Shown here: in pieces, positions 1 to 64,000 of the stretch
How the letters are laid out: each line of letters begins with the position of its first letter
Numbering within the stretch: position 1 is the first letter of the stretch
NCBI GenBank assembly: GCA_025774935.1
Contig: JALGZK010000001.1
Coordinates: 336,266-400,265, forward strand
Direction of reading: 5' to 3'
DNA: 64,000 nt
From: a bacterium
GTDB lineage: Bacteria > Joyebacterota > Joyebacteria > Joyebacterales > Joyebacteraceae
Position numbers and translations under genes: made by a program
The notes under the pieces: generated by a model
The model's database searches: none
Told to the model about the DNA's origin: nothing
What the model saw: only the letters and a program-made list of their open reading frames with translations

Positions 1-1
1 G

Positions 2-382
2 GCGGGAGTCTCCGTCGCGCAGGCCCACCACCCCGATGCGCAGCAGGCGTCGAAGCGCGCGATCCCTCCTCCCGGAGCGCCCCCGGGCGCGCCGGGCGCC
101 CCCGGTCCTGGAGGCCCGGGCGGGGCATCGTCGGCGACGCCGCCCCCCGAGTTTGCGGGGACGACGTCCACGGGAGGGAGCGGCCGAGGCGGAGGGGGCG
201 GCCGCGGCGGAGGTCGCGGGCGAGGACGCGGAGGTCGCGGGCGCGCGCAGAAGCGGGAACGCCGCGCAGAGGGCGCCCCGGCGCCCGAGCCTGTCCGGAG
301 GGACAAGAAGGTCGGGCGCAACGACCCGTGTCCGTGCGGGAGCGGGAAGAAGTACAAGAAGTGCTGCGGCAAGGACGCGTAG
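2..382 (+). CDS. secA: SecA preprotein translocase ATPase, C-terminal end (partial)
   Basis: Only the last 126 codons lie in the window; the frame is open at the left edge. The protein ends in a SEC-C zinc motif ([18 protein letters not shown]) just before the TAG stop. This motif is characteristic of SecA tails, where it binds zinc and contacts SecB or lipid. Ahead of it is a Pro/Gly/Ala-rich stretch and then an arginine-glycine-rich segment at about nt 180-250 with repeated RGG and RGR units, followed by a basic linker. SecA tails are usually flexible but not of RGG type. The ATPase and crosslinking domains are off-window, so the SecA call rests on the tail motif; a few other proteins also carry SEC-C motifs. 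Confidence 0.8.
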
Positions 383-454
383 TGGGCGCGGAGCGAGCGG
401 CGACGGGGGTGACGCGCTGACGCGCGACGGCGGCGCAGAGGCAAGAGGGAACCG

Positions 455-2674
455 ATGGGCAAGTCACTCGTCATAGTCGAGTCGAAGGCCAAGGCCGCGA
501 CGATCAACAAGTTCCTCGGGAAGGGCTTCACGGTGAAGGCCTCGATCGGGCACGTGCGCGATCTCCCGAAGAAGGGCCTCTCCATCGACGTGGAAGATGA
601 CTTCAAGCCGACGTACGTGACCATTCGGGGGAAGGGCAAGGTCTTGAAGGAACTCCGCGAGGCCGCGAAGAAGGCGGACCTCGTCTACCTCGCTTCCGAC
701 TTCGACCGCGAGGGCGAAGCGATCGCATGGCACATCGTGCAGACGCTGAAGCTCCCGAAGAATAAGACCCGGAGGGTCGTCTTCAACGAGATCACCAAGC
801 GCGCGATCCAGACGGCCATGGAGAAGCCCGGGGACATCGATCTCAAGAAGGTCGACGCGCAGCAGGCGAGGCGCATCCTCGACCGGCTCGTCGGCTATCA
901 GGTGAGTCCCGTCCTCTGGAAGACGATATACTACGGGCTCTCGGCGGGGCGCGTTCAGTCGGTCGCCCTGAGGCTCATCTGCGAGCGCGAGGCCGAGATC
1001 GACGCGTTCGTCCCCGAGGAGTTCTGGACGGTCGACGCCGTCTTCACCACGGACGACGGCGACGAGGTCGAGGCGCGCCTCGAGAAGATCGACGGCAGGA
1101 AGGCCAAGATCAAGGAGGGCGACCGCGCGAAGGAGATCGTCAAGCTCCTGGAGAAGGAGAAGTTCACGGTCTCGAAGCTCGAGAAACGCGAGCGGAAGGT
1201 GAACCCGCTCCCGCCGTTCATCACGAGCACGCTTCAGCGCGACGCCGCGAACCGTCTGCGCTTCACGTCCAAGCGCACGATGATGCTCGCCCAGCAGCTC
1301 TACGAGGGCCTTCCGATCGGCGGCGAGAACGTGGGACTCATCACGTACATGAGGACCGACTCGACGCGCGTCGCCGGAGAGGCCATCGACGAGGCCCGCG
1401 AGCACGTCAAGAAAAACTTCGGCAAGGACTACCTGGAGTCGAAGCCGCGGCGCTACAAGGCGAAGAAGGGCGCTCAGGACGCGCACGAGGCGATCCGGCC
1501 GACGTCGGTGTCGCGCACGCCGGAGTCGCTGAAGGGACAGCTCGCCACGGACCAGCTCAGGCTCTACGAGCTCATCTGGCGCCGGTTCGTCGCCACGCAG
1601 ATGAAGCAGGCTATCTACGAGAACACGAACGCCTTCATCTCGGCGAAGGGACACGACTTCAAGGCGTCCGGGTCGGTCGTCCGGTTCCCCGGATGGACCG
1701 CCGTCTACGCGGCGGTCTGGAAGGACGTGAAGGAGCTTCCGGCCCTCACCGAGGGACAGCCGATGGCCCTCACCTCGATCACGCCGAACCAGCGGTTCAC
1801 GAAGCCCCCGGCGCGCTACTCCGAAGCGACGCTCATCAAGGAGCTCGAGGCGAAGGGGATCGGACGGCCGTCGACCTACGCGACGATCGTCGACACCCTC
1901 AAGAGGCGAAAGTACGTCGCGCTCGAGAAACGCCAGTTCGCTCCTACGGATCTCGGGTGCGTGGTGTGGGACCTCCTGAAGCACGGGTTCGAGGACATCT
2001 TCAACGTGGAGTTCACGGCGCAGATGGAGACGGAGCTCGACAAGGTCGAGTCCGGCGAGGACGACTGGGTCAGCGTGGTCCGGGACTTCTACGATCCGTT
2101 CAGGAAGAGACTCGACGAGGTCGAGGGGCACATCCCCGAGCTCAAGCAGGCCCTCATCAAAGAGACCGAGAAGCGCTGCGAGAAGTGCGGCTCGGTGATG
2201 GTGGAGAAGTGGGGTCGCAACGGACGGTTCCTCGCGTGCTCGGCGTACCCGAGCTGCAAGTTCACGATGCCGATGCCGGGCGAGGAGACCGAGACCTACG
2301 ACGTCAAGTGTGGCGAGTGCGGGTCCCAGATGGTCGTCAAGCACGGTCGTTTCGGGACCTTCCTCGGCTGCTCGCGCTACCCGGACTGCAAGGGGACGTC
2401 CCCGCTCCCGACGGGCGTCGCGTGTCCCGAGGAGAAGTGCAAGGGCACGCTCGTGCAGCGCCGGACGAAGAAGGGCAGGATCTTCTACGGCTGCAGCTCG
2501 TACCCCGAATGCGGGTACGCCATCTGGGACAGGCCGGTGCCCGTCACCTGTCCCGCGTGCCAGGCGGGGTTCATGGTGGAGAAGAAGAGGAAGTCCTCCG
2601 ACAAGGAACTCGTGTGTCTCGAGTGCGGCGAGAAGATCGAGGAGAGGGAGACTACGGGGGATGACGCAGCGTAG
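455..2674 (+). CDS. topA: DNA topoisomerase I (type IA)
   Basis: Relaxes negatively supercoiled DNA through a 5'-phosphotyrosine intermediate. The 739-residue product starts with the Toprim domain (VIVESKAKA near residue 7, DFDREGE at 82-88). The catalytic tyrosine is Tyr298 in GLITYMRTDSTR. From about residue 575 come tetracysteine zinc-ribbon modules, two of them of the form CxxCG...FLxCSxYPxCK, then a CPEEKC module and a final CPAC...CLEC module. These C-terminal ribbons bind single-stranded DNA in other TopA proteins. The ATG is preceded by a GAGGG ribosome site. The end overlaps xerC by 14 bp, as in the topA-xerC neighbourhood of many bacteria. Confidence 0.97.
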   Translation: MGKSLVIVESKAKAATINKFLGKGFTVKASIGHVRDLPKKGLSIDVEDDFKPTYVTIRGKGKVLKELREAAKKADLVYLASDFDREGEAIAWHIVQTLKLPKNKTRRVVFNEITKRAIQTAMEKPGDIDLKKVDAQQARRILDRLVGYQVSPVLWKTIYYGLSAGRVQSVALRLICEREAEIDAFVPEEFWTVDAVFTTDDGDEVEARLEKIDGRKAKIKEGDRAKEIVKLLEKEKFTVSKLEKRERKVNPLPPFITSTLQRDAANRLRFTSKRTMMLAQQLYEGLPIGGENVGLITYMRTDSTRVAGEAIDEAREHVKKNFGKDYLESKPRRYKAKKGAQDAHEAIRPTSVSRTPESLKGQLATDQLRLYELIWRRFVATQMKQAIYENTNAFISAKGHDFKASGSVVRFPGWTAVYAAVWKDVKELPALTEGQPMALTSITPNQRFTKPPARYSEATLIKELEAKGIGRPSTYATIVDTLKRRKYVALEKRQFAPTDLGCVVWDLLKHGFEDIFNVEFTAQMETELDKVESGEDDWVSVVRDFYDPFRKRLDEVEGHIPELKQALIKETEKRCEKCGSVMVEKWGRNGRFLACSAYPSCKFTMPMPGEETETYDVKCGECGSQMVVKHGRFGTFLGCSRYPDCKGTSPLPTGVACPEEKCKGTLVQRRTKKGRIFYGCSSYPECGYAIWDRPVPVTCPACQAGFMVEKKRKSSDKELVCLECGEKIEERETTGDDAA

Positions 2675-3686
2675 GGGAACGTCCGGGGCGTCGCGCCGGC
2701 GGAAGAGCCCGGGCGGCGCTCGTCGGAGGACCGGGTCCCGCGCCTCGGGCCGCTCGGCCGGCCGTTCCGGGAGCCCTCGGGCAAGGCAGATCGCACCCCT
2801 GATCGACGCGTTCCTCCGGGACCTCGAGGGACGGAACCTCTCCGAGCACACGATCGCCGCATACCGAAGGGACCTCTGCCAGTTCGAGCTGTTCCTCACG
2901 GACGTGGCACGGGACGAGAAACCCACGACGCGCCACTTCACGTCGGCGACGGTGCGGAGGTTCGTCGCATCGCTCGCCGCCTCGAAGTACGCGCGGCGCT
3001 CCGTTCAACGCAAGCTCGCGGCTGTGAAATCGTTCGCGCGGCATCTCGTCTCCCGCAAGCTCCTCGATATGAATCCCACCGCCGGCCTCTCGGCTCCGAA
3101 GCCCGAGAAGCGACTGCCGTCGTTTCTCTCCAGGAAGGAGATCGATCTCCTCTTCGAGGCTCCGGCTGGAAGCAAGGCCGCGGACCTCCGCGACAGGGCC
3201 ATCCTGGAGCTCCTCTACAGCACGGGGCTCCGGCTCTCAGAGCTGGTCGGGCTCAAGAAGAACCAGATCGATCTCTCGAGCGGCCTCGCCCGGGTCATGG
3301 GGAAAGGCGGGAAGGAGCGGGTGGTCCCGGTCGGACGGGCAGCCGTGACGTCGATCAAGCGATACCTCGCGTCCCGCAAGGACGTCCCGCGTGGGAGCCG
3401 CGGTCGCGGGGAGCCCCTGTTCACGAACGGGCGGGGAGGCCAGCTCTCGGGACGGACCGTCCAGCGCATGGTCTCGCGCCGGCTCGGTCAGGTCTCCGAG
3501 GCGCGCCTGCTCTCGCCACACGTTCTGAGGCACACGTTCGCGACGCACATGCTGAACGCGGGAGCAGACCTGCGAGCGGTGCAGGAGCTCCTCGGCCACG
3601 CGAGCCTCTCGAGCACTCAGATCTACACGCACGTGTCGACCGAGCGCCTGAAGAAGATCTACCGCAAGTCACACCCCCGCGCGTGA
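2661..3686 (+). CDS. xerC: Tyrosine recombinase XerC
   Basis: Site-specific recombinase that, with XerD, resolves chromosome dimers at dif. The full catalytic set is visible: Arg191 (TGLRLSEL), Lys215 (GKGGKER), His287 and Arg290 (SPHVLRHT), His313 (LLGHAS) and the nucleophile Tyr322 (TQIYTHV). An N-terminal SAM-like core-binding domain covers about residues 43-135. The chosen ATG lies inside the end of topA and has a G-rich ribosome site. It gives 341 residues, about 40 more than usual, because of a Ser/Arg/Gly-rich basic N-terminal extension. A later start is possible, but no better ATG or GTG precedes the core. Assignment as XerC rather than XerD rests on the topA neighbourhood. Confidence 0.88.
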   Translation: MTQRRGTSGASRRRKSPGGARRRTGSRASGRSAGRSGSPRARQIAPLIDAFLRDLEGRNLSEHTIAAYRRDLCQFELFLTDVARDEKPTTRHFTSATVRRFVASLAASKYARRSVQRKLAAVKSFARHLVSRKLLDMNPTAGLSAPKPEKRLPSFLSRKEIDLLFEAPAGSKAADLRDRAILELLYSTGLRLSELVGLKKNQIDLSSGLARVMGKGGKERVVPVGRAAVTSIKRYLASRKDVPRGSRGRGEPLFTNGRGGQLSGRTVQRMVSRRLGQVSEARLLSPHVLRHTFATHMLNAGADLRAVQELLGHASLSSTQIYTHVSTERLKKIYRKSHPRA

Positions 3687-3715
3687 GCGCGCACAGACAA
3701 CCCGACGGAGGACGC

Positions 3716-4615
3716 ATGACCGACTTCATCTCGATCGCCGACATCGACCGTACCAAGATGCTCGAGCTCTTCGATCTCGCCGCAAGCCTCAAGGCCGACC
3801 GCACGGGAACCGACGCTCTGGCGGGGAAGACCGTCGCTCTCATCTTCCACAAGCCGTCGCTCAGGACGCGCGTGAGCTTCGAGGTCGGCGTGGCCGAGCT
3901 GGGCGGGCACCCGATGTACGTCACCGACGCCGAGATCAAGATGGGGCAGCGCGAGTCGACGTACGACATCGGGAAGGTCCTCGAGCGCTACGTCCACGGG
4001 ATCATGATTCGCACGTTCGCCCACTCGAACGCGACGGAGCTAGCCGACGCTGCCGGGATCCCGGTCATCAACGGGCTGACCGACCTTCTGCACCCGTGCC
4101 AGGTGATGGGCGACATCCTGACGTGCGTCGAGCGCGGGAAGAACGTCGACGAGATGGTCGTCTCTTTCGTTGGAGACGGTAACAACGTCGCGAACTCCTG
4201 GGTCAACGCCGCCGGGAACCTGTCGTTCGAGCTCCGGATCGCGGGTCCCTCGGGCTACCAGCCCGACCCCGAGCTCCTCTCGGCCGCGAGGGCCAAGGGA
4301 GCTAACATCAACGTCATGCACGACGCGATCGAAGCGGTCGCAGGAGCCGACGTGGTCTACACGGACGTCTGGACGAGCATGGGGCAGGAGGAAGAGGCGA
4401 AGGAGCGTGAGGCGCAGTTCCGGTCGTTCCAGGTCAACGACGAACTCCTGTCGCGCGCGAAGGCCGACGCCATCGTGCTTCACTGCCTCCCGGCGCACAG
4501 AAACGACGAGATCACGGACTCCGTCATGGACGGGCCGCAGTCCGCGGTGTTCGATCAGGCCGAGAACCGGCTCCACGCACAGAAGGCGATCATGGTCGAT
4601 CTGATCGGAGGCTGA
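3716..4615 (+). CDS. argF: Ornithine carbamoyltransferase
   Basis: Transfers the carbamoyl group from carbamoyl phosphate to ornithine to make citrulline in arginine synthesis. The 299-residue product has the carbamoyl-phosphate loop KPSLRTRVSFE (residues 46-56), the HPCQ motif (126-129) and the ornithine-binding HCLPAHRNDEITD near residue 260. The HCLPAH signature separates it from aspartate carbamoyltransferase. The start is an ATG with GGAGGA eight bases upstream. No other arginine genes are nearby, so it appears as a lone arg gene between xerC and a lipoprotein gene. Confidence 0.95.
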   Translation: MTDFISIADIDRTKMLELFDLAASLKADRTGTDALAGKTVALIFHKPSLRTRVSFEVGVAELGGHPMYVTDAEIKMGQRESTYDIGKVLERYVHGIMIRTFAHSNATELADAAGIPVINGLTDLLHPCQVMGDILTCVERGKNVDEMVVSFVGDGNNVANSWVNAAGNLSFELRIAGPSGYQPDPELLSAARAKGANINVMHDAIEAVAGADVVYTDVWTSMGQEEEAKEREAQFRSFQVNDELLSRAKADAIVLHCLPAHRNDEITDSVMDGPQSAVFDQAENRLHAQKAIMVDLIGG

Positions 4616-5407
4616 GTGGGGGAGCGAACGATCCGATCGGACCACGTGACCCCCGGCGCCCGCGGCGCCTGGACGGCGGCGACCGTCATTGCTCTGACCT
4701 CGCTCGTGACCTTGTACGGATGCGCGAGGCTGGGTCCTCCGACCGGAGGACCGCCCGACAGCGCGCCGCCTGAGGTCGTCTCGACCTTCCCTGAGGACGG
4801 TGACGTGGGCGTCGACCTCCGGGCACCGATAAGGGTAGACTTCAACGAGGACATGAACCGGGAGACGGTCGCGCGGGCGTTCACGATCACTCCCGACGTC
4901 GATCTCAAGAACTTCCGGTGGAGCGGCAACACGATTCTGACCGAGCCGAGGGAGGCGTTCCCGGACTCGACGACGTTCGTCGTCAGGATCGGGGAGTCGG
5001 CGCAGGACTACCACAACGTTGCCATGGGAACGGCCTTCGTCTTCGCGTTCTCCACGGGGGAGTCCGTCGACCGCGGGACCGTGACGGGCCTCGTGACATT
5101 CGACGGCGCCCCGCTCAACGAGGCGACGGTCTGGGTGTGCGAGGGACCGGTCGAGCCCGATTCGCTCGGAGTGCTCGGGCGGTGTGGCTACGAGGCGCTC
5201 TCGGGCGACGACGGGACATTCCGGGTGGACAACGTGCGTCCCCGCGGAAGCCCGTACGACGTCATCGCGTTCGTGGACACCAACGGCGACGGCCGCTACG
5301 CCACCGGCTCCGAGGCGGGGTGGGTCGCCGTGAACGCGGCTCGCGTCGCCGCGTTCGGTGACTCGGTGGGCGGGATAGAGGTCCGAGTCGTGGTCCCCCG
5401 GCAATAG
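4616..5407 (+). CDS. Putative lipoprotein with Ig-like (Big_5-type) domain
   Basis: A 263-residue exported protein of unknown function. A hydrophobic segment (about residues 18-34) ends in a lipobox-like VTLYGC, giving a predicted lipid-modified Cys36. The segment PPEVVSTFPEDGDVGVDL followed by IRVDFNEDMNRETV is typical of bacterial Ig-like Big_5/SbsA-type domains (about 50-145). The rest resembles a carboxypeptidase-regulatory-like beta-sandwich (GTVTGLVTFDGAPL...GDDGTFRVDNVRP) and contains DTNGDGRY, a possible calcium loop. The GTG start follows the argF stop directly; a GTG about ten codons downstream could also be used. Homologues in this phylum range are usually annotated only as Ig-like domain proteins. 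Confidence 0.7.
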   Translation: MGERTIRSDHVTPGARGAWTAATVIALTSLVTLYGCARLGPPTGGPPDSAPPEVVSTFPEDGDVGVDLRAPIRVDFNEDMNRETVARAFTITPDVDLKNFRWSGNTILTEPREAFPDSTTFVVRIGESAQDYHNVAMGTAFVFAFSTGESVDRGTVTGLVTFDGAPLNEATVWVCEGPVEPDSLGVLGRCGYEALSGDDGTFRVDNVRPRGSPYDVIAFVDTNGDGRYATGSEAGWVAVNAARVAAFGDSVGGIEVRVVVPRQ

Positions 5408-5455
5408 CAGGACCGCGCTTCCAGGCAGCACTCAGCTCCGGAGAGGTGACACGTG

Positions 5456-6271
5456 ATGCTCGACTTCGCGAAGATGACCGGCGCCGGGAACGACTTCATC
5501 GTCATCGACGACCGGGCGAACGCGGTCGGGGGCGATGCCCGCGAGCTCGCGAAGCAGCTGTGCCGCCGCAGGCTCTCGGTCGGGGCCGACGGCCTCATCC
5601 TCGTAGTCCCGAGCACGCGCGCGGACTTCCGCATGCGCTACTTCAACGCGGACGGGAGCGAGGCCGACATGTGCGGGAACGGGGGTAGGTGCGTAGCGAT
5701 GTTCGCCCACGCTCGCGGCATCGCGGAGCGGAAGATGGTCTTCGAAAGCCGCTCCGGACTCCACGAAGCGGAGATCGTGGGCGACGACTCGGTCAGCCTC
5801 ACGATGTCAGACCCCCGGGCGCTCATGCTCAGCGTGGAGATCCAGCTCAAGGGCGAGCGGGTCCCTGTGCACAGGATCAACACGGGCGTTCCTCACGTCG
5901 TGCAGGAGGTCACGGACCTCGACGACTTCCCGGTGGTCGACGTCGGGCAGGCGATCCGTCACCACAGGGAGTTCATGCCCGAGGGAGCGAACGCCGACTT
6001 CCTTCGCGTGCTCGACGAGCATACGATCGACGTGCGAACATACGAGCGCGGCGTCGAGGACGAGACCTACGCGTGCGGGACCGGCGCCGTCGCCGCCGCA
6101 CTCACTACGGCCGCCCTCGGGAAGACGACGTCACCCGTCGCGGTTCGGACGAGAGGCGGCTCGACGCTCACCGTCGGGTTTTTCATGAGCGAGCACGGGT
6201 TCTGCGACGTCACGCTCACCGGAGAGGCGAAGACGGTCTACGAGGGAGCGCTCGAGCAGTCGGAGGACTAA
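5456..6271 (+). CDS. dapF: Diaminopimelate epimerase
   Basis: Converts LL- to meso-diaminopimelate for lysine and peptidoglycan synthesis. Both catalytic cysteines are present: Cys73 in ADMCGNGGRC and Cys207 in TYACGTGAVA. The N-terminus (DFAKMTGAGNDFIVID) is typical of the family, as is the length of 271 residues. GGAGAGG lies upstream; a GTG one codon earlier (5453) would be equally well placed. It is followed 25 bp later by dapA, forming a short lysine/DAP operon separate from dapB (14.4 kb). Confidence 0.96.
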   Translation: MLDFAKMTGAGNDFIVIDDRANAVGGDARELAKQLCRRRLSVGADGLILVVPSTRADFRMRYFNADGSEADMCGNGGRCVAMFAHARGIAERKMVFESRSGLHEAEIVGDDSVSLTMSDPRALMLSVEIQLKGERVPVHRINTGVPHVVQEVTDLDDFPVVDVGQAIRHHREFMPEGANADFLRVLDEHTIDVRTYERGVEDETYACGTGAVAAALTTAALGKTTSPVAVRTRGGSTLTVGFFMSEHGFCDVTLTGEAKTVYEGALEQSED

Positions 6272-6296
6272 CCGGACACGGCCACGAGGAGGCCCC

Positions 6297-7172
6297 ATGT
6301 TCCAGGGATCGATCGTCGCCACAGTCACCCCGATGAGGGACGGCTCGGTGGACGAAGCGTCGCTGAGGAAGCTCCTCAGGTTCCACCGCGAGTCGGGGAC
6401 GTCGGGTGTCGTGCCCGCCGGCTGCACGGGTGAGGCCGCGACGCTCACGTTCGACGAGAGGATGAGGGTTCTCGACGTGTGCCTCGAGGAAGTGGGGGAG
6501 GCGATGCCGGTGATCCCTGGGACGGGCTCGAACTCGACGGCGGAGACCGTGCGTCTCACAAAGGCCGCCGCCGACGCGGGCGCGGCCGGCGCACTCGTCA
6601 TCACTCCCTACTACAACAAACCGACGCCCGAGGGGCAGTACGTTCACTACAGGACCGTGGCCGAGGCGGTCGACATCCCCATCATGCTCTACAACGTGCC
6701 GTCGCGTACGGGGGTGAACATGCTTCCGGAGACCGTCGCACGCCTCTCGGAGGTTCCGAACATCGTCGCGATCAAGGAGGCCGCGGGGTCGGTCGACCAG
6801 GTGACGGCCATCCTGAGCCTGTGCGACATCACAGTGCTCTCGGGAGACGACCCGCTGACCCTCCCGATGATGGCCGTCGGAGCGAAGGGAGTCGTCTCGG
6901 TCCTCGCGAACGTTCTTCCTGGAGAGGTCGCCCGTATGGTCGCGCTTCACGCGGAGGATCCCGACGCAGCGCGGCAGCTTCACCTGACACTCCGCCCGAT
7001 CATGAAGGCACTCTTCGTCGAGACGAACCCCGGACCGGTGAAGCACGCGATGGCCGAGCTCGGCCTCATCACGACCGGCGAGCTCAGGCTCCCTCTCGTC
7101 GAGCCGGGAGAGGAATCGCGCCAGGCCATGGCGCCCGCTCTGGAGACCGCACGGAAGCTGCTCGCATCTTGA
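6297..7172 (+). CDS. dapA: 4-hydroxy-tetrahydrodipicolinate synthase
   Basis: Condenses pyruvate with aspartate semialdehyde, the first committed step to DAP and lysine. The 291-residue TIM barrel has the Schiff-base lysine Lys160 (IVAIKEA), Tyr132 and Arg137 (LYNVPSRTG) and Tyr106 (TPYYNKP). The usual GTTGE loop reads GCTGE here, so Cys43 stands where the catalytic-triad threonine (Thr44 of E. coli DapA) is expected. All other active-site positions I can check are normal. It lies in an operon with dapF upstream and a small tautomerase gene downstream. Confidence 0.95.
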   Translation: MFQGSIVATVTPMRDGSVDEASLRKLLRFHRESGTSGVVPAGCTGEAATLTFDERMRVLDVCLEEVGEAMPVIPGTGSNSTAETVRLTKAAADAGAAGALVITPYYNKPTPEGQYVHYRTVAEAVDIPIMLYNVPSRTGVNMLPETVARLSEVPNIVAIKEAAGSVDQVTAILSLCDITVLSGDDPLTLPMMAVGAKGVVSVLANVLPGEVARMVALHAEDPDAARQLHLTLRPIMKALFVETNPGPVKHAMAELGLITTGELRLPLVEPGEESRQAMAPALETARKLLAS

Positions 7173-7219
7173 CAGGTAGAGGCACTCGCGGGCCGACGGC
7201 CCGAGACAGGAGGTGAACC

Positions 7220-7414
7220 GTGCCGCTCGTCGAGATCTCGTTGTGGCCGGGCAGGACCGATGAGATGAAGGAGAGGATCATCGCGGAGGTGACCGATGCG
7301 GTCGTGAGGGCATCGGACGCGCCGCCGGAGTCCGTGACTGTCATCTTGCGCGAGGTGCCGAAGTCGCACTGGGCGCGCGCGGGCAAGCCGTTCTCGAAGT
7401 CGCACCCCGACTAG
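7220..7414 (+). CDS. 4-oxalocrotonate tautomerase family protein
   Basis: A 64-residue protein of the 4-OT/MIF superfamily, which uses an N-terminal proline as general base after Met removal. MPLVEISLWPGRTDEMK places Pro1 and Arg11 correctly. Position 39, an arginine in 4-oxalocrotonate tautomerase, is threonine, and Phe50 is replaced by Trp (SHW). The natural substrate may therefore differ. It starts at GTG with a strong AGGAGGTGA site. It follows dapA by 47 bp; why it sits with lysine genes is not evident. Confidence 0.85.
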   Translation: MPLVEISLWPGRTDEMKERIIAEVTDAVVRASDAPPESVTVILREVPKSHWARAGKPFSKSHPD

Positions 7415-7487
7415 AGCGCCCCGGGGAACCGCGACCCGGGCCCCAACGCGAACGGAACCCACCGGACCGCCTCAACGGAGGAAGACC

Positions 7488-8729
7488 GTGAACGCACACT
7501 CCAGTAATCTCGTGAAGGGGGCCGCGATGCTGCTCGGAGCGGCTCTCCTGCTCCAGGGCTGCTCATCCGACGAGTGCACGACGTGCGGGCCCTCGGAGCC
7601 GACCGAGCTTGTCGTCCAGGCGGCGCAGGAGAGGGTTCAGGTGACCCGCGAGACCCTCCTGGAGGCCGTGGATGCCTCCGCTGGGCGATTCGAGGTCTCC
7701 TGGTACGTCGACGGCGTGCTCGGCGGTTCTGACTCGGCCGGAGTGGTCACGCAGACGAACCCGACGACCTACACCGCCCCGTTCGACGTGCCGGCCGGCG
7801 GGACAGTGGTGGTCGAGGCGAGGCTCGCCGACGACGATGCGGTCGCCGCAGCCGACACGATAACCGTTCTCTTCGATACCCGCTACGTCGACGCCGAGGA
7901 GGGAAGCGACGGGAGAGGGGACGGCCGTTGGACGTCACCGTTCAAGACGATCACGGCAGCGCTCGCTGTCGTGGCGGGGGGCGACACCGTGCACGTGTTC
8001 CCAGGGACCTACGACGAGACCCTCGGCGAGATCATGCCTCTCGACCTCCCAGAGAACGTCGCGCTGCGCGGAGCGCACAGGGACTCATGCATCGTCGACG
8101 GGCCCTTCGAGGACGAGGCGATCAACATGTTCCACGAATCGACCATCTCGCACCTCACTGTTCGAAACCCCGACCGGTGCACGATCGGGATCTACTCCAC
8201 AGCCGGCGGCCTCATCAGCAACGTCCTCGTCAACGACGGCTTCCTTTACTCGGCCATCCGCGCGAGCGGAGAAGGGAACACCGTCGTCATCCAGGACTGC
8301 GAGCTCGTGAACACCGAGGACCCGGAAGAGGGCCGCGGGTTCGAGCTCGTGTTCGGGACGCGCGCGGAGGTCCGGCGGTGTGTCGTCAGGGGCTGGCGGA
8401 CAGGCATGTTCATCAACACGACCTCCGAGCCGCTCGTGGAGCACTGCGAGCTCACCGACAACGGCTACGGCGTCGACACGTGGGAGGACGACGTCGAGAC
8501 GAACCCCGACTTCGGCGAAGGCGAACGAGGGAGCGAAGGCGGGAACACGATCGCCGGGAACACGATCGCCGACTTCGTGAACCGCACGCCGACCTGGATC
8601 TTCGCGAGACAGAACTTCTGGGACGGCGGCTTCGAGGGCGCAACGGAGTGCATCGAGATCCTCCCCGGGTGCGATGTCGTCAACACCAACGGGGGAGTGG
8701 TCGAGTGGTGCGATTGTGGCCCGCGATGA
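7488..8729 (+). CDS. Lipoprotein with right-handed beta-helix (DUF1565-like) domain
   Basis: A 413-residue secreted lipoprotein. The N-terminus has a signal peptide (GAAMLLGAALLLQGC) with predicted lipid Cys25, followed by a Cys-rich SSDECTTCG segment. Residues about 40-125 look like an Ig-type beta domain. From about 130, YVDAEEGSDG and then FKTITAALAVV...VHVFPGTYDE match the start of DUF1565/parallel beta-helix proteins, and the remainder has short repeated turns consistent with beta-helix coils. Members of this class are surface or periplasmic carbohydrate-binding or carbohydrate-active proteins; no catalytic residues can be assigned. GTG start with GGAGG upstream. Confidence 0.75.
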   Translation: MNAHSSNLVKGAAMLLGAALLLQGCSSDECTTCGPSEPTELVVQAAQERVQVTRETLLEAVDASAGRFEVSWYVDGVLGGSDSAGVVTQTNPTTYTAPFDVPAGGTVVVEARLADDDAVAAADTITVLFDTRYVDAEEGSDGRGDGRWTSPFKTITAALAVVAGGDTVHVFPGTYDETLGEIMPLDLPENVALRGAHRDSCIVDGPFEDEAINMFHESTISHLTVRNPDRCTIGIYSTAGGLISNVLVNDGFLYSAIRASGEGNTVVIQDCELVNTEDPEEGRGFELVFGTRAEVRRCVVRGWRTGMFINTTSEPLVEHCELTDNGYGVDTWEDDVETNPDFGEGERGSEGGNTIAGNTIADFVNRTPTWIFARQNFWDGGFEGATECIEILPGCDVVNTNGGVVEWCDCGPR

Positions 8730-9014
8730 GCGCCGCTTCGACGAGGAACGGTTGCATCGTCCAGCTCGCGCGCGGGAAGTACGCTGTCCTGAGCCGAGCG
8801 AGACATGGTCTTTGCTATGAAAGCTCCCCGGGTTGCAGCTTGCCAGAAGGGCGAAGTTAGGAGTGGACAACTCCTGGAACCCACTCTAGGTTGATTGTTG
8901 CCTCACATGTCGGCTACCGCGTTGCGCGGCGTTGCTTTCCGCAGTCGCGCGTCGCGGTTTTTGTATGAAGGGTGTGGTTGGCGGGAGTCCACCCGCGCAA
9001 ACCCCGGAGGACCG
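8730..9014 (+). other. Intergenic region without a gene
   Basis: 285 bp between the beta-helix lipoprotein and the KamA-like gene. It is less GC-rich than its surroundings in places. It holds a small hairpin (AGGAGT at 8859-8864 pairing with ACTCCT at 8870-8875). I find no convincing promoter of standard spacing, no conserved coding frame and no known riboswitch motif. Confidence 0.5.
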
Positions 9015-10094
9015 ATGGCGCGGAAGGAAGAGTGGCAGCTGGAGCTTGGACGGTCGGTGACGCGAGCCGCGGACCTTGACCGAGTCCTGAAGCTCAGCGA
9101 CGACGAGAAGGCGGCGATCGAGGAACTCCGCGACGCCTACCCCATGAAGATCACGCGTCACTACCTCGACCTCATCGACCCCGGGCGTCCTGACGATCCG
9201 CTCAGGAAGCTCGTCGTCCCCTCGCCTCAGGAGCTCCGTCACAGGCATGGCGAAGAGGACGACGACGTCCACGCCGACGAGGCGCAGTACCAGCCCTGCC
9301 CGGGCATCATACACAGATATCCTGGGAAGCTCCTGCTCATTCCGACCCTGGGCTGCCCGGCGCACTGCCGGTTCTGCTTCCGCAAGGGCAGGAAGGTGCA
9401 GCACCTGAGCCACGAGGAGGGCGAGCGAGCACTCAGCTATATCCGCGGGAACGAGTCGATCCGCGATGTCATCATCACCGGCGGGGAGCCCTTCATTCTG
9501 CCGGACGAGGAGGTTCACTACTGGGTCTCGTCGGTGCGCGCGATCGACCACGTGCAGATCATCCGTGTTACGACGAGGACACCGATCTACCTGCCGTCCC
9601 GAATTACCGACACGCTGGTCGGCATCCTGGCTGAGAACCAGCCCATCTTCGTCACGGTCTCGTTCGTGCACCCGAGAGAGATCACGCCCGAGGTCGAGAG
9701 GGCGCTCGGCAAGCTCTCGGACGCCGGGATCGTCATGCTCCAGCAGGGCCCGATACTGCGGGGGATCAACGACGATCCCGAGGTCCTGAAGGAGATGTAC
9801 GAGAAGCTCGCCTCCCTGCGCGTGCTGCCGTATTACGCCATCTGGGGCATCCACGCGCCTGGTGCGGAGCACTTCCTGGTCGACGGCCACCGCGCGAGCG
9901 AGATCATGGGAGCCCTCGAGAACAAGACCTCCGGCTTCTGCGTGCCTCATCTCATCACGATCGCCAAGGGCGACAAGGTGCGAATGATGGGCTGGTCTCC
10001 CGAGAAGGAGATGTACCACCTGGCGCGCAGGGAGCCCCCTTCCGCGGGCGAACCAGTGCGACTCCACCCGCACCCGGAGACGCGGCACAAGTAG
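9015..10094 (+). CDS. KamA-like radical SAM protein lacking the PLP-binding lysine region
   Basis: A 359-residue radical SAM protein of the lysine 2,3-aminomutase (KamA/EpmB) family. The cluster motif is C114PAHC118RFC121, with GGEP at 156-159 and the family segment TSGFCVP at 305-311. In characterised lysine 2,3-aminomutases the next segment carries DAPGGGGK with the PLP-binding lysine. Here the sequence goes straight from PHLITIA to KGDKVRMMGW, so about 20 residues with that lysine and a substrate aspartate are absent. The other substrate aspartate (in YYIYxCD) aligns with Ile in YYAIWGIH. The C-terminal zinc cysteines are also missing. A PLP-dependent aminomutase function is therefore unlikely. 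The ATG has GGAGG upstream. Confidence 0.8.
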   Translation: MARKEEWQLELGRSVTRAADLDRVLKLSDDEKAAIEELRDAYPMKITRHYLDLIDPGRPDDPLRKLVVPSPQELRHRHGEEDDDVHADEAQYQPCPGIIHRYPGKLLLIPTLGCPAHCRFCFRKGRKVQHLSHEEGERALSYIRGNESIRDVIITGGEPFILPDEEVHYWVSSVRAIDHVQIIRVTTRTPIYLPSRITDTLVGILAENQPIFVTVSFVHPREITPEVERALGKLSDAGIVMLQQGPILRGINDDPEVLKEMYEKLASLRVLPYYAIWGIHAPGAEHFLVDGHRASEIMGALENKTSGFCVPHLITIAKGDKVRMMGWSPEKEMYHLARREPPSAGEPVRLHPHPETRHK

Positions 10095-10176
10095 ACACCG
10101 GACGCGGCGCTCGAGGCGGCGCGACGAACACGATCCACGGCCGGACAGAGCCGTCGCCACGCGGCTCGCCGGACCC

Positions 10177-10208
10177 CCCGCGGCGGCCCATATTCGGGCC
10201 GCCGCGGG
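10177..10208 (+). terminator. Hairpin terminator after the KamA-like gene
   Basis: A perfect 13-bp inverted repeat, CCCGCGGCGGCCC and its complement, around a 6-base ATATTC loop about 80 bp after the stop codon. The tail is not U-rich, so it may act as a weak or Rho-assisted terminator, or as an mRNA 3' stabiliser. Confidence 0.65.
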
Positions 10209-10600
10209 CGTTGTGGAATCACCGGGGGTCCAGGGTCGCGCGTCGAGCCGCCTGGCCAACTGTTCAACAACTGACCCCACCTGTCCCCACATGCGACAAG
10301 AGACCTTGCAAGCTGCGACCAGGCGGCGGCTTGCCGGCGGCCATGTGCGCCCCTGCCACCGCAGTGCCCCGAAAGGCCCCAGCTGCAGGGCCCTTTCCCC
10401 TCATCCGCTGGAACGCCTCTTGCTCGTAAGAGCCACACGAGAGCCATAACGAGGGGCGCCGGGGGCACTTCCCGGACCGGCGCCGGAACGACGGGACGAG
10501 TCCGCGAGGCGGACCGCCACCGCGCGCGTCCAGCGTGGGCGCGAGACGCGGGCGTGGAGCTCGGGAAGCGGCTCATCCCAGTTCAAGGAGGGCAGGAACG
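10209..10600 (+). other. Structured non-coding leader upstream of the FIST gene
   Basis: About 390 bp with no convincing gene. It contains several GC-rich inverted repeats, including GTCCGC/GCGGAC around a GAG loop (10500-10514) and GGCGCCGG pairing with CCGGCGCC between about 10455 and 10486. The AAGGAGGG ribosome site of the FIST gene is at the end. I do not recognise a known riboswitch class. A weak promoter-like pair (TTGCTC near 10420, CATAAC near 10445, spacing 19) is not convincing. Confidence 0.4.
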
Positions 10601-11821
10601 ATGAGAACGGTGAAGTCCGGTGTTGGCTACTGGAACTCGACCGAGTCCTGCGAGGCCGGAAGGCGCGCCGCCGAGAAGGCGATGTCGGACGCGTCTGCCG
10701 AGCGCAGCGACTTCACGGTCGCGTTCTGCGGAGGCAACCACGACCCGATCGACTTCCTGAAGTCGGTCCGAGAAGTGGTCGGAAACCGCGTGCTGATCGG
10801 TGGGACGGCGGTCGGTGTGATCACGAACGAGAAGTCGAGCTACGGCGGCTACGAGGCAGGAGTCGCAGTTGTCTCGTCCGACTCGATCTGGTTCGACGCT
10901 GTCTCCGTCGGCGGCCTCACTGAGAGTGAAGAGGCCGCGGGACAGAGGCTCGGCAACATGCTCCAGCGGAAGGGCGCTGACGAGTCGAAGGCCATCCTGT
11001 TGTTCTACGACTCCGTCAAGAACCCGAAGCCGCTCGCGGTCAATCTCGCGAGCCAGCTCATCCGCGGAGTCGAGAGAGGTCTCGACGGACCGCACGCCCC
11101 CGTGCTGGGTGGCGGGATGCTCCGCGACTATCAGTGGAGCGGGTCGCACGTCTTCGCGAACGACCAGGCGATGACGCAGCACGCCGTGGGCGTCATGATC
11201 TCCGGTGACTGCAACGTCCACCACGCGATCAGCCACGGTTGCGAGCCGGCGAGCGACTACCACACGATCACGAACATCGAGGGGCCCGTCGTCAGAGAGC
11301 TCGACGGACGGCCGGCGCTCGACGTGATCGAGGACATCATCGGCCCCGGCGCCGCCCAGGACTGGCAGCAGTACAGCCTGCTCGTGACGCTCGGCGCCAA
11401 CTACGGCAATGACCCCTACGGCGTGTACGACGAGAACGAGTACGTGAACAGGCTCATCGCTGCCGCGAACCCGGACGACGGTTCCGTGGTGCTCTTCGAG
11501 TCGGACTTCGGGCCTGGCGAGCAGGTTCAGGTGATGAGGCGGAGCAACGAGCACATGCTCGAGTCCGCCCGCGTGATGTCTTCGGACGTCCTGACGAAGA
11601 CGACCGACAAGGACCCCTTCCTCGCGCTGTACATCGACTGCGCCGGCCGCACGAGCGGCTTCTCGGGCGCCGGCCAGGAAGAGGGAGCGATCGTCCAGGA
11701 GATGGTCGGCTCGCGCATGCCGCTCCTCGGTTTCTACTCGGGCGTCGAGATCGCCCCGTTCATGGGCGGATCGAGAGCGCTCGACTGGACCGGCGTGCTG
11801 ATCGTCCTGTCGGAAGGCTAG
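10601..11821 (+). CDS. FIST domain sensory protein
   Basis: A 406-residue soluble protein made of a FIST_N domain (about residues 25-210) and a FIST_C domain (about 225-390). FIST domains are small-ligand sensors, proposed to bind amino acids, and are often linked to histidine kinases, chemoreceptors or diguanylate cyclases. No signal peptide or membrane segment is present. The ATG is chosen because AAGGAGGG lies about ten bases upstream and the sequence before it is not family-like. The following gene, 67 bp away, encodes a soluble hybrid histidine kinase that lacks a FIST domain, so the two may form a split sensor. Confidence 0.85.
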   Translation: MRTVKSGVGYWNSTESCEAGRRAAEKAMSDASAERSDFTVAFCGGNHDPIDFLKSVREVVGNRVLIGGTAVGVITNEKSSYGGYEAGVAVVSSDSIWFDAVSVGGLTESEEAAGQRLGNMLQRKGADESKAILLFYDSVKNPKPLAVNLASQLIRGVERGLDGPHAPVLGGGMLRDYQWSGSHVFANDQAMTQHAVGVMISGDCNVHHAISHGCEPASDYHTITNIEGPVVRELDGRPALDVIEDIIGPGAAQDWQQYSLLVTLGANYGNDPYGVYDENEYVNRLIAAANPDDGSVVLFESDFGPGEQVQVMRRSNEHMLESARVMSSDVLTKTTDKDPFLALYIDCAGRTSGFSGAGQEEGAIVQEMVGSRMPLLGFYSGVEIAPFMGGSRALDWTGVLIVLSEG

Positions 11822-11851
11822 AGGACCGTCCGGATCCCGGCCCGGACCGCA

Positions 11852-11876
11852 CCGGCCCGCCCTCGTGGCGGGCCGG
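11852..11876 (+). terminator. GC hairpin between the FIST and kinase genes
   Basis: Perfect 10-bp inverted repeat CCGGCCCGCC/GGCGGGCCGG with loop CTCGT, 30 bp after the FIST stop and ending 12 bases before the probable kinase start. There is no U tract. It may attenuate transcription into the kinase gene or hide its ribosome site. A GTG in the loop (11865) would be a poor start codon. Confidence 0.5.
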
Positions 11877-11888
11877 GGAGCGAATGAG

Positions 11889-14237
11889 TTGACGAACGGA
11901 ACCGACGACAGAGAAGCCCGGATCCGGGAACTCGAGAACCAGCTGAAGGGCCTGCGGTCGCGGCTCGAGAAGCTCGGCGGCGAGGTCGTGCGCGCCGACT
12001 ACAAGGTCCTGCACCTCACGCAGGAGGTGCGGCGCTCGCGCGAGGCGTTCAGCTTCCTCACCGGCTTCCAGAACAGCATCAGCCGCGCGCAGTCGATCGA
12101 CGCGCTCTACGAATCGGCGCTCAAGGCGATGGTCGCCGAGCTCTGGATGAAGCGGGCGATCGTCCTTCAGCACACGGGACAGTCCAACACCCTGGAGCCG
12201 GCCGGCTCCCTCGGGTATTCGTCCGACGAGTCTGCGGCCCCTGTCACGCTTCCAACAGACGCGCGGAGCGAGTGGTCGAAACCGCAGCTCGTGAACGGCT
12301 CGACGCCTCCCGCGGACTGGATCGAGGCTGTCAGGACCGCTCTCGGAGTCCCGTTCTTCGTGTGGGTCCCGGGCCTGCAGCACGGGCGTGTCGAAACCGT
12401 GCTCGTGGCGGGGAACCTCGTCGAGGACGCCGCGCAGCAGCCGGTCCTGACCGAGCACGACCTCGATCTGATTACCTCCGTCGGGGCAATCCTGTCGGTC
12501 GGCAGGATGAACCTGCTGGCGCGCGGGAAACTCAAGCGGCAGGTCCGCTACCAGTCGCTCCTGCACAAGGTCTCCGCACTCCTGATGCGCGACTTCGACG
12601 CCCCGTCGACGCACTTCGACGAGGTCCTGTCGCAGGTCGGCATTGAGTGGGGCCTCGACCGCGTCCGGCTCCTGATGCGGGACGCGGACGGCAGCGGAGC
12701 GACGATCGGGCACCAGTGGGACTCCGGCAAATGCGCCTCCTCGGACACGTACGTCCTCGATGCGGTCGACCGCTGGCGGGACGCCATGGCGGGCGGCGAG
12801 ACCGTCGTGATCGACGACGTCGCCTCGCTTCCCGAGGCGGACCGCGGACCGCTCAGCTCCATGGGAATCCGTTCGCTCCTTCTCATCCCGATCACGGTCC
12901 AGCAGTCGGTCGTGGCGTGGGCGAGCTTCGAACAGTGCCAGAGCGACAGGAGCTGGCCGTCGGCCGACGTTCAGCTCCTCGAGCTCTTCGGCGGCCTGAT
13001 CTCCCGGGCGATCGCGCGGGAGCGGGAGGTGGAGGAGCGGGCGCAGCTCGAGGCCGAGTACCACCACTCGAAAAAGATGGAAGCGGTCGGTCAGCTCGCC
13101 GGCGGCGTCGCCCACGACTTCAACAACCTCCTCACGACGATCCAGGGGTACGCTCAGCTGATGAGCATGCGCCTCCCCGAGGAATATCGCGACATGCCGG
13201 GCCTGAAGGAGATCGTCATGGCGAGCGAGAGGGCGGCGGGCCTCACACGTCAGCTCCTCGCGTTCAGCAGGCGGGACACCGGGAAGACCGGTCCGGTCGA
13301 GGTCAACACGGTCGTCTCGGACACGATGAAGCTCATGAGCCGCATGCTCGGCGAGAAGGTCACGCTCGATCTCGACCTCGCGGAAGAGATGCCCCCGATC
13401 GTCGGCGACTCGCAGCAGCTCTCCCAGCTCATCATGAACCTCGCCATCAACGCGCGTGACGCGATGCCCGAAGGCGGTTCCCTGACGATCTCGACGCAAG
13501 AGCTGGCGGCCGTCGGAGGACTCCCGCGTCGCTTCAGCATCCCGGGCATCGAGCGCTGCCAGGTCGTTCAGGTCACCGACACAGGCGAGGGGATGGACGA
13601 AGAGACGAAGGAACGCATCTTCGAGCCGTTCTTCACGACGAAGGGAGCAGGGCAGGGCACCGGTCTCGGGCTCTCCATCGTGTTCAGCGTCGTGCGCAGA
13701 CATGGCGGCTTCATAGACGTCGTCAGCGAGCTCGGCAAGGGAACGACGTTCAGCGTCTTCCTCCCGGTCCGTGCGCCCGTCGAGGAGGAGGAAGAGGACC
13801 GCGGCCCCGAGGAGACGCACACAGCGCGGGCGCAGGAGACGATTCTCGTCGTCGAGGACGACGACAGCGTCCGCACGATGATCTGCGAGGTGCTCGAGTC
13901 GCACGGGTACAACGTCCTCGCCGTTACGAACGGGCGGGAGGCGCTCGACGAGCTCGAGCAGGATTCCGGCGACGTCTCGCTCGTCATGACCGACGTGGTC
14001 ATGCCGGAGATGGGCGGCGTCGAGATGTGGGAGCAGTTCGTGGCCGAGGGATACAACGTGCCCACGGTCGTCATGAGCGGCTACCCGCAGGGGAAGGAAT
14101 CGAGCGAGATGCTCAGGGGCGCGGCGGCCTATCTGCAGAAGCCGTTCGGCCCCCGGGAGATCACGCGCGTCGTTCGTCAGACCCTCGACGCAACCACCAC
14201 GAACGCCTCCGACGACACCCCGGCGTCCCTCAATTAG
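11889..14237 (+). CDS. Soluble hybrid sensor histidine kinase (GAF-HisKA-HATPase-REC)
   Basis: About 782 residues with no membrane segment. The order is an N-terminal coiled coil (RELENQLKGLRSRLEKL), a GAF-like region (about 60-210), a second GAF-like region (about 225-375), and HisKA with His409 in GGVAHDFNN. HATPase_c follows, with the N box NLAINARDAMPEGG, DTGEGMDEE and GQGTGLGLS. A C-terminal receiver domain (ILVVEDDDSVR) has phospho-acceptor Asp702 in MTDVVMP and Lys in LQKPF. No DNA-binding output domain is present, so the output is probably phosphotransfer or an intramolecular switch. The TTG start is chosen because GGGGAG lies about eight bases upstream; a GTG at 11865 sits in a hairpin loop without a ribosome site. 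The FIST protein encoded just upstream is a likely input partner. Confidence 0.88.
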   Translation: MTNGTDDREARIRELENQLKGLRSRLEKLGGEVVRADYKVLHLTQEVRRSREAFSFLTGFQNSISRAQSIDALYESALKAMVAELWMKRAIVLQHTGQSNTLEPAGSLGYSSDESAAPVTLPTDARSEWSKPQLVNGSTPPADWIEAVRTALGVPFFVWVPGLQHGRVETVLVAGNLVEDAAQQPVLTEHDLDLITSVGAILSVGRMNLLARGKLKRQVRYQSLLHKVSALLMRDFDAPSTHFDEVLSQVGIEWGLDRVRLLMRDADGSGATIGHQWDSGKCASSDTYVLDAVDRWRDAMAGGETVVIDDVASLPEADRGPLSSMGIRSLLLIPITVQQSVVAWASFEQCQSDRSWPSADVQLLELFGGLISRAIAREREVEERAQLEAEYHHSKKMEAVGQLAGGVAHDFNNLLTTIQGYAQLMSMRLPEEYRDMPGLKEIVMASERAAGLTRQLLAFSRRDTGKTGPVEVNTVVSDTMKLMSRMLGEKVTLDLDLAEEMPPIVGDSQQLSQLIMNLAINARDAMPEGGSLTISTQELAAVGGLPRRFSIPGIERCQVVQVTDTGEGMDEETKERIFEPFFTTKGAGQGTGLGLSIVFSVVRRHGGFIDVVSELGKGTTFSVFLPVRAPVEEEEEDRGPEETHTARAQETILVVEDDDSVRTMICEVLESHGYNVLAVTNGREALDELEQDSGDVSLVMTDVVMPEMGGVEMWEQFVAEGYNVPTVVMSGYPQGKESSEMLRGAAAYLQKPFGPREITRVVRQTLDATTTNASDDTPASLN

Positions 14238-14258
14238 CCCCGCAACACCGTTTTGCCC

Positions 14259-14287
14259 TTGACGCGGGCCGTCCCGCGGCGGAGTAT
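14259..14287 (+). promoter_or_regulatory. Candidate sigma70 promoter for dapB
   Basis: TTGACG and GAGTAT separated by 17 bp, 73 bp before the dapB start and just after the kinase gene. The -35 is good and the -10 is poor. Confidence 0.4.
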
Positions 14288-14359
14288 TCCAGACACCGTC
14301 GAACCCATGGCACAATCACGAGACGCGAGCTTCTTCGTGTCGACCCGCGGGGAGGACCC

Positions 14360-15196
14360 GTGATCCGCATCATTGTCAGCGGGATCTGCGGCCGCATGGG
14401 CAGCATGGTCGCGGGCCTGGTCACGTCGACCGACGACATGAGCCTGGCAGGCGGCGTCGAGATCGCCGGACACGAGGACGTCGGCAGGACGCTCGAGGAA
14501 CTCGCGTGCGGCGCCGGCGAGGACGTGCCCGTTCGGGGCAGCCTGAACGCGTTCGAGGACGGGAGCTTCGACGTTCTGATCGACTTCTCGGCACCCGGAC
14601 AGGCCGTGGCCTGCGCGGAGAGAGCGAGCCGCGCGGGCAAGGGCATCGTCATCGGCACCACCGGCCTCTCCGACGTCCAGATGAACACCGTCCGGAAGGC
14701 CGCGACCCGGTGTCCCGTCGTCGTCGCGCCCAACACGACCCTCGGCGTGAACCTGCTGTTCGCCCTCGCCGGCAGGCTCGCCAGGGCCCTCGGCGACGAC
14801 TTCGACGTCGAGATCGTGGAGTCCCACCACAGGAACAAGAAAGACGCGCCGAGCGGTACTGCGATGAGGCTCACGGAGATTGTCGCGGCGGAGCGCGGGC
14901 TCGACGCGACGGCCGCCGTGCGCGCGGGCCGTGACGGTCTCGACGCGGACCGCGGCCCGGGCGAGATAGGCGTCCACTCGATCCGCGCCGGGGGCATCGT
15001 GGGGCGACACTCGCTCAGGTTCATATCGCCGCTCGAGTCGATCACCCTCGAGCACGAGGCGTTCTCGCGCGAGGCCTTCGCCCGGGGCGCGCTCTCCGCG
15101 GCGAGGTTCGTCATCGGGATGGAGCCAGGGCTCTACGACATGATCGACGTGCTTGGACTCAACGACGACAGAACGCCCGACGACGGATCCGGCTAG
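14360..15196 (+). CDS. dapB: 4-hydroxy-tetrahydrodipicolinate reductase
   Basis: NAD(P)H-dependent reductase that acts after DapA in lysine/DAP synthesis. The 278-residue product has the nucleotide-binding GICGRMGSM near the N-terminus, GTTG (IVIGTTGLSD), and the catalytic and substrate segment SHHRNKKDAPSGTA with the histidine pair and lysine. GTG start with GGGGAGGA upstream. It is 7 kb from dapF-dapA, so the pathway is split into two loci. The next gene, a lipoprotein, starts 16 bp downstream and may be co-transcribed. Confidence 0.95.
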   Translation: MIRIIVSGICGRMGSMVAGLVTSTDDMSLAGGVEIAGHEDVGRTLEELACGAGEDVPVRGSLNAFEDGSFDVLIDFSAPGQAVACAERASRAGKGIVIGTTGLSDVQMNTVRKAATRCPVVVAPNTTLGVNLLFALAGRLARALGDDFDVEIVESHHRNKKDAPSGTAMRLTEIVAAERGLDATAAVRAGRDGLDADRGPGEIGVHSIRAGGIVGRHSLRFISPLESITLEHEAFSREAFARGALSAARFVIGMEPGLYDMIDVLGLNDDRTPDDGSG

Positions 15197-15212
15197 CCGG
15201 AGGAGAACGAAC

Positions 15213-16400
15213 ATGACGCGGCAGGCACGCGCCTTCGCACTCGTCACGCTCCTGGCCGCGGCCCTCGCTGTCGCGGGCTGCGGCCGACACACGTTCGACG
15301 GCGTCGACATCGGCGAGTACGTTCCGCCCGAGTACCGCGACGACGTCATCGAGTCGCTCGAGCGTTCGGGCGACAACGCCCCCGAGCTCCTCGACGCGCT
15401 GCGCGGAGCGCCCGCCGAGGACCGGACGGCAGTGAGCTTCCTGATCGCCGAGATGGCCGCTGCCGACCTCGCGACCGTCGATGCGGCGTTCCTCTTCGAC
15501 ACCGCGCGGCTGGCCCGCGAGGCCCGCGAGCGCTTCCCCTGGGGCGGCGACGTGCCCGACGAGGTCTACCTGCGGTACGTCCTCCCGCCGAGGGTCTCTC
15601 AGGAGCCGCTCGAGCCGTGGCGCGAGTACCTGATGGGCGAGCTCTCGGTGCGCCTCGAGGGCATCAGCTCGATGGAGGAGGCGGCGATCGAGGTCAACAG
15701 ATGGTGCGGCGAGCGCGTCGGCTTCAAGCCCACGCAGCGAAGGGACCAGGGCGTGTTCGAGACGCTCGCCTCGGGATACGGCCGCTGCGAGGAGATGATG
15801 ATCGTCCACATCGCCGCCCTCCGGAGCGTAGGGATCCCCGCGCGGCAGGCGTGGACGCCGTACTGGGCGACGTCGGACAACAACCACGCCTGGACGGAGC
15901 TCATGGTCGACTCGGAGTGGCACTACACCGGAGCCTGCGAGCCGCGTGACGAGCTCGACGACGCGTGGTTCAACGAGTCCGTCAAGGGGGCGGCGCTCGT
16001 CATGTCGTCGGTCGTCGGGACGCCCGCGGCGAGCGACGAGGTCTACCGCGAGGAGGACCGCTACTCGCTCGTCAACTCGACCCGCAACTACTTCAAGCCT
16101 GGCGCCATCGAGGTCACCGTGAAGCGGGGCGGAAGGGCGGCCCGCGAGGTCCCGGTGACCGTGTCGCTCTGGAACTTCGGCGCGCTCCGCGCCATCGCCC
16201 GGGACGAGACCGACGAGGCGGGCACCGTCCGGCTCACGATCGGTGACGGCGAGTACTTCGTCGCGGCGGGCACGACGGAGTCGCGCGACTGGAAGGTGGC
16301 TCGCGTCGTCGCCGGAGACACGACGGGAGTCGAGCTCACGCTGGCCGAGGCCCTGCCGTTCGAGGGTGAGTTCCGACTCGTCTACGTGGAGGAGGAGTAG
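15213..16400 (+). CDS. Transglutaminase-like lipoprotein
   Basis: A 395-residue lipoprotein (LAVAGC, predicted lipid Cys23) with a transglutaminase/protease-like core. The catalytic cysteine is Cys192 in SGYGRCEEM and the histidine is His225 in NNHAWTEL. A third residue is probably Glu243 in CEPRDE, where Asp is more usual. The C-terminal part (about 285-395) looks like a carboxypeptidase-regulatory-like beta-sandwich (VPVTVSLWNFGAL...GTVRLTIGDGEYFV). Such proteins are often peptidases or crosslinkers at the cell envelope. It lies directly upstream, in the same frame, of a paralogue that has lost these catalytic residues. ATG with GGAGGAGAA upstream. Confidence 0.82.
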   Translation: MTRQARAFALVTLLAAALAVAGCGRHTFDGVDIGEYVPPEYRDDVIESLERSGDNAPELLDALRGAPAEDRTAVSFLIAEMAAADLATVDAAFLFDTARLAREARERFPWGGDVPDEVYLRYVLPPRVSQEPLEPWREYLMGELSVRLEGISSMEEAAIEVNRWCGERVGFKPTQRRDQGVFETLASGYGRCEEMMIVHIAALRSVGIPARQAWTPYWATSDNNHAWTELMVDSEWHYTGACEPRDELDDAWFNESVKGAALVMSSVVGTPAASDEVYREEDRYSLVNSTRNYFKPGAIEVTVKRGGRAAREVPVTVSLWNFGALRAIARDETDEAGTVRLTIGDGEYFVAAGTTESRDWKVARVVAGDTTGVELTLAEALPFEGEFRLVYVEEE

Positions 16401-17987
16401 CTGCCCGAGCACGCTCGCAGAAGAGACGGTCGATCGATCCGCGTCGACGGGGGGACGGTCCGGACCTGCCTCGCCCTGATCGCGCTCGTGTTCGTGACAA
16501 CCACGGCCGCGGCGACCGACCCCGCGCCGGAGCTCCCGGAGTTCTTCGACCCCGAGACGTCGGCCTGGGCACTCGAACTCGTTCCCGACGACGACCGCGC
16601 CGATCTCGCTGCGTCGCTCGAGGACGCCGGACGAAACTGGACCGAGCTGGCAGCGGCCGTCTCGTCGCTCGAGGGCGAGGAACGGGAGGCCGCGGTCTGG
16701 CTCGTCAACGGAATGCCGCACCTCGACCGGCTCGAGATGACGTCCCGCACGCTCGTGGAGCACGTGGCGTTCGCTCACAGGTCGCGCGACGAGATGCCGT
16801 ACGACGTTCCCGAGGAGATGTTCAGGCCGTACATCCTCACGTACCGCATCGAGGAGGAGCCGGTCGAGCCGTGGAGGAAGGAGCTCTTCGAGCTCTTCGC
16901 TCCCGTCGCCGAGCGCGAGGGGACGGCAGGCGGGACCGCGCGGGCGATCAACACTGAGATCGCGGACACGGTCGAGGAGAGGGACCGGGAGTTCTTCGGC
17001 CCCCGCCAGTCGCCGATCCTGACGCTCAGAAGCGGCCGGGGCACGGGCGCCGAGATCTCGATCCTCGCGTGTGCGGCAATGAAGGCGGTGGGGATCCCGA
17101 GCCGCCAAACCCGCATCAGGGCGCTCGGCGCGGAGGACGGCGGGGCAAGCTGGATCGAGGTCTTCGACGGGGAGGAGTGGCTCCCGCTCTACCCGCTCGA
17201 GCCGGACGCGTTCGGCGACCGCGGACACCTCGAGAAGGAGCACCCGGGCAACGTGACGGCCGTCGCGTCGCTGTCCGCGTTCGAGCGCGTGCTCGTGACC
17301 GAGAGCTACACGGAGACCGGGACGGTCGCCATCTCGTTCGTGAGAGGGGGAGAGCGCGCGCGGGAGTTCGAGCACTTCGCCGTGAGCGTCTGGAACGAGG
17401 GCGCGCTCGTGCCCCTGGACGAACTGAACGCGATCGCCGACGAGGAGGGCCGCTTCTCGGCGCTCCTGGGCGAGGGGACCTACGTCGTCCAGGCGGGCGT
17501 GCGGGACGAGCGCGGCAACCCGTTCGTCATGATGCGCGAGACGGTGGTCGCGCCGGGCGAGACGACATTCGTCGCGTTCGACGTAACGCTCGACGGGCGC
17601 GGCGCGGGACCGGACCCGGCCAGCGCGGCCGGGCTGGGGCAGGTGCTCGGAGCGCTCGTGGTACACGACCTCTCGGGCGAGCCGAGCAGGCGCATGCTGC
17701 CGCTCATCAGGGGCACGCTGGACCGCCGGGAGGCGAACGTCTCCGCCACCTACCGAGTCGTCGGCGACGAGGGGAACGCCCGGGCGGGCGAACCGCCGGC
17801 GTCCGTCACGGACGCCCTGACGGAGGGCGGGAGTCCGGTCGAGCTCGGAGACGAGCTCCCGGTCGTGCTCCTCTATGAACTCGCGACGAACGAGGTTATA
17901 CTCCATCAGGAAGGCTACGACCTGAACATCGGCCGCGCGCTCGAGATTGCCGTCGACGCGCGGCTCTCGGAGCTTCTGGAACGATGA
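16401..17987 (+). CDS. Inactive transglutaminase-fold paralogue, secreted; probable CTG start
   Basis: A paralogue of the preceding gene along most of its length: matching EPxEPWRxxL, SVGIPARQ/AVGIPSRQ and VSLWNFGAL/VSVWNEGAL segments. The catalytic Cys position is Gly216 (SGRGTGAE) and the catalytic His position is Ala249 (GGASWIEV), so it cannot act as a transglutaminase or cysteine peptidase. The hydrophobic signal segment TCLALIALVFV lies upstream of the first in-frame GTG (16488). No in-frame ATG, GTG or TTG exists between the previous stop (16398-16400) and that GTG. The CTG at 16401 comes right after the stop, with GGAGGAGGAG just upstream, and restores a basic n-region plus signal peptide. 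The start is inference; translation from 16488 would cut the signal peptide. Confidence 0.72.
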   Translation: MPEHARRRDGRSIRVDGGTVRTCLALIALVFVTTTAAATDPAPELPEFFDPETSAWALELVPDDDRADLAASLEDAGRNWTELAAAVSSLEGEEREAAVWLVNGMPHLDRLEMTSRTLVEHVAFAHRSRDEMPYDVPEEMFRPYILTYRIEEEPVEPWRKELFELFAPVAEREGTAGGTARAINTEIADTVEERDREFFGPRQSPILTLRSGRGTGAEISILACAAMKAVGIPSRQTRIRALGAEDGGASWIEVFDGEEWLPLYPLEPDAFGDRGHLEKEHPGNVTAVASLSAFERVLVTESYTETGTVAISFVRGGERAREFEHFAVSVWNEGALVPLDELNAIADEEGRFSALLGEGTYVVQAGVRDERGNPFVMMRETVVAPGETTFVAFDVTLDGRGAGPDPASAAGLGQVLGALVVHDLSGEPSRRMLPLIRGTLDRREANVSATYRVVGDEGNARAGEPPASVTDALTEGGSPVELGDELPVVLLYELATNEVILHQEGYDLNIGRALEIAVDARLSELLER

Positions 17988-18571
17988 GCGAGAAGAAGAC
18001 GACCGCCGGAGACGGTGCGAGGGAACTCCTCGAGGTCATCCTCGAGGCGAACGAGCTCAAGGTGATCCCCCGGATGGGCTGGATGGTCCGCGGGATCAGG
18101 GACGGGGAGAGCGTCGCCGAGCACTCGTACGCGGTCGCGCTCATCGCCATGCTCGTGGCCGACCGGATGGAGATCGACGTCGACGTCGGGAAGCTCCTCC
18201 GGATAGCCCTCCTTCACGACCTCCCCGAGCACATGCTCGGGGACATCCACGCTCCGGCGACGCGGATGCTCGGTGAGGACGTGAAGGAGGCCGCCGAAGA
18301 GCGGATCATGCGGAAGCTCTTCGGCGACATCGAGGACGGCGACGAGTACATCGCCCTCTGGAAGGAGTTCGTCGACCGCTCGTCCGTCGAGGGCAGGCTC
18401 GTCCGCGCGGTCGACAAGCTGGAGATGTTCACGCAGGCGTACCAGTACGAGTGCGAGGGCAACCGCATGCTCGAGAAGTTCTGGGGCTACGAGATGAACG
18501 TCCGGGACTTCGACTTCGAGGAGATCCGCGAGCTCTACGAGGAGCTCGTCCGGATGCGGGAAGACGACTGA
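17984..18571 (+). CDS. HD-domain phosphohydrolase, YfbR/HDDC2-like 5'-deoxynucleotidase
   Basis: A 195-residue metal-dependent HD-domain enzyme. The motif residues are visible: His in VAEHSYAVAL, His-Asp in ALLHDLPEH and Asp in VDKLEMF. The fold and length match the YfbR/HDDC2 family, which hydrolyses deoxynucleoside 5'-monophosphates; this specificity is inferred from the family. It starts at ATG overlapping the previous stop (ATGA), so translation is probably coupled with the inactive transglutaminase paralogue. Confidence 0.8.
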   Translation: MSEKKTTAGDGARELLEVILEANELKVIPRMGWMVRGIRDGESVAEHSYAVALIAMLVADRMEIDVDVGKLLRIALLHDLPEHMLGDIHAPATRMLGEDVKEAAEERIMRKLFGDIEDGDEYIALWKEFVDRSSVEGRLVRAVDKLEMFTQAYQYECEGNRMLEKFWGYEMNVRDFDFEEIRELYEELVRMREDD

Positions 18572-18593
18572 CCAACGAGCGACGGGGAGAACA

Positions 18594-20300
18594 ATGCGCT
18601 GGAGCAAGGCACTGATTCCGACACACAAGGAGGAACCGGCCGACGCCGAGACCGTGAGCCACCGCCTCATGCTGCGGGCGGGCCTCATGCGCAAGCTGAC
18701 GTCGGGCGTCTACAACTACCTTCCCCTCGGGTGGCGCGCCATCCACAAGGTCGAGAGGATCGTGCGGGAGGAGATGGACCGGGCCGGCTGCCAGGAGATC
18801 CTCATGCCGGTCGTGAGCCCGGCCGAACTCTGGCGCGAGTCGGGCCGGTGGGACGTCTACGGGAAGGAGCTCTGGCGGGTCCAGGACCGGAACGGTCGCT
18901 ACTTCGCGCTCGGACCGACGCATGAAGAGGTCGTCACCGACATCGTCCGGAAGGAAGTGCGATCGTACCGCGAGCTCCCGTTCACGCTCTACCAGATCCA
19001 GACGAAGTTCCGCGACGAGCTCAGGCCTCGCTTCGGGGTAGTCCGCGCGCGCGAGTTCATCATGAAGGACGCATACAGTTTCCATCGGGACGACGCGTCG
19101 CTCGACGAGACCTACCGGGACATCTGCGACGCGTACGACAGGATCTTCAACCGGCTGAGCCTAACGTTCCGACCGGTCGAGGCGGCGACGGGCGCGATCG
19201 GCGGCAGCGTGTCGCACGAGTACATGGTGCTCTCTGACACGGGCGAGTCCGAGGTCATCGTCTGCGACTGCGGGTACGCCGCCACCGACGAGAGAGCCGA
19301 AGGCGTGGTGCGGCCGGTGCAGGGCGAGGAAGACCCGAAGGACATGGAGCGCGCAGACACTCCGGACGCGAAGACGATCGAGGAGGTCTCGGAGTTCCTG
19401 GGGGTCGAGCCCTGGCGCCTCGTGAAGACGATCATATACGAGGCGGACGGGAAGCCGGTGGCGGCGCTCATTCGCGGTGACCGTGAGATCAACGAGGCGA
19501 AGCTCGCGCTCGCGCTGGGCACCGACATCCTCGAACCGGCGTCGCCCGAGATCATCGAGAAGGTGACCGCCGCGCCCGTGGGGTTCGCGGGGCCGGTCGG
19601 TCTCAAGGGCGTCGAGATCATGGCCGACCACAGCGTCGAGCCGCTCGTCAACATCGTCGTCGGCGCAAACGAGTCCGACGCGCACTTCGTGAACGTGAAC
19701 CGGGAGCGCGACTTCGAAGTGACGGCCTTCCACGACATCGCGCTCATCGCGAAGGGTGATGAGTGCGCGAAGTGTGGGCGTGAGCTGAACTCGTTCCGAG
19801 GGATCGAGGTGAGCCAGGCCTTCAAGCTCGGGACCAAGTACTCGTCAAGCATGAAGGCGACGTTCCTCGACGAGGACGGCGTCGCGAAGCCGTTCATCAT
19901 GGGATGCTACGGTCTCGGTGTGTCGAGGACCGTCGCGGCGGTCATCGAGCAGCACAACGACGAGGACGGCATCGTGTGGCCGATGGCGGCGGCCCCGTTC
20001 CCGGTCCAGATCCTCGTGATCAACGTGAAGAGCGAGGAGACGATGAAGGTGGCCGAGGACCTCTACGGCAAGCTCCGCGCCGCCGGCGTCGACGTCCTCC
20101 TCGACGACCGCGACGACTCTCCGGGAGCGAAGTTCAAGGACGCCGACCTGGTAGGGGTGCCTCTTCGCATCACGGTCGGGGAGAGGGGCCTCAAGCGGGG
20201 CGCGGTCGAGGCGCGCGTGAGGCGCACGAAGGAGCAGACCGACATCCCCGTCGAGAGCGCTGTCGAGGAGGTCCTGAAGCTCCTCGAGACGCTCGACTAG
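18594..20300 (+). CDS. proS: Prolyl-tRNA synthetase, bacterial type
   Basis: Charges tRNA-Pro. The 568-residue length and layout fit the bacterial type with an inserted YbaK-like editing domain. The N-terminal part has class II motif 1 (LPLGWRAIHKVERIVREE) and motif 2 (ELRPRFGVVRAREFIMKDAY). The editing insertion covers about 230-385, with VKTIIYEADGKPV near its start. Motif 3 is GCYGLGVSRTVAAVIEQ, followed by the anticodon-binding domain. ATG with GGGGAG upstream. A bidirectional terminator follows, shared with the convergent rpsT. Confidence 0.96.
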   Translation: MRWSKALIPTHKEEPADAETVSHRLMLRAGLMRKLTSGVYNYLPLGWRAIHKVERIVREEMDRAGCQEILMPVVSPAELWRESGRWDVYGKELWRVQDRNGRYFALGPTHEEVVTDIVRKEVRSYRELPFTLYQIQTKFRDELRPRFGVVRAREFIMKDAYSFHRDDASLDETYRDICDAYDRIFNRLSLTFRPVEAATGAIGGSVSHEYMVLSDTGESEVIVCDCGYAATDERAEGVVRPVQGEEDPKDMERADTPDAKTIEEVSEFLGVEPWRLVKTIIYEADGKPVAALIRGDREINEAKLALALGTDILEPASPEIIEKVTAAPVGFAGPVGLKGVEIMADHSVEPLVNIVVGANESDAHFVNVNRERDFEVTAFHDIALIAKGDECAKCGRELNSFRGIEVSQAFKLGTKYSSSMKATFLDEDGVAKPFIMGCYGLGVSRTVAAVIEQHNDEDGIVWPMAAAPFPVQILVINVKSEETMKVAEDLYGKLRAAGVDVLLDDRDDSPGAKFKDADLVGVPLRITVGERGLKRGAVEARVRRTKEQTDIPVESAVEEVLKLLETLD

Positions 20301-20327
20301 GTACTGGAAGTCCAGGAGACACGAAAG

Positions 20328-20355
20328 CGCCCCCTTCCCGCTTGGGAAGGGGGCG
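20328..20355. terminator. Bidirectional terminator between proS and rpsT
   Basis: Perfect 12-bp stem CGCCCCCTTCCC/GGGAAGGGGGCG with a GCTT loop, lying between two convergent genes. Short T and A runs flank the stem on both sides. Confidence 0.85.
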
Positions 20356-20389
20356 TTCGATCGTCGGTGAGTCTCCGCCTGCGGCCCGC

Positions 20390-20641
20390 CTACGCGGCCC
20401 GGCTGAGCTCCTTCATCAGGCGGGACTTCTTGCGCGACGCGGTCTCCTTCTTGATGACGCCGGTCTTGACCGCCTTGTCGATCTCGGAGATGGCCTTCTT
20501 GAGCGCGGCCGGCTGGTCCTCGGGACCGGCCGCCCTGGCCTTCTTCACTGCGGTGGCGACGCGCGATTTCGCGGCTCTGTTCCTGGCGTTGATCTTCTTG
20601 TCCTGCCTGAGCCTCTTGATGGTCGACTTCTTCTGCGGCAA
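20390..20641 (-). CDS. rpsT: Small ribosomal subunit protein S20 (bS20)
   Basis: Primary 16S rRNA-binding protein of the 30S subunit. The 83-residue product is rich in Lys and Ala, typical of S20 (QKKSTIKRLRQDKKINARNR near the start, KKARAAGPEDQPAALKKAI in the middle). The start is TTG with GGAGG six bases upstream; no ATG or GTG is usable. E. coli rpsT also starts with UUG, which is linked to its translational autoregulation. It is one of only two reverse-strand genes here and has its own strong promoter. Confidence 0.95.
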   Translation of the reverse strand: MPQKKSTIKRLRQDKKINARNRAAKSRVATAVKKARAAGPEDQPAALKKAISEIDKAVKTGVIKKETASRKKSRLMKELSRAA

Positions 20642-20722
20642 CTGAAACCTCCGGAACCCGGTTCGTGGGACGGCCGCGCATCGGGGCTGGCCGTCGACTG
20701 TGCGTTCCTTCTCAGAAGGGAA

Positions 20723-20751
20723 ACTATAGCACCAGTCCACCGGGGAGTCAA
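20723..20751 (-). promoter_or_regulatory. Strong sigma70 promoter for rpsT
   Basis: On the reverse strand TTGACT, a 17-bp spacer and TATAGT. It leaves a leader of about 75 nt before the TTG start. Confidence 0.8.
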
Positions 20752-20830
20752 GCCGCGCTCCACTCTCCCGCCGGGGGCCGCGCCGGAACCGGCGTCGGGC
20801 GTCACCCTGCCCACGTCCGGGCCGGCCCGG

Positions 20831-20859
20831 TTGACAGGGCCGTGCGGCGGCGGTAGGGT
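20831..20859 (+). promoter_or_regulatory. Candidate sigma70 promoter for uvrC
   Basis: TTGACA, a 17-bp spacer and TAGGGT, about 60 bp before the uvrC start. The -35 is perfect and the -10 weak. I see no obvious LexA box over it. It is divergent from the rpsT promoter. Confidence 0.55.
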
Positions 20860-20917
20860 ACGGGTCGAGAGGGCTCACTCCGAACCTGGGGCCGCCTGGC
20901 CCCGCACATCGAGGACC

Positions 20918-22711
20918 ATGGCTCAGACGAAGCGATCCCGCGCCGCCGTTCCCACGGACCCGGGCGTCTATCTCCTCAAGGGCAAAAACGACCGCATCAT
21001 CTACGTCGGGAAGGCCCGGAACCTCCGCAACCGGCTCCGAGCGTACACGGGGAAGGGCGAGGCCGTCGACGCCAAGGTCGAGATCCTCCGGTCGAAGCTC
21101 ACGGGATTCGAGTACATCGTCACGGGCTCCGAGACCGAAGCGCTGATCCTCGAATCGACGCTCATCAAGGAACACCATCCCCGGTACAACGTCAAGCTCA
21201 AGGACGACAAGCGCTTCCCGTTCATCAAGGTCACCCTCGGCGAGGACTTCCCCAGGGTGTACGTGACGCGCGTGGTGAAGGAGGACGGCTCGCGCTACTT
21301 CGGACCCTACACCGACGTGAAGGCGATGCGCCGGACGCTCCGCCTCGTGCGGCAGATCTTCCCCGTTCGGCAGTGCAAGACGTTCAAGTACAGACCCAGG
21401 CCGTGTCTCAACTTCCAGATCGGCCGCTGCCTGGGGCCCTGCAGGAAGGGTGAGGTGCCACCCGCGGAGTATGGTGCTGTGATCAAGCAGCTGACCCTGT
21501 TCCTCGAGGGCCGCGGGGAGGAGGTCGTCGAGCTCCTCGACGAGAAGATGGCGAAGGCCTCGGACGAGCGCCGGTACGAGGAGGCGGCGACGCTCCGCGA
21601 CAGGATCGCAGACGTGTCGAAGGTCGTAGAGCGCCAGCGTGTCATGACAGCGCGTGACGAGGACCGGGACGTGGTGGCGGTCGCGCGGCACGAGAAGTAC
21701 GCCGTCGCGTCGGTCGTCAGGATCCGGGGAGGCAAGCTCGTCGGCTGCGAGAACGTCCCGCTCGACCTCGGTCCCGGGAGCGGCGAAGAGGAGATCCGCG
21801 AGACCTTCCTCAAGCAGTTCTACGGGATCGCGTCCGACCTCCCGCGCGAGATACTGGTCGACCGCGACCTCCCTGACCGGGACGCCATCGAGACGTGGCT
21901 GTCGGACCGCGCGGGGCGCAGTGTCGCGTGCAGGACGCCGAAGCGGGGCGAGAAGAAGCTCCTCGTGGCGTTTGCGAGCACGAACGCCGGCGACGCCCTC
22001 AGACGCGCCTTCGAGTCGCGGCACGCGCCGAAGCTCGTCGCGGACCTGGGGACGGCACTCGGAATGAGCCGGCCGCCGAGACTGATCTCGGGGGTCGACA
22101 TATCGAACGTCGGCGGGATGCACGCGGTCGGCACGGTCGTCACCTTCCGCGATGGACGCCCCGACCGCTCGCTCTACCGGAAGTACCGAATCAGGACCGT
22201 GAAAGGCGCCGACGACTATGCTATGATTCGTGAAGTCGTCTCCAGACACCTCGGCAGGATCCAGAAGGACGGCCGCGAGCCGCCCGATCTCCTGCTCATC
22301 GACGGGGGAAAGGGACAGCTCGGCGCCGCCGTGGAGGCGGTGCGCTCCTCCGGGCTTCGGGGCCTCGCGCTCGCGGCGCTTGCCAAGCGCGAGGAAGAGG
22401 TCTTCGTCCCTGGACGGACGAGCGCCCTGCCGATGGACGACCATCTCAGGGAGCGGAGGCTCCTGCAGAGGATCCGGGACGAGGTGCACCGGTTCAGTGT
22501 CGCCTACCATCGCTCGGTCCGGGGCCGCGCGGCCATCCGGTCGGCGCTCGACGACGTCCCAGGCGTCGGCCAGTCGAGAAAGGACGCCCTCCTCACGCGC
22601 TTCGGATCCGTCGCCGCGATCGCGGAGCGGACGCCGGAGGAGATCGCGGAGGTACCCGGGATTGGACTCGGAACGGCACAGAGGATCAAGCAAGCGCTCG
22701 CGGACGCGTGA
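20918..22711 (+). CDS. uvrC: Excinuclease ABC subunit C
   Basis: Makes both incisions in UvrABC nucleotide excision repair. The 597-residue product has the N-terminal GIY-YIG nuclease (VYLLKGKNDRIIYVGKARNL), then four cysteines between about residues 152 and 176 (RQCKTF, RPCLNF, GRCLGPC) in the place of the reported Fe-S site. Next are the UVR motif (SDERRYEEAATLRDRI, about 215), the RNase H-like 5' nuclease domain with Asp in SGVDISN and in LIDGGKG, and C-terminal helix-hairpin-helix repeats (DVPGVGQSRKDALL, VPGIGLGTAQRI). The ATG at GAGGACC is the last before the domain; the open frame upstream is not UvrC-like. It overlaps no gene but lies one base from ogt. Confidence 0.96.
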   Translation: MAQTKRSRAAVPTDPGVYLLKGKNDRIIYVGKARNLRNRLRAYTGKGEAVDAKVEILRSKLTGFEYIVTGSETEALILESTLIKEHHPRYNVKLKDDKRFPFIKVTLGEDFPRVYVTRVVKEDGSRYFGPYTDVKAMRRTLRLVRQIFPVRQCKTFKYRPRPCLNFQIGRCLGPCRKGEVPPAEYGAVIKQLTLFLEGRGEEVVELLDEKMAKASDERRYEEAATLRDRIADVSKVVERQRVMTARDEDRDVVAVARHEKYAVASVVRIRGGKLVGCENVPLDLGPGSGEEEIRETFLKQFYGIASDLPREILVDRDLPDRDAIETWLSDRAGRSVACRTPKRGEKKLLVAFASTNAGDALRRAFESRHAPKLVADLGTALGMSRPPRLISGVDISNVGGMHAVGTVVTFRDGRPDRSLYRKYRIRTVKGADDYAMIREVVSRHLGRIQKDGREPPDLLLIDGGKGQLGAAVEAVRSSGLRGLALAALAKREEEVFVPGRTSALPMDDHLRERRLLQRIRDEVHRFSVAYHRSVRGRAAIRSALDDVPGVGQSRKDALLTRFGSVAAIAERTPEEIAEVPGIGLGTAQRIKQALADA

Positions 22712-22712
22712 C

Positions 22713-23363
22713 GTGGTGATCGTGTCCCAAGAGGACGCGGCGGGAGCGAACCTGCCGGTCCTGCGATACGTCGCGTTCGAATCGGACATCGGGCGGTTCC
22801 TCGTTACGAGGAGCGACGCCGGGCTCCGGTCCATCACGTTTGCCCCCGAGCTCGACGTCGCGCGGACTCTCGCACGCCTCACCCGCGGCTCCCGCTTCAT
22901 GGCCGTCGAGGACAGGATCAGCCTCAGAAGGGTCGCCGACTCCATCCGGGAGTACCTCTCGGGACGCCCGATCGTGTTCGACCAGAGCATCGACCTCGGC
23001 GACACGCCCGAGTTCAGCGCGCGCGTCCTCGAGATCGTCAGACGGATCCCCTTCGGAACCCTCAGGTCCTACAAGTCGATCGCGAAGGAGGCCGGCGCTC
23101 CCCGCGCGACCCGGCCGGTCGGCCAGGCGCTCTCCAGGAACCCCATCCCGATCGTCGTCCCGTGCCACCGTGTCGTCAACAGCGACGGAACGCTCGGGGG
23201 CTACTCGGGCGGCGGGCCCGACATGAAGCGCCGCCTGATCGAGATCGAGACGGGACAGATCGGGCTGGCCCTGAGGGGCGGGGAGAAGGAGGCGCGCCGG
23301 CACATCCGCTTCCTACTCGAATCGGAGCCGGGCCAGAGTGAAGACACCCGAACAGGCGAATGA
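22713..23363 (+). CDS. ogt: Methylated-DNA--protein-cysteine S-methyltransferase
   Basis: Suicide repair protein that transfers alkyl groups from O6-alkylguanine to its own cysteine. The active-site motif is IVVPCHRVV with Cys151, preceded by the DNA-binding helix region PFGTLRSYKSIAKEAG and RPVGQALSRNP with the arginine finger. The product is about 216 residues with an Ogt-like N-terminal domain. Three GTG codons at 22713, 22716 and 22722 could start translation and none has a clear ribosome site, so coupling to uvrC is likely. The 3' end overlaps xerD by 26 bp. Confidence 0.93.
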   Translation: MVIVSQEDAAGANLPVLRYVAFESDIGRFLVTRSDAGLRSITFAPELDVARTLARLTRGSRFMAVEDRISLRRVADSIREYLSGRPIVFDQSIDLGDTPEFSARVLEIVRRIPFGTLRSYKSIAKEAGAPRATRPVGQALSRNPIPIVVPCHRVVNSDGTLGGYSGGGPDMKRRLIEIETGQIGLALRGGEKEARRHIRFLLESEPGQSEDTRTGE

Positions 23364-24291
23364 GACGAGGATCCCTGCCGCGCTCGACGAGTCGATCGCC
23401 GACTACCTGAGCCACCTGTCGGTCGAACGGGGCCTCTCCACGAACACGGTCGCCTCTTATCAGGGCGACCTTGCTTCTTACGCCAGATTCCTGGGCGACC
23501 TCGGCGTCGAGACTCCGGAAGACGTCCGGGAGGACGACATCAGGGCATACGCGCGGGAGAGGGTGCGCGACGGCGTGTCGCCTCGCAGCGTCGCGCGCGC
23601 GCTGTCGTGCCTCAGGGGATACCACCGCTACCTCGTCTTCACGGGAGCCTCCGAGACCGACCCGACGGCGCACGTCGAGGGACCGAAGCTCCCGAAGAAG
23701 CTGCCGGACGTGCTCGCCGTCCACGAGATCGAGGCTCTCCTCGCCGCGGTCGACGTCGGGAGCGTGTTGGGGACGCGCGACCGGGCGATGCTCGAGCTCG
23801 CCTACGGCGCCGGACTCAGGGTCAGCGAGCTTCTCACCATCGAGATAGCCAACCTCGTCCTCGACGAGGCGTACGTTCGGGTGATGGGGAAGGGCGCGAA
23901 GGAGCGGGTGATACCGGTAGGCTCGCAGGCGATCGAGTGGGTCGAGCGCTACCGGGAGGGAGCGAGGCCCACGCTCGCCGCGCGGGCGTCCAGAGCCGGG
24001 GCGTCGGTGGTCTCGGACGTCCTCTTCCTGAACGCGCGCGGGAGACCTCTCACACGGATGGGCTTCTGGAAGATTCTGCAGAAGCACGTGGCCGCCGCCG
24101 GGATCCGGGAGCGCGTGAAGCCGCACACCCTCAGGCACTCGTTCGCGACGCATCTGCTCGAGGGCGGCGCCGACCTTCGGGCGGTCCAGGAGATGCTCGG
24201 GCACTCCGACATCTCGACGACGCAGATCTATACGAGCGTCGACCGCGAGTACCTGAAGGAGATCCACAGGAGCTTCCACCCGCGCGGGTAG
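23338..24291 (+). CDS. xerD: Tyrosine recombinase XerD
   Basis: Second Xer recombinase of the window, 317 residues. All catalytic residues are present: Arg161 (GAGLRVSEL), Lys185 (GKGAKER), His263 and Arg266 (KPHTLRHS), His289 (MLGHSD) and nucleophile Tyr298 (TQIYTS). The N-terminal core-binding domain (YLSHLSVERGLSTNTVASY) is typical of XerD. It starts at GTG inside the end of ogt. Being distinct from the topA-linked copy, it is best read as XerD; the pair would act at dif and possibly on integrated elements. Confidence 0.88.
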   Translation: MKTPEQANETRIPAALDESIADYLSHLSVERGLSTNTVASYQGDLASYARFLGDLGVETPEDVREDDIRAYARERVRDGVSPRSVARALSCLRGYHRYLVFTGASETDPTAHVEGPKLPKKLPDVLAVHEIEALLAAVDVGSVLGTRDRAMLELAYGAGLRVSELLTIEIANLVLDEAYVRVMGKGAKERVIPVGSQAIEWVERYREGARPTLAARASRAGASVVSDVLFLNARGRPLTRMGFWKILQKHVAAAGIRERVKPHTLRHSFATHLLEGGADLRAVQEMLGHSDISTTQIYTSVDREYLKEIHRSFHPRG

Positions 24292-24332
24292 CGTGGACGG
24301 AGACCGGCGCCCAGCGCCAGACAGGCAGACCG

Positions 24333-25655
24333 ATGCACGACACGAACGTCACGACACTCCTCGAGAGCAGACTGCACGCCAAGGCGCTCGAGCTCCTCCG
24401 GAAGCTCGGGGAGCTCGCGGACGAGCGCGGCGTGGGAGCCTACGTCGTCGGTGGCGTCGTCCGGGACCTCGTCCTGGACGTCGGCGCGGGCTTCGACCTC
24501 GACGTCGTGGTGGAGGAACGCGGGGAGGAGTTCGCCGAGACGGCGGCCGCCCGTCTGGGCGGGAGCGTCAAGGCTCACACGCGCTTCGGGACCGCCATCC
24601 TTGTCGTGCCGGGAGGCGGGAAGGTCGACGTGGCCACGGCAAGGAGCGAGGTCTACGAGCGCCCCGGCGCGCTCCCTGTGGTGACGCCGGGACCGATCGC
24701 GCGGGACCTCGAGCGCAGGGACTTCACCATCAACTCGATGGCGGTCACGATCAACGCCGGGGACTTCGGGAGACTCCTCGACTTCCACGGCGGACACGCC
24801 GACCTCACGAAGCGCGGCATCCTCCGCGTCCTGTCGGAGCGGAGCTTCGAGGACGATCCGACCAGGATCCTCCGCGGGGTCCGCTTCGCCGCGCGGTTCG
24901 GATTCGGCTTCGAGCCAGAGACCGAGCGACTCCTCCGCCAGGCGGTCGCAGAGGACCGCCTCTCGACCGTGAGCGGCGAGAGGATCGCGAACGAGATCGT
25001 CCTGATCCTCGGAGAACCCGAGCCGTGGCCGCCGGTGGAGCGCCTGGCGACGTGGGGAATCCTCGACGCGATCGTCGCGGGCTGGGCGGTCCCGCCGGAG
25101 GTCGAGGCGACGTTCGCGGAGGTCGCGCGGCTCGCGGACCACGTTTCGGACGACGAACCGGGGCGCCGGGCGGAGGGCGAGACCTGGCGGGTCCGTTTCC
25201 TCGCGATGCTGGAGCCATCCGATCGCGGCGTCAGGAACGCGGTCCTCGATCGGTTGAACGCGGGAAGGAGGATGAGAACGCTCGCTCTCGAGCTGGCGCG
25301 GTTCGAAGACGAGACGCGCGAGATCATCTCCGCGGACGTCCGGCTGCAGGACAGCACGCTCCATCGCAGCCTGAGTGGGTTCTCCCGGGAACTCCTGGGG
25401 TTCTGCCGCGCCCGCTGGCGGGGCACGCGGGTCGCCGAGAGGATCGGCCGATACGTCAACGAGCTGGCCGGCACCGCGACCTCCCTCACAGGCGGCGACC
25501 TCGAGTCCCTCGGCATCCCGCAGGGACCCGCGGTCGGGAAGGTCCTCGCGAAGCTCCTCGAGGCCAGGCTGGACGGCTCGATCGGCTCGAGGGAAGACGA
25601 GATCGAGCTGGCGACGAGGCTCGCGCGCGAGCTTGACGAGGGGAATAAGAGTTGA
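24333..25655 (+). CDS. CCA tRNA nucleotidyltransferase / poly(A) polymerase family protein
   Basis: Class II nucleotidyltransferase-fold protein of 440 residues. Motifs are GAYVVGGVVRDLVL, the metal-binding FDLDVVV, RRDFTINSMAV and the neck-domain signature EDDPTRILRGVRFAARFGF. These define the bacterial CCA-adding enzyme and poly(A) polymerase I family; motif sequence alone does not separate CCA- from A-adding or poly(A) activity. The two tRNA genes whose 3' ends can be seen here encode CCA. No HD domain is evident. The ATG lies inside an open frame that extends upstream without family similarity. Confidence 0.88.
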   Translation: MHDTNVTTLLESRLHAKALELLRKLGELADERGVGAYVVGGVVRDLVLDVGAGFDLDVVVEERGEEFAETAAARLGGSVKAHTRFGTAILVVPGGGKVDVATARSEVYERPGALPVVTPGPIARDLERRDFTINSMAVTINAGDFGRLLDFHGGHADLTKRGILRVLSERSFEDDPTRILRGVRFAARFGFGFEPETERLLRQAVAEDRLSTVSGERIANEIVLILGEPEPWPPVERLATWGILDAIVAGWAVPPEVEATFAEVARLADHVSDDEPGRRAEGETWRVRFLAMLEPSDRGVRNAVLDRLNAGRRMRTLALELARFEDETREIISADVRLQDSTLHRSLSGFSRELLGFCRARWRGTRVAERIGRYVNELAGTATSLTGGDLESLGIPQGPAVGKVLAKLLEARLDGSIGSREDEIELATRLARELDEGNKS

Positions 25656-26710
25656 TAGCTTCGCGCGACGACGAATCGACCAGTGACACATCCGCGGCGG
25701 AGACGCGCGGTCCCGGAGGAGAGACGGTCACGATGACCGACCCGGAGCGGACGGAGATCACCGAGGAGCTCGACGGGCCGGAGGAGGCGCGCGAGGAGCC
25801 TGGCGAGGAGCTTCGCCAGGTGACCGGCGAGGAACCTCGCGGCGAGCCCGCGCCGGAGCAGATCCCCGAGGAGCCCCCGGAGGAGGGACGCGCTCCGCTC
25901 CCGGCGCCCGCCGAAGCGGGGGAAGATGCCCCCGCGGACAATCGCGAGGGCGGGCCAGCCCTCGTGCGTCGCCCCGTCTACCGCGTGCAGCTCGATGCCT
26001 TCGAAGGACCGCTCGACCTCCTCCTGCATCTCATCCGCGAGCACGAGATCGACATCTACGACATCCCCATTGCCACCATCACGCAGCAGTACCTCGAGTA
26101 CCTGGAGTTCATGGAGTCGCTCGACCTCGAGCTCGCGGGCGAGTTCCTCGAGATGGCGGCGACCCTGATCAGGATCAAGGTGCGGATGCTCCTGCCGCCG
26201 CCTGTCGAAGAGGGGGAGGCCGACGAGGATCCGCGGCAGCAGCTCGTCAGGAAGCTCGTCGAGTACAGAAAGTTCAAGGAAGCGGCCCGAGCACTTGCCG
26301 GGAAGGAAGACGAGCGTCGCCCGTTCTTCCAGCACGGCGTCGACGTCGCCGCCTACCGCGACACCGCGGAGGAGTACGACACCGAGGAGTTCCTGCGCGA
26401 CGTCTCGCTCTTCGATCTCGTGGACGGACTCCGCGAGGTCCTCTCGCGGGTGCCGCAGCGGATCGACGTCCACGCGGTCGACATGGAACAGGTCACCATC
26501 GAGGAGGAGATGGACCGCATCCGCTCCGTCCTCGGCGAGCGCGGCAGCGTGGCGTTCGCGGAGCTTTTCGAGGGGCAGATCACGCGCACTCGGATCGTCA
26601 CGACGTTCATCGCACTGCTCGAGCTCGTGAGACTCGGATTGCTCAAGGCCGCGCAGAAGCGCACCTTCGGTGAGATCCAGTTGAGCCTCAGGACGGAGGA
26701 GCAGCAGTGA
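25652..26710 (+). CDS. scpA: Segregation and condensation protein A
   Basis: Kleisin subunit bridging SMC heads in the SMC-ScpAB condensin. The family core begins near residue 110 (VYRVQLDAFEGPLDLLLHLI) and runs to a C-terminal winged helix (SVAFAELFEGQITRTRIVTTFIALLELVRLG, not quoted in full). The first 100 or so residues are an unusual acidic Glu/Pro-rich tail. The TTG start overlaps the previous stop (TTGA) and has GAGGGGA upstream; an internal ATG at 25733 with GGAGGA further upstream is an alternative. The end overlaps scpB by 4 bp. Confidence 0.92.
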   Translation: MIASRDDESTSDTSAAETRGPGGETVTMTDPERTEITEELDGPEEAREEPGEELRQVTGEEPRGEPAPEQIPEEPPEEGRAPLPAPAEAGEDAPADNREGGPALVRRPVYRVQLDAFEGPLDLLLHLIREHEIDIYDIPIATITQQYLEYLEFMESLDLELAGEFLEMAATLIRIKVRMLLPPPVEEGEADEDPRQQLVRKLVEYRKFKEAARALAGKEDERRPFFQHGVDVAAYRDTAEEYDTEEFLRDVSLFDLVDGLREVLSRVPQRIDVHAVDMEQVTIEEEMDRIRSVLGERGSVAFAELFEGQITRTRIVTTFIALLELVRLGLLKAAQKRTFGEIQLSLRTEEQQ

Positions 26711-27636
26711 CAGAACAGGAGCTCTTGAGAGCCGTCGAGGCCGTGCTCTTCGCGGCCGACACGCCCGTCACGACCGACAAGCTGTGTGACATCCTGGAGG
26801 GCGCCAAGCGGGGCGACATCAAGAAGGCCCTCAAGGCTCTCGGCGAGCACTACGACTCGGACGGTCACTCCTTCATGCTCACCGAGGTCGCGGGAGGCTG
26901 GCAGCTCTACGCGCGCGCGGAGCACGCGAAGTGGGTGAAGGAACTGCACAAGGGCCGAATCCCGTCGAAACTCTCGCAGGCCGCTCTCGAGACGCTCGCG
27001 ATCGTCGCGTACAGGCAGCCGATCGTGCGCGCCGAGGTCGAGATCATCCGGGGGGTCGACTCGAGCGGCGTGCTCGCGACTCTGCTGCGCCGCGGCCTCA
27101 TCGCGATCGCCGGGCGCGCGCCCGGCATGGGCCGCGCGTTGATGTACAGGACGACAAAGGAGTTCCTGAGGTACTTCGGACTCAACTCGGTCACGGATCT
27201 CCCGCGGCTCGAGGAGTTCGCGGAGGTCCTCGGTCTCAAGCCCGAGGAACTCGAACTGGCCGTTGAGGGCGCGGAGGCGATGGAGGGGATGCAGGCGGCC
27301 GCCGACCTGATCGAGGAGGACCTGTCGGGCGGGGAGAACGAGGACGGTGCGGGGTCGGATGCGGAGGGGCCGGCGTCCGAGACGCCCGAGTCGGAACTGC
27401 ACGAGATCGCGGGCGTCGTCTCGGCGATCGCGACGCAGCCCGGGGGCGCGGAGGCTGAGGCCGGAGCGGAGCCGGAGGCGGACGCGGGAACGAGCGGCTC
27501 GGGCCCCGTGCCGCTCCCCGGAGTCGACGTGTCGGGACCGGGTGCGCCGGCGGCGGTGAATCCCCTGAAGAACGGCGTGCACCCGATCGGGGACCGCGAG
27601 CTCCTCGAGAAGATCGAGAAGGTCGATGAGACTTAA
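26707..27636 (+). CDS. scpB: Segregation and condensation protein B
   Basis: Binds ScpA in the SMC condensin. The 309-residue product has the ScpB double winged-helix region in residues 1-185, including LLRAVEAVLFAADTPVT, QAALETLAIVAYRQPIVRAE and the RGLIAIAGRAPGMGRALMY turn. About 120 residues of Glu/Ala/Gly-rich low-complexity sequence follow, beyond the usual ScpB length. GTG start overlapping the scpA stop (4 bp), and an 11-bp overlap with the next gene. The pair is translationally coupled. Confidence 0.94.
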   Translation: MTEQELLRAVEAVLFAADTPVTTDKLCDILEGAKRGDIKKALKALGEHYDSDGHSFMLTEVAGGWQLYARAEHAKWVKELHKGRIPSKLSQAALETLAIVAYRQPIVRAEVEIIRGVDSSGVLATLLRRGLIAIAGRAPGMGRALMYRTTKEFLRYFGLNSVTDLPRLEEFAEVLGLKPEELELAVEGAEAMEGMQAAADLIEEDLSGGENEDGAGSDAEGPASETPESELHEIAGVVSAIATQPGGAEAEAGAEPEADAGTSGSGPVPLPGVDVSGPGAPAAVNPLKNGVHPIGDRELLEKIEKVDET

Positions 27637-28351
27637 CCGCTACCTGGCGCGGGCGGGAATCGCATCGCGCCGGGGCGCGGACGACGTCATCGCAGCGGGG
27701 CGGGTCACCGTCAACGGTTCCCCAGTCACGGAGCTCGGAACCGTGGTCGATCCCGAACGGGATCGCGTCGAGGTCGACGGGAAGCCCGTCACCCTTCCTG
27801 AATCACTCACCTACATCGCCCTGAACAAGCCCTGCGGGCACGTGGTCACGATGTCCGATCCTCAGGGCCGGCCGATCGCGACGGACCTCATCCCGGACGC
27901 GGCCCCGGGGATCGTCCCGGTCGGACGCCTCGACGCCGCGACCGACGGCCTGCTCCTTCTCACCAACGACGGCGAACTCGCCTACCGCGTGACGCACCCG
28001 TCGTTCGAACTCGACAAGGTCTACGATGTCGTGGCGCTCGGCGTGCTCGCGCCGGCGGAACGGGCGGCGCTCGAGACGGGCGTCGAGCTCGACGGGAGGA
28101 AGACGGCGCCCGCCCGCGTGGAGATCCTCTCGACCGAGCACCACCTGACCCGCGCCAGGATCACGATACACGAGGGACGCAAGCGTCAGGTCCGGCGGAT
28201 GTTCGAGGCCGTGGGACACCCCGTCAAGGCCCTCACGCGGGTGCGCGTCGGTCCCGTAGAACTCGGCAACCTGCGCCCCGGAGCCTGGAGGCGCCTGACG
28301 GAAGGGGAGGTGGGCGCCCTGCGGACCGCCCTGGGCCTGACCGCCCCCTGA
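27626..28351 (+). CDS. rluB: Pseudouridine synthase, RsuA/RluB/RluE family
   Basis: Isomerises uridine in rRNA; RluB acts on 23S rRNA helix 89 in E. coli. An N-terminal S4 RNA-binding domain (MRLNRYLARAGIASRRGAD...GRVTVNG) is followed by the catalytic domain with Asp103 in VGRLDAATDGLLLLT. 241 residues. The RluB rather than RsuA call follows the usual scpB-rluB order and is tentative as to target. The ATG lies inside scpB. Confidence 0.88.
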   Translation: MRLNRYLARAGIASRRGADDVIAAGRVTVNGSPVTELGTVVDPERDRVEVDGKPVTLPESLTYIALNKPCGHVVTMSDPQGRPIATDLIPDAAPGIVPVGRLDAATDGLLLLTNDGELAYRVTHPSFELDKVYDVVALGVLAPAERAALETGVELDGRKTAPARVEILSTEHHLTRARITIHEGRKRQVRRMFEAVGHPVKALTRVRVGPVELGNLRPGAWRRLTEGEVGALRTALGLTAP

Positions 28352-28395
28352 CGGCCTCCGGAGTGCCCCGAGCGGCCTTCCCGCCCCGAAACGCC

Positions 28396-28424
28396 TTGCC
28401 ATGCCGAAGCCACCCGGCTATACT
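28396..28424 (+). promoter_or_regulatory. Strong sigma70 promoter for the cmk operon
   Basis: TTGCCA, a 17-bp spacer and TATACT, just after rluB. Transcription would begin near 28431, so the TTG at 28424 cannot be the cmk start. Confidence 0.75.
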
Positions 28425-28507
28425 TGTCAGTCAAACGTGAATGGCAGAGGACACCAACTGGGACGACCCCTAACCCCACTCCTTGTGTTCCGGCGAGGGT
28501 ACCGAGC

Positions 28508-29188
28508 CTGATCATAGCAATCGACGGCCCGGCTGCGTCAGGCAAGAGCACGACCGCCAGGCGTGTGGCCGAGCGTCTCGGCTATACGTACATCGACAGC
28601 GGCGCCATGTACAGGGCGGCGGCGCTCGGCGCGCTGAGAAGTGACGTCCCCCTCGACGACCACGACGCGCTCGAGCGAGTCGCCGAGCTGGCGTCGATCG
28701 AGCTCGAGGACCTCGGCCGCGGCCGCGTGCTCCTCAACGGCGAGGACGTCACCGAGGCGATCCGGGCACCCGAAGTGACCGCGGCGTCGTCGGTGATGTC
28801 GACGGTGCCCGGAGTGCGAAGGGCGCTCGTCCGGCAGCAGCGCGAGTTCGGAGAGCGCGGCGGCTGCGTGATGGAGGGGCGCGACATCGGGACGGTCGTG
28901 TTCCCCGACGCGGATCTCAAGGTGTTCCTCGTCGCCTCTCTCGAGGTGAGGGCGGAGAGGAGGCGGCTCGAGCTCGAGTCGCGCGGCGTCGACGCGTCGC
29001 TCGGGGACATCTCGGAGGAGATCGCCGATCGTGACCGGCGGGACTCGACCAGGACGGACAGCCCCCTCCGGAAGGCGGACGACGCGGTCGAGATCGACAC
29101 GTCGCCGCTGACGATCGAGGAACAGGTGGACGAGGTGATCCGCTTGGCGCGCGAGCGCGGGGCGAAAGAGATGTCGCGCGGATCGTGA
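28508..29188 (+). CDS. cmk: Cytidylate kinase; probable CTG start
   Basis: Phosphorylates CMP and dCMP. The 226-residue product opens with the P-loop DGPAASGKSTTARRV and continues with YIDSGAMYRAAAL, the NMP-binding MEGRDIGTVVFPDADLK and a lid with RRDSTRTDSPL. Family members normally begin MIIAIDGPAASGKS. Here the codon at that Met is CTG (28508), with GAGGG about eight bases upstream. The only other in-frame candidate, TTG 28424, lies inside the -10 element. A 24-codon reading frame from GTG 28437 ends on the TGA overlapping this CTG, so coupled initiation is possible. The CTG start is inference. Confidence 0.9.
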   Translation: MIIAIDGPAASGKSTTARRVAERLGYTYIDSGAMYRAAALGALRSDVPLDDHDALERVAELASIELEDLGRGRVLLNGEDVTEAIRAPEVTAASSVMSTVPGVRRALVRQQREFGERGGCVMEGRDIGTVVFPDADLKVFLVASLEVRAERRRLELESRGVDASLGDISEEIADRDRRDSTRTDSPLRKADDAVEIDTSPLTIEEQVDEVIRLARERGAKEMSRGS

Positions 29189-29233
29189 CGCGAACCGAGT
29201 GAGACGGGAACGGAAACGACCGGCGAGGTGTGA

Positions 29234-29839
29234 TTGAGGCTCCACTACCGGCTCGGCTGGTGCTTTTTGCTCGCGTCCGTTCGGGTCCTGTTCGGGTTCC
29301 GGACTCGCGGGAGCGAGAACGTCCCGACCGAGGGACCGGTGATCGTTGCGTGCAACCACATCTCGTACTGGGACCCGGTCCTGATCGGCCTGGGCATTCG
29401 GCGCGAAGTCTATTTCATGGCGAAGGAAGAGCTCTTCGATAACCGATTCCTCGCGTGGCTCATCCGCGCCTACAACGCCATCCCCGTACCGCGGGGCGCC
29501 CTCGGCCTCGGAGCGTTCGGGGCCGCGTCGAAGGTCCTCGCGTCCGGTGCCGCTCTCCTCATCTTCCCGGAGGGCACGAGGAGCCTGACGGGGGAGCTGG
29601 GAGACGCGAGGCCCGGCGTAGGGCTCATCGCGACGCGCGCGCGGGCACCGGTCGTCCCGGTGCACATAAGCGGCTCGGCTAACATGGGGGCAGCGTTCGC
29701 GAGAAGGCGGAAGCTCGAGGTCGCGTACGCCAGTCCCATCGAGCCGGGCGAGGAGCGCACGAGAGAGGCGTACTGCGAGATCACCGGTCGGATCATGGAT
29801 TCGATCCGGGAGTTGAGGCGAGAGTCGGAGGCCGCGTGA
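29234..29839 (+). CDS. plsC: 1-acyl-sn-glycerol-3-phosphate acyltransferase
   Basis: Membrane acyltransferase that makes phosphatidic acid. The 201-residue product has the catalytic NHISYWD (His42, Asp47), a substrate-binding PVPRGAL region, FPEGTRS and PVVPVHISG, the four PlsC motifs in order. A hydrophobic N-terminal segment (WCFLLASVRVLFGF) probably associates with the membrane. TTG start with GAGG upstream. It overlaps ispH by 4 bp. cmk-plsC-ispH-rpsA is a conserved order. Confidence 0.93.
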   Translation: MRLHYRLGWCFLLASVRVLFGFRTRGSENVPTEGPVIVACNHISYWDPVLIGLGIRREVYFMAKEELFDNRFLAWLIRAYNAIPVPRGALGLGAFGAASKVLASGAALLIFPEGTRSLTGELGDARPGVGLIATRARAPVVPVHISGSANMGAAFARRRKLEVAYASPIEPGEERTREAYCEITGRIMDSIRELRRESEAA

Positions 29840-30669
29840 AGGTAACGGTGGCGCCGGGCGCGGGGTTCTGCTTCGGAGTCAAGAGGGCGCTCAAGATAGC
29901 GTTCGACGCGGCTCGGAAGGGTGACGGACCGATCGTGACGCTCGGCCCGATCATCCACAACCCGCAGGTCGTCGCCGGGCTTGAGGAAGAGGGGCTCCAC
30001 GTCGTGGAGAGCCTCGACTCTCTCGAGGACGGTACGCTCGTCGTCCGTTCGCACGGACTACCCGCCCGCCTTCTCGAGGAGGCCGTGGCCAAGGGGCTTG
30101 CCATCGTCGACGCGACGTGCCCGTTCGTGAAGCAGGCGCAGGACCGCGCGGCGCAGCTCGAGGCGGAAGGATACGCGGTCGTCATCCTCGGAGAGGAAGA
30201 CCACCCCGAGGTCCTGTCGATGACGGGGAACCTCAAGGGGCAGGCGGTCGTCGTAGACGGCCCGACGGGACTCACGCAGATCGAGGACGCCGCGAGGGTC
30301 GGCGTCGTCTGCCAGACGACGCAGCCGCTCGAGCATCTGAAGGCGGTCGTCGACGGGCTGCTCGAGCGCACGGGCGAGCTCAAGGTGTTCAACACGATCT
30401 GCGAGGCGACGTTCGTCCGCCAGGAGAGGTCGCTCGAGCTCGCGGGCGAGGTCGACGTGATGCTCGTCGTCGGGGGGAAGAACAGCGCAAACACGAGGCG
30501 TCTGAGGGAGCTCTGCGAGGAGGCAGGCTGCGACGCCTACCATATAGAGACGAAGGACGAACTCGAACCCGGATGGTTCGAGGGAAAGGAACAGGTCGGG
30601 ATCACAGGAGGCGCCTCGACGCCGCAGTGGATCATCGAGGAGATCGTCCAGGCACTCGAGGCAATCTAG
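29836..30669 (+). CDS. ispH: 4-hydroxy-3-methylbut-2-enyl diphosphate reductase
   Basis: Last step of the MEP isoprenoid pathway. The 277-residue product has the three [4Fe-4S] cysteines: Cys12 (GFCFGVKRA), Cys95 (DATCPFV) and Cys189 (NTICEATFVRQ). Other conserved parts are IIHNPQV, RSHG, EEDHPEV and ITGGASTP. GTG start overlapping the plsC stop. In Clostridia this gene can be fused to rpsA; here the two are adjacent but separate. Confidence 0.96.
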   Translation: MKVTVAPGAGFCFGVKRALKIAFDAARKGDGPIVTLGPIIHNPQVVAGLEEEGLHVVESLDSLEDGTLVVRSHGLPARLLEEAVAKGLAIVDATCPFVKQAQDRAAQLEAEGYAVVILGEEDHPEVLSMTGNLKGQAVVVDGPTGLTQIEDAARVGVVCQTTQPLEHLKAVVDGLLERTGELKVFNTICEATFVRQERSLELAGEVDVMLVVGGKNSANTRRLRELCEEAGCDAYHIETKDELEPGWFEGKEQVGITGGASTPQWIIEEIVQALEAI

Positions 30670-30688
30670 GTGCTCCGGGCGTAGGCGG

Positions 30689-30740
30689 GCGGATGGCCGT
30701 CCGCGCCGCGCCGGAGAAGGAAAGCCGCCCTTAGAGCGGC
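30689..30740 (+). promoter_or_regulatory. Two hairpins in the rpsA leader
   Basis: GCGGA (30689-30693) pairs with TCCGC (30700-30704), and GCCGC (30724-30728) pairs with GCGGC (30736-30740), in the 105 nt before rpsA. They may belong to S1 translational autoregulation; this is inference from position only. Confidence 0.35.
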
Positions 30741-30774
30741 CGGGTCACAGGCTCGATAGGAGAGAACCCTTAGC

Positions 30775-33195
30775 ATGTTCGAAGACAAGGACAGGGAATT
30801 TAACCCGGAACCCCCAACCGAAGACGAAGCGACGACGCCGGACGCGAGCGTGCCGAGCGACGCGGGATTCGGGCACAGCGAGATGCGTTCGGAGGAACTA
30901 GGCGCCACGGAGACCGAGAGTCCGGTGACGGACTCGGCCGACGAGCCGGCGCCGGACACGGGCGGCGACGACGCCGTTCAGAAGACCGCTCCGGACGCAT
31001 ACGACGCGGATGAGGCGGCCGAGCCCGCCGTCGAGGGCGAGACGCCCGCGGCGGACGAGGGCGGCGAGACGACTCCAGAGGCGGCCCCCGAAGAGGCTGC
31101 CGAGGAGGCTCCCGCGAAGAAGCAGGCCGCGGTCGCGACGATCGTGTCGGACGAGGACCTCGACGAGATGGGGTACTCCCGCGAGGAGTATGACCAGATG
31201 GCGGAGATGTACGAGTCGACCCTCCGCTCGATCGACGAGGGAGAGCTCGTCCAGGGCACGGTACTCTCGGTCACCGACTCAGAGGTCATGGTGGACATCG
31301 GCTTCAAGTCGGAAGGACGAATCCCGATCGAGGAGTTCACCGAGCCGGAGGTGCTCAAGCCCGGTGTCGAAGTCAGCGTTCTCCTCGAGGCGACCGAGGA
31401 CCAGGACGGCGAGGTCCGCATCAGCAAGCGCAAGGCGGACTTCCTGCAGGTCTGGGACAAGATCAAGCTCGCTCACGACGAGCAGCAGATCGTCGAGGGC
31501 GTGCCGAAGCGCCGCATCAAGGGCGGCCTCAAGGTCGACCTCTTCGGCGTCGAGGCGTTCCTTCCCGGATCACAGGTGGCACTCAGACGCATCCCGAACC
31601 TCGAGGAACTCCTGGGCCAGGAGCTTCGGTTCAGGATCCTCAAGGTCAACAAGCGCCGCCGCAACATCGTCATCTCACGCCGCGTCGTGCTCGAGGAGGA
31701 GCGCGCGGAGAAGAAGACGGCCCTGCTGACTGAGCTCGAGGTCGGGCAGATCCGCCAGGGCGGCGTCAAGAACATCACCGACTTCGGCGCGTTCGTCGAC
31801 CTCGGTGGGATCGACGGGCTCCTGCACATCACCGACATGAGCTGGGGACGCATCAGGCATCCCTCCGAGCTCGTGGCGATCGGCGACGAGCTCACGGTGA
31901 AGGTGCTCTCCTTCGATCCGGAGCGCGAGCGTATCTCGTTGGGCTTGAAGCAGCTCGCGGAGTACCCGTGGGAGAACGTCGAGGAGGAGTTCCCGGTCGG
32001 GTCGCGCGTGCGCGGCAAGGTCGTCTCGATCACCGACTACGGCGCGTTCGTGGAACTGAAGGAAGGCGTCGAGGGGCTCATCCACATCTCCGAGATGTCG
32101 TGGACGCAGCACATCCGCCACCCCTCCAAGATCCTGGGCATCGGCGACATCGTCGAGGTCAAGGTCCTGAACGTCAACAAGGCCGAAGAGAAGATCTCCC
32201 TCTCGCTCAAGCGGACGGAGTCGGATCCGTGGCAGGACCTGGACACGAAGTACCCCGTCGGCACCCGGATCGAGGGTCGCGTCCGGAACCTCACGGACTT
32301 CGGCGCATTCGTCCAGCTGGAAGAGGGAATGGACGGTCTCGTCCACATCTCCGACATGTCCTGGACGAAGAGGATCAAGCACCCCAGCGAGGTACTGCAC
32401 CGCGGCCAGAAGGTCGAGGTGATGGTGCTCGGCATCGACAAGGACAGGCACCGCATCTCGCTCGGCATCAAGCAGTGCAAGGAGAACCCGTGGGCGCAGC
32501 TCGCCGAGCAGTACGCCGTTGGTACTGCGGTCGAGGGCAGCGTGAGCAGGATTCACAAGTCGGGCATCGTGGTCGACCTCCCCGACGACGTCGAGGGTTT
32601 CGTCCCGATGTCGCACCTCGCACTGCCTGAGATCAGCAGGGTCGAGGCCCGGTTCGCGCCGGGCGACGCTCTGCCGCTCGAGGTCATCGAGGTGTCCCCG
32701 GACAACCGGAGGATCGTGCTGTCGGTCAAGACCCGGATGGAGAAGGAGCCGGAAGAGATGCTGGCGGAGTACGTTGCCGCACACGACATCCGCCCCGAGC
32801 TCCTGAAGCCCGAGGGTGACAAGGCCGAAGGTGACAAGCCCGAAGGTGAGACGCCCGAAGGCGAGAAGCCCGAGGCCGCGGAGGAACCCGAGGCGGAGGG
32901 CGGCGAGACCGAGACGCCCCCGATCGACGAGCCCGAAGCGGCGGTCGCGACGGCGGACGAGACCGAGACCGCCGAGCAGGTAGCGGTGACCGAGGAGACG
33001 CCCGCCGAGGCGGCTCCGATCGAGGAAGCCGCGCCCGAGGCGGCGGCAGCGGAGACGGACGAGCCCGCGGCCGAGGCCGAGGGAGAGGAAGAGAAGCCTG
33101 ACGCACAGACGGCCGGGGACGGCGGCGAGCCCGCCGATACCCCCGAGCCCGAAGAGAAGAAGGAAGGCGAGGCTCCGGCCGGCGAGGAAGTGTAG
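30775..33195 (+). CDS. rpsA: Ribosomal protein S1 with long acidic N- and C-terminal extensions
   Basis: RNA-binding protein of the 30S subunit needed to bind structured mRNA. Six S1 OB-fold domains lie between about residues 155 and 660; domains 3-5 are the clearest (ITDFGAFVDLGGIDGLLHI, ITDYGAFVELKEGVEGLIHI, LTDFGAFVQLEEGMDGLVHI). At 806 residues it is about 250 longer than E. coli S1. The excess is an acidic first 125 residues and a Glu/Ala/Pro-rich tail of about 135 residues beginning with EGDK/EGET-type repeats near residue 682. ATG with GGAGAG upstream. A terminator follows. Confidence 0.95.
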   Translation: MFEDKDREFNPEPPTEDEATTPDASVPSDAGFGHSEMRSEELGATETESPVTDSADEPAPDTGGDDAVQKTAPDAYDADEAAEPAVEGETPAADEGGETTPEAAPEEAAEEAPAKKQAAVATIVSDEDLDEMGYSREEYDQMAEMYESTLRSIDEGELVQGTVLSVTDSEVMVDIGFKSEGRIPIEEFTEPEVLKPGVEVSVLLEATEDQDGEVRISKRKADFLQVWDKIKLAHDEQQIVEGVPKRRIKGGLKVDLFGVEAFLPGSQVALRRIPNLEELLGQELRFRILKVNKRRRNIVISRRVVLEEERAEKKTALLTELEVGQIRQGGVKNITDFGAFVDLGGIDGLLHITDMSWGRIRHPSELVAIGDELTVKVLSFDPERERISLGLKQLAEYPWENVEEEFPVGSRVRGKVVSITDYGAFVELKEGVEGLIHISEMSWTQHIRHPSKILGIGDIVEVKVLNVNKAEEKISLSLKRTESDPWQDLDTKYPVGTRIEGRVRNLTDFGAFVQLEEGMDGLVHISDMSWTKRIKHPSEVLHRGQKVEVMVLGIDKDRHRISLGIKQCKENPWAQLAEQYAVGTAVEGSVSRIHKSGIVVDLPDDVEGFVPMSHLALPEISRVEARFAPGDALPLEVIEVSPDNRRIVLSVKTRMEKEPEEMLAEYVAAHDIRPELLKPEGDKAEGDKPEGETPEGEKPEAAEEPEAEGGETETPPIDEPEAAVATADETETAEQVAVTEETPAEAAPIEEAAPEAAAAETDEPAAEAEGEEEKPDAQTAGDGGEPADTPEPEEKKEGEAPAGEEV

Positions 33196-33233
33196 CGAGC
33201 CGACCGGACGAGCCGCCTGAAGTCAAGCGTGCG

Positions 33234-33256
33234 GGGGGACTCCGGTGGAGTCCCCC
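33234..33256 (+). terminator. Terminator after rpsA
   Basis: Perfect 10-bp stem GGGGGACTCC/GGAGTCCCCC with a 3-base GGT loop, 38 bp after the rpsA stop. Little U follows. Confidence 0.75.
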
Positions 33257-33319
33257 TGCGCCGCGTTGTGGACGGGGAGTCGCCGGCAGTGCCGCCCGGA
33301 CCCGTCCTGAGAGGTCGCG

Positions 33320-34660
33320 ATGAAGGACGAGCGCCAGGCGACCGTCGCCCTCACGACGGTCGGGTGCAAGCTGAACCAGTACGAGACGGAGGGGATGGCC
33401 GAGCTCTTCGAGGAGTCGGGATACACTGTCGTCCCCTTCGGCGAGACGGCCGACGTGTACGTCGTTAACACGTGCACGGTCACGATGCGAAGCGACTACA
33501 GGTCGCGGCAGATGCTGCGGCGCGCTGCCCGCAGAAACCCGGACGCGCTCGTCGTCGCGGCGGGATGCTACGCCCAGCGTGCCCCGCAGACGCTTGGCGG
33601 CATGCCGGAGGTCGGTCTCGTCGTCGGGAACACCGCCAAGCCCCGGGTCGCTTCCCTCGTCGCTGAGAGGACCGGGGGGACCGAGCGTGTCGTCGTCGAC
33701 CCGCACGAGCGGACCGGATTCCAGGCGCTCGACATCGGCCGGTTCCGCGGATACACGCGGGCGTTCGTCAAGATCCAGGACGGCTGCGACCGGCGCTGCA
33801 CTTACTGTGCCGTCCCGGCCGCGCGCGGGCCGGCGAGGAGCCGTCCCTTCGACGAAGTTGTCGAGCAGGCGCGGCGGTTGTCCGCGAACGGCTACCGGGA
33901 GATCGTCCTCACTGGCGTCCACATCGGCGCGTACGGGACTGACGCGGGACCGGGCGAGACCGGCGGACGTCACCTCCCGGAGCTCCTCGCGGCGCTCGCT
34001 GAGATCGAGGACGTCGTGCGGATTAGGCTCGGGTCGGTCGAACCGACGGAGCTCACGCCAGAACTCGCGTGGATCGTGCTCTCCGAGGACAAGATCTGCA
34101 ACCACCTCCACATCCCGCTCGAGAGCGGGTCCGACCGGGTCCTCGCGGCGATGGCCAGAACCTACACGGGATCGGAGTACGCCGACGCCGTGAGGCGGGT
34201 CACCGACAGCGACCCGCTGTGCGGTCTCGGCGCCGATGTCATGGTCGGCTTCCCCGGCGAGACCGACGAGGACTTCGCGGAGACCGTCGCTCTCGTCGAG
34301 GAGCTTCCGTTCACGTACCTCCACGTCTTTGCGTTCTCGCCCCGCGAGGGAACGCCCGCGGCCACGATGGAGGGTCGCGTGCCGTCGGCCGAGAAAAAGC
34401 GGCGGAGTCGCTTCCTCCGCGACCTCAGCCGTTCGAGATCGCTCGCCTTCCGCTCGGGTCTCGTGGGAGAGAGGCTCGAGATCCTGGTCGAGGAAGGCAG
34501 CGACAGGGGAGGGGGGCGTCTCTCCGGACTTGCCGGGAACTACGTCCGGGTCGAGGTCGAGGGCAACGAGGAGCTCCGGAATCGCTTCGCGACCGTGATG
34601 ATCGACGGCGCCGATGTGGAACGGACGTGGGGGACGATCGACGACTCGACCGTCCGCTGA
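33320..34660 (+). CDS. mtaB: tRNA (N6-threonylcarbamoyladenosine-37) methylthiotransferase MtaB-like
   Basis: Radical SAM enzyme that adds a methylthio group to t6A37 in tRNA. The 446-residue product has the UPF0004 domain with cluster cysteines (TVGCKLNQYE, VVNTCTV, AAGCYAQ), the radical SAM motif GCDRRCTYCAVP near residue 155 and a C-terminal TRAM-like domain. The KLNQYE wording and PAARGPARSRP favour MtaB over MiaB or RimO. The paralogue MiaB is encoded immediately downstream, and the two probably arose by ancient duplication. ATG after a GAGAGGTCGCG ribosome site. Confidence 0.88.
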   Translation: MKDERQATVALTTVGCKLNQYETEGMAELFEESGYTVVPFGETADVYVVNTCTVTMRSDYRSRQMLRRAARRNPDALVVAAGCYAQRAPQTLGGMPEVGLVVGNTAKPRVASLVAERTGGTERVVVDPHERTGFQALDIGRFRGYTRAFVKIQDGCDRRCTYCAVPAARGPARSRPFDEVVEQARRLSANGYREIVLTGVHIGAYGTDAGPGETGGRHLPELLAALAEIEDVVRIRLGSVEPTELTPELAWIVLSEDKICNHLHIPLESGSDRVLAAMARTYTGSEYADAVRRVTDSDPLCGLGADVMVGFPGETDEDFAETVALVEELPFTYLHVFAFSPREGTPAATMEGRVPSAEKKRRSRFLRDLSRSRSLAFRSGLVGERLEILVEEGSDRGGGRLSGLAGNYVRVEVEGNEELRNRFATVMIDGADVERTWGTIDDSTVR

Positions 34661-34683
34661 AGGACACGGAGGACTCTCGCCGG

Positions 34684-36030
34684 TTGCGGATCTACATCGA
34701 GACATACGGCTGTCAGATGAACGACTACGACTCGAGGATGGTCACCTCGATGCTCGCGGCGGCGGGTCATGCCAGTGAGACCGACCCGCGGCGCGCCGAT
34801 GCGGTGATCGTGAACACGTGCAGCGTCCGGGAACGGGCGGAGGACCGGGTGCTCGGCAGGCTCCGCCAGCTCACGGGACTGATGAAGCCGGACGCGGTTC
34901 TCGGTGTGATCGGTTGCGTGGCGCAGCGGATGGCCGACGATCTCCTCAGTTCCGCCCACGGAGTCGACTTCGTCGTGGGCACCGACCAGTACGAACGGCT
35001 CCCCGAGGCGGTCGCCAACGCGCACGCGGGGTCGAGGAGCGTCTCGACGCGCGTCGTGCGCGAGCAGACCTACGACGCGAGGCCGTCGCCGACGGAAGCG
35101 TCGATCTGCGACTTCGTCAGCGTCATGCGCGGATGCGACAACTACTGCTCGTACTGCATCGTTCCGTACGTGCGAGGGCGGGAGCGGAGCCGCCCGCTCG
35201 ACCGCGTCCTCGACGAGACGCGCTCCCTGATCGAGCTGGGAGCGCGCGATGTCACGTTCATCGGCCAGAACGTGAACTCCTACCTGGACGGCGACGTCGA
35301 CTTCGCCGGACTCCTCCGCGCCGCGAACGACGTACCGGGGCTCGCGAGGATCCGCTTCGCGACCTCGCACCCGAAAGACCTCTCCGACGCCGTCATCGAC
35401 GCGGTGGCGGGCCTCGACAACGTGTGCGAGCACGTCCACCTGCCGGTGCAGTCGGGCTCGGACACGATCCTCGAAGCGATGAATCGGTCGTACACGCGAG
35501 ACGACTACCTGGCCCTCGTGGAGAAGCTGCGGGCGAGGGTGCCCGGCGTGGCCGTCACGACCGACGTCATCGTCGGCTTCCCGGGCGAGACGGAGGAGGA
35601 CTACCGGGCGACGGTCTCGCTCATGGACGAGGTGCGTTTCGACTCCGCGTTCATGTTCCGCTACTCCGTTCGCGCCGGCACGAGGGCCGCGAAGCTCACC
35701 GACGACGTCCCCGAGGAGATGAAGCTCGCGCGTCTCGAGTCGGTGATCTCGCTTCAGCGGTCGGTGACAGAGGAGATCAACCGACGCCTCGTCGGCACGG
35801 TCCAGGAGGTGCTCGTGGAAGGACCGAGCGAGAAGGACGAGTCGCTCCTCTTCGGGAAGACGGGAACGTCGAAGGTGGTGGTCTTCGACGGACAGACCGC
35901 CACGGTCGGCGGACTCGAGCCCGTGCTCATCACCGAGGCGAGCGCCTGGACGCTCAGGGGCACTCACGCGCCCGGGGGGGGCAAAACGCGCGCGGAGAAA
36001 GACCTTGCGGGGTCAGGCGGCCCGCGATAG
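34684..36030 (+). CDS. miaB: tRNA-2-methylthio-N6-dimethylallyladenosine synthase
   Basis: Methylthiolates i6A37 after MiaA. The 448-residue product has YGCQMNDYDSR at the N-terminus, VNTCSVRERAEDR, IGCVAQRM, the radical SAM motif GCDNYCSYCIVPYVRGRERSR, HLPVQSGS and a C-terminal TRAM domain. The TTG start (GGAGGA about ten bases before) gives the normal MiaB N-terminus; the frame continues upstream without similarity. miaA lies 7 kb downstream, so both steps of ms2i6A synthesis are encoded here. Confidence 0.94.
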   Translation: MRIYIETYGCQMNDYDSRMVTSMLAAAGHASETDPRRADAVIVNTCSVRERAEDRVLGRLRQLTGLMKPDAVLGVIGCVAQRMADDLLSSAHGVDFVVGTDQYERLPEAVANAHAGSRSVSTRVVREQTYDARPSPTEASICDFVSVMRGCDNYCSYCIVPYVRGRERSRPLDRVLDETRSLIELGARDVTFIGQNVNSYLDGDVDFAGLLRAANDVPGLARIRFATSHPKDLSDAVIDAVAGLDNVCEHVHLPVQSGSDTILEAMNRSYTRDDYLALVEKLRARVPGVAVTTDVIVGFPGETEEDYRATVSLMDEVRFDSAFMFRYSVRAGTRAAKLTDDVPEEMKLARLESVISLQRSVTEEINRRLVGTVQEVLVEGPSEKDESLLFGKTGTSKVVVFDGQTATVGGLEPVLITEASAWTLRGTHAPGGGKTRAEKDLAGSGGPR

Positions 36031-36132
36031 ACTCGCCGGTGCTTGGACCTCCTTTGAGCGTCGAGAGCGTCCCGGGGATGCCGGGGTGCGCCCACGGCCT
36101 CCAAACGACTCCAATACGCGGAGGTGATTGTC

Positions 36133-36462
36133 GTGTGGATCGTTAGAATGCTCCTCATTCTGATTCTCGTGGTCGCCATCACATGGTTCGCCATGATCAA
36201 CAGCTCCGAGAAGGCCACCGTCTCGCTCGGGACCGAGAACCTGACGTTCTACGACGTCCCTCTCGTCCTGCTCCTCTTCGAGGCCTTCGTGCTCGGAGCG
36301 CTCGTCTGGTTCGTCGTGGCCATCTTCCACGAGGTGAGCCTGAGAAACGCGATGAGGAAGCTCCGGAGGGAGAACGCGGACCTCCAGAAGGAGATCGCCG
36401 GCCTGAGACACATCTCGCTCGACAGCATCGAAGAGGAAGGCGAAGTCATCGAGACCCAGTGA
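36133..36462 (+). CDS. lapA: LapA-domain inner membrane protein
   Basis: A 109-residue membrane protein with two transmembrane segments (IVRMLLILILVVAITWFAMI and VPLVLLLFEAFVLGALVWFV) and a cytoplasmic coiled coil (RKLRRENADLQKEIAGL). This is the LapA/YciS architecture. In E. coli LapA works with LapB to control LpxC turnover and so lipopolysaccharide level. The GTG at 36133 is chosen because GGAGG lies eight bases upstream; the GTG at 36124 overlaps that site. lapB follows 31 bp later. Confidence 0.85.
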   Translation: MWIVRMLLILILVVAITWFAMINSSEKATVSLGTENLTFYDVPLVLLLFEAFVLGALVWFVVAIFHEVSLRNAMRKLRRENADLQKEIAGLRHISLDSIEEEGEVIETQ

Positions 36463-36493
36463 GAGCCCCGGAAGCTCACACCAGGGGGAGAGC

Positions 36494-37582
36494 ATGGGTT
36501 TTCTGCGCGGTCTGAGGCGACGACCGAAACGGCGCAAGACAGAGGAGAACTCGTACCAGCTCGGCATCGATGCGCTCATCGCCGGCAATCGGGACGCGGC
36601 GATGAAGCACCTCGCCGACGCGGTCCGTGAGGACCCGCGGAACCTCGACGGGTACGTGAAGCTCGGGAACCTCCTCCGGGAGCGAGGGCAGATCCGGCAG
36701 GCGATCCAGGTCCACCGGGAGCTCCTCGTGAAACGGAAGCTGCCGGCCCCCGTCAAGAACGAGATCGTCAAGAGCCTCGCACTCGACCTCGCGCAGGCCG
36801 AGAACTGGCAGGAGGTCCTGGCGACTCTCAAGCAGCTCTCGCGCGGCGAGCGAACAGACCCGAAGGTCCTCGCGCTCACCAGGGACGCCTACGAGGCGAT
36901 GGGTGACGTGGAGCACGCCATCACGACGCACCGCGAGATTCTGAAGGGCGAGGAGGCGAAGGGCGAACCCTCGATCGGCGTCTACCGAGCCCACCTCGCG
37001 CTCCTGGCCTACAAGAAGGGCGACAAGGTCCGCGCGCGCGCCGAGTTCCGCGCCGCCCTCAAGGACGACGCCAGCGCCGCGGTGAGCTACCTGTACCTCG
37101 GGGACATCGCCTCGGCCGAGGAGGACAACGAGCGGGCCATCGCCTACTGGATGAAGATCATCACCGAGAAACCCGCCGTCGCCCACTTCGTCTTCGACCG
37201 GCTCGAGAAGGCGTACTTCGACGTCGGCGACTACGGACGTATGATGGGCATCTACGAGGAGGTCGTCGCCAAGGCCCCTTCGAACGTACATGCGATCTCG
37301 GGTCTCGCCCGCATGCTTGAGCGAAAGGGCAACATCGATGAAGCGGTGCGGATGGCCTACGAGGCGGTCAAGCACGAGGGCCAGTCGCTCGCGGGGCACC
37401 GGCAGCTCATCGAACTCCTCAACCGGAACGGACGCCAGGACGAAGCGGCTAGGGTCGCCGAGTCGCTCCTCACCGAGCGCGCGTCCGACCCGTGGGCACC
37501 CTACTGCCCGTCGTGCGGCAAGACGCTCAGGGAACCCGGCTGGCGCTGTCCGTCATGTCGGGCCTGGATCCATGCCTGCTAG
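36494..37582 (+). CDS. lapB: LapB-like TPR protein with C-terminal rubredoxin-type zinc domain
   Basis: A 362-residue TPR protein; repeats fill about residues 20-335. The C-terminus has CPSCG...WRCPSCRAW, the rubredoxin-like metal site of LapB/YciM. E. coli LapB has an N-terminal membrane anchor. This protein instead begins with a basic stretch (LRGLRRRPKRRK) and no hydrophobic segment, so it would reach the membrane by binding LapA or lipids. Together with LapA it supports an LPS-making outer membrane. ATG with AGGGGGAG upstream; the next gene starts 11 bp before its end. Confidence 0.88.
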   Translation: MGFLRGLRRRPKRRKTEENSYQLGIDALIAGNRDAAMKHLADAVREDPRNLDGYVKLGNLLRERGQIRQAIQVHRELLVKRKLPAPVKNEIVKSLALDLAQAENWQEVLATLKQLSRGERTDPKVLALTRDAYEAMGDVEHAITTHREILKGEEAKGEPSIGVYRAHLALLAYKKGDKVRARAEFRAALKDDASAAVSYLYLGDIASAEEDNERAIAYWMKIITEKPAVAHFVFDRLEKAYFDVGDYGRMMGIYEEVVAKAPSNVHAISGLARMLERKGNIDEAVRMAYEAVKHEGQSLAGHRQLIELLNRNGRQDEAARVAESLLTERASDPWAPYCPSCGKTLREPGWRCPSCRAWIHAC

Positions 37583-38513
37583 AGTGAACGCGCGCGGCCC
37601 GACGGTCGTCGTCGCGACCGCACTCGCCGCCACACTCCTCGCCGTTGCGGCCGGACCGGTCGCCGGCGACGACCCACCAACACCTGCTCAGGCGATCGAG
37701 AAGGCGCGGGCGCTCGAGGAGACCGGCTTCGTCGACGACGCGGAGGTCTATCTCCGCGACCTGGTCGATGCCGACCGCTCGCTCGCGCGCAACGCGTCCG
37801 TCCTTCTAGAGCTCGCACGGCTGGCTTCCGACCCGGAGGAGGCGATGGCGTTCGCCGACCAGGCGATCGAGCGGACGAGGGACGCCGGACTACTGGTCAG
37901 GGCGCACAGCCTGAAGGGCGACGCGCTGTACGCGAGTCGGCTCTACGCAGCGGCGGCGGAGGAGTACGGGGAGGCCGCGAGGTACGACGCGCCCGGCGCC
38001 GGCGAGGCGGCGCTCCGGCGGGCCGACTGCTCCCTCGCGGCCGGCGACGCGTCGGCCGCGCTCGAGGCGTACCGCGAGATCTGGGGAGAGGGTGCGGTCC
38101 CGGGAGAACTAACGCCGTGGGCCGAGCTCGGCATAGGCAGGGCGCTGCTCTACTCGGGGAGGCCAGCGGAGGCAGCGGAGCAGTTCGATCACGTGGCCGC
38201 TACCTACGTCGAGCCGGACGTGCGCATGCAGGCACTCGCCGGCGCCGCAGAGGGACACGAGGCGAACGACGAGCCCCTGGCCGCCCTGACGACACTCGCG
38301 ACGCTCGCCGCAGAGTACCCGGGCACGTTCGCCGGTGTGGTCGCGGCGGAACGCGTGAGAACGCTGTCCGAGGAGATCGCCGCCGCAATGGAGGCGGCCG
38401 CGGCGGACACGATGGGCGCGGGAGCCCTGCTCGGGATCCCGCCGGACGAGCCCGAGGGGGCGGAGGACCCGGGGGATCCGGGGCCCGCCGAGGAAGCGTC
38501 CGAGGAGCCGTGA
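37572..38513 (+). CDS. Secreted TPR-repeat protein
   Basis: A 313-residue protein with an N-terminal signal peptide (TVVVATALAATLLAVAAGPVAG), then TPR-like helical repeats (about 40-270) and an acidic Pro/Glu/Ala tail. No catalytic motif is seen. It resembles periplasmic TPR scaffolds such as YbgF or BamD relatives, but I cannot assign it. The ATG lies within lapB, so it is probably the third gene of a lap operon; a GTG four codons on could also start it. Confidence 0.72.
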   Translation: MPARVNARGPTVVVATALAATLLAVAAGPVAGDDPPTPAQAIEKARALEETGFVDDAEVYLRDLVDADRSLARNASVLLELARLASDPEEAMAFADQAIERTRDAGLLVRAHSLKGDALYASRLYAAAAEEYGEAARYDAPGAGEAALRRADCSLAAGDASAALEAYREIWGEGAVPGELTPWAELGIGRALLYSGRPAEAAEQFDHVAATYVEPDVRMQALAGAAEGHEANDEPLAALTTLATLAAEYPGTFAGVVAAERVRTLSEEIAAAMEAAAADTMGAGALLGIPPDEPEGAEDPGDPGPAEEASEEP

Positions 38514-38537
38514 CCCGCGAGGTCGAGCACCCGACGC

Positions 38538-38558
38538 CCACCGGTCTCCGGCCGGTGG
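38538..38558 (+). terminator. Terminator between the TPR gene and mutS
   Basis: CCACCGG/CCGGTGG stem with a 7-base loop, followed by the T-rich TTCGTCTGTCTT. Confidence 0.6.
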
Positions 38559-38583
38559 TTCGTCTGTCTTGAGCCGAGGAACC

Positions 38584-41208
38584 ATGAGCGACCTCACGCC
38601 GATGATGCGGCAGTACATGAAGATCAAGGCGGAGCACCCGGGCGCCGTCCTTCTCTTCCGCATGGGCGACTTCTACGAGACCTTCCACGACGACGCGAAG
38701 ATAGCCTCCCGCGTCCTCGGCATCGCTCTCACGACCCGCGACAAGGGCAGCAGGAACCCGATCCCGCTCGCGGGGATACCCTACCACGCCCTCGACTCGT
38801 ACCTCGGGCGACTCGTGGCCGCCGGCTACAAGGTCGCCATCTGCGACCAGGTCGAGGACCCGAAGAAGGCGAAGGGACTCGTCAAGAGAGAGGTCACGGA
38901 GATCATCACCCCGGGGACCGTCCTGTCGGCCTCGATGCTCGACGACCGCCGCTCGAACTACCTCGTCGCGGTCTCGCCCGGGTCCGATCGCATCGGCCTC
39001 GCCCGGATCGATCTCTCGACGGGGGAGTTCACGGTCTCAGGTGTCGCGGCCGCCGACCTCCGGCGGGAGGTGCTCAGGGCCGACGCGGCGGAGATCGTGG
39101 TCCCGGAGGGCAGGGCCGACTCGGAGCCGCTCGCTTCGCTCCTCGACGACGTCCGCGACGTGCCCGTTGCGAGGATCCCTGACTGGGAGTTCGCCGCGGA
39201 GGAGGCGTCCCGCACACTCCGCGCGCACTTCGGCGTCGCCAACCTGGACGGCTTCGGCATCGGCGATCTGCCGGAGGGTGTCTCGGCCGCAGGCGCGCTC
39301 ATGAGCTACCTTTCGAACCTCAAGAGGCGCGACCTGAAGCAGATCACGACGCTGCGCAGGGTTCTCCACGCCGACCACCTCGTCCTCGACGAAACGACGC
39401 AGCGGAACCTCGAGCTCGTCGAGCCCATGGAGCACGGGCTCGCCTCGGCAACGCTCCTCGCGGTGCTCGATCGCACCGTGTCGCCGATGGGCGCGCGGCT
39501 TCTCCGTCAGTGGATCCTCTACCCGCTCGTCGAGCCCGAGCGGGTCGAGGAGCGGCTCGACGGCGTCGCGGACCTCCTGGGGCACGCCGGGCCTGCCGGG
39601 GACGTCGGGGAGACGCTCTCGGAGCTCTGTGACCTCTCCCGCGTGATCGGACGCATCGCTTCCGGTCACGCCTCACCGCGCGATCTCTCCGCGCTCCGCA
39701 GGTCGCTCGAGCTCCTGCCGGGAATACGGGAGAGCCTCGGTCCCTTCGAGAGCGCGACGCTCGCCGGACTCGCTTCTGAGCTACCGGACCTGGCGGACGT
39801 GGCCGGGCTCATCGCGGAGTCGATCGTCGAGAGCCCGCCGGCGACCCTCCGCGACGGCGGCGTCATCCGCGACGGACACCACGCGGAGCTCGACTCGCTG
39901 CGCTCGATCGCCCGCGACGGAAAGAGCTGGGTCGCGTCGCTCCAAGCTTCGGAGCGTGAGACCACCGGCATCCCGAACCTCAAGATCGGTTACAACAAGG
40001 TCTTCGGATACTACCTCGAGGTCACGAAGCCTCACGCCCACCTGGTGCCCGAGCACTACATCAGGAAGCAGACGCTCGTGAACGCGGAGCGCTACGTCAC
40101 GCCGGAGCTCAAGGAGCGCGAGAGCCGAATCCTCACGGCGGAGGAGGACATGATCCGGCTGGAGGCCGAGCTGTTCGAGCGCGTGCGCGCGGAGGTGGCC
40201 GAGGCGGCCGCCCCCGTCCAGCGGGCCTCCGACGTGCTCGCGAGGCTCGACGTGCTCGGCGCGCTCGCCTCGGTCGCAGCGGAGCACCGGTACGTGCGTC
40301 CCGTGCTCTCGGACTCCGACGTCATCGCCATCGAGGATGGGCGGCACCCCGTCGTGGAGCAGCTGCTCGAGGGGGAGGCGTTCGTCCCGAACGACACGAG
40401 GTTCGACGGCGAGACGAGACAGATCCTCCTCATCACCGGACCCAACATGGCCGGCAAGTCGACCTACCTCCGGCAGTCGGCGCTCATCGTCATCATGGCG
40501 CAGATGGGCTCGTTCGTTCCCGCGAGGAGCGCCGAGATCGGGGTCGTCGACAGGGTCTTCACGAGGATCGGCGCGACCGACGCGCTCGCCCGGGGGAGAA
40601 GCACGTTCCTCGTCGAGATGAGCGAGACAGCGAACATCCTGAACAACACGACCTCCCGGAGCCTCATCCTCCTGGACGAGATCGGCAGGGGGACGAGCAC
40701 ATTCGACGGGCTCTCGATCGCCTGGGCGGTGACCGAGTACCTCCACAACCGCGAGGGAGTCCGCCCGAGGACGATCTTCGCGACGCACTACCACGAGCTC
40801 ACCGAGCTCGAGGACGTCCTCCCGCGCCTCAAGAACCTGAACGTTCTGGTGAGGGAGACGGGGGATTCCATAGTATTCTTGAGGAAGGTCGTTCCGGGCT
40901 CGGCCGACCAGAGCTACGGGATCGAGGTGGCGAAGCTCGCGGGCATTCCCGAAGAGGTCATCCTGCGCTCGCGGGAGGTCCTCGCAAACCTCGAGGAGTC
41001 GCAGTACACGGCCGACGCGCTGCCCCGTCTGGCGGGCGGAGAGCACGGCCCGCTCGGACCGGACGGCCCCCAGCTCGGGCTCTTCGGCGCCGCCGGTCCT
41101 TCCGAGGTCGAGAAGGAGATCGACGAGCTGGATCTCGAACGGATGACGCCGCTCGAGGCGCTCGGCAAGCTCGCGGAACTCAAGCAGCAGGTGAACCGTG
41201 GCGAGTAG
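38584..41208 (+). CDS. mutS: DNA mismatch repair protein MutS
   Basis: Recognises mismatches and signals through ATP. The 874-residue product has the mismatch-wedge Phe-Tyr-Glu in RMGDFYETF near residue 30, connector, lever and clamp domains, and the ATPase with Walker A GPNMAGKSTYLRQ, the Walker B region LILLDEIGRGTSTFDG and TIFATHYHEL. The ATG is chosen because GAGGAACC lies upstream. It overlaps mutL by 11 bp; mutS-mutL-miaA is a widespread order. Confidence 0.97.
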   Translation: MSDLTPMMRQYMKIKAEHPGAVLLFRMGDFYETFHDDAKIASRVLGIALTTRDKGSRNPIPLAGIPYHALDSYLGRLVAAGYKVAICDQVEDPKKAKGLVKREVTEIITPGTVLSASMLDDRRSNYLVAVSPGSDRIGLARIDLSTGEFTVSGVAAADLRREVLRADAAEIVVPEGRADSEPLASLLDDVRDVPVARIPDWEFAAEEASRTLRAHFGVANLDGFGIGDLPEGVSAAGALMSYLSNLKRRDLKQITTLRRVLHADHLVLDETTQRNLELVEPMEHGLASATLLAVLDRTVSPMGARLLRQWILYPLVEPERVEERLDGVADLLGHAGPAGDVGETLSELCDLSRVIGRIASGHASPRDLSALRRSLELLPGIRESLGPFESATLAGLASELPDLADVAGLIAESIVESPPATLRDGGVIRDGHHAELDSLRSIARDGKSWVASLQASERETTGIPNLKIGYNKVFGYYLEVTKPHAHLVPEHYIRKQTLVNAERYVTPELKERESRILTAEEDMIRLEAELFERVRAEVAEAAAPVQRASDVLARLDVLGALASVAAEHRYVRPVLSDSDVIAIEDGRHPVVEQLLEGEAFVPNDTRFDGETRQILLITGPNMAGKSTYLRQSALIVIMAQMGSFVPARSAEIGVVDRVFTRIGATDALARGRSTFLVEMSETANILNNTTSRSLILLDEIGRGTSTFDGLSIAWAVTEYLHNREGVRPRTIFATHYHELTELEDVLPRLKNLNVLVRETGDSIVFLRKVVPGSADQSYGIEVAKLAGIPEEVILRSREVLANLEESQYTADALPRLAGGEHGPLGPDGPQLGLFGAAGPSEVEKEIDELDLERMTPLEALGKLAELKQQVNRGE

Positions 41209-42994
41209 GATCAGGATCCTGAGCGAGGAAGTATCGAACCGGATCGCGGCCGGTGAGGTCGTCGAGGGCCCGTTCTCCGTCGTGAAGGAGCTCGTGGAGA
41301 ACGCGCTCGACGCCGGGGCGACCGAGGTCTCGATCGCGGTCAAGGGAGGCGGCAGCGACCTTGTCCGGGTCGCAGATAACGGTATCGGAATGAACGCCGA
41401 CGACGCGCTCGCCGCGTTCGACCGCTTCGCCACGAGCAAGATCAGGAGCGACGGCGACCTCGACAGCATCGCGACGCTCGGCTTCCGCGGAGAGGCGCTC
41501 CCAAGCATCGCGTCGGTCTCCCGCACGCGGCTCATCACGTGCGAGCGCGAGAGTGTGGAGGGAACGGAGGTCTCGCTCGTCGGGGGAGAGGTCAGGAACG
41601 TCCTGCCTGCGGGGCGGGCTCCCGGCACGACGGTCGAGGTCTCTGCACTCTTCTTCAACACGCCCGCCAGACGCAAGTTCCTGAAGAGCGACCGCGTCGA
41701 GCTCCGGAAGATCATGGACCTCCTGACGGAGTACGCCGTGCTTTACCCGTCGGTCAGGTTCGACGTCGAAGCCGACGGGAGGCCCGTGCTCGGTCTCTTC
41801 CCGGCCAAGGACCTCCGCGAGCGAGTCGCGGCGGTCATCGGGGGAGGCCTCGCGAAGGAGACGGTCCCGGTCGCGTCGACCGAGGAGGGCTTCGCGGTCG
41901 ACGGCCTCATCGGGAAGCCGTCAATCGCGCGCGCGAGGGGCGCCCAGCAGGTCATCGCGGTCAACGGACGCCCGATCAGGAGCAGGTTCATCTCCGCGGC
42001 GATCCGGGCGGGGTACGGGGAGCTTCTCCCGCGCGACCGCCACCCGGTGGTCTTCCTCACCATCCGCTCGTCGGGCGACGCTGTCGACGTCAACGTCCAT
42101 CCGACGAAGCGCGAGATCAGGTTCGGGAACACCAGGAAGATCTTCGGGGTCGTGGAGAGCGCCGTGCGCGACGCGCTTCTTCAGGACGACGCCGCCCCGA
42201 CCCTCACCACGGGCGAGCTCGCAATCGGCGCCGGAGGGGACGTCGAGCCGGCCTCGGTCGCCGCGGGTGCGGTGCAGCCGGCTCCCGCGGAATCGGCCGG
42301 CCGCCAGGAGAGCGGACAGCTCGCGTTCCCCGCGACCATCCGGGAGTCCGAGGGGACGGCGGCCGGCGCGGCGGGCGACGTGGCGCCCGCGGAGCTCCGC
42401 GCGGAGACGGAGGACGGGGAGCGGGAGACGAAGTTCTGGCAGCTCCACGGGCAGTACGTCTTCGTTCAGACGCGCGAGGGAGTTCTCCTCATAGACCAGC
42501 ACGCCGCCCACGAGAGGGTCCTCTACGAGAAGGCCCGGAAGGCGCTCTCGGGCGCCGCCGAGGCGGGACCCAGCCAGCAGCTCCTCTTTCCAGTGGTCGT
42601 GGAGCTGACGCCGGGGGAGGCCGCGACGTTCGAGGAGGTCCATCCGCTGCTCGACAAGCTCGGGTTCACGATCAGACCTCTCTCGGGCAGGACCGTCCTC
42701 ATGGAGGCCGCGCCCGCGGCTCTCCAGCGGTGGCCGCACGAGACGATCCTCCGGGACATCCTCACGGACATCCCGTCCGGCAAGACGGCCGTACGCGACC
42801 TCGTCGAGAGCATCGCGAAGACCGTCGCGTGCCGCGCGTCGATCAAGACCGGCGACCGGCTGAAGGAAGAGGAGATGCGCGCGCTCGTCGATCAGCTCTT
42901 CGCGACCGAGCTCCCGTACTCCTGCCCGCACGGCAGGCCCACGTTCATGAGAATGACGATCGCCGAGCTCGACAAGAGGTTCGGCAGGACATGA
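41198..42994 (+). CDS. mutL: DNA mismatch repair protein MutL (endonuclease type)
   Basis: GHKL ATPase coupled to MutS. The N-terminus has IAAGEVVEGPFSVVKELVENALDAG, DNGIGM, ATSKI and LGFRGEALPSI (the first given in parts: IAAGEVVEGPFSVVKEL, then VENALDAG). The C-terminal domain carries the nicking motif DQHAAHERVLYE from Asp433, plus ACRASIKTGD and CPHGRPT, so it is an endonucleolytic MutL and needs no MutH. GTG start inside mutS. A Glu/Ala/Gly-rich linker spans about 335-405. Confidence 0.95.
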   Translation: MASRIRILSEEVSNRIAAGEVVEGPFSVVKELVENALDAGATEVSIAVKGGGSDLVRVADNGIGMNADDALAAFDRFATSKIRSDGDLDSIATLGFRGEALPSIASVSRTRLITCERESVEGTEVSLVGGEVRNVLPAGRAPGTTVEVSALFFNTPARRKFLKSDRVELRKIMDLLTEYAVLYPSVRFDVEADGRPVLGLFPAKDLRERVAAVIGGGLAKETVPVASTEEGFAVDGLIGKPSIARARGAQQVIAVNGRPIRSRFISAAIRAGYGELLPRDRHPVVFLTIRSSGDAVDVNVHPTKREIRFGNTRKIFGVVESAVRDALLQDDAAPTLTTGELAIGAGGDVEPASVAAGAVQPAPAESAGRQESGQLAFPATIRESEGTAAGAAGDVAPAELRAETEDGERETKFWQLHGQYVFVQTREGVLLIDQHAAHERVLYEKARKALSGAAEAGPSQQLLFPVVVELTPGEAATFEEVHPLLDKLGFTIRPLSGRTVLMEAAPAALQRWPHETILRDILTDIPSGKTAVRDLVESIAKTVACRASIKTGDRLKEEEMRALVDQLFATELPYSCPHGRPTFMRMTIAELDKRFGRT

Positions 42995-44028
42995 GCGAGC
43001 CGGCCGACAGCACCGCCGACAGCCCCGCCAGCGGCCCTGCCGACCACGAAGGCGCCGGCACTCCCGCTCGGCGCGAGATCCTGACCATCATCGGACCGAC
43101 TGCCGTCGGCAAGACCGCCGTCGCGCTCCTCGTTGCAGCGGAGCTCGGCGGCGAGATCGTCTCCGCCGACTCCCGACAGGTCTATCGCGGCATGGACGTG
43201 GGCACCGCGAAGCCGGCGCCGGACGAGCGCCGGGCCGTTCAGCACCACCTCATCGACATCGTCGAGCCGTCGGAGACGTACGACGCGGCCCGTTTCGCCC
43301 ACGACGCCGAGGCGGCGATCGTGCGGCTCATCGACGAAGGGCGCGAGCCGATCGTCGTCGGCGGCACCGGGTTCTACCTGACGTCGCTCTTCGAGGGGCT
43401 CTTCGAGGGACCGGGGAGGGACGACCGTATCCGCCGGGAGCTGAAGGCCCGGGCAGAGGCCGAAGGACCCGCCGGACTCCACCGAGCGCTCTCGGAGGTC
43501 GATCCGGTCTCGGCGGAGCGCATCCACCCGAACGACGCGGCGCGAATCGTGCGCGCGCTCGAGGTCCAGATGGCGACCGGTCGGCCGCTCTCCGAGTGGC
43601 AGGCGACCGGAACCCGCGCCCCGGCGTTCTCCGCGTTCTATTGCGGGCTCACGATGGACCGCGACGTGATCTACGAGCGGATCGACGACCGCGTCGACCG
43701 GATGATCGAGGCAGGGCTCGTCGACGAGATCCGGGAGCTCGTTCGGACGGGGCGCCTGAGCCCGGGCATGCCCGCCGCGAGCGCCGTGGGGTATCGGGAG
43801 CTCCTCCCCGTCGTTGCGGCGGACGGAGCGGTGCCCGACGTCTCACCCGGCGACGTCGCCGAAGCCGCGCGCTTCATCAAGAGGAACACGCGGCGGTACG
43901 CCAAGCGTCAGCTGACCTGGTTCTCGGCGCTCGAGGACGTCCAGTGGATCGACGTCGAAGTCACCAGCGTCGAGGGAGCCGCCGCAGCGGTCGTCGAGTA
44001 CTGGCGGGGGAGAGCCGTCGGCGCGTAG
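42991..44028 (+). CDS. miaA: tRNA dimethylallyltransferase
   Basis: Transfers a dimethylallyl group to A37 of tRNAs reading UNN codons; the product is the substrate of MiaB. The 345-residue protein has the P-loop IIGPTAVGKTAV, SADSRQVYRGMDVGTAKP, HHLIDIVEP and VVGGTGFYL. About 30 residues precede the usual start and are Ala/Ser/Pro-rich. The ATG overlaps the mutL stop by 4 bp. The substrate comes from the isoprenoid pathway represented here by ispH. Confidence 0.95.
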   Translation: MSEPADSTADSPASGPADHEGAGTPARREILTIIGPTAVGKTAVALLVAAELGGEIVSADSRQVYRGMDVGTAKPAPDERRAVQHHLIDIVEPSETYDAARFAHDAEAAIVRLIDEGREPIVVGGTGFYLTSLFEGLFEGPGRDDRIRRELKARAEAEGPAGLHRALSEVDPVSAERIHPNDAARIVRALEVQMATGRPLSEWQATGTRAPAFSAFYCGLTMDRDVIYERIDDRVDRMIEAGLVDEIRELVRTGRLSPGMPAASAVGYRELLPVVAADGAVPDVSPGDVAEAARFIKRNTRRYAKRQLTWFSALEDVQWIDVEVTSVEGAAAAVVEYWRGRAVGA

Positions 44029-44050
44029 CCACCCAGCACGCTCTTTGTTA

Positions 44051-44079
44051 TTGACAAGGGATGTGAACATGTGTACAAT
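44051..44079 (+). promoter_or_regulatory. trp operon promoter
   Basis: TTGACA, a 17-bp spacer and TACAAT, the best promoter in the window. The spacer and -10 contain the partly palindromic GAACATGTGTAC, which could be an operator. Transcription would begin near 44086, leaving a leader of about 315 nt before trpE. Confidence 0.85.
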
Positions 44080-44153
44080 CTTATGGTGGCAGTGTAGTAG
44101 CAGGTTCCAGTAGCGGGACGGGCGCCCGGCGCCCGCACGGAGGCACACGGACG

Positions 44154-44267
44154 ATGTTCGGAAGGCCGCGAAGCGGAAGAGACGCAGAGACCTCACGACG
44201 CCGATGGTGGTGGTATTCGAGCACCATAGGGGTGGTGGCCCTCGCGCGTCTCCGCGGCTTCGGATAG
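44154..44267 (+). CDS. trpL: trp operon leader peptide
   Basis: A 37-codon reading frame between the trp promoter and trpE with three consecutive Trp codons at 44205-44213 followed by Tyr (RRRWWWYSS). GGAGG lies about eleven bases before the ATG. Consecutive Trp codons followed by an intrinsic terminator are the hallmark of ribosome-mediated attenuation. ATGGTG (44204-44209) can pair with CACCAT (44222-44227), and GGTGGTGGCC (44231-44240) can pair with the terminator left arm region 44299-44306 with one bulge. Together these offer protector and antiterminator structures. Confidence 0.85.
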   Translation: MFGRPRSGRDAETSRRRWWWYSSTIGVVALARLRGFG

Positions 44268-44300
44268 TCCTTTCGAACTGAGACAGCACTCAATCGACGG

Positions 44301-44333
44301 CCCACCATCCTCTGATGGTGGGTCTTTGTATTT
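44301..44333 (+). terminator. trp attenuator terminator
   Basis: Stem CCCACCATC/GATGGTGGG with a CTCT loop, followed by the U-rich TCTTTGTATTT, about 35 nt after the leader stop and 68 nt before trpE. Its left arm is also complementary over 8 bases to GATGGTGG at the Trp codons (44203-44210). Confidence 0.88.
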
Positions 44334-44400
44334 GGGCGCGGTGGGAGCCGAAGCGGCATGCGCCCACAGGAAACCCCGGGAACCACGGAAGGAACGCACA

Positions 44401-45873
44401 ATGCTGACACCGTCACTCGAAGCGTACCTCGAACAGGTCGGCTCGCGGGAACGTCTGCCGGTCTGCGCCAGGATCCCCGCAGACCTCGAGACCCCCGTCT
44501 CGGCCTTCCTGAAGCTCAAGCCGAACGGAGCGATGTTCCTTCTCGAGAGCGTCGAGCGAGGCATCCAGCTCGGCCGCTACTCGTTCATCGGCGTGTCCCC
44601 GTATGCCACCGTCAGCCTCGTCGGCGACACGGTCGAGATCGAGAGGAGCGGGGAGCTCCGGCGAGTCGCCGTGGATCCCGCCGACCCGTTCTCGCCGATC
44701 CGCGAGGAGTTTGCCGACGAGTCGATCCTCATCGGCGACCACCTTCCCGGTCCGTTCGCTTCGGCCGTCGGATACGTCTCATACGACATCGCCAGGTTCT
44801 TCGAGCGAGTGCCGACACCGGAACACGACGAGCTCGGGCTTCCAGACTACTCCTTCGTGTTCCCCGGGACGCTTCTCGTGTTCGACCACGTGAAGAGCGA
44901 GATCGAGATCCTCGTGCTGCCTCCCGAGGGCGAACCCCGCGCCGCGTACGAGGCGGCGAGGAGTCAGATCGAGCTCCTCCTGGACGCGCTCCGGGGCCCC
45001 CTGCCTCCGGCCGAGGAGGCGGCGACCGACGGAAAGGACACGTCGTTCGATTCGAACATGACGGAGGACGCGTTCAAGGAGAAGGTCGCCGCGGCGAGGG
45101 AGTACATCCTCGCGGGCGACGCTCTGCAGATCGTCCTGTCGCAGCGCCTCCGGGGGAAGAGCGAGACGTCGCCGTTCCAGGTCTACCGCGCGCTCCGGAT
45201 CCTGAACCCGTCACCGTACATGTTCTTCATCGACTTCGGGCGTTTCCAGCTCGTCGGCTCGTCGCCGGAGGTGCTCGTGAAGCTCGAAGGACGGAAGGCC
45301 ACGGTCTCGCCGATAGCCGGCACCAGACCGAGGGGCGGCACGACGGCCGAGGACCACGAGCTCGAGAGGGAGCTTCTCGCCAACGAGAAGGAGAGGGCGG
45401 AGCACGTGATGCTCGTCGACCTCGGGCGCAACGACCTGGGGCGCGTCTGCGAGCTCGGCAGCGTCGTCACGGAGTCCCTGATGGAGGTCGAGAAGTACTC
45501 GCACGTGATGCACATCGTTTCGAGCGTCACCGGGACGCTCCCGTCGGACGTCGACATGTTCGGACTCCTCGGAGCGACGTTCCCGGCGGGAACCGTGTCG
45601 GGTGCGCCGAAGATCCGCGCGATGGAGATCATAAGCGAGCTGGAGGGTGACAAACGCGGCCCCTACGCAGGTGCGGTCGGGTACTTCGGGAGGCAGGGCG
45701 ACATGGACATGTGCATCACCATCCGCACGCTCATCGTGAGAGGCAACGAGTACTTCGCGCAGACGGGGGCGGGGATCGTGGCCGACTCCGATCCGGACTT
45801 CGAGTACGAGGAGACCCTGAGCAAGATCCGGGCGCTCCTCAAAGCGATCTCGATCGCCGAGAAAGGGCTCTGA
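44401..45873 (+). CDS. trpE: Anthranilate synthase component I
   Basis: Converts chorismate to anthranilate with ammonia from TrpG. The 490-residue product has the Trp-feedback motif LLES (residues 47-50) and the catalytic segments SPEVLVKLEG, AGTRPRGGT, DLGRNDLGR, YSHVMHIVS and FPAGTVSGAPKIRA. It is the first gene of a complete trp operon. ATG with AAGGAACG upstream. Feedback at the enzyme and attenuation at the leader are both predicted. Confidence 0.97.
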   Translation: MLTPSLEAYLEQVGSRERLPVCARIPADLETPVSAFLKLKPNGAMFLLESVERGIQLGRYSFIGVSPYATVSLVGDTVEIERSGELRRVAVDPADPFSPIREEFADESILIGDHLPGPFASAVGYVSYDIARFFERVPTPEHDELGLPDYSFVFPGTLLVFDHVKSEIEILVLPPEGEPRAAYEAARSQIELLLDALRGPLPPAEEAATDGKDTSFDSNMTEDAFKEKVAAAREYILAGDALQIVLSQRLRGKSETSPFQVYRALRILNPSPYMFFIDFGRFQLVGSSPEVLVKLEGRKATVSPIAGTRPRGGTTAEDHELERELLANEKERAEHVMLVDLGRNDLGRVCELGSVVTESLMEVEKYSHVMHIVSSVTGTLPSDVDMFGLLGATFPAGTVSGAPKIRAMEIISELEGDKRGPYAGAVGYFGRQGDMDMCITIRTLIVRGNEYFAQTGAGIVADSDPDFEYEETLSKIRALLKAISIAEKGL

Positions 45874-45875
45874 CC

Positions 45876-46445
45876 ATGCACCTTATCATCGACAACTACG
45901 ATTCGTTCACGTTCAACATCGTTCAGGCCATCGGCGAGATGGGCGCAGAGGTGGAGGTCCGCCGGAACGACCGCATCGGGGTGGAGGAAGTGGAGGCCAT
46001 GAAGCCGGCGTCGATCATCATCTCTCCGGGACCGGGAAGACCGAGCGACGCCGGGGTGTCCGTCGAGCTCATCACCAGGCTCGCCGAAAGGCTGCCGATA
46101 CTCGGAGTGTGCCTCGGGCACCAGTGCATCGTCGAGGCCTTCGGCGGGAAGATCGAACGCGCGAGCCGAGTCATGCACGGCAAGGTGTCCCGGGTCTACC
46201 ACGACGGGAGGACGATCTACGACGGCCTGACGAATCCGTTCACGGCCACGAGGTACCACTCCCTGATCGTCCGCGAGGAAGAGGTCCCCGAAGCGCTCGA
46301 GGTGTCGGCGTACACCTCGGAAGGCGAGATCATGGGAGTCCGGCTGAAGGACGGGATGGTCGAGGGAGTGCAGTTCCATCCCGAGTCGATACTGTCGGTC
46401 GAGGGAAAGAGGCTGCTCCTGAACTTCCTCCAGGCGACGGAGTGA
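45876..46445 (+). CDS. trpG: Anthranilate synthase component II (glutamine amidotransferase)
   Basis: Class I glutamine amidotransferase of 189 residues that supplies ammonia to TrpE. The nucleophile Cys is in GVCLGHQ and the His/Glu pair in VQFHPESI; the oxyanion segment is SPGPGRPSDAG. It could also serve para-aminobenzoate synthase, as in other bacteria. ATG 2 bp after the trpE stop. It is separate from trpD, not fused. Confidence 0.95.
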   Translation: MHLIIDNYDSFTFNIVQAIGEMGAEVEVRRNDRIGVEEVEAMKPASIIISPGPGRPSDAGVSVELITRLAERLPILGVCLGHQCIVEAFGGKIERASRVMHGKVSRVYHDGRTIYDGLTNPFTATRYHSLIVREEEVPEALEVSAYTSEGEIMGVRLKDGMVEGVQFHPESILSVEGKRLLLNFLQATE

Positions 46446-46480
46446 GACCCGCATCAGGAGACGAGCGCGAGGAGGCAACG

Positions 46481-47509
46481 GTGGCACTGGAGACCCTCGA
46501 GAGGCTGATGCGGCACGAAGACCTCTCAACAGAAGAAGCGGGGGCCCTGATGGACGCGATCATGTCCGGTCGACTCCGGAACACCGAGATCGCTGCCGTC
46601 CTGACGGCCCTCCGGATGAAGGGCGAGACCGTAGGCGAGATCGCGGGGTTCGCCCGCGCCATGAGAAAGAACGCGGTCAGGGTCGCGCCGAGGCGGAACG
46701 GCCTCGTCGACACCTGCGGAACGGGTGGGGACGCGCGTCAGACGTTCAACGTCTCGACCGCGACGGCGCTCGTGTCCGCCGCCATGGGAGTCGGCGTTGC
46801 GAAGCACGGCAACCGCGCCGTCTCTTCGAAGTGCGGGAGCGCGGACGTGCTCGAGGCTCTCGGCGTCAACATCGAGCTCGGACCGGAGTCGGTGGCGAAG
46901 CTCATCGACAACGTCGGGATCGGGTTCCTGTTCGCTCCCAAGCATCACCCGGCGATGAAGCACGCCGCCCCCGTGAGGAGGGAACTCGGAGTGAGGACCA
47001 TCTTCAACGTGCTCGGCCCGCTCACGAACCCGGCGGGGGTCAAGCGCCAGCTCATCGGCGTGTTCAGGGAGGACCTGACGGACGTCATCTGCCGCGTGCT
47101 TCGACAGATGGGGGCGGAGAGAGCGTTCGTCGTCCACGGCGCCGACGGGACCGACGAGGTGTCGATCACGGGCGTCACGCACGTCAGCGAACTCAAGGAA
47201 GGCAGGGTGCGCAGCTTCGAGTTCACTCCCGAGGAGGCGGGTCTCGAGCGGGCCCGGCCCTCCGAGATCGCCGGCGGCACGGCTGACGAGAACGCGGCGT
47301 TCATCCTGGGCATCATGAACGGCGACGGGGGCGCGCGTCGGGACGCCGTCCTCCTGAACGCCGGTTTCGTCGCGGTGCTCGCGGACCGCGCGAAGGACGT
47401 GCCGGAGGGAGTGAGCCTAGCTCGGAAGGCGATCGCATCCGGGAAGGCGCTCGAGCTCCTGAGCGCGCTGCGAGAGTCGTCGCAGTCGCTCGAAGGAGGG
47501 GTGTCGTGA
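46481..47509 (+). CDS. trpD: Anthranilate phosphoribosyltransferase
   Basis: Transfers phosphoribose to anthranilate. The 342-residue product has the PRPP-binding DTCGTGGDARQTFNVST, KHGNRAVSSKCGSADVLEALG (in two parts: KHGNRAVSS and GSADVLEALG) and NPAGVKRQLIGV. The GTG at 46481 is chosen because GGAGG lies seven bases upstream and it gives the normal N-terminus; a GTG at 46442 overlapping the trpG stop would add 13 residues. Confidence 0.95.
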   Translation: MALETLERLMRHEDLSTEEAGALMDAIMSGRLRNTEIAAVLTALRMKGETVGEIAGFARAMRKNAVRVAPRRNGLVDTCGTGGDARQTFNVSTATALVSAAMGVGVAKHGNRAVSSKCGSADVLEALGVNIELGPESVAKLIDNVGIGFLFAPKHHPAMKHAAPVRRELGVRTIFNVLGPLTNPAGVKRQLIGVFREDLTDVICRVLRQMGAERAFVVHGADGTDEVSITGVTHVSELKEGRVRSFEFTPEEAGLERARPSEIAGGTADENAAFILGIMNGDGGARRDAVLLNAGFVAVLADRAKDVPEGVSLARKAIASGKALELLSALRESSQSLEGGVS

Positions 47510-48315
47510 AGACCTTCCTCGAGAGGGTGGTGGAAGCGAAGAGAGTAGAGGTCGCGCACAAGAGGTGCATTCGGCCCGAGGGGGAGCTCGAGCACCGGTC
47601 ATCGCTCCGGCCGGTGCGGGACTTCCGGCGTGCGATCTCGGGTCCGGAGGCGATCATCGCGGAGATCAAACGGCGCTCCCCGAGCGTGCCGGCCTTCCGG
47701 CAGAGCGCGCCCACCGAGCACCTCGCTGCCGTCTACGAGGCAAATGGTGCGAGCGCCATCTCGATCGTCACGGATTGGCAGAACTTCGGTTCGTCGCTTG
47801 CCGATGTCGCCCGCGCGCGGGGTGTCTCGGCGCTCCCCGTCCTCGTTAAGGACTTCATCTTCGACCGCTACCAGGTGGTCGAGGCGAGGGCAGCGGGGGC
47901 GGACGCCGTTCTCCTCATCGCCCGGATCCTCTCGGCCGACGAACTCGCCTCGCTTCTTGAGCTCGCGCACGGTCTCGGGATGGCCGCTCTCGTGGAGTGC
48001 CACGACGAAGACGACGTGGGGAAGGCGGTCGCCTCCGGCGCCGGTGTCATCGGGGTAAACAACCGCGACCTGTCCACCTTCGAGGTCTCGCTCGAAACCA
48101 CGAGAGAGCTCACGCCGAAGATCCCGCGGGACGCGATCCGAGTGGCCGAAAGCGGGATCCGATGCCGCCGGGACGTCGAGGCACTCGCGGCGATGGGCGT
48201 GAACGCCTTTCTCGTGGGCGGCGTGCTCCTCGACTCGGAGGACCCGGGCGCGAAGCTCCGCGAGCTCGCCGGCAGCGAGGCACCGCCGATGGGCGAGACG
48301 GGAGGGACCGCGTGA
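47506..48315 (+). CDS. trpC: Indole-3-glycerol-phosphate synthase
   Basis: TIM-barrel enzyme closing the indole ring. The 269-residue product has AEIKRRSPS, VLVKDFIFDRYQV, LVECHDEDD, GVNNRDLSTFEV and AESGIR, covering the catalytic lysines and glutamates. GTG start overlapping trpD by 4 bp. It is not fused to trpF, unlike E. coli. Confidence 0.95.
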   Translation: MKTFLERVVEAKRVEVAHKRCIRPEGELEHRSSLRPVRDFRRAISGPEAIIAEIKRRSPSVPAFRQSAPTEHLAAVYEANGASAISIVTDWQNFGSSLADVARARGVSALPVLVKDFIFDRYQVVEARAAGADAVLLIARILSADELASLLELAHGLGMAALVECHDEDDVGKAVASGAGVIGVNNRDLSTFEVSLETTRELTPKIPRDAIRVAESGIRCRRDVEALAAMGVNAFLVGGVLLDSEDPGAKLRELAGSEAPPMGETGGTA

Positions 48316-48938
48316 TGCCGACCAGGATCAAGGTCTGCGGACTCACGTCACCGGAGGACGCCATCCTCTGCGAGGCGCTCGGAGTGGAGTTCCTCGGCGT
48401 GATCTTCGCCGAGAGCAAGAGGCGCGTGACGCCGGCCAGGGCCGCCGAGATCCGGCAGGCTGTCCCGCACGCGTGTCTCGTCGGCGTCTTCGCGGACGAG
48501 GACCCCGCGACCGTGAGTGCGACGGCGGAGGCGGTGGGACTCAACATGATCCAGCTTCACGGCGACGAGACGCCGGACTACTGCGCCGCGCTTCGGGCGC
48601 TCACGCCGCTTCCGATCGTGAAGGCCTTCCGGAACGGGGCGATTCCTGACCCTGAAGAGCTCGCAGAGTACGAGACGGTGCGCTACATCCTCCTCGACCT
48701 GGACAAGTCGAATCCGGAACGGGGAGGCGGGATCGAGGAACTGCGGTCTCGTGCGGCGACGGCCGCCCGGGCCGGCCACCGGGTCTTCCTCGCCGGTGCA
48801 CTCGATCCCGAAAACGTGCGGGAGGCGATCGAGGAGGTCCGGCCGTTCTGCGTCGACGTCGCGAGCGGCGTGGAGCGCGAGCCGGGCGCCAAGGACCGCG
48901 ACACGCTGAGACGTTTCGTCACGGAGGTGCGGGGATGA
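48315..48938 (+). CDS. trpF: Phosphoribosylanthranilate isomerase
   Basis: Amadori isomerase of 207 residues. The catalytic cysteine is in [10 protein letters not shown] and the aspartate in YILLDLDKS; the phosphate-binding segments are [11 protein letters not shown] and VDVASGVE. The ATG shares a base with the trpC stop (TGATG), and a GTG one codon earlier is possible. The end overlaps trpB by 4 bp. Confidence 0.94.
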
Positions 48939-50128
48939 GCGACGGGACCCGAGGCGGCGGGAGGTTCGGCAGGTACGGCGGACGCTTCGTGCCCGAGACA
49001 CTCATGTCGTGTCTTCTGGATCTCGAGCGGGAGTACGCGGCCGCGACGGAGGACGAGTCCTTCCGGGCCGAGCTTGCCGAGCTCCTGCGGCTCTACTCGG
49101 GGAGGCCGACGCCGCTCTATCCCGCGGAGAACCTCAGCAGGGAGTGCGGCGGCAGGGCGAGGATCTACCTCAAGCGGGAGGACCTCAACCACACCGGCGC
49201 CCACAAGATCAACAACTGCCTCGGCCAGGTGCTCCTCGCCAGGCGGATGGGGAAGCGACGCATCGTGGCGGAGACGGGCGCCGGCCAGCACGGGGTCGCG
49301 ACCGCCGCCGTCGCTGCGCGGTTCCGGATGGACTGCACGATCTACATGGGAGAGCTCGACATGGAGCGCCAGCGGCCGAACGTCGTCCGGATGCGTCTCC
49401 TGGGAGCCGAGGTCGTGCCGACGGCGAGCGGCAGCCGCACGCTCAAGGACGCCACGAACGACGCGATCCGCGACTGGGTGACGAACGTCCGGAACACCCA
49501 TTACATCATCGGCTCGACCGTCGGACCGCACCCGTACCCGACTATCGTGAGGGACTTCCAGGCCGTGATCGGCCGAGAGGCGCGCGAGCAGATCCTCGAG
49601 GCCGAGGACCGGCTCCCGTCCGTCATCGTAGCGTGCGTGGGCGGCGGATCGAACGCGCTCGGTATCTTCTCGGCCTTCCTCGGGGACGAGGACGTGGCGC
49701 TCATCGGCGTGGAGGCGGGCGGTTCGCCCGACGGCCACGCGGCCGCTCTCTGCGAGGGGACGCCGGGCGTGCTTCACGGTTCGTACAGCTACCTCATGCA
49801 GGACGACGACGGCCAGGTGGAGCTCGCGCACTCGATCGCCCCGGGCCTCGACTACCCGGGCGTCGGCCCCGAGCACAGCTTCCTCATGGACAGCGGGCGC
49901 GTCACGTACGCCCGCGTGCCAGACCGGGAGGCCCTGGCCGCGTTCTCCGACCTCTCCAGGCTCGAGGGGATCATCCCGGCGCTCGAACCGTGCCACGCCC
50001 TCGCGTTCACGCGGAAGATGCTCGCAGACCGAACGGACGGCGACGACGTCGTAATCGTCAACCTCTCGGGCAGGGGCGACAAGGACATCGATGCCGTAAC
50101 GGACCTGATCGAAGACCTGACGGAGTGA
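48935..50128 (+). CDS. trpB: Tryptophan synthase beta chain
   Basis: PLP enzyme that joins indole and serine. The 397-residue product has PLP-Lys91 in [17 protein letters not shown], the phosphate-binding VGGGSNALG, and [13 protein letters not shown] at the N-terminus, which identifies the TrpB1 type partnered with TrpA. ATG overlapping the trpF stop. Confidence 0.97.
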
Positions 50129-50130
50129 CC

Positions 50131-50922
50131 ATGCTGCGGGAACTCACACGCTCGATGAGAGAGGCGGGGGAGAAGGCGCTCGTTGCGTTCCTCACGGCGG
50201 GGTACCCAGACGAGGAGACGTTCCTGCGCCTCCTCGACGCGGCGTCCCGGGCGGGCTGTCAGATCATCGAGATCGGCATCCCCTTCTCGGATCCGATCGC
50301 CGACGGCCCGGTCATCCAGGAGTCGTCGAAGCGGGCGCTCGACGGTGGAATGACACTCCGGAAGGCGCTCGCGCTCGCCGGGCGAGCATCCGAAACGAAC
50401 CCCTCGGCGCTCGTCTTCATGAGCTACGTGAACCCCATCCTGAGGATGGGTGTCGAGCGGTTCGCGGAAGAGGCGAGCCGCGCCGGCGTCTCGGGCGTGG
50501 TCGTCCCCGACGTGCCCTTCGAGGAGTCGCCCGACATCCGTTGCACCCTCGGGAAGAGCGGGATCACGTTCGTCGATCTCGTCGCGCCGACCTCGAGCGA
50601 GGACCGAGTCGCGAGCATCGCCGAAGGAGCGGACGGCTTCCTGTATCTGGTGTCGCTCACCGGCGTCACCGGCGTCCGCTCGGCCCTCTCGGGGGAGCTC
50701 GGCGACTTCGTGCAGCGCGTGCGCGCGCACACCGACGTCCCGCTCTACGTGGGGTTCGGCATCTCGGGCCCAGAGCTCGCCGCGCAGGCGGCCGAGCACG
50801 CGGACGGGGTCATCATAGGCAGTGCCATCATACGGATCGTCCAGTCGTCGGAGACGAGCGACGAGGCCGTCGAGAACGTCAGGTCCTTCCTGACGGACGT
50901 GAAGCGGGCAATCGCAAGGTAG
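50131..50922 (+). CDS. trpA: Tryptophan synthase alpha chain
   Basis: Cleaves indole-glycerol phosphate and channels indole to TrpB. The 263-residue barrel has Glu47 (IIEIGIPFSDP) and Asp58 (ADGPVIQ), matching the two catalytic acids, and FGISGPE near the phosphate site. ATG 2 bp after the trpB stop. Its stop is 15 bp before aroF, so the trp transcript probably continues into the shikimate genes. Confidence 0.96.
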   Translation: MLRELTRSMREAGEKALVAFLTAGYPDEETFLRLLDAASRAGCQIIEIGIPFSDPIADGPVIQESSKRALDGGMTLRKALALAGRASETNPSALVFMSYVNPILRMGVERFAEEASRAGVSGVVVPDVPFEESPDIRCTLGKSGITFVDLVAPTSSEDRVASIAEGADGFLYLVSLTGVTGVRSALSGELGDFVQRVRAHTDVPLYVGFGISGPELAAQAAEHADGVIIGSAIIRIVQSSETSDEAVENVRSFLTDVKRAIAR

Positions 50923-50937
50923 GGGGAGGAACCACCC

Positions 50938-51966
50938 ATGATGATCGTCGTTATGAAACGGAACGCTCAGTTCTCCGAGATCGGGAGCGTCATCCGGAAG
51001 CTCGAAGCGCGCGGGCTCAGAGCGCACCCGTCCAGAGGGAAGGACCAGACGATCATCGGGGTGATCGGGGCGAAGGGCGACTCGGAGCTCGCGGACGTGG
51101 GGATGCTGCCCGGAGTTGCGCAGATCGTGCCGGTCACGAAGTCGTTCAAGCTCGTCAGCCGCGATTTCAAGCCGGAGCCCACGGTCGTCAAGGTGAACGG
51201 AGTCTCGGTCGGAGGCGACGAGTTCATCGTGATGGCGGGGCCGTGTGCGGTGGAGACGCCGGAGCAGGTCCTGGCGGCGGCCAGGGCCGTGCGCGATGCG
51301 GGCGCGCGCGTCCTCCGCGGCGGCGCCTTCAAGCCGAGGACGTCGCCGTACAGCTTCCAGGGACTGGGCGAGGAGGGTCTGAGGATCCTGCGCGACGCCA
51401 AGCGGGAGACGGGGCTCTCGATCGTGACCGAGGTCATCTCTCCGGAGCTCGTGCCGCTCGTGTGCGAGTACGCGGACATCCTCCAGATCGGAGCCCGCAA
51501 CATGCAGAATTACGCGCTCCTTCAGGCGGTGGGCGAGGCGAGGAAGCCGGTGCTTCTGAAGCGGGGGATGATGAGCCTCATCGAGGAGCTCCTGCTGGCG
51601 GCTGAGTACATCCTGTCGCACGGGAACAGCCAGGTGATGCTGTGCGAGCGCGGGATCCGGACGTTCGAGAAGGCGACCCGCAACACGCTCGACATATCGG
51701 CGGTCGCGGTGATCAAGGAGAACTGCCACCTCCCGGTGATCGTCGACCCGAGCCACTCGACGGGGCACCGGCCGTACGTGACGCCCGTCGCGAGGGCCGC
51801 CGTCGCGGCCGGGGCGGACGGGATCATCGTCGAGGTGCACCCTTCTCCGGAGGAGGCTCTGGCTGACGGGGCGCAGAGCCTTACACCGGAGCTCTTCAGG
51901 GAGCTCATGGACGAGCTCCGTCCGATCGTCAACGCGATGGGACGGAGTCTGGCCCCGCCCGTCTGA
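50938..51966 (+). CDS. aroF: 3-deoxy-7-phosphoheptulonate (DAHP) synthase, type I-beta with N-terminal regulatory domain
   Basis: First step of the shikimate pathway, from PEP and erythrose 4-phosphate. Residues 1-70 form the ferredoxin-like regulatory domain of Thermotoga-type DAHP synthases (MMIVVMKRNA..., IIGVIGAKGD). The barrel follows with MAGPCAVET, RGGAFKPRTSPYSFQG, LQIGARNMQN, LLKRGMM and VIVDPSHSTGH. 342 residues. ATG after AGGGGGAGGAACC. It heads the aro section and is probably co-transcribed with trp. Confidence 0.95.
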   Translation: MMIVVMKRNAQFSEIGSVIRKLEARGLRAHPSRGKDQTIIGVIGAKGDSELADVGMLPGVAQIVPVTKSFKLVSRDFKPEPTVVKVNGVSVGGDEFIVMAGPCAVETPEQVLAAARAVRDAGARVLRGGAFKPRTSPYSFQGLGEEGLRILRDAKRETGLSIVTEVISPELVPLVCEYADILQIGARNMQNYALLQAVGEARKPVLLKRGMMSLIEELLLAAEYILSHGNSQVMLCERGIRTFEKATRNTLDISAVAVIKENCHLPVIVDPSHSTGHRPYVTPVARAAVAAGADGIIVEVHPSPEEALADGAQSLTPELFRELMDELRPIVNAMGRSLAPPV

Positions 51967-52054
51967 GGGCGGTGCTGGAGCGGGGGACGCCGCGGGCACG
52001 TCGGTCAGCGAGACGAGCACCGCGAGCGCGTGCGACGAAGATGAGGTCGGAACG

Positions 52055-53326
52055 ATGCACACGACGGTCGAGAGAACGGACAGACTGAGGGGCGCCCTAC
52101 GCATGCCGGGCGACAAGTCGGTCGCGCACAGGGCCCTCATCCTCGGCGCGCTCGCCAGAGGAATGCAGACCATCGAGGGTCTGCCGGCGTCGGAGGATGT
52201 CGCGAGCACGGCGAGCTGCCTCCGTTCGCTCGGGTGTCGGGTCGACGTCGACGCAGGCGGCCGCGCGCGCATCTCGAGCCGAGTGAGGCTGAACGGCGAG
52301 GAGCTCTTCGCCGGGAACTCAGGAACCACGGCCCGCCTCATCGCGGGCCTCGTCGCCGGAAGGGACTTCGTCTGCACCATCGACGGGGACGAGTCGCTCA
52401 GGAGACGGCCGATGGGACGGATCGCCGAGCCGCTCGCGCTCATGGGCGCCGACGTAGAGACGAGCCCCGCCGGAACCCTTCCCATGCGGATCCGCGGGGG
52501 CGGCCTGACCGCCATCGAGTACCGGCCGCCCGTCGCGAGCGCCCAGGTCAAGAGCGCGGTGCTCATAGCCGGCCTCCGCGCGGAAGGAGACACGGCAGTC
52601 GTCGAGCGCGTGCCGACGCGGGACCACACGGAGAACCTCCTGGCCGCGATGGGCGCCGTGGTCGACCGGAGCCCCGGCAGAGTGCAGGTGAGCGGCGGGG
52701 CAGAGCTCCGGGCGATTCACGTGCGGGTGCCGGGGGACATCTCCTCGGCTGCGTTCTTCATCGCGGCCGCGGTCCTCTGTCCCGACTCGGAGGTGCGCAT
52801 CGTCGGAGCCGGAGTCAACCCCACTCGCACCGGCATCCTGGAGGCGCTCGGGGCGATGGGAGCCGACGTCTCTCTGGAGAACGTCGAGACGAGCGCGGGC
52901 GAGCCGATCGCTGACATCGTCGCGCGGTCGAGCGCACTCCGGGGCACGGACGTGGCCGGGCCCGTGATCCCGAGAGTCATCGACGAGCTGCCGCTCCTCG
53001 CGGTCGTCGCCACGCAGGCGGAGGGAACTACGACCGTCAGGGACGCGGCCGAGCTGCGCCACAAGGAGTCGGACAGGATAAGCGCCATCGTGGAGAACCT
53101 GCGGCTCGTCGGAGCCGACATCGAGGAGCTCGAGGACGGCTTCGTCGTCCGCGGGCCGACGCGGCTCGTCGGAGGTCGCGTGTCATCGCTGGGCGACCAC
53201 CGCATCGCGATGGCCATGGCGGTGGCCGGACTTCGCGCCGGAGGAGAGACGACGATCGACGGAAGCGAAGCGGTCGGCGTCTCCTACCCGGGCTTCTTCC
53301 GCGATCTCGAATCGCTCGTGGCGTGA
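52055..53326 (+). CDS. aroA: 3-phosphoshikimate 1-carboxyvinyltransferase (EPSP synthase), class II-like
   Basis: Sixth shikimate step. The 423-residue product has PGDKSVAHRALIL, the GNSGTTARL loop, SLRRRPMGR, SAQVKSA, TRDHTEN, GVNPTRTG, VIDELPLLAV and RHKESDRI. The combination GDKS, SAQVK, RDHTE and NPTR is the motif set described for class II EPSP synthases rather than the E. coli-type class I enzyme. The 88-bp gap before it has an 8-bp inverted repeat (51969-51976 with 52016-52023) but no clear promoter. Confidence 0.95.
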   Translation: MHTTVERTDRLRGALRMPGDKSVAHRALILGALARGMQTIEGLPASEDVASTASCLRSLGCRVDVDAGGRARISSRVRLNGEELFAGNSGTTARLIAGLVAGRDFVCTIDGDESLRRRPMGRIAEPLALMGADVETSPAGTLPMRIRGGGLTAIEYRPPVASAQVKSAVLIAGLRAEGDTAVVERVPTRDHTENLLAAMGAVVDRSPGRVQVSGGAELRAIHVRVPGDISSAAFFIAAAVLCPDSEVRIVGAGVNPTRTGILEALGAMGADVSLENVETSAGEPIADIVARSSALRGTDVAGPVIPRVIDELPLLAVVATQAEGTTTVRDAAELRHKESDRISAIVENLRLVGADIEELEDGFVVRGPTRLVGGRVSSLGDHRIAMAMAVAGLRAGGETTIDGSEAVGVSYPGFFRDLESLVA

Positions 53327-53400
53327 CGGGGACGCCGGGGCGCGGCCCCGCCAGCGCGACGGTCTCGCCGGGCCGAACACGGTAGTGGGAGGGACGCACG

Positions 53401-54291
53401 TTGGAGGTCTCAGGACACACGAAGCTCTACTGCCTCATCGGCGATCCCGTGTCGCACTCGCTGTCCCCGTTCATCATGAACAGGGCCTTCGAGCGGCTCG
53501 AGATCGATGGGCTCTACGCGGCCTTCCGTATCGACTCGAGGGAGCTTCCCGCCGCGCTCGCCGGACTCAGGGCAATCGGGGCCGCAGGAGCGAACGTGAC
53601 GTCCCCGCACAAGGAGGCCGTACTGGAGTTCGTCGACCACGCCTCCGACCGCGTCGCCGCCATCCGGGCGGCCAACACGCTCGTCTTCGAGAGCGACTGG
53701 ACCAGAGGTCTCAACACGGACGCGACCGGCACGGCGATCGCTCTCGAGCGACTAGGAGGTGTGCGGCTGCGGGGCAGGCGCACCCTCGTGTTCGGAGCCG
53801 GCGGCGCCGCGCGCGCGGCAGCCTACGGGATCCTGGAGGCCGGGGGCTCGTCCGTCGCGTTCTGCGCCCGCGACCCGCAGAGGGCGGAGTCGGTCGTCTC
53901 GCTTCTCCGCGACGCCTTCCCGGAGGCGCGGATCTCGTGTGTCCCGATGGAGGGTGCCGAGCACGCTGAGCGGAGGAACGCCGCGGTTCTCGAGTCCGAC
54001 ATTCTGATCAACGCGACGCCGATCTCACCGCCCATCGAGTCCCCGGAGTCGGTGCGGCCGGAGCAATGCTGCTTCGACTTCGCGTACGCCAGGCGCCGGA
54101 CGTGCTTCCTGGACCTCGCGCGATCCCGGGGAGCGCTCTGCCTCGACGGGCTCGCGCTGCTCGTGGCGCAGGCCCACGGCGCCTTCCAGGCCTGGACGGG
54201 ACGCGGCTTCGATCTCGAGGAGATGGCAGCGGCACTGGAAGCCCACGAAGGACGGAGCGTCGTCCACCGGGGCGAGGGAGTTCAAAGATGA
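53401..54291 (+). CDS. aroE: Shikimate dehydrogenase
   Basis: NADPH-dependent fourth shikimate step. The 296-residue product has GDPVSHSLSP, ANVTSPHKEAV with the catalytic lysine, GLNTDATG with the aspartate, the nucleotide loop VFGAGGAARAA, INATPISPP and GLALLVAQAHGAFQAWTG. TTG start; a GGAG run follows rather than precedes it, and GGGAGGG lies about six bases upstream. The end overlaps aroC by 4 bp. Confidence 0.94.
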   Translation: MEVSGHTKLYCLIGDPVSHSLSPFIMNRAFERLEIDGLYAAFRIDSRELPAALAGLRAIGAAGANVTSPHKEAVLEFVDHASDRVAAIRAANTLVFESDWTRGLNTDATGTAIALERLGGVRLRGRRTLVFGAGGAARAAAYGILEAGGSSVAFCARDPQRAESVVSLLRDAFPEARISCVPMEGAEHAERRNAAVLESDILINATPISPPIESPESVRPEQCCFDFAYARRRTCFLDLARSRGALCLDGLALLVAQAHGAFQAWTGRGFDLEEMAAALEAHEGRSVVHRGEGVQR

Positions 54292-55430
54292 CTCTTCGGT
54301 TCCTCACGGCGGGAGATTCGCACGGAAGCTGCCTCGTCGGGATCATCGAGAGCCTGCCCGCCGGCGTCCCGATCTCACTCAGGGACATCAGGCGAGACCT
54401 CAGACGCAGAAGGACGTCGCCGGGCAGGAGCTCGCGGCAGAAGCTCGAGGAGGACCGCGTCGAGATCCTCTCGGGGCTCTGGAAGGGGAGAACGACGGGC
54501 GCGCCCGTGGCGATCCAGATTCCGAACGCCGGGCGGAAGGTCGCGGGGAAGGGCGGGGGCGGCCTCTCGACCGTCGCGAGACCCGGGCACGCGGACCTCG
54601 CGGGCTGCCTCAAGTACGGCCTCTCCGAAGTGCCGCCGGTCTCGGAGCGCGCGAGCGCGCGGAGCACGGCGATGCGCGTCGCGATCGGGAGCATCGCGAA
54701 GGCTGTCCTGGATCGCGTCTCGATCGAAGTCGTCTCGCACGTCGTGTCGATCGGGGACGTCGAGGCACGACCCGATACGTCGTCGGTCGAGCGCCTGAAG
54801 AGGGCGACCGCACGGTCCGCAGTTCGCTGCGCCGACGCGGCCTCGGGACGGGAGATGCTCCGCGCGATCGAGTCCGCTTCGAGGGAGGGCCACTCGCTCG
54901 GGGGATCGGTCGAAGTGCTCGCCGTCGGGGTACCGCCCGGCCTCGGCAGCCACGTCTCCTGGGACAGGAAGCTCGACGCGCGCCTCGCCGGAGCCCTCAT
55001 GAGCGTCCAGAGCGTCAAGGCCGTCGAGATCGGCGCGGGGCTCGAGACGAGCCGCATGAGGGGAGTCGACGCGCAGGACGCGATCGTGATCGAGGACGGC
55101 ATGATCACCCGGCCCACGAACCGGGCGGGAGGGATCGAGGGCGGCATCTCCAACGGGGAGAACGTCGTCGTCCGCGTCTACGCCAAGCCGATTCCGACCG
55201 CGCGCAGGTGCCTTCCGACGATCGACCTCGAGACGGGGGAGACGCGCGAGAGTCCGTTCGTGCGCGCCGACGTGTGCGTGGTGCCGGCGGTCGGCGTCAT
55301 CGCCGAGGCCGTCGTCGCCTGGGAGCTCGCGAGGGCACTCCTCGAGAAGTTCGGCGGCGACCACATGGAGGAGATCGAAACGAGGGTGGCAGAGTTCATC
55401 GCCTCGATCGCTAGGAGGAACCGACCGTGA
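54288..55430 (+). CDS. aroC: Chorismate synthase
   Basis: FMN-dependent last shikimate step. The 380-residue product has FLTAGDSHGSCLVGIIESLP (the flavin/phosphate-site histidine), RRRTSPGRSSRQ, RPGHADLAG, RASARSTAMRVAIG and GGIEGGISNG. The lone N-terminal domain architecture is normal. ATG overlapping the aroE stop; GTG of the next gene overlaps its stop. Confidence 0.96.
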   Translation: MTLRFLTAGDSHGSCLVGIIESLPAGVPISLRDIRRDLRRRRTSPGRSSRQKLEEDRVEILSGLWKGRTTGAPVAIQIPNAGRKVAGKGGGGLSTVARPGHADLAGCLKYGLSEVPPVSERASARSTAMRVAIGSIAKAVLDRVSIEVVSHVVSIGDVEARPDTSSVERLKRATARSAVRCADAASGREMLRAIESASREGHSLGGSVEVLAVGVPPGLGSHVSWDRKLDARLAGALMSVQSVKAVEIGAGLETSRMRGVDAQDAIVIEDGMITRPTNRAGGIEGGISNGENVVVRVYAKPIPTARRCLPTIDLETGETRESPFVRADVCVVPAVGVIAEAVVAWELARALLEKFGGDHMEEIETRVAEFIASIARRNRP

Positions 55431-57178
55431 GAACGCGGCCAGATCACGGACCGGCCGGAGACGGTGGGCTTCCGTTCGTCGTCGTCACCGGTTTCATGGG
55501 AACCGGGAAGACCGAGACCGGTCGAGCGCTCGCGGAGCTCCTTGGTCTCGAGTTCGTCGACACCGACGCACTGATCGAGTCCCAGGAGGGAGCGACCATC
55601 GCCGAGATCTTCCGGGACCGCGGGGAGGACTACTTCCGCTCCCTCGAGCGGGACGTCTGTCGGACGCTCACGACCCGTTCCGGCCTCGTGGTCGCGTCGG
55701 GCGGGGGAATGCTGGTGGACGAGGAGAACTTCGCGGCCCTGCACGGGACGGCGACGCTCGTCCTCCTGGAGGCGTCGATCGACGCGATCCTCGAGCGAAT
55801 AGGCGGAGACGACGCGCGCCCGCTCCTCTCGACGGAACGCGGCGCGACTCCGGGCGACGTGAGCTCGGGCCCGGGCGACGGCGGGCTCAGAGGGCGGCTT
55901 CTCGACCTGCTCGCCGAGCGCGAGCCCGCCTACCATCGCATCTCCCTCAGGGTCGACACGACGGAGATCGGACCCGTCCAGGCGGCTTCCCGCATCGCGC
56001 CCTCACTCGAGGTCCCGTCCCGGACGATCACGATCCGCCTTGCTCCCGGTGGGACGCGGACCGCCGGGACGGACGCCGACGACGGGGGAGGCGGGAGGGC
56101 AGGCGCCGTGTCCGCGACCACCCGCGTCGAGATCGGCAGAGGACTCCTCTCCAAACTGGGCGACCGACTCGGTTCCCTGGGCCTCGCGTCGAGAGCGTTC
56201 GTCCTCGCACCTGAGAACGTCGGCGCTCTCTTCGGCGAGCAGATCTGCGCCTCCTTGGAGGGGGCGTCGATCCCCTGGCGTCAGATCGCCGTCAGGGACG
56301 GCGACTCGGAGAAGCGCCTCGAGCAGGCAGGCGAGCTCGTCGACGACCTCGCGTCGCTCGGCGCGGACCGCGACTCCGTCGTCGTCGCGGTCGGGGGCGG
56401 CGTCACGGGAGACATCGCGGGATTCGTCGCCTCGACGTACATGCGCGGCGTGCCGCTCGTCCACGTTCCGACGACTCTCCTCGCGCAGGTCGACTCGAGC
56501 ATCGGAGGGAAGACTGCCGTCAACGCGCCGACCGCGAAGAACCTCATCGGAACCTTCTACCAGCCACACCTGACGCTGAGCGATCCGTGCGTCCTGCGGA
56601 CGCTGCCCGACGACGAGATCGCGAACGGGATGGCCGAGGTCGTGAAGACCGCGCTCATCGGATCGCCCGACCTCTTCACGTTCATCGAGGAGAGGCTCTC
56701 GGACGACCCGGTCCGGGCTCTCCGCGAGACCGGCTTCCTCGAGCGCTGCGTCTGGGACTCAGCGACGGTCAAGGCCGCGATCGTCGAGAGGGATCCGTGC
56801 GAGGTGGGCGAGCGCCGGGTCCTGAACCTCGGGCACACGCTCGGACACGCGTTCGAGGCCGCCGCCGGTTACTCCGAATTGACGCACGGCCAGGCCGTCT
56901 CGATCGGGCTCGTCGCGGCCGTGCGCATCGCGGTGGAGAGGGGGCTCGCCGACGAAGACCTCCTCGCGCGCGTGAGGCGGACCCTCGAGCTCTGCCGTCT
57001 TCCCGTCGCCGCCCCGGAGTTCGACGAGGCCGCGGTCAGAGGAAGCCTCGGGCTCGACAAGAAGAAGCGGTCGGGCCGCCTCCACTTCGTACTGCCCCTG
57101 CGGCCAGGGTCGACGATGGTGGTCGACGACGTCTCCGAGGACGAGATGCTCGCCGCGGTCAGGAGGGAGAAGGAATGA
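55427..57178 (+). CDS. aroKB: Fused shikimate kinase / 3-dehydroquinate synthase
   Basis: A 583-residue two-enzyme fusion. Residues about 15-180 are shikimate kinase, with P-loop GFMGTGKT (22-29), DTD (45-47) and ASGGG (90-94). A variable Gly/Asp-rich linker (about 205-230) follows. Residues about 235-583 are 3-dehydroquinate synthase with GGGVTGDIAGFVAST, PTTLLAQVDSSIGGKTAVN, EVVKTALI and the metal-binding NLGHTLGHAFE. The two steps (2 and 5) are not consecutive in the pathway. Similar fusions are known in Thermotoga. GTG start overlapping the aroC stop. Confidence 0.95.
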   Translation: MRTRPDHGPAGDGGLPFVVVTGFMGTGKTETGRALAELLGLEFVDTDALIESQEGATIAEIFRDRGEDYFRSLERDVCRTLTTRSGLVVASGGGMLVDEENFAALHGTATLVLLEASIDAILERIGGDDARPLLSTERGATPGDVSSGPGDGGLRGRLLDLLAEREPAYHRISLRVDTTEIGPVQAASRIAPSLEVPSRTITIRLAPGGTRTAGTDADDGGGGRAGAVSATTRVEIGRGLLSKLGDRLGSLGLASRAFVLAPENVGALFGEQICASLEGASIPWRQIAVRDGDSEKRLEQAGELVDDLASLGADRDSVVVAVGGGVTGDIAGFVASTYMRGVPLVHVPTTLLAQVDSSIGGKTAVNAPTAKNLIGTFYQPHLTLSDPCVLRTLPDDEIANGMAEVVKTALIGSPDLFTFIEERLSDDPVRALRETGFLERCVWDSATVKAAIVERDPCEVGERRVLNLGHTLGHAFEAAAGYSELTHGQAVSIGLVAAVRIAVERGLADEDLLARVRRTLELCRLPVAAPEFDEAAVRGSLGLDKKKRSGRLHFVLPLRPGSTMVVDDVSEDEMLAAVRREKE

Positions 57179-57618
57179 AGATCCTCGTCATCCACGGTCC
57201 CAACCTGAACCTCCTCGGCAGGAGGGAGCCGGAGATCTACGGGTCGGAGACGCTCGGGGAGATCAACGACCGCATCGAGGAGCGTGCGAGGTTGAGAGGG
57301 GTCTCGGTCGTCACGTTCCAGAGCAACCACGAGGGGGAGATCATCGACGCGATCCACCGAGCGGCTGAGGACGGCCCCGACAGGTGCGACGCGCTCGTGA
57401 TCAATCCCGGAGCCTACACGCACTACTCGATCGCCATCCGCGACGCGATCAGCGGGACGGACCTGCCCACGATCGAGGTCCACCTGAGCGACATCACCGC
57501 TCGCGAGCCCTTCAGGAAGACGTCGGTCATCGCGCCGGTCTGCGTGAAGCAGATCGCGGGGCTCGGAGTGGAGAGCTACCTCCTCGCCATCGACGAGTTC
57601 GCGGACGGCGCGGTCTGA
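57175..57618 (+). CDS. aroQ: 3-dehydroquinate dehydratase, type II
   Basis: Third shikimate step. The 147-residue product is the small dodecameric type, with VIHGPNLNLLGRREPEIYG containing the catalytic tyrosine, FQSNHEGEIID, INPGAYTHYS and EVHLSDITARE with the histidine. ATG overlapping the previous stop by 4 bp, with AAGGA upstream. Its stop lies 36 bp from the convergent tyrA stop, and I see no clear terminator there. Confidence 0.96.
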   Translation: MKILVIHGPNLNLLGRREPEIYGSETLGEINDRIEERARLRGVSVVTFQSNHEGEIIDAIHRAAEDGPDRCDALVINPGAYTHYSIAIRDAISGTDLPTIEVHLSDITAREPFRKTSVIAPVCVKQIAGLGVESYLLAIDEFADGAV

Positions 57619-57654
57619 CCGGGCGGTCGTCTCAGGGCCGTAGCTCGAGCGCCG

Positions 57655-58767
57655 TCACCTTGTCGGCGTCTTCGGCAGCGCTTCCGCGTCGCGCGTCAGA
57701 ACGCGAGCGAACCCCTCGGGATCGTCACGCTCGACCGCGTGCGTCAGCTCACCCAGGGCGGCCGCGAGCGCGCCGTACACCTCGCCCCTGAATGGGTTGA
57801 GGCGCTGGATAGCGTAGTAGAGGCCCGGGTCCTCCTCCAGAACGGAGCGCGCCGTGGCGACCTGACGGGTGAAGGTCGTCGACGCGGCCCGCTCGAACTC
57901 GGACGGGTCGAGACCGGAGCGGGCGAGGGCGTCGGCGAAGAGGATCCCGGTCAGGTGCGCCAGTCCGAGGAGCCACCCCATCAGACGGTCGTGCGCCTCG
58001 AAGGGGAGACTCACCAGGTCGACGTAGGGATGCGCCAGCAGGTCGAGGATCGCCGAACGCTCCTCGGTCTCGTCGTCGGCGACGGCGTGGACGACCGTGA
58101 GTGGCTCGTATGGGTTCTTGCCCGGCCCGAACATGGGGTGGAGCGAGATCGCCTTCGCGCCGGAGCCGCGCAGCGCATCGAGCGGTTCCCTGAGGTGGCT
58201 CTTGATCGACGCGATCTCGAACACCGGCGTCGAGAGACCCCTCCTGGAGAGGTCTGCGAGCACTTCGGCCGTGGTCCCAAGCGGGACCGAGACGATGATC
58301 GCGTCGTACGCGTCGAGATCGGGGACGTCGTCGAGGCTGGCGTACCGGGAGGACGCCTCCGCGCCGCCGGCCCAGGCGATGTCGACGCCGTCGGTGCGGT
58401 GGCCGATACCCTCCAGCAGGCGTCTGAGCCATCCGGCCATGGCGCCGGCTCCTCCGACGATCAGCACGTGAGCCCCGCCCCGAGCCCTCAGCTCCACTCC
58501 CACGCGGTGCTGCCGCTCGACGGATCCTCGAATGATCGCGGCGAAGATGGCCTCCATCACCTCCGGCGACACCCCGCAGAGCTCCGCTGCCTCGCGGGCC
58601 CGCCCCAGCACCCGCTGCTCGACATCCACGACGACGATGGGTCGGCCCTGCTCGGCCTTGACGCGCCCGACGTCCGCGGCCAGTTCGAAGCGGCGCTCGA
58701 GAAGCTCGAGCAGCGCGCGATCGAGCTCCGCGATCTCCTCCCGAAGTCGCGCCATATCGGAGCTCAC
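57655..58767 (-). CDS. tyrA: Chorismate mutase / prephenate dehydrogenase (bifunctional)
   Basis: Makes 4-hydroxyphenylpyruvate for tyrosine. Residues 1-90 form an AroQ-class chorismate mutase helix bundle (LREEIAELDRALLELLERR, GRVKAEQGRPI). Residues about 98-350 form the NAD(P)-dependent prephenate dehydrogenase with VLIVGGAGAMAGW and the catalytic ISLHPMFGPG. The GTG at 58767 is chosen because AAGGAGG sits five bases upstream; an ATG at 58791 has no ribosome site. It has its own promoter, so tyrosine synthesis is uncoupled from the trp-aro transcript. Confidence 0.9.
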   Translation of the reverse strand: MSSDMARLREEIAELDRALLELLERRFELAADVGRVKAEQGRPIVVVDVEQRVLGRAREAAELCGVSPEVMEAIFAAIIRGSVERQHRVGVELRARGGAHVLIVGGAGAMAGWLRRLLEGIGHRTDGVDIAWAGGAEASSRYASLDDVPDLDAYDAIIVSVPLGTTAEVLADLSRRGLSTPVFEIASIKSHLREPLDALRGSGAKAISLHPMFGPGKNPYEPLTVVHAVADDETEERSAILDLLAHPYVDLVSLPFEAHDRLMGWLLGLAHLTGILFADALARSGLDPSEFERAASTTFTRQVATARSVLEEDPGLYYAIQRLNPFRGEVYGALAAALGELTHAVERDDPEGFARVLTRDAEALPKTPTR

Positions 58768-58808
58768 GTGGGCCTCCTTCCAGGGGATCATCAGCGGGGT
58801 GAATGGCG

Positions 58809-58837
58809 ATTCTACGGGCGTCCACCGGTCCAGTCAA
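58809..58837 (-). promoter_or_regulatory. Strong sigma70 promoter for tyrA
   Basis: On the reverse strand TTGACT, a 17-bp spacer and TAGAAT, about 40 bp before the GTG start. Confidence 0.78.
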
Positions 58838-58904
58838 GGCGGCCCTCGGACACCCCCGCGCGGTCCGAACGGACCGCGACCCGGCTCGCGTTCCGTGAAA
58901 CGGC

Positions 58905-58933
58905 TTGACACTCGCGTGGTCCTCACGTACGTT
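58905..58933 (+). promoter_or_regulatory. Promoter for tRNA-Gly
   Basis: TTGACA, a 17-bp spacer and TACGTT, 30 bp before the tRNA. Transcription may continue into the PDZ-radical SAM, der, plsY, gpsA genes. Confidence 0.65.
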
Positions 58934-58963
58934 CTTGATGACAGAGACGGTGAGACGTTGCGA

Positions 58964-59039
58964 GCGGGCATAACTCAGCTGGTAGAGTATCAGCTTCCCA
59001 AGCTGAGAGTCGCGGGTTCGAATCCCGTTGCCCGCTCCA
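58964..59039 (+). tRNA. tRNA-Gly (anticodon CCC)
   Basis: A 76-nt cloverleaf. The acceptor stem GCGGGCA pairs with TGCCCGC, with discriminator T and an encoded CCA. The anticodon arm TCAGC-TTCCCAA-GCTGA gives anticodon CCC. The T arm contains GGGTTCGAATCCC. It reads GGG codons. Confidence 0.95.
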
Positions 59040-59066
59040 TTTTTGTGCCCGCGAGCGGAGGTCCCG

Positions 59067-60401
59067 ATGCGGGTGGAGAGGGTAGAACCGGGGTCCGAAG
59101 CGGACCGCGCCGGCGTCGAGGCGGCGGACCGGCTCTCGCAGATCGACGGGACGCAGATCCGGGACGCCGTCGACGTCGCGTTCGTGCTCGGCATGGCGGG
59201 GAGCGGCCGCGTCCCCTGGGAGTTCGCCCGGGGCGGCGGCCACATCACGGCTCACCTCCCGGCTGACCGCCCGGCGGATCTCGGGATCACGCTCGCCCCC
59301 GACCCGAGCCGCACCTGCGGCAACCGGTGCGTCTTCTGTTTCGTCGACCAGCTCCCGCGCGGACTCCGGAGAAGCCTCTACGTCAAGGACGAGGACTATC
59401 GCCTCTCGTTCTCGCACGGGAACTACATCACCCTGACGAACCTCTCGGACGCGGACTACGAGCGCATCTCCGAGCAGCGGCTCTCGCCGCTCTACGTGTC
59501 GGTGCACGCGACCGACGACGCCGTCAGACGCGGTATGCTTGGAAGTGACCGGACGCCCTCTATAATGAGGGAGCTCCGGCGGCTCGCGGGGGACAGAATC
59601 CGACTGCACACCCAGATCGTCCTGTGCCCCGGCATGAACGACGGCGAGGTCCTCGAGCAGACGCTCGGCGACCTCCATTCCCTCGGCGAGGCCGTCGAGT
59701 CCGTCGCCGTGGTGCCGGTCGGCCTGACGGCGCACAGGGACGGACTCCCGAGCGTGCGGCCGGTGGCGGCGGAGGACGCCGCCGCGGCACTCGACGCGAT
59801 CGACGAGTGGCAGAAGCGCTTCGCGGCGGAGCGCGGCGAGCCGGTCGTCTACGGGTCCGACGAGCTCTACCTCCTCGCCGGAAGGGAACTCCCTCCGTAC
59901 GAAGCGTACGGCGAGTTCCCCCAGATCGAGAACGGGGTCGGACTGCTGCGGGCGTTCGAGGCCGATCTCGAGGAGAGCGCGGGAGCTCTCGCAGCGGGAT
60001 TCGAGGCACCGGTCGACGTCACTGTCGTCACTGCGAAGCTCGCTGCACCGTTCCTGAGAGAGAAGATCGCCGGCGCGCTTTCGAACGTCCCGAATCTGGG
60101 CGTTCGGGTGGTGTCGGCGGAGAACGAACTCCTGGGACCCTCCGTCACGGTCGCCGGGCTCCTCTCGGGAGCCGACATGGCGCGCGCGACACGGACCGCG
60201 CGGTCGGCCGGACGCCCCGCCCTCGTCCTCCTGCCGGGGGAGGCGTTCAACGAGGCCGGGCTCGCGCTCGACGGCATGACGGTCGCGGACGTCGCGCGTG
60301 AATCCGGCGCGGAGCACGTCGTCGCCACGTGCGACCTCGTCGGCGCCATCGTCGAGTTCGCGGGACGGACCGGAGGTTCTACCGAGAAGGAAGCGGCATG
60401 A
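59067..60401 (+). CDS. PDZ and DUF512 radical SAM protein (der-linked family)
   Basis: A 444-residue protein with an N-terminal PDZ-like domain (residues 1-70, VEPGSEADRAGVEAADRL), then a radical SAM-type motif CGNRCVFCFVDQLP and a C-terminal DUF512 region. This corresponds to the conserved family often found next to der (TIGR03279-type). Its function is unknown; the cysteine motif CxxxCxxC is intact. ATG with GCGGAGG upstream, 28 bp after the tRNA. Linkage to der suggests a role around ribosome assembly or envelope lipid synthesis, which is inference. Confidence 0.85.
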   Translation: MRVERVEPGSEADRAGVEAADRLSQIDGTQIRDAVDVAFVLGMAGSGRVPWEFARGGGHITAHLPADRPADLGITLAPDPSRTCGNRCVFCFVDQLPRGLRRSLYVKDEDYRLSFSHGNYITLTNLSDADYERISEQRLSPLYVSVHATDDAVRRGMLGSDRTPSIMRELRRLAGDRIRLHTQIVLCPGMNDGEVLEQTLGDLHSLGEAVESVAVVPVGLTAHRDGLPSVRPVAAEDAAAALDAIDEWQKRFAAERGEPVVYGSDELYLLAGRELPPYEAYGEFPQIENGVGLLRAFEADLEESAGALAAGFEAPVDVTVVTAKLAAPFLREKIAGALSNVPNLGVRVVSAENELLGPSVTVAGLLSGADMARATRTARSAGRPALVLLPGEAFNEAGLALDGMTVADVARESGAEHVVATCDLVGAIVEFAGRTGGSTEKEAA

Positions 60402-60414
60402 AGAAGGAAACAGC

Positions 60415-61737
60415 ATGAGCTCGGACGCGAGAGGACAGCTCCCGATCGTTGCGATCGTCGGGCGCCCGAACGTGGGCAAGTCGATGCTCTTCAACCGCAT
60501 CACCGGGACCCGCACGGCGGTCGTCGACGACCAGCCCGGCGTCACGCGCGACCGGAACTACCACGAGACCGAGTGGTCGGGACGCCCGTTCGTGATCGTC
60601 GACACCGGAGGACTCGTGCCGACCGATCAGGAAGGCATGTCGGGCATGGTCCGCGTTCAGGCCGAGAGCGCGATCGAGGAGGCAGACGCTATACTCTTCG
60701 TCGTCGACAGGACGACGGGACCGTCGGCCGTCGACACGGAGATCGCGTCGCTCCTCCGGCGTTCGGAGAAGCCGATCCTGCTGGCGGTCAACAAGGTCGA
60801 CGGCGCGGCCGGCGAGCTCGACGTTCACGAGTTCCACCAGCTCGCGCTCGGCGATCCGATCCCGGTGTCGGCGCTCCACGGCCGCGGCGTCGGAGACCTC
60901 CTCGACCTCGTCATCCGCGCGATACCCGAGGTACCGCCCGAAGAGGGTGAGCCGGGCATCCGGGTCGCGATCCTCGGGCGGCCGAACGTCGGGAAGTCCT
61001 CGCTGGTCAACCGCATCGTCGGGCAGGACGTCGTCATCGTCGACTCGAGCCCGGGCACGACGCGCGACCCGATCGACACGGCGCTCGAACTCGACGGCCA
61101 ACGCTACGTCCTCGTCGACACCGCCGGCCTCCGCAAGAAGTCCCGCGTCAAGCGGGGCGTCGAGTTCTTCAGCGCCATGCGGGCGCTCCGCGCCGTAGAA
61201 CGGTCCGACGTCGTTGTTCTCGTCGTCGACGCAACGGAGAAGCTCTCCTCGCAGGACGCCCGCATCGCCGGGTTCGCGGAAGAAGCGGGGAAGGGCATCG
61301 TCATTGCATTCAACAAGTGGGACCTGATCGAGAAGGACGAGCGGACAGCCGGGGAGTTCGTACGGCACGTGGAGGACGAGCTGTCGTTCGTGCCGTATCT
61401 GCCTGTCGTCCACATCTCCGCCCTCTCGGGACAGCGCGTCCGACGAGTGCTCACGATCGCACGGGACGTCTACGAGGAGGCATCGAAGCGCATCCCGACG
61501 AACGAGGTGAACGAGACGATCCTCAAGGCCGTCGAGAGGCGTCCGCCGAGGGGCGGACACCGGGCGAACGTCCTGTACGCGACGCAGGTCGACGTGAGGC
61601 CGCCGACGTTCGTGGTCTTCACGAGCGACGCCGGGGCGGTCGACCACAACTACCGCCGCTACCTTGCAAACCAGCTCCGAACGGAGTATGGTTTCGTCGG
61701 CACACCCATCAGGATCATCGCGCGGAAGAGGCGCTAG
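60415..61737 (+). CDS. der: Ribosome-associated GTPase Der (EngA)
   Basis: Double GTPase required for 50S subunit maturation. The 440-residue product has two G domains: GRPNVGKSMLFNR with DTGG and NKVD, and GRPNVGKSSLVNR with DTAG and NKWD, followed by the KH-like domain. In the first P-loop the residue after GKS is Met where Thr is usual; the Mg-binding serine is kept. ATG after AAGAAGGAAA. Confidence 0.96.
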   Translation: MSSDARGQLPIVAIVGRPNVGKSMLFNRITGTRTAVVDDQPGVTRDRNYHETEWSGRPFVIVDTGGLVPTDQEGMSGMVRVQAESAIEEADAILFVVDRTTGPSAVDTEIASLLRRSEKPILLAVNKVDGAAGELDVHEFHQLALGDPIPVSALHGRGVGDLLDLVIRAIPEVPPEEGEPGIRVAILGRPNVGKSSLVNRIVGQDVVIVDSSPGTTRDPIDTALELDGQRYVLVDTAGLRKKSRVKRGVEFFSAMRALRAVERSDVVVLVVDATEKLSSQDARIAGFAEEAGKGIVIAFNKWDLIEKDERTAGEFVRHVEDELSFVPYLPVVHISALSGQRVRRVLTIARDVYEEASKRIPTNEVNETILKAVERRPPRGGHRANVLYATQVDVRPPTFVVFTSDAGAVDHNYRRYLANQLRTEYGFVGTPIRIIARKRR

Positions 61738-61746
61738 GGGAGAACG

Positions 61747-62376
61747 GTGCAGACACTCCTGGTAGTCGTCCTGTCGTATCTCCTGGGCTCCATCTCGCCC
61801 GGAGCCATCGCCGGGCGGCTCAAGGGCGTAGACCTCAGGCAGCATGGGAGCGGCAACCTCGGGTTCACGAACGCCCTCAGGGTCCTCGGTCCCGCTGCGG
61901 GAGTCCCGGTCCTCGTCGTGGACGTCCTGAAGGGGGTCGCGGCAGTCCTTCTGATCGCGTCGATTCCGGGCGCGGACTCGCTTCTCGGAGAGACCGGGAT
62001 CCGACTCCTCGCCGGAATCGCGGCGATCGCCGGGCACGTCTGGCCGGCGTTCGCGGGCTTCAGGGGCGGGAAGGGGGTCGCCACGGCCTGCGGCGTCTTC
62101 CTCGCCATGGCACCGGTGGCGACGGCGGCGGCGCTCGTCGTGTGGGGAGCCGTCGTCCTTACGACGAAGTACGTCTCCGCGGCGTCGATCGCGGCGGCGG
62201 CGGCGCTCCCGTGCGCCGTGGCAATCTGGCAGCGGATGACCGGCGAGCGCGAGCCGCTGATCCTCGCCGCGGCGGTCCTCATCGCCGTGGTCGTAATCGT
62301 GCGGCACCGGGGCAACATCAGACGACTGCTCAACGGTACCGAGAGCCGGCTCGGCCGGAACCCGGAGGAGGGATAG
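61747..62376 (+). CDS. plsY: Glycerol-3-phosphate acyltransferase PlsY
   Basis: Integral membrane enzyme that acylates glycerol 3-phosphate from acyl phosphate. The 209-residue product has about five to six hydrophobic helices and the motifs GSGNLGFTNALRVLG, FRGGKGVAT and RHRGNIRRLLNGTE. Usual wording is NIGATN and HRENI, so two positions deviate (Ala to Phe, Glu to Gly). GTG start. It is followed 3 bp later by gpsA, whose product makes its substrate. Confidence 0.94.
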   Translation: MQTLLVVVLSYLLGSISPGAIAGRLKGVDLRQHGSGNLGFTNALRVLGPAAGVPVLVVDVLKGVAAVLLIASIPGADSLLGETGIRLLAGIAAIAGHVWPAFAGFRGGKGVATACGVFLAMAPVATAAALVVWGAVVLTTKYVSAASIAAAAALPCAVAIWQRMTGEREPLILAAAVLIAVVVIVRHRGNIRRLLNGTESRLGRNPEEG

Positions 62377-62379
62377 CCG

Positions 62380-63396
62380 ATGTCCCGCGTCACTGTCTTC
62401 GGAGCAGGGAGCTGGGGAACGACGCTCGGACTCGTCCTGCACGACAACGCGCACAACGTCGTCTTCTGGGAGTACGACCGCGAGCAGGTCGCGGCGGTCG
62501 CAAGAGACCGTGAGAACCGGAAGTTCCTTCCCGGGATCTCGATTCCCGACGACGTCGCGATCACGAACGAGTTCGCCGGCTCCGCGACGGGCTCGGCCGC
62601 GGTCGTCTTCGCCGTCCCGTCTCATACCGTGCGCGAGGTCGCGAGGAGCGCGCGCGGAGAGATTCCCGGCGACGCCCTCGTTGTGAACGTCTCGAAGGGA
62701 ATCGAGAACGAGACGCTGGCGCGCATGTCCGAGATTCTGTCGGAGGAACTCGGCCGCCCCGGCGCCAGAGGGATAGCATCTCTCGTGGGCCCGAGCCACG
62801 CCGAAGAGGTCAGCCGTCACCTGCCGACCACGGTCGTGGCGGCCGCGCTCGACCAGGAGGTCGCCGTCGCCGTGCGGGACCTCTTCATGACGGAGTACCT
62901 CAGGGTGTACACAAACACGGACCTCGTGGGCGTGGAGCTGGCAGTCTCGCTCAAGAACGTGATCGCCATCGCCGCCGGGATCTGCGACGGCCTGGGCTAC
63001 GGCGACAACACGAAGGGGGCGCTCCTGACCCGCGGCCTCGCGGAGATCACGAGGCTCGGGGTCGCGCTCGGGGGCCGGCCGGAGACGTTCGCCGGTCTCT
63101 CGGGGATGGGTGACCTCATCACGACCTGCATCTCGAAGCACAGCCGGAACCGGCACGTCGGGGAGGAAATCGCACGAGGGAAGACGCTCGCGCAGATCCT
63201 CGACGAGATGGTGATGGTCGCCGAGGGCGTCAAGACGACGAGAAGCGCCGTCGAGCTCGCGAAGCGCCATTCCGTCGAGATGCCGATCACCGAGAAGATG
63301 GGCGAGGTGCTCTTCGAGGACAAGGACCCGAAGGAGGCGATCCGCGAGCTGATGGTGCGGGAACCGAAGCCGGAGACGATAGGCGGGCAACGCTGA
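62380..63396 (+). CDS. gpsA: Glycerol-3-phosphate dehydrogenase [NAD(P)+]
   Basis: Reduces dihydroxyacetone phosphate to glycerol 3-phosphate for PlsY. The 338-residue product has the Rossmann loop VFGAGSWGTTLG, VNVSKGIE, GPSHAEEVSR, the catalytic lysine in VSLKNVIAIAAGICDGLGYG and GLSGMGDLITTC. ATG 3 bp after plsY. A possible hairpin terminator (63409-63437) follows. Confidence 0.96.
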   Translation: MSRVTVFGAGSWGTTLGLVLHDNAHNVVFWEYDREQVAAVARDRENRKFLPGISIPDDVAITNEFAGSATGSAAVVFAVPSHTVREVARSARGEIPGDALVVNVSKGIENETLARMSEILSEELGRPGARGIASLVGPSHAEEVSRHLPTTVVAAALDQEVAVAVRDLFMTEYLRVYTNTDLVGVELAVSLKNVIAIAAGICDGLGYGDNTKGALLTRGLAEITRLGVALGGRPETFAGLSGMGDLITTCISKHSRNRHVGEEIARGKTLAQILDEMVMVAEGVKTTRSAVELAKRHSVEMPITEKMGEVLFEDKDPKEAIRELMVREPKPETIGGQR

Positions 63397-63408
63397 CGCG
63401 ACCGTCCG

Positions 63409-63437
63409 CCGCCGGGCGTCCCGCGGGAATCCGGCGG
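63409..63437 (+). terminator. Possible terminator after gpsA
   Basis: CCGCCGG/CCGGCGG stem with a 15-base loop that itself contains CCCGCGGG. No close U tract. Confidence 0.35.
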
Positions 63438-63487
63438 AACTCCCCACGGGGCGTCGTCTTACCCCAACCCGAGGGCAGACATTCCGC

Positions 63488-63516
63488 TTGTCAGGGCACG
63501 GGTGCTGTGCTAGATT
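63488..63516 (+). promoter_or_regulatory. Promoter for tRNA-Pro
   Basis: TTGTCA, a 17-bp spacer and TAGATT, nine bases before the tRNA. Confidence 0.65.
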
Positions 63517-63525
63517 GTGACCGGT

Positions 63526-63603
63526 CGGGGCGTAGCGCAGTCCGGTTAGCGCACTAGCATGGGGGGCTAGGGGTCGCTGGTTCGAATCCAGTCGCCCCGA
63601 CCA
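63526..63603 (+). tRNA. tRNA-Pro (anticodon GGG)
   Basis: A 78-nt cloverleaf. Acceptor stem CGGGGCG/CGCCCCG, discriminator A and encoded CCA. The anticodon arm CTAGC-ATGGGGG-GCTAG gives GGG. The T arm has CTGGTTCGAATCCAG. It reads CCC and CCU codons. Confidence 0.93.
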
Positions 63604-63646
63604 GAACATCTCAGCACCGCTTGGCCCGGAACGGCATCGGAACGCA

Positions 63647-64000
63647 ATGTTCGCGTACTTCCTCTACAAGTTCGGGGCGTTTCTGGTCCAGCGGCTGTCG
63701 CTGCCCACCGCGCGGAAGGTCGCCGCCGTGGTGGGCAGATTCATGTGTCTCGTCCAGAGGAGGAACAGGCGACACCTCCTGGTCAACCTCAGGACGGCGT
63801 TCGGTGGTGAGCTCTCGGAGCGCGAACTCCGGCTTCTGAGGCGCCGGATCTACGAGAATTTCTCGAAGATGGTCACCGAGTTCCTCTGGATGCCGAAGAT
63901 CTCCCGCGAGAACCTCACCGAGATCATGACGGAGCAGAGCCTCGAGAACTACCGCGTCCTGGGCGAGACGGCGGGAGACACCGGCGTCATCTCGACGACC
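63647..64000 (+). CDS. Lysophospholipid / lipid A acyltransferase, LpxL-HtrB family (partial)
   Basis: 118 codons to the window edge, still open. FAYFLYKFGAFLVQRL at the N-terminus, then RNRRHLLVNLRTAFG and YENFSKMVTEFLWMPK, match the start of lauroyl/myristoyl acyltransferases of lipid A synthesis. The catalytic HxxxxE/D motif would lie beyond the window. The ATG at 63647 has only a weak ribosome site. It supports a lipopolysaccharide-bearing outer membrane. Confidence 0.8.
   Translation, partial: MFAYFLYKFGAFLVQRLSLPTARKVAAVVGRFMCLVQRRNRRHLLVNLRTAFGGELSERELRLLRRRIYENFSKMVTEFLWMPKISRENLTEIMTEQSLENYRVLGETAGDTGVISTT

Follow-up and report, generated by a model that had tools for sequence, protein, structure and literature searches.

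The gene at positions 9015 to 10094 of the window, by which we mean the whole 64,000-nucleotide stretch of DNA analysed here, encodes a homologue of the lysine 2,3-aminomutases, and it raises the question of which reaction such a protein performs when the residues that grip the lysine side chain are gone. An original prediction, made from the sequence, had gone further and proposed that the PLP machinery was deleted as well. The source genome (3.24 Mb, 96% complete) has Candidatus Eisenbacteria MAGs as its nearest named relatives, and the gene is a plus-strand open reading frame that begins with the ATG at 9015, follows a Shine-Dalgarno sequence (GGAGG, 9006-9010) and encodes 359 amino acids.

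9015..10094, plus strand: KamA-family radical SAM protein, predicted PLP-dependent non-lysine 2,3-aminomutase (translation, TIGR00238 score above cut-off, AF2 model, fold match to 2A5H)
9354..9377, plus strand: CPAHCRFC, with the three cysteines (CX3CX2C; C114, C118, C121) that bind the radical SAM [4Fe-4S] cluster, invariant in all 110 aligned homologues

TIGR00238 (KamA family radical SAM protein) was the sole NCBIfam model to score the protein above its cut-off (250.2 versus 199.2 bits). At 228-256 bits the protein fell below every equivalog cut-off for the lysine, glutamate and arginine aminomutases and for EpmB, including those of TIGR03820 for lysine 2,3-aminomutase (256 versus 525), TIGR04368 for glutamate 2,3-aminomutase (256 versus 650) and TIGR03821 for EpmB (231 versus 369). 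The expectation that it would be annotated as lysine 2,3-aminomutase was thus mistaken, since under NCBI's rules a score of 256 against 525 bits leads to the name "KamA family radical SAM protein". The radical SAM half is intact, as had been stated, with CPAHCRFC, GGEP and the family landmark TSGFCVP all present in the translation. In a sequence search of the PDB the only match was 2A5H, the lysine 2,3-aminomutase of C. subterminale, which was also the best Foldseek match (TM 0.86, rmsd 1.6) of an AlphaFold model (AF2) built from 110 sequences with a pLDDT of 88.6; this model was used instead of one built from 13 close orthologues, which reached a pLDDT of 63. The cluster motif and the LAM-like barrel both place the protein in the KamA family.

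Whether the protein could still use PLP depends on the following residues.

9381..9383, plus strand: R123, equivalent of lysine 2,3-aminomutase R134 (invariant in alignment A2; residue map)
9975..9977, plus strand: K321, counterpart of the PLP lysine K337, its loop being shorter by two residues (profile-profile alignment with three KamA groups; clade-invariant)

The segment bearing the PLP lysine had been described as missing; it was found to be shortened, the glycine loop DAPGGGGK being represented by IAKGDK, two residues fewer, with the lysine (K321) retained. In hhalign comparisons K321 fell on the PLP lysine of 59 canonical KamA sequences when the glycine loop took a gap of two residues, and did so gap-free against six proteins of a short-loop D-T-P-x-G-K class and eleven of an SHxxGK[IV]E class. 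One MAFFT run (A2) conflicted with these alignments, placing the gap beyond the lysine column and pairing R323 with the PLP lysine, so that the assignment of K321 to the PLP aldimine position rests on the weight of the sequence alignments and not on structure; the K321 region of the AlphaFold model is modest in confidence (78 and 57 for the blocks of residues 311-330). In our judgement the gap-free alignments with the short-loop classes resolve the conflict in favour of K321 as the predicted PLP lysine. Some proteins of the D-T-P-x-G-K type retain canonical flanks (VLDTPHGKIPLNPQY in L089; also L132 and L149), which indicates that the loop can shed two residues and yet hold its lysine.

These alignments bear directly on the possibility that the protein is a PLP-independent radical SAM enzyme with another substrate, in which the KamA scaffold was reused after PLP had been lost and K321 is structural. 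The shortened loop, S216 where other members keep His or Gln, and the change of Y290 to I276 would agree with such a history, whereas the invariance of K321 and its alignment with the PLP lysine, the same short loop in the three homologues with canonical flanks, and the retention of R101-Y102 and R123 speak against it, and we regard it as unlikely. With K321, the HRY motif (R101, Y102) and the carboxylate-binding R123 all in place, neither the statement that known PLP chemistry is closed to the protein nor the suggestion of PLP-free action on a protein or a cofactor found support. An alignment with a lysine at the PLP position, such as was obtained here, is an outcome that the original prediction had itself named as refuting it, and the short loop serves as a warning against labelling such homologues PLP-less.

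The substrate side of the pocket has changed at two further positions.

9849..9851, plus strand: I279, replacing D293, the first lysine-binding aspartate (clade-invariant Ile; Ile in 0/97 other KamA proteins; residue map)
9960..9962, plus strand: I316, replacing D330, the second lysine-binding aspartate (clade-invariant Ile; Ile in 0/97 other KamA proteins; residue map)

In lysine 2,3-aminomutase D293 and D330 bind the side-chain ammonium of the substrate. Isoleucine at the first of these positions had been noted before; the second has been replaced in the same way, and the Ile/Ile pair is unique among about 110 homologues. With both lysine-binding aspartates replaced and a score of 256 versus 525 bits, the view that the protein is not a lysine 2,3-aminomutase was upheld. 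In that enzyme the substrate carboxylate is bound by R134. Y102, R119, R123 and R184 do not vary across 110 KamA sequences, and R196, H100 and Q244 hardly do. Because both acidic residues that would hold an ammonium group are Ile, we expect a substrate whose side chain carries no charge and is small or hydrophobic; the neutralised side-chain site, together with a retained carboxylate-binding arginine, suggests that the substrate is an uncharged amino acid in free form. Judged from these residues, it seems somewhat probable that the protein is a PLP-dependent radical aminomutase that acts on an uncharged amino acid other than lysine. Other pocket residues also differ from those of 2A5H (Y290 to I276, Q291 to W277, C292 to G278, H230 to S216 and N257 to Q243), so that the geometry around PLP or substrate may differ more than is assumed here.

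The two aspartate positions are known to govern substrate choice. Glutamate 2,3-aminomutase carries Lys and Asn in place of the two specificity aspartates (PMC3965090), where the window protein has Ile and Ile. In engineered alanine 2,3-aminomutases the key mutation held in common replaces an aspartate that sits in the active site, between PLP and SAM (D331G / D339H; PMC9850924). The spacing of this residue to the PLP lysine suggests that it corresponds to D330, and on that equivalence the window protein, with I316, shares the replacement.

The short-loop classes differ at the D293 position in their own ways. SHxxGK[IV]E takes the place of DAPGGGGK in L047, L046, L049, L076, L153, L169 and others, which form one fully supported clade; this class mostly has Arg at the D293 position, which suggests an acidic substrate side chain, and within the phylum it occurs in genome G007 and also in G009 and G015, both without the window-type gene. 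Short-loop proteins of the D-T-P-x-G-K type (L089, L132, L134, L137, L149, L071 and L184) have Gln, His or Glu at that position and are probably yet another substrate class.

Single-copy orthologues with 63-90% identity were found in 17/20 genomes of the phylum and in 12 of the 13 that are near-complete; the gene is absent from G009 (near-complete) and from G012 and G015 (both incomplete), all three of which have panB and panC. The next matches in a search of 386 genomes were KamA proteins of other lineages, about 35% identical, and in a tree of 131 sequences the window clade forms one side of a fully supported branch with a long stem. That the family might hold a conserved clade with a constant neighbourhood, a possibility raised with the original prediction, was borne out, and in terms of sequence the clade is a new, clade-specific KamA variant which has kept the PLP lysine and lost lysine specificity. 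An assembly frameshift as the cause of the short loop was ruled out, because 13 full-length orthologues from different assemblies share one C-terminus (ITIA[RK]GDKVRMMGWSP). The clade's gene is also present, at 66% identity, in L032 (SZXY01000204.1), a contig that is filed under a Chlorobium sp. MAG and is probably mis-binned or from a related lineage; elsewhere, in G215:C151, G316:C21 and G284:C1, an in-frame stop codon (TGA or TAA) interrupts the matching region of a KamA homologue.

The gene order is constant and on one strand: argF, dapF, dapA, an optional beta-helix lipoprotein, the KamA-family gene, a FIST protein, a GAF/histidine kinase/receiver hybrid and dapB. This synteny with dapF, dapA and dapB, together with the kinship to EpmB, the EF-P beta-lysylation protein (231 bits), would suit an enzyme that still makes beta-lysine, or uses an intermediate of the diaminopimelate pathway, in a rearranged pocket, for EF-P modification or as an osmolyte, its place among the dap genes reflecting its role. 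Both lysine-binding aspartates are, on the other side, Ile in every clade member, the score lies far below the AblA and EpmB equivalog cut-offs, and the gaps to dapA, of at least 400 bp, indicate that the two genes do not form one operon; we hold this explanation to be quite unlikely. Gaps of about 200-670 bp flank the gene on either side across the phylum (about 290 bp upstream and 440 bp downstream in the window), so that it probably has its own transcript. Of the claim that it is monocistronic with its own terminator, the first part is therefore plausible; as to the second, a strong hairpin lies at the 3' end, and the scan gave no U-tract.

The upstream region holds three conserved features.

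8839-8862, plus strand: additional conserved boxes, CTTGCCA and AAnTTAGGA, immediately 5' of the promoter-like pair (alignment of 10 upstream regions)
8864..8892, plus strand: conserved promoter-like pair TGGACA-17-TAnnnT (alignment of 10 upstream regions; not called by the consensus scan)
8909..8962, plus strand: leader hairpin GUCGGCU[A/G]CCGCG...CGCGG with a U-run after it, a putative attenuator (covariation; covariance model search)

The hairpin and U-run lie about 50-90 nt ahead of the start codon, and the promoter-like pair precedes them in every orthologue for which 5' sequence exists. Covariation in the leader stem was 0.41, versus 0.22 in shuffled alignments, with two-sided changes in 6/15 pairs, and 94.6% of the stem cells could pair, versus 83.5% for shuffles and no more than 62% for slid controls. 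A covariance model recovered the hairpin upstream of every orthologue for which 5' sequence was available and found nothing comparable at any other place in 355 kb. The leader looks like a candidate for transcription attenuation of a single gene. A known riboswitch was ruled out by a search of Rfam that gave no match to the leader, as was a canonical T-box, since the predicted transcript ahead of the ACCGCG that the leader holds is only about 20-25 nt.

Which uncharged amino acid the enzyme would act on was approached through the supply of beta-alanine. All 20 genomes of the phylum have panB and panC, which are not adjacent to the KamA-family gene, and none of the 20 has panD (pyruvoyl aspartate decarboxylase) or a match above cut-off to PF00282 (group II PLP decarboxylases), in searches whose positive controls matched in known genomes. 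PF00282 takes in the archaeal and Vibrio-type aspartate decarboxylases, and the phylum seems to be without a standard route to beta-alanine. What makes alanine a candidate is that the phylum carries panB and panC but no known beta-alanine-forming decarboxylase, and we tentatively put the protein forward as a natural L-alanine 2,3-aminomutase that would convert L-alanine to beta-alanine; as a single substrate alanine is our best guess, though less likely than not. Absence of panD does not by itself prove alanine chemistry, for of the roughly 311 genomes elsewhere that carry panC, 70 (about 22%) lack panD and 28 (9%) lack both panD and PF00282, a base rate that is not rare and that weakens the argument. 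Among the panC-positive genomes outside the phylum, KamA homologues were not clearly enriched in those without panD or PF00282.

Beta-alanine may also come from the breakdown of uracil, as shown in Rhizobium etli (PMC7142369). Dihydropyrimidinase scored above cut-off in 13/20 genomes of the phylum, with no strong full-length match in G001, G014, G016 or G018, and the three genomes without the KamA-family gene (G009, G012 and G015; n=3) all carry a match, full or fragment. Complete absence of beta-alanine routes was thus ruled out, and uracil could be a source in most genomes. In the genome of the window, a dihydropyrimidinase-like protein above the TIGR02033 cut-off (L191:5492-6928, G000:C2) is isolated among genes for FG-GAP/beta-propeller surface proteins and genes without a family match.

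Were beta-alanine obtained from uracil or by uptake, the enzyme might instead rearrange a larger neutral amino acid, such as leucine, valine or isoleucine, supplying a beta-amino acid for some other product. The spread of dihydropyrimidinase leaves room for this, and Ile/Ile with W277 suggests a hydrophobic pocket. Nearby, however, there is no biosynthetic cluster to use such a product, the near-universal, core-gene spread suggests a housekeeping one, and dihydropyrimidinase is isolated in the genome of the window and without a strong full-length match in the four genomes named above; we consider this alternative possible but rather unlikely. The single-copy state of the gene, its presence in 12/13 near-complete genomes and its dap neighbourhood also speak for our main reading, a PLP-dependent aminomutase of an uncharged amino acid.

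In the reaction that we infer for an alanine aminomutase, the [4Fe-4S] cluster would cleave SAM, and PLP, held on K321 as an internal aldimine, would move to the alpha-amino group of the free amino acid, the carboxylate of which would be seated on R123. The 5'-deoxyadenosyl radical would then abstract a beta hydrogen, and the amino group would pass from C2 to C3 via an azacyclopropylcarbinyl radical, turning L-alanine into beta-alanine that would feed pantothenate and CoA.

To our knowledge, alanine 2,3-aminomutase has so far been made only by engineering lysine enzymes. If the alanine reading is true, a whole bacterial phylum makes the beta-alanine of CoA by radical isomerisation of alanine and not by decarboxylation of aspartate, with a leader of the terminator type; a natural alanine enzyme would close a gap in the way lineages lacking panD make CoA, and would offer a ready-made biocatalyst for producing beta-alanine and 3-hydroxypropionate. 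Should the substrate not be alanine, the Ile/Ile clade, whose members are probably PLP-dependent aminomutases of a neutral amino acid, is still a clean and testable class of substrate specificity.

Among known systems, the window protein has in common with lysine 2,3-aminomutase (AblA/KamA, C. subterminale, PDB 2A5H) the fold (TM 0.86), CX3CX2C, HRY, the arginine R134, the PLP lysine and TSGxCVP, and differs from it in the change of D293 and D330 to Ile, a loop two residues shorter, Y290I, Q291W, H230S and a short C-terminus (359 versus 416 amino acids in total). Glutamate 2,3-aminomutase (TIGR04368) resembles it in that both specificity aspartates are changed, and its profile scores the protein equally (256 bits), far below the cut-off of 650; the residues differ, Lys and Asn in that enzyme (PMC3965090) and Ile and Ile here. 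The alanine 2,3-aminomutases that Cargill engineered from the LAM of B. subtilis and of P. gingivalis have likewise lost the Asp between PLP and SAM, taken as the D330 site (PMC9850924), but they are man-made point mutants of long-loop lysine enzymes, whereas the window clade is natural and is also without D293. The short-loop KamA classes of other phyla (D-T-P-x-G-K and SHxxGK[IV]E) share the loop two residues shorter and the kept PLP lysine; unlike the window clade, they have Gln/His/Glu or mostly Arg at the D293 position, and they form separate clades in the tree.
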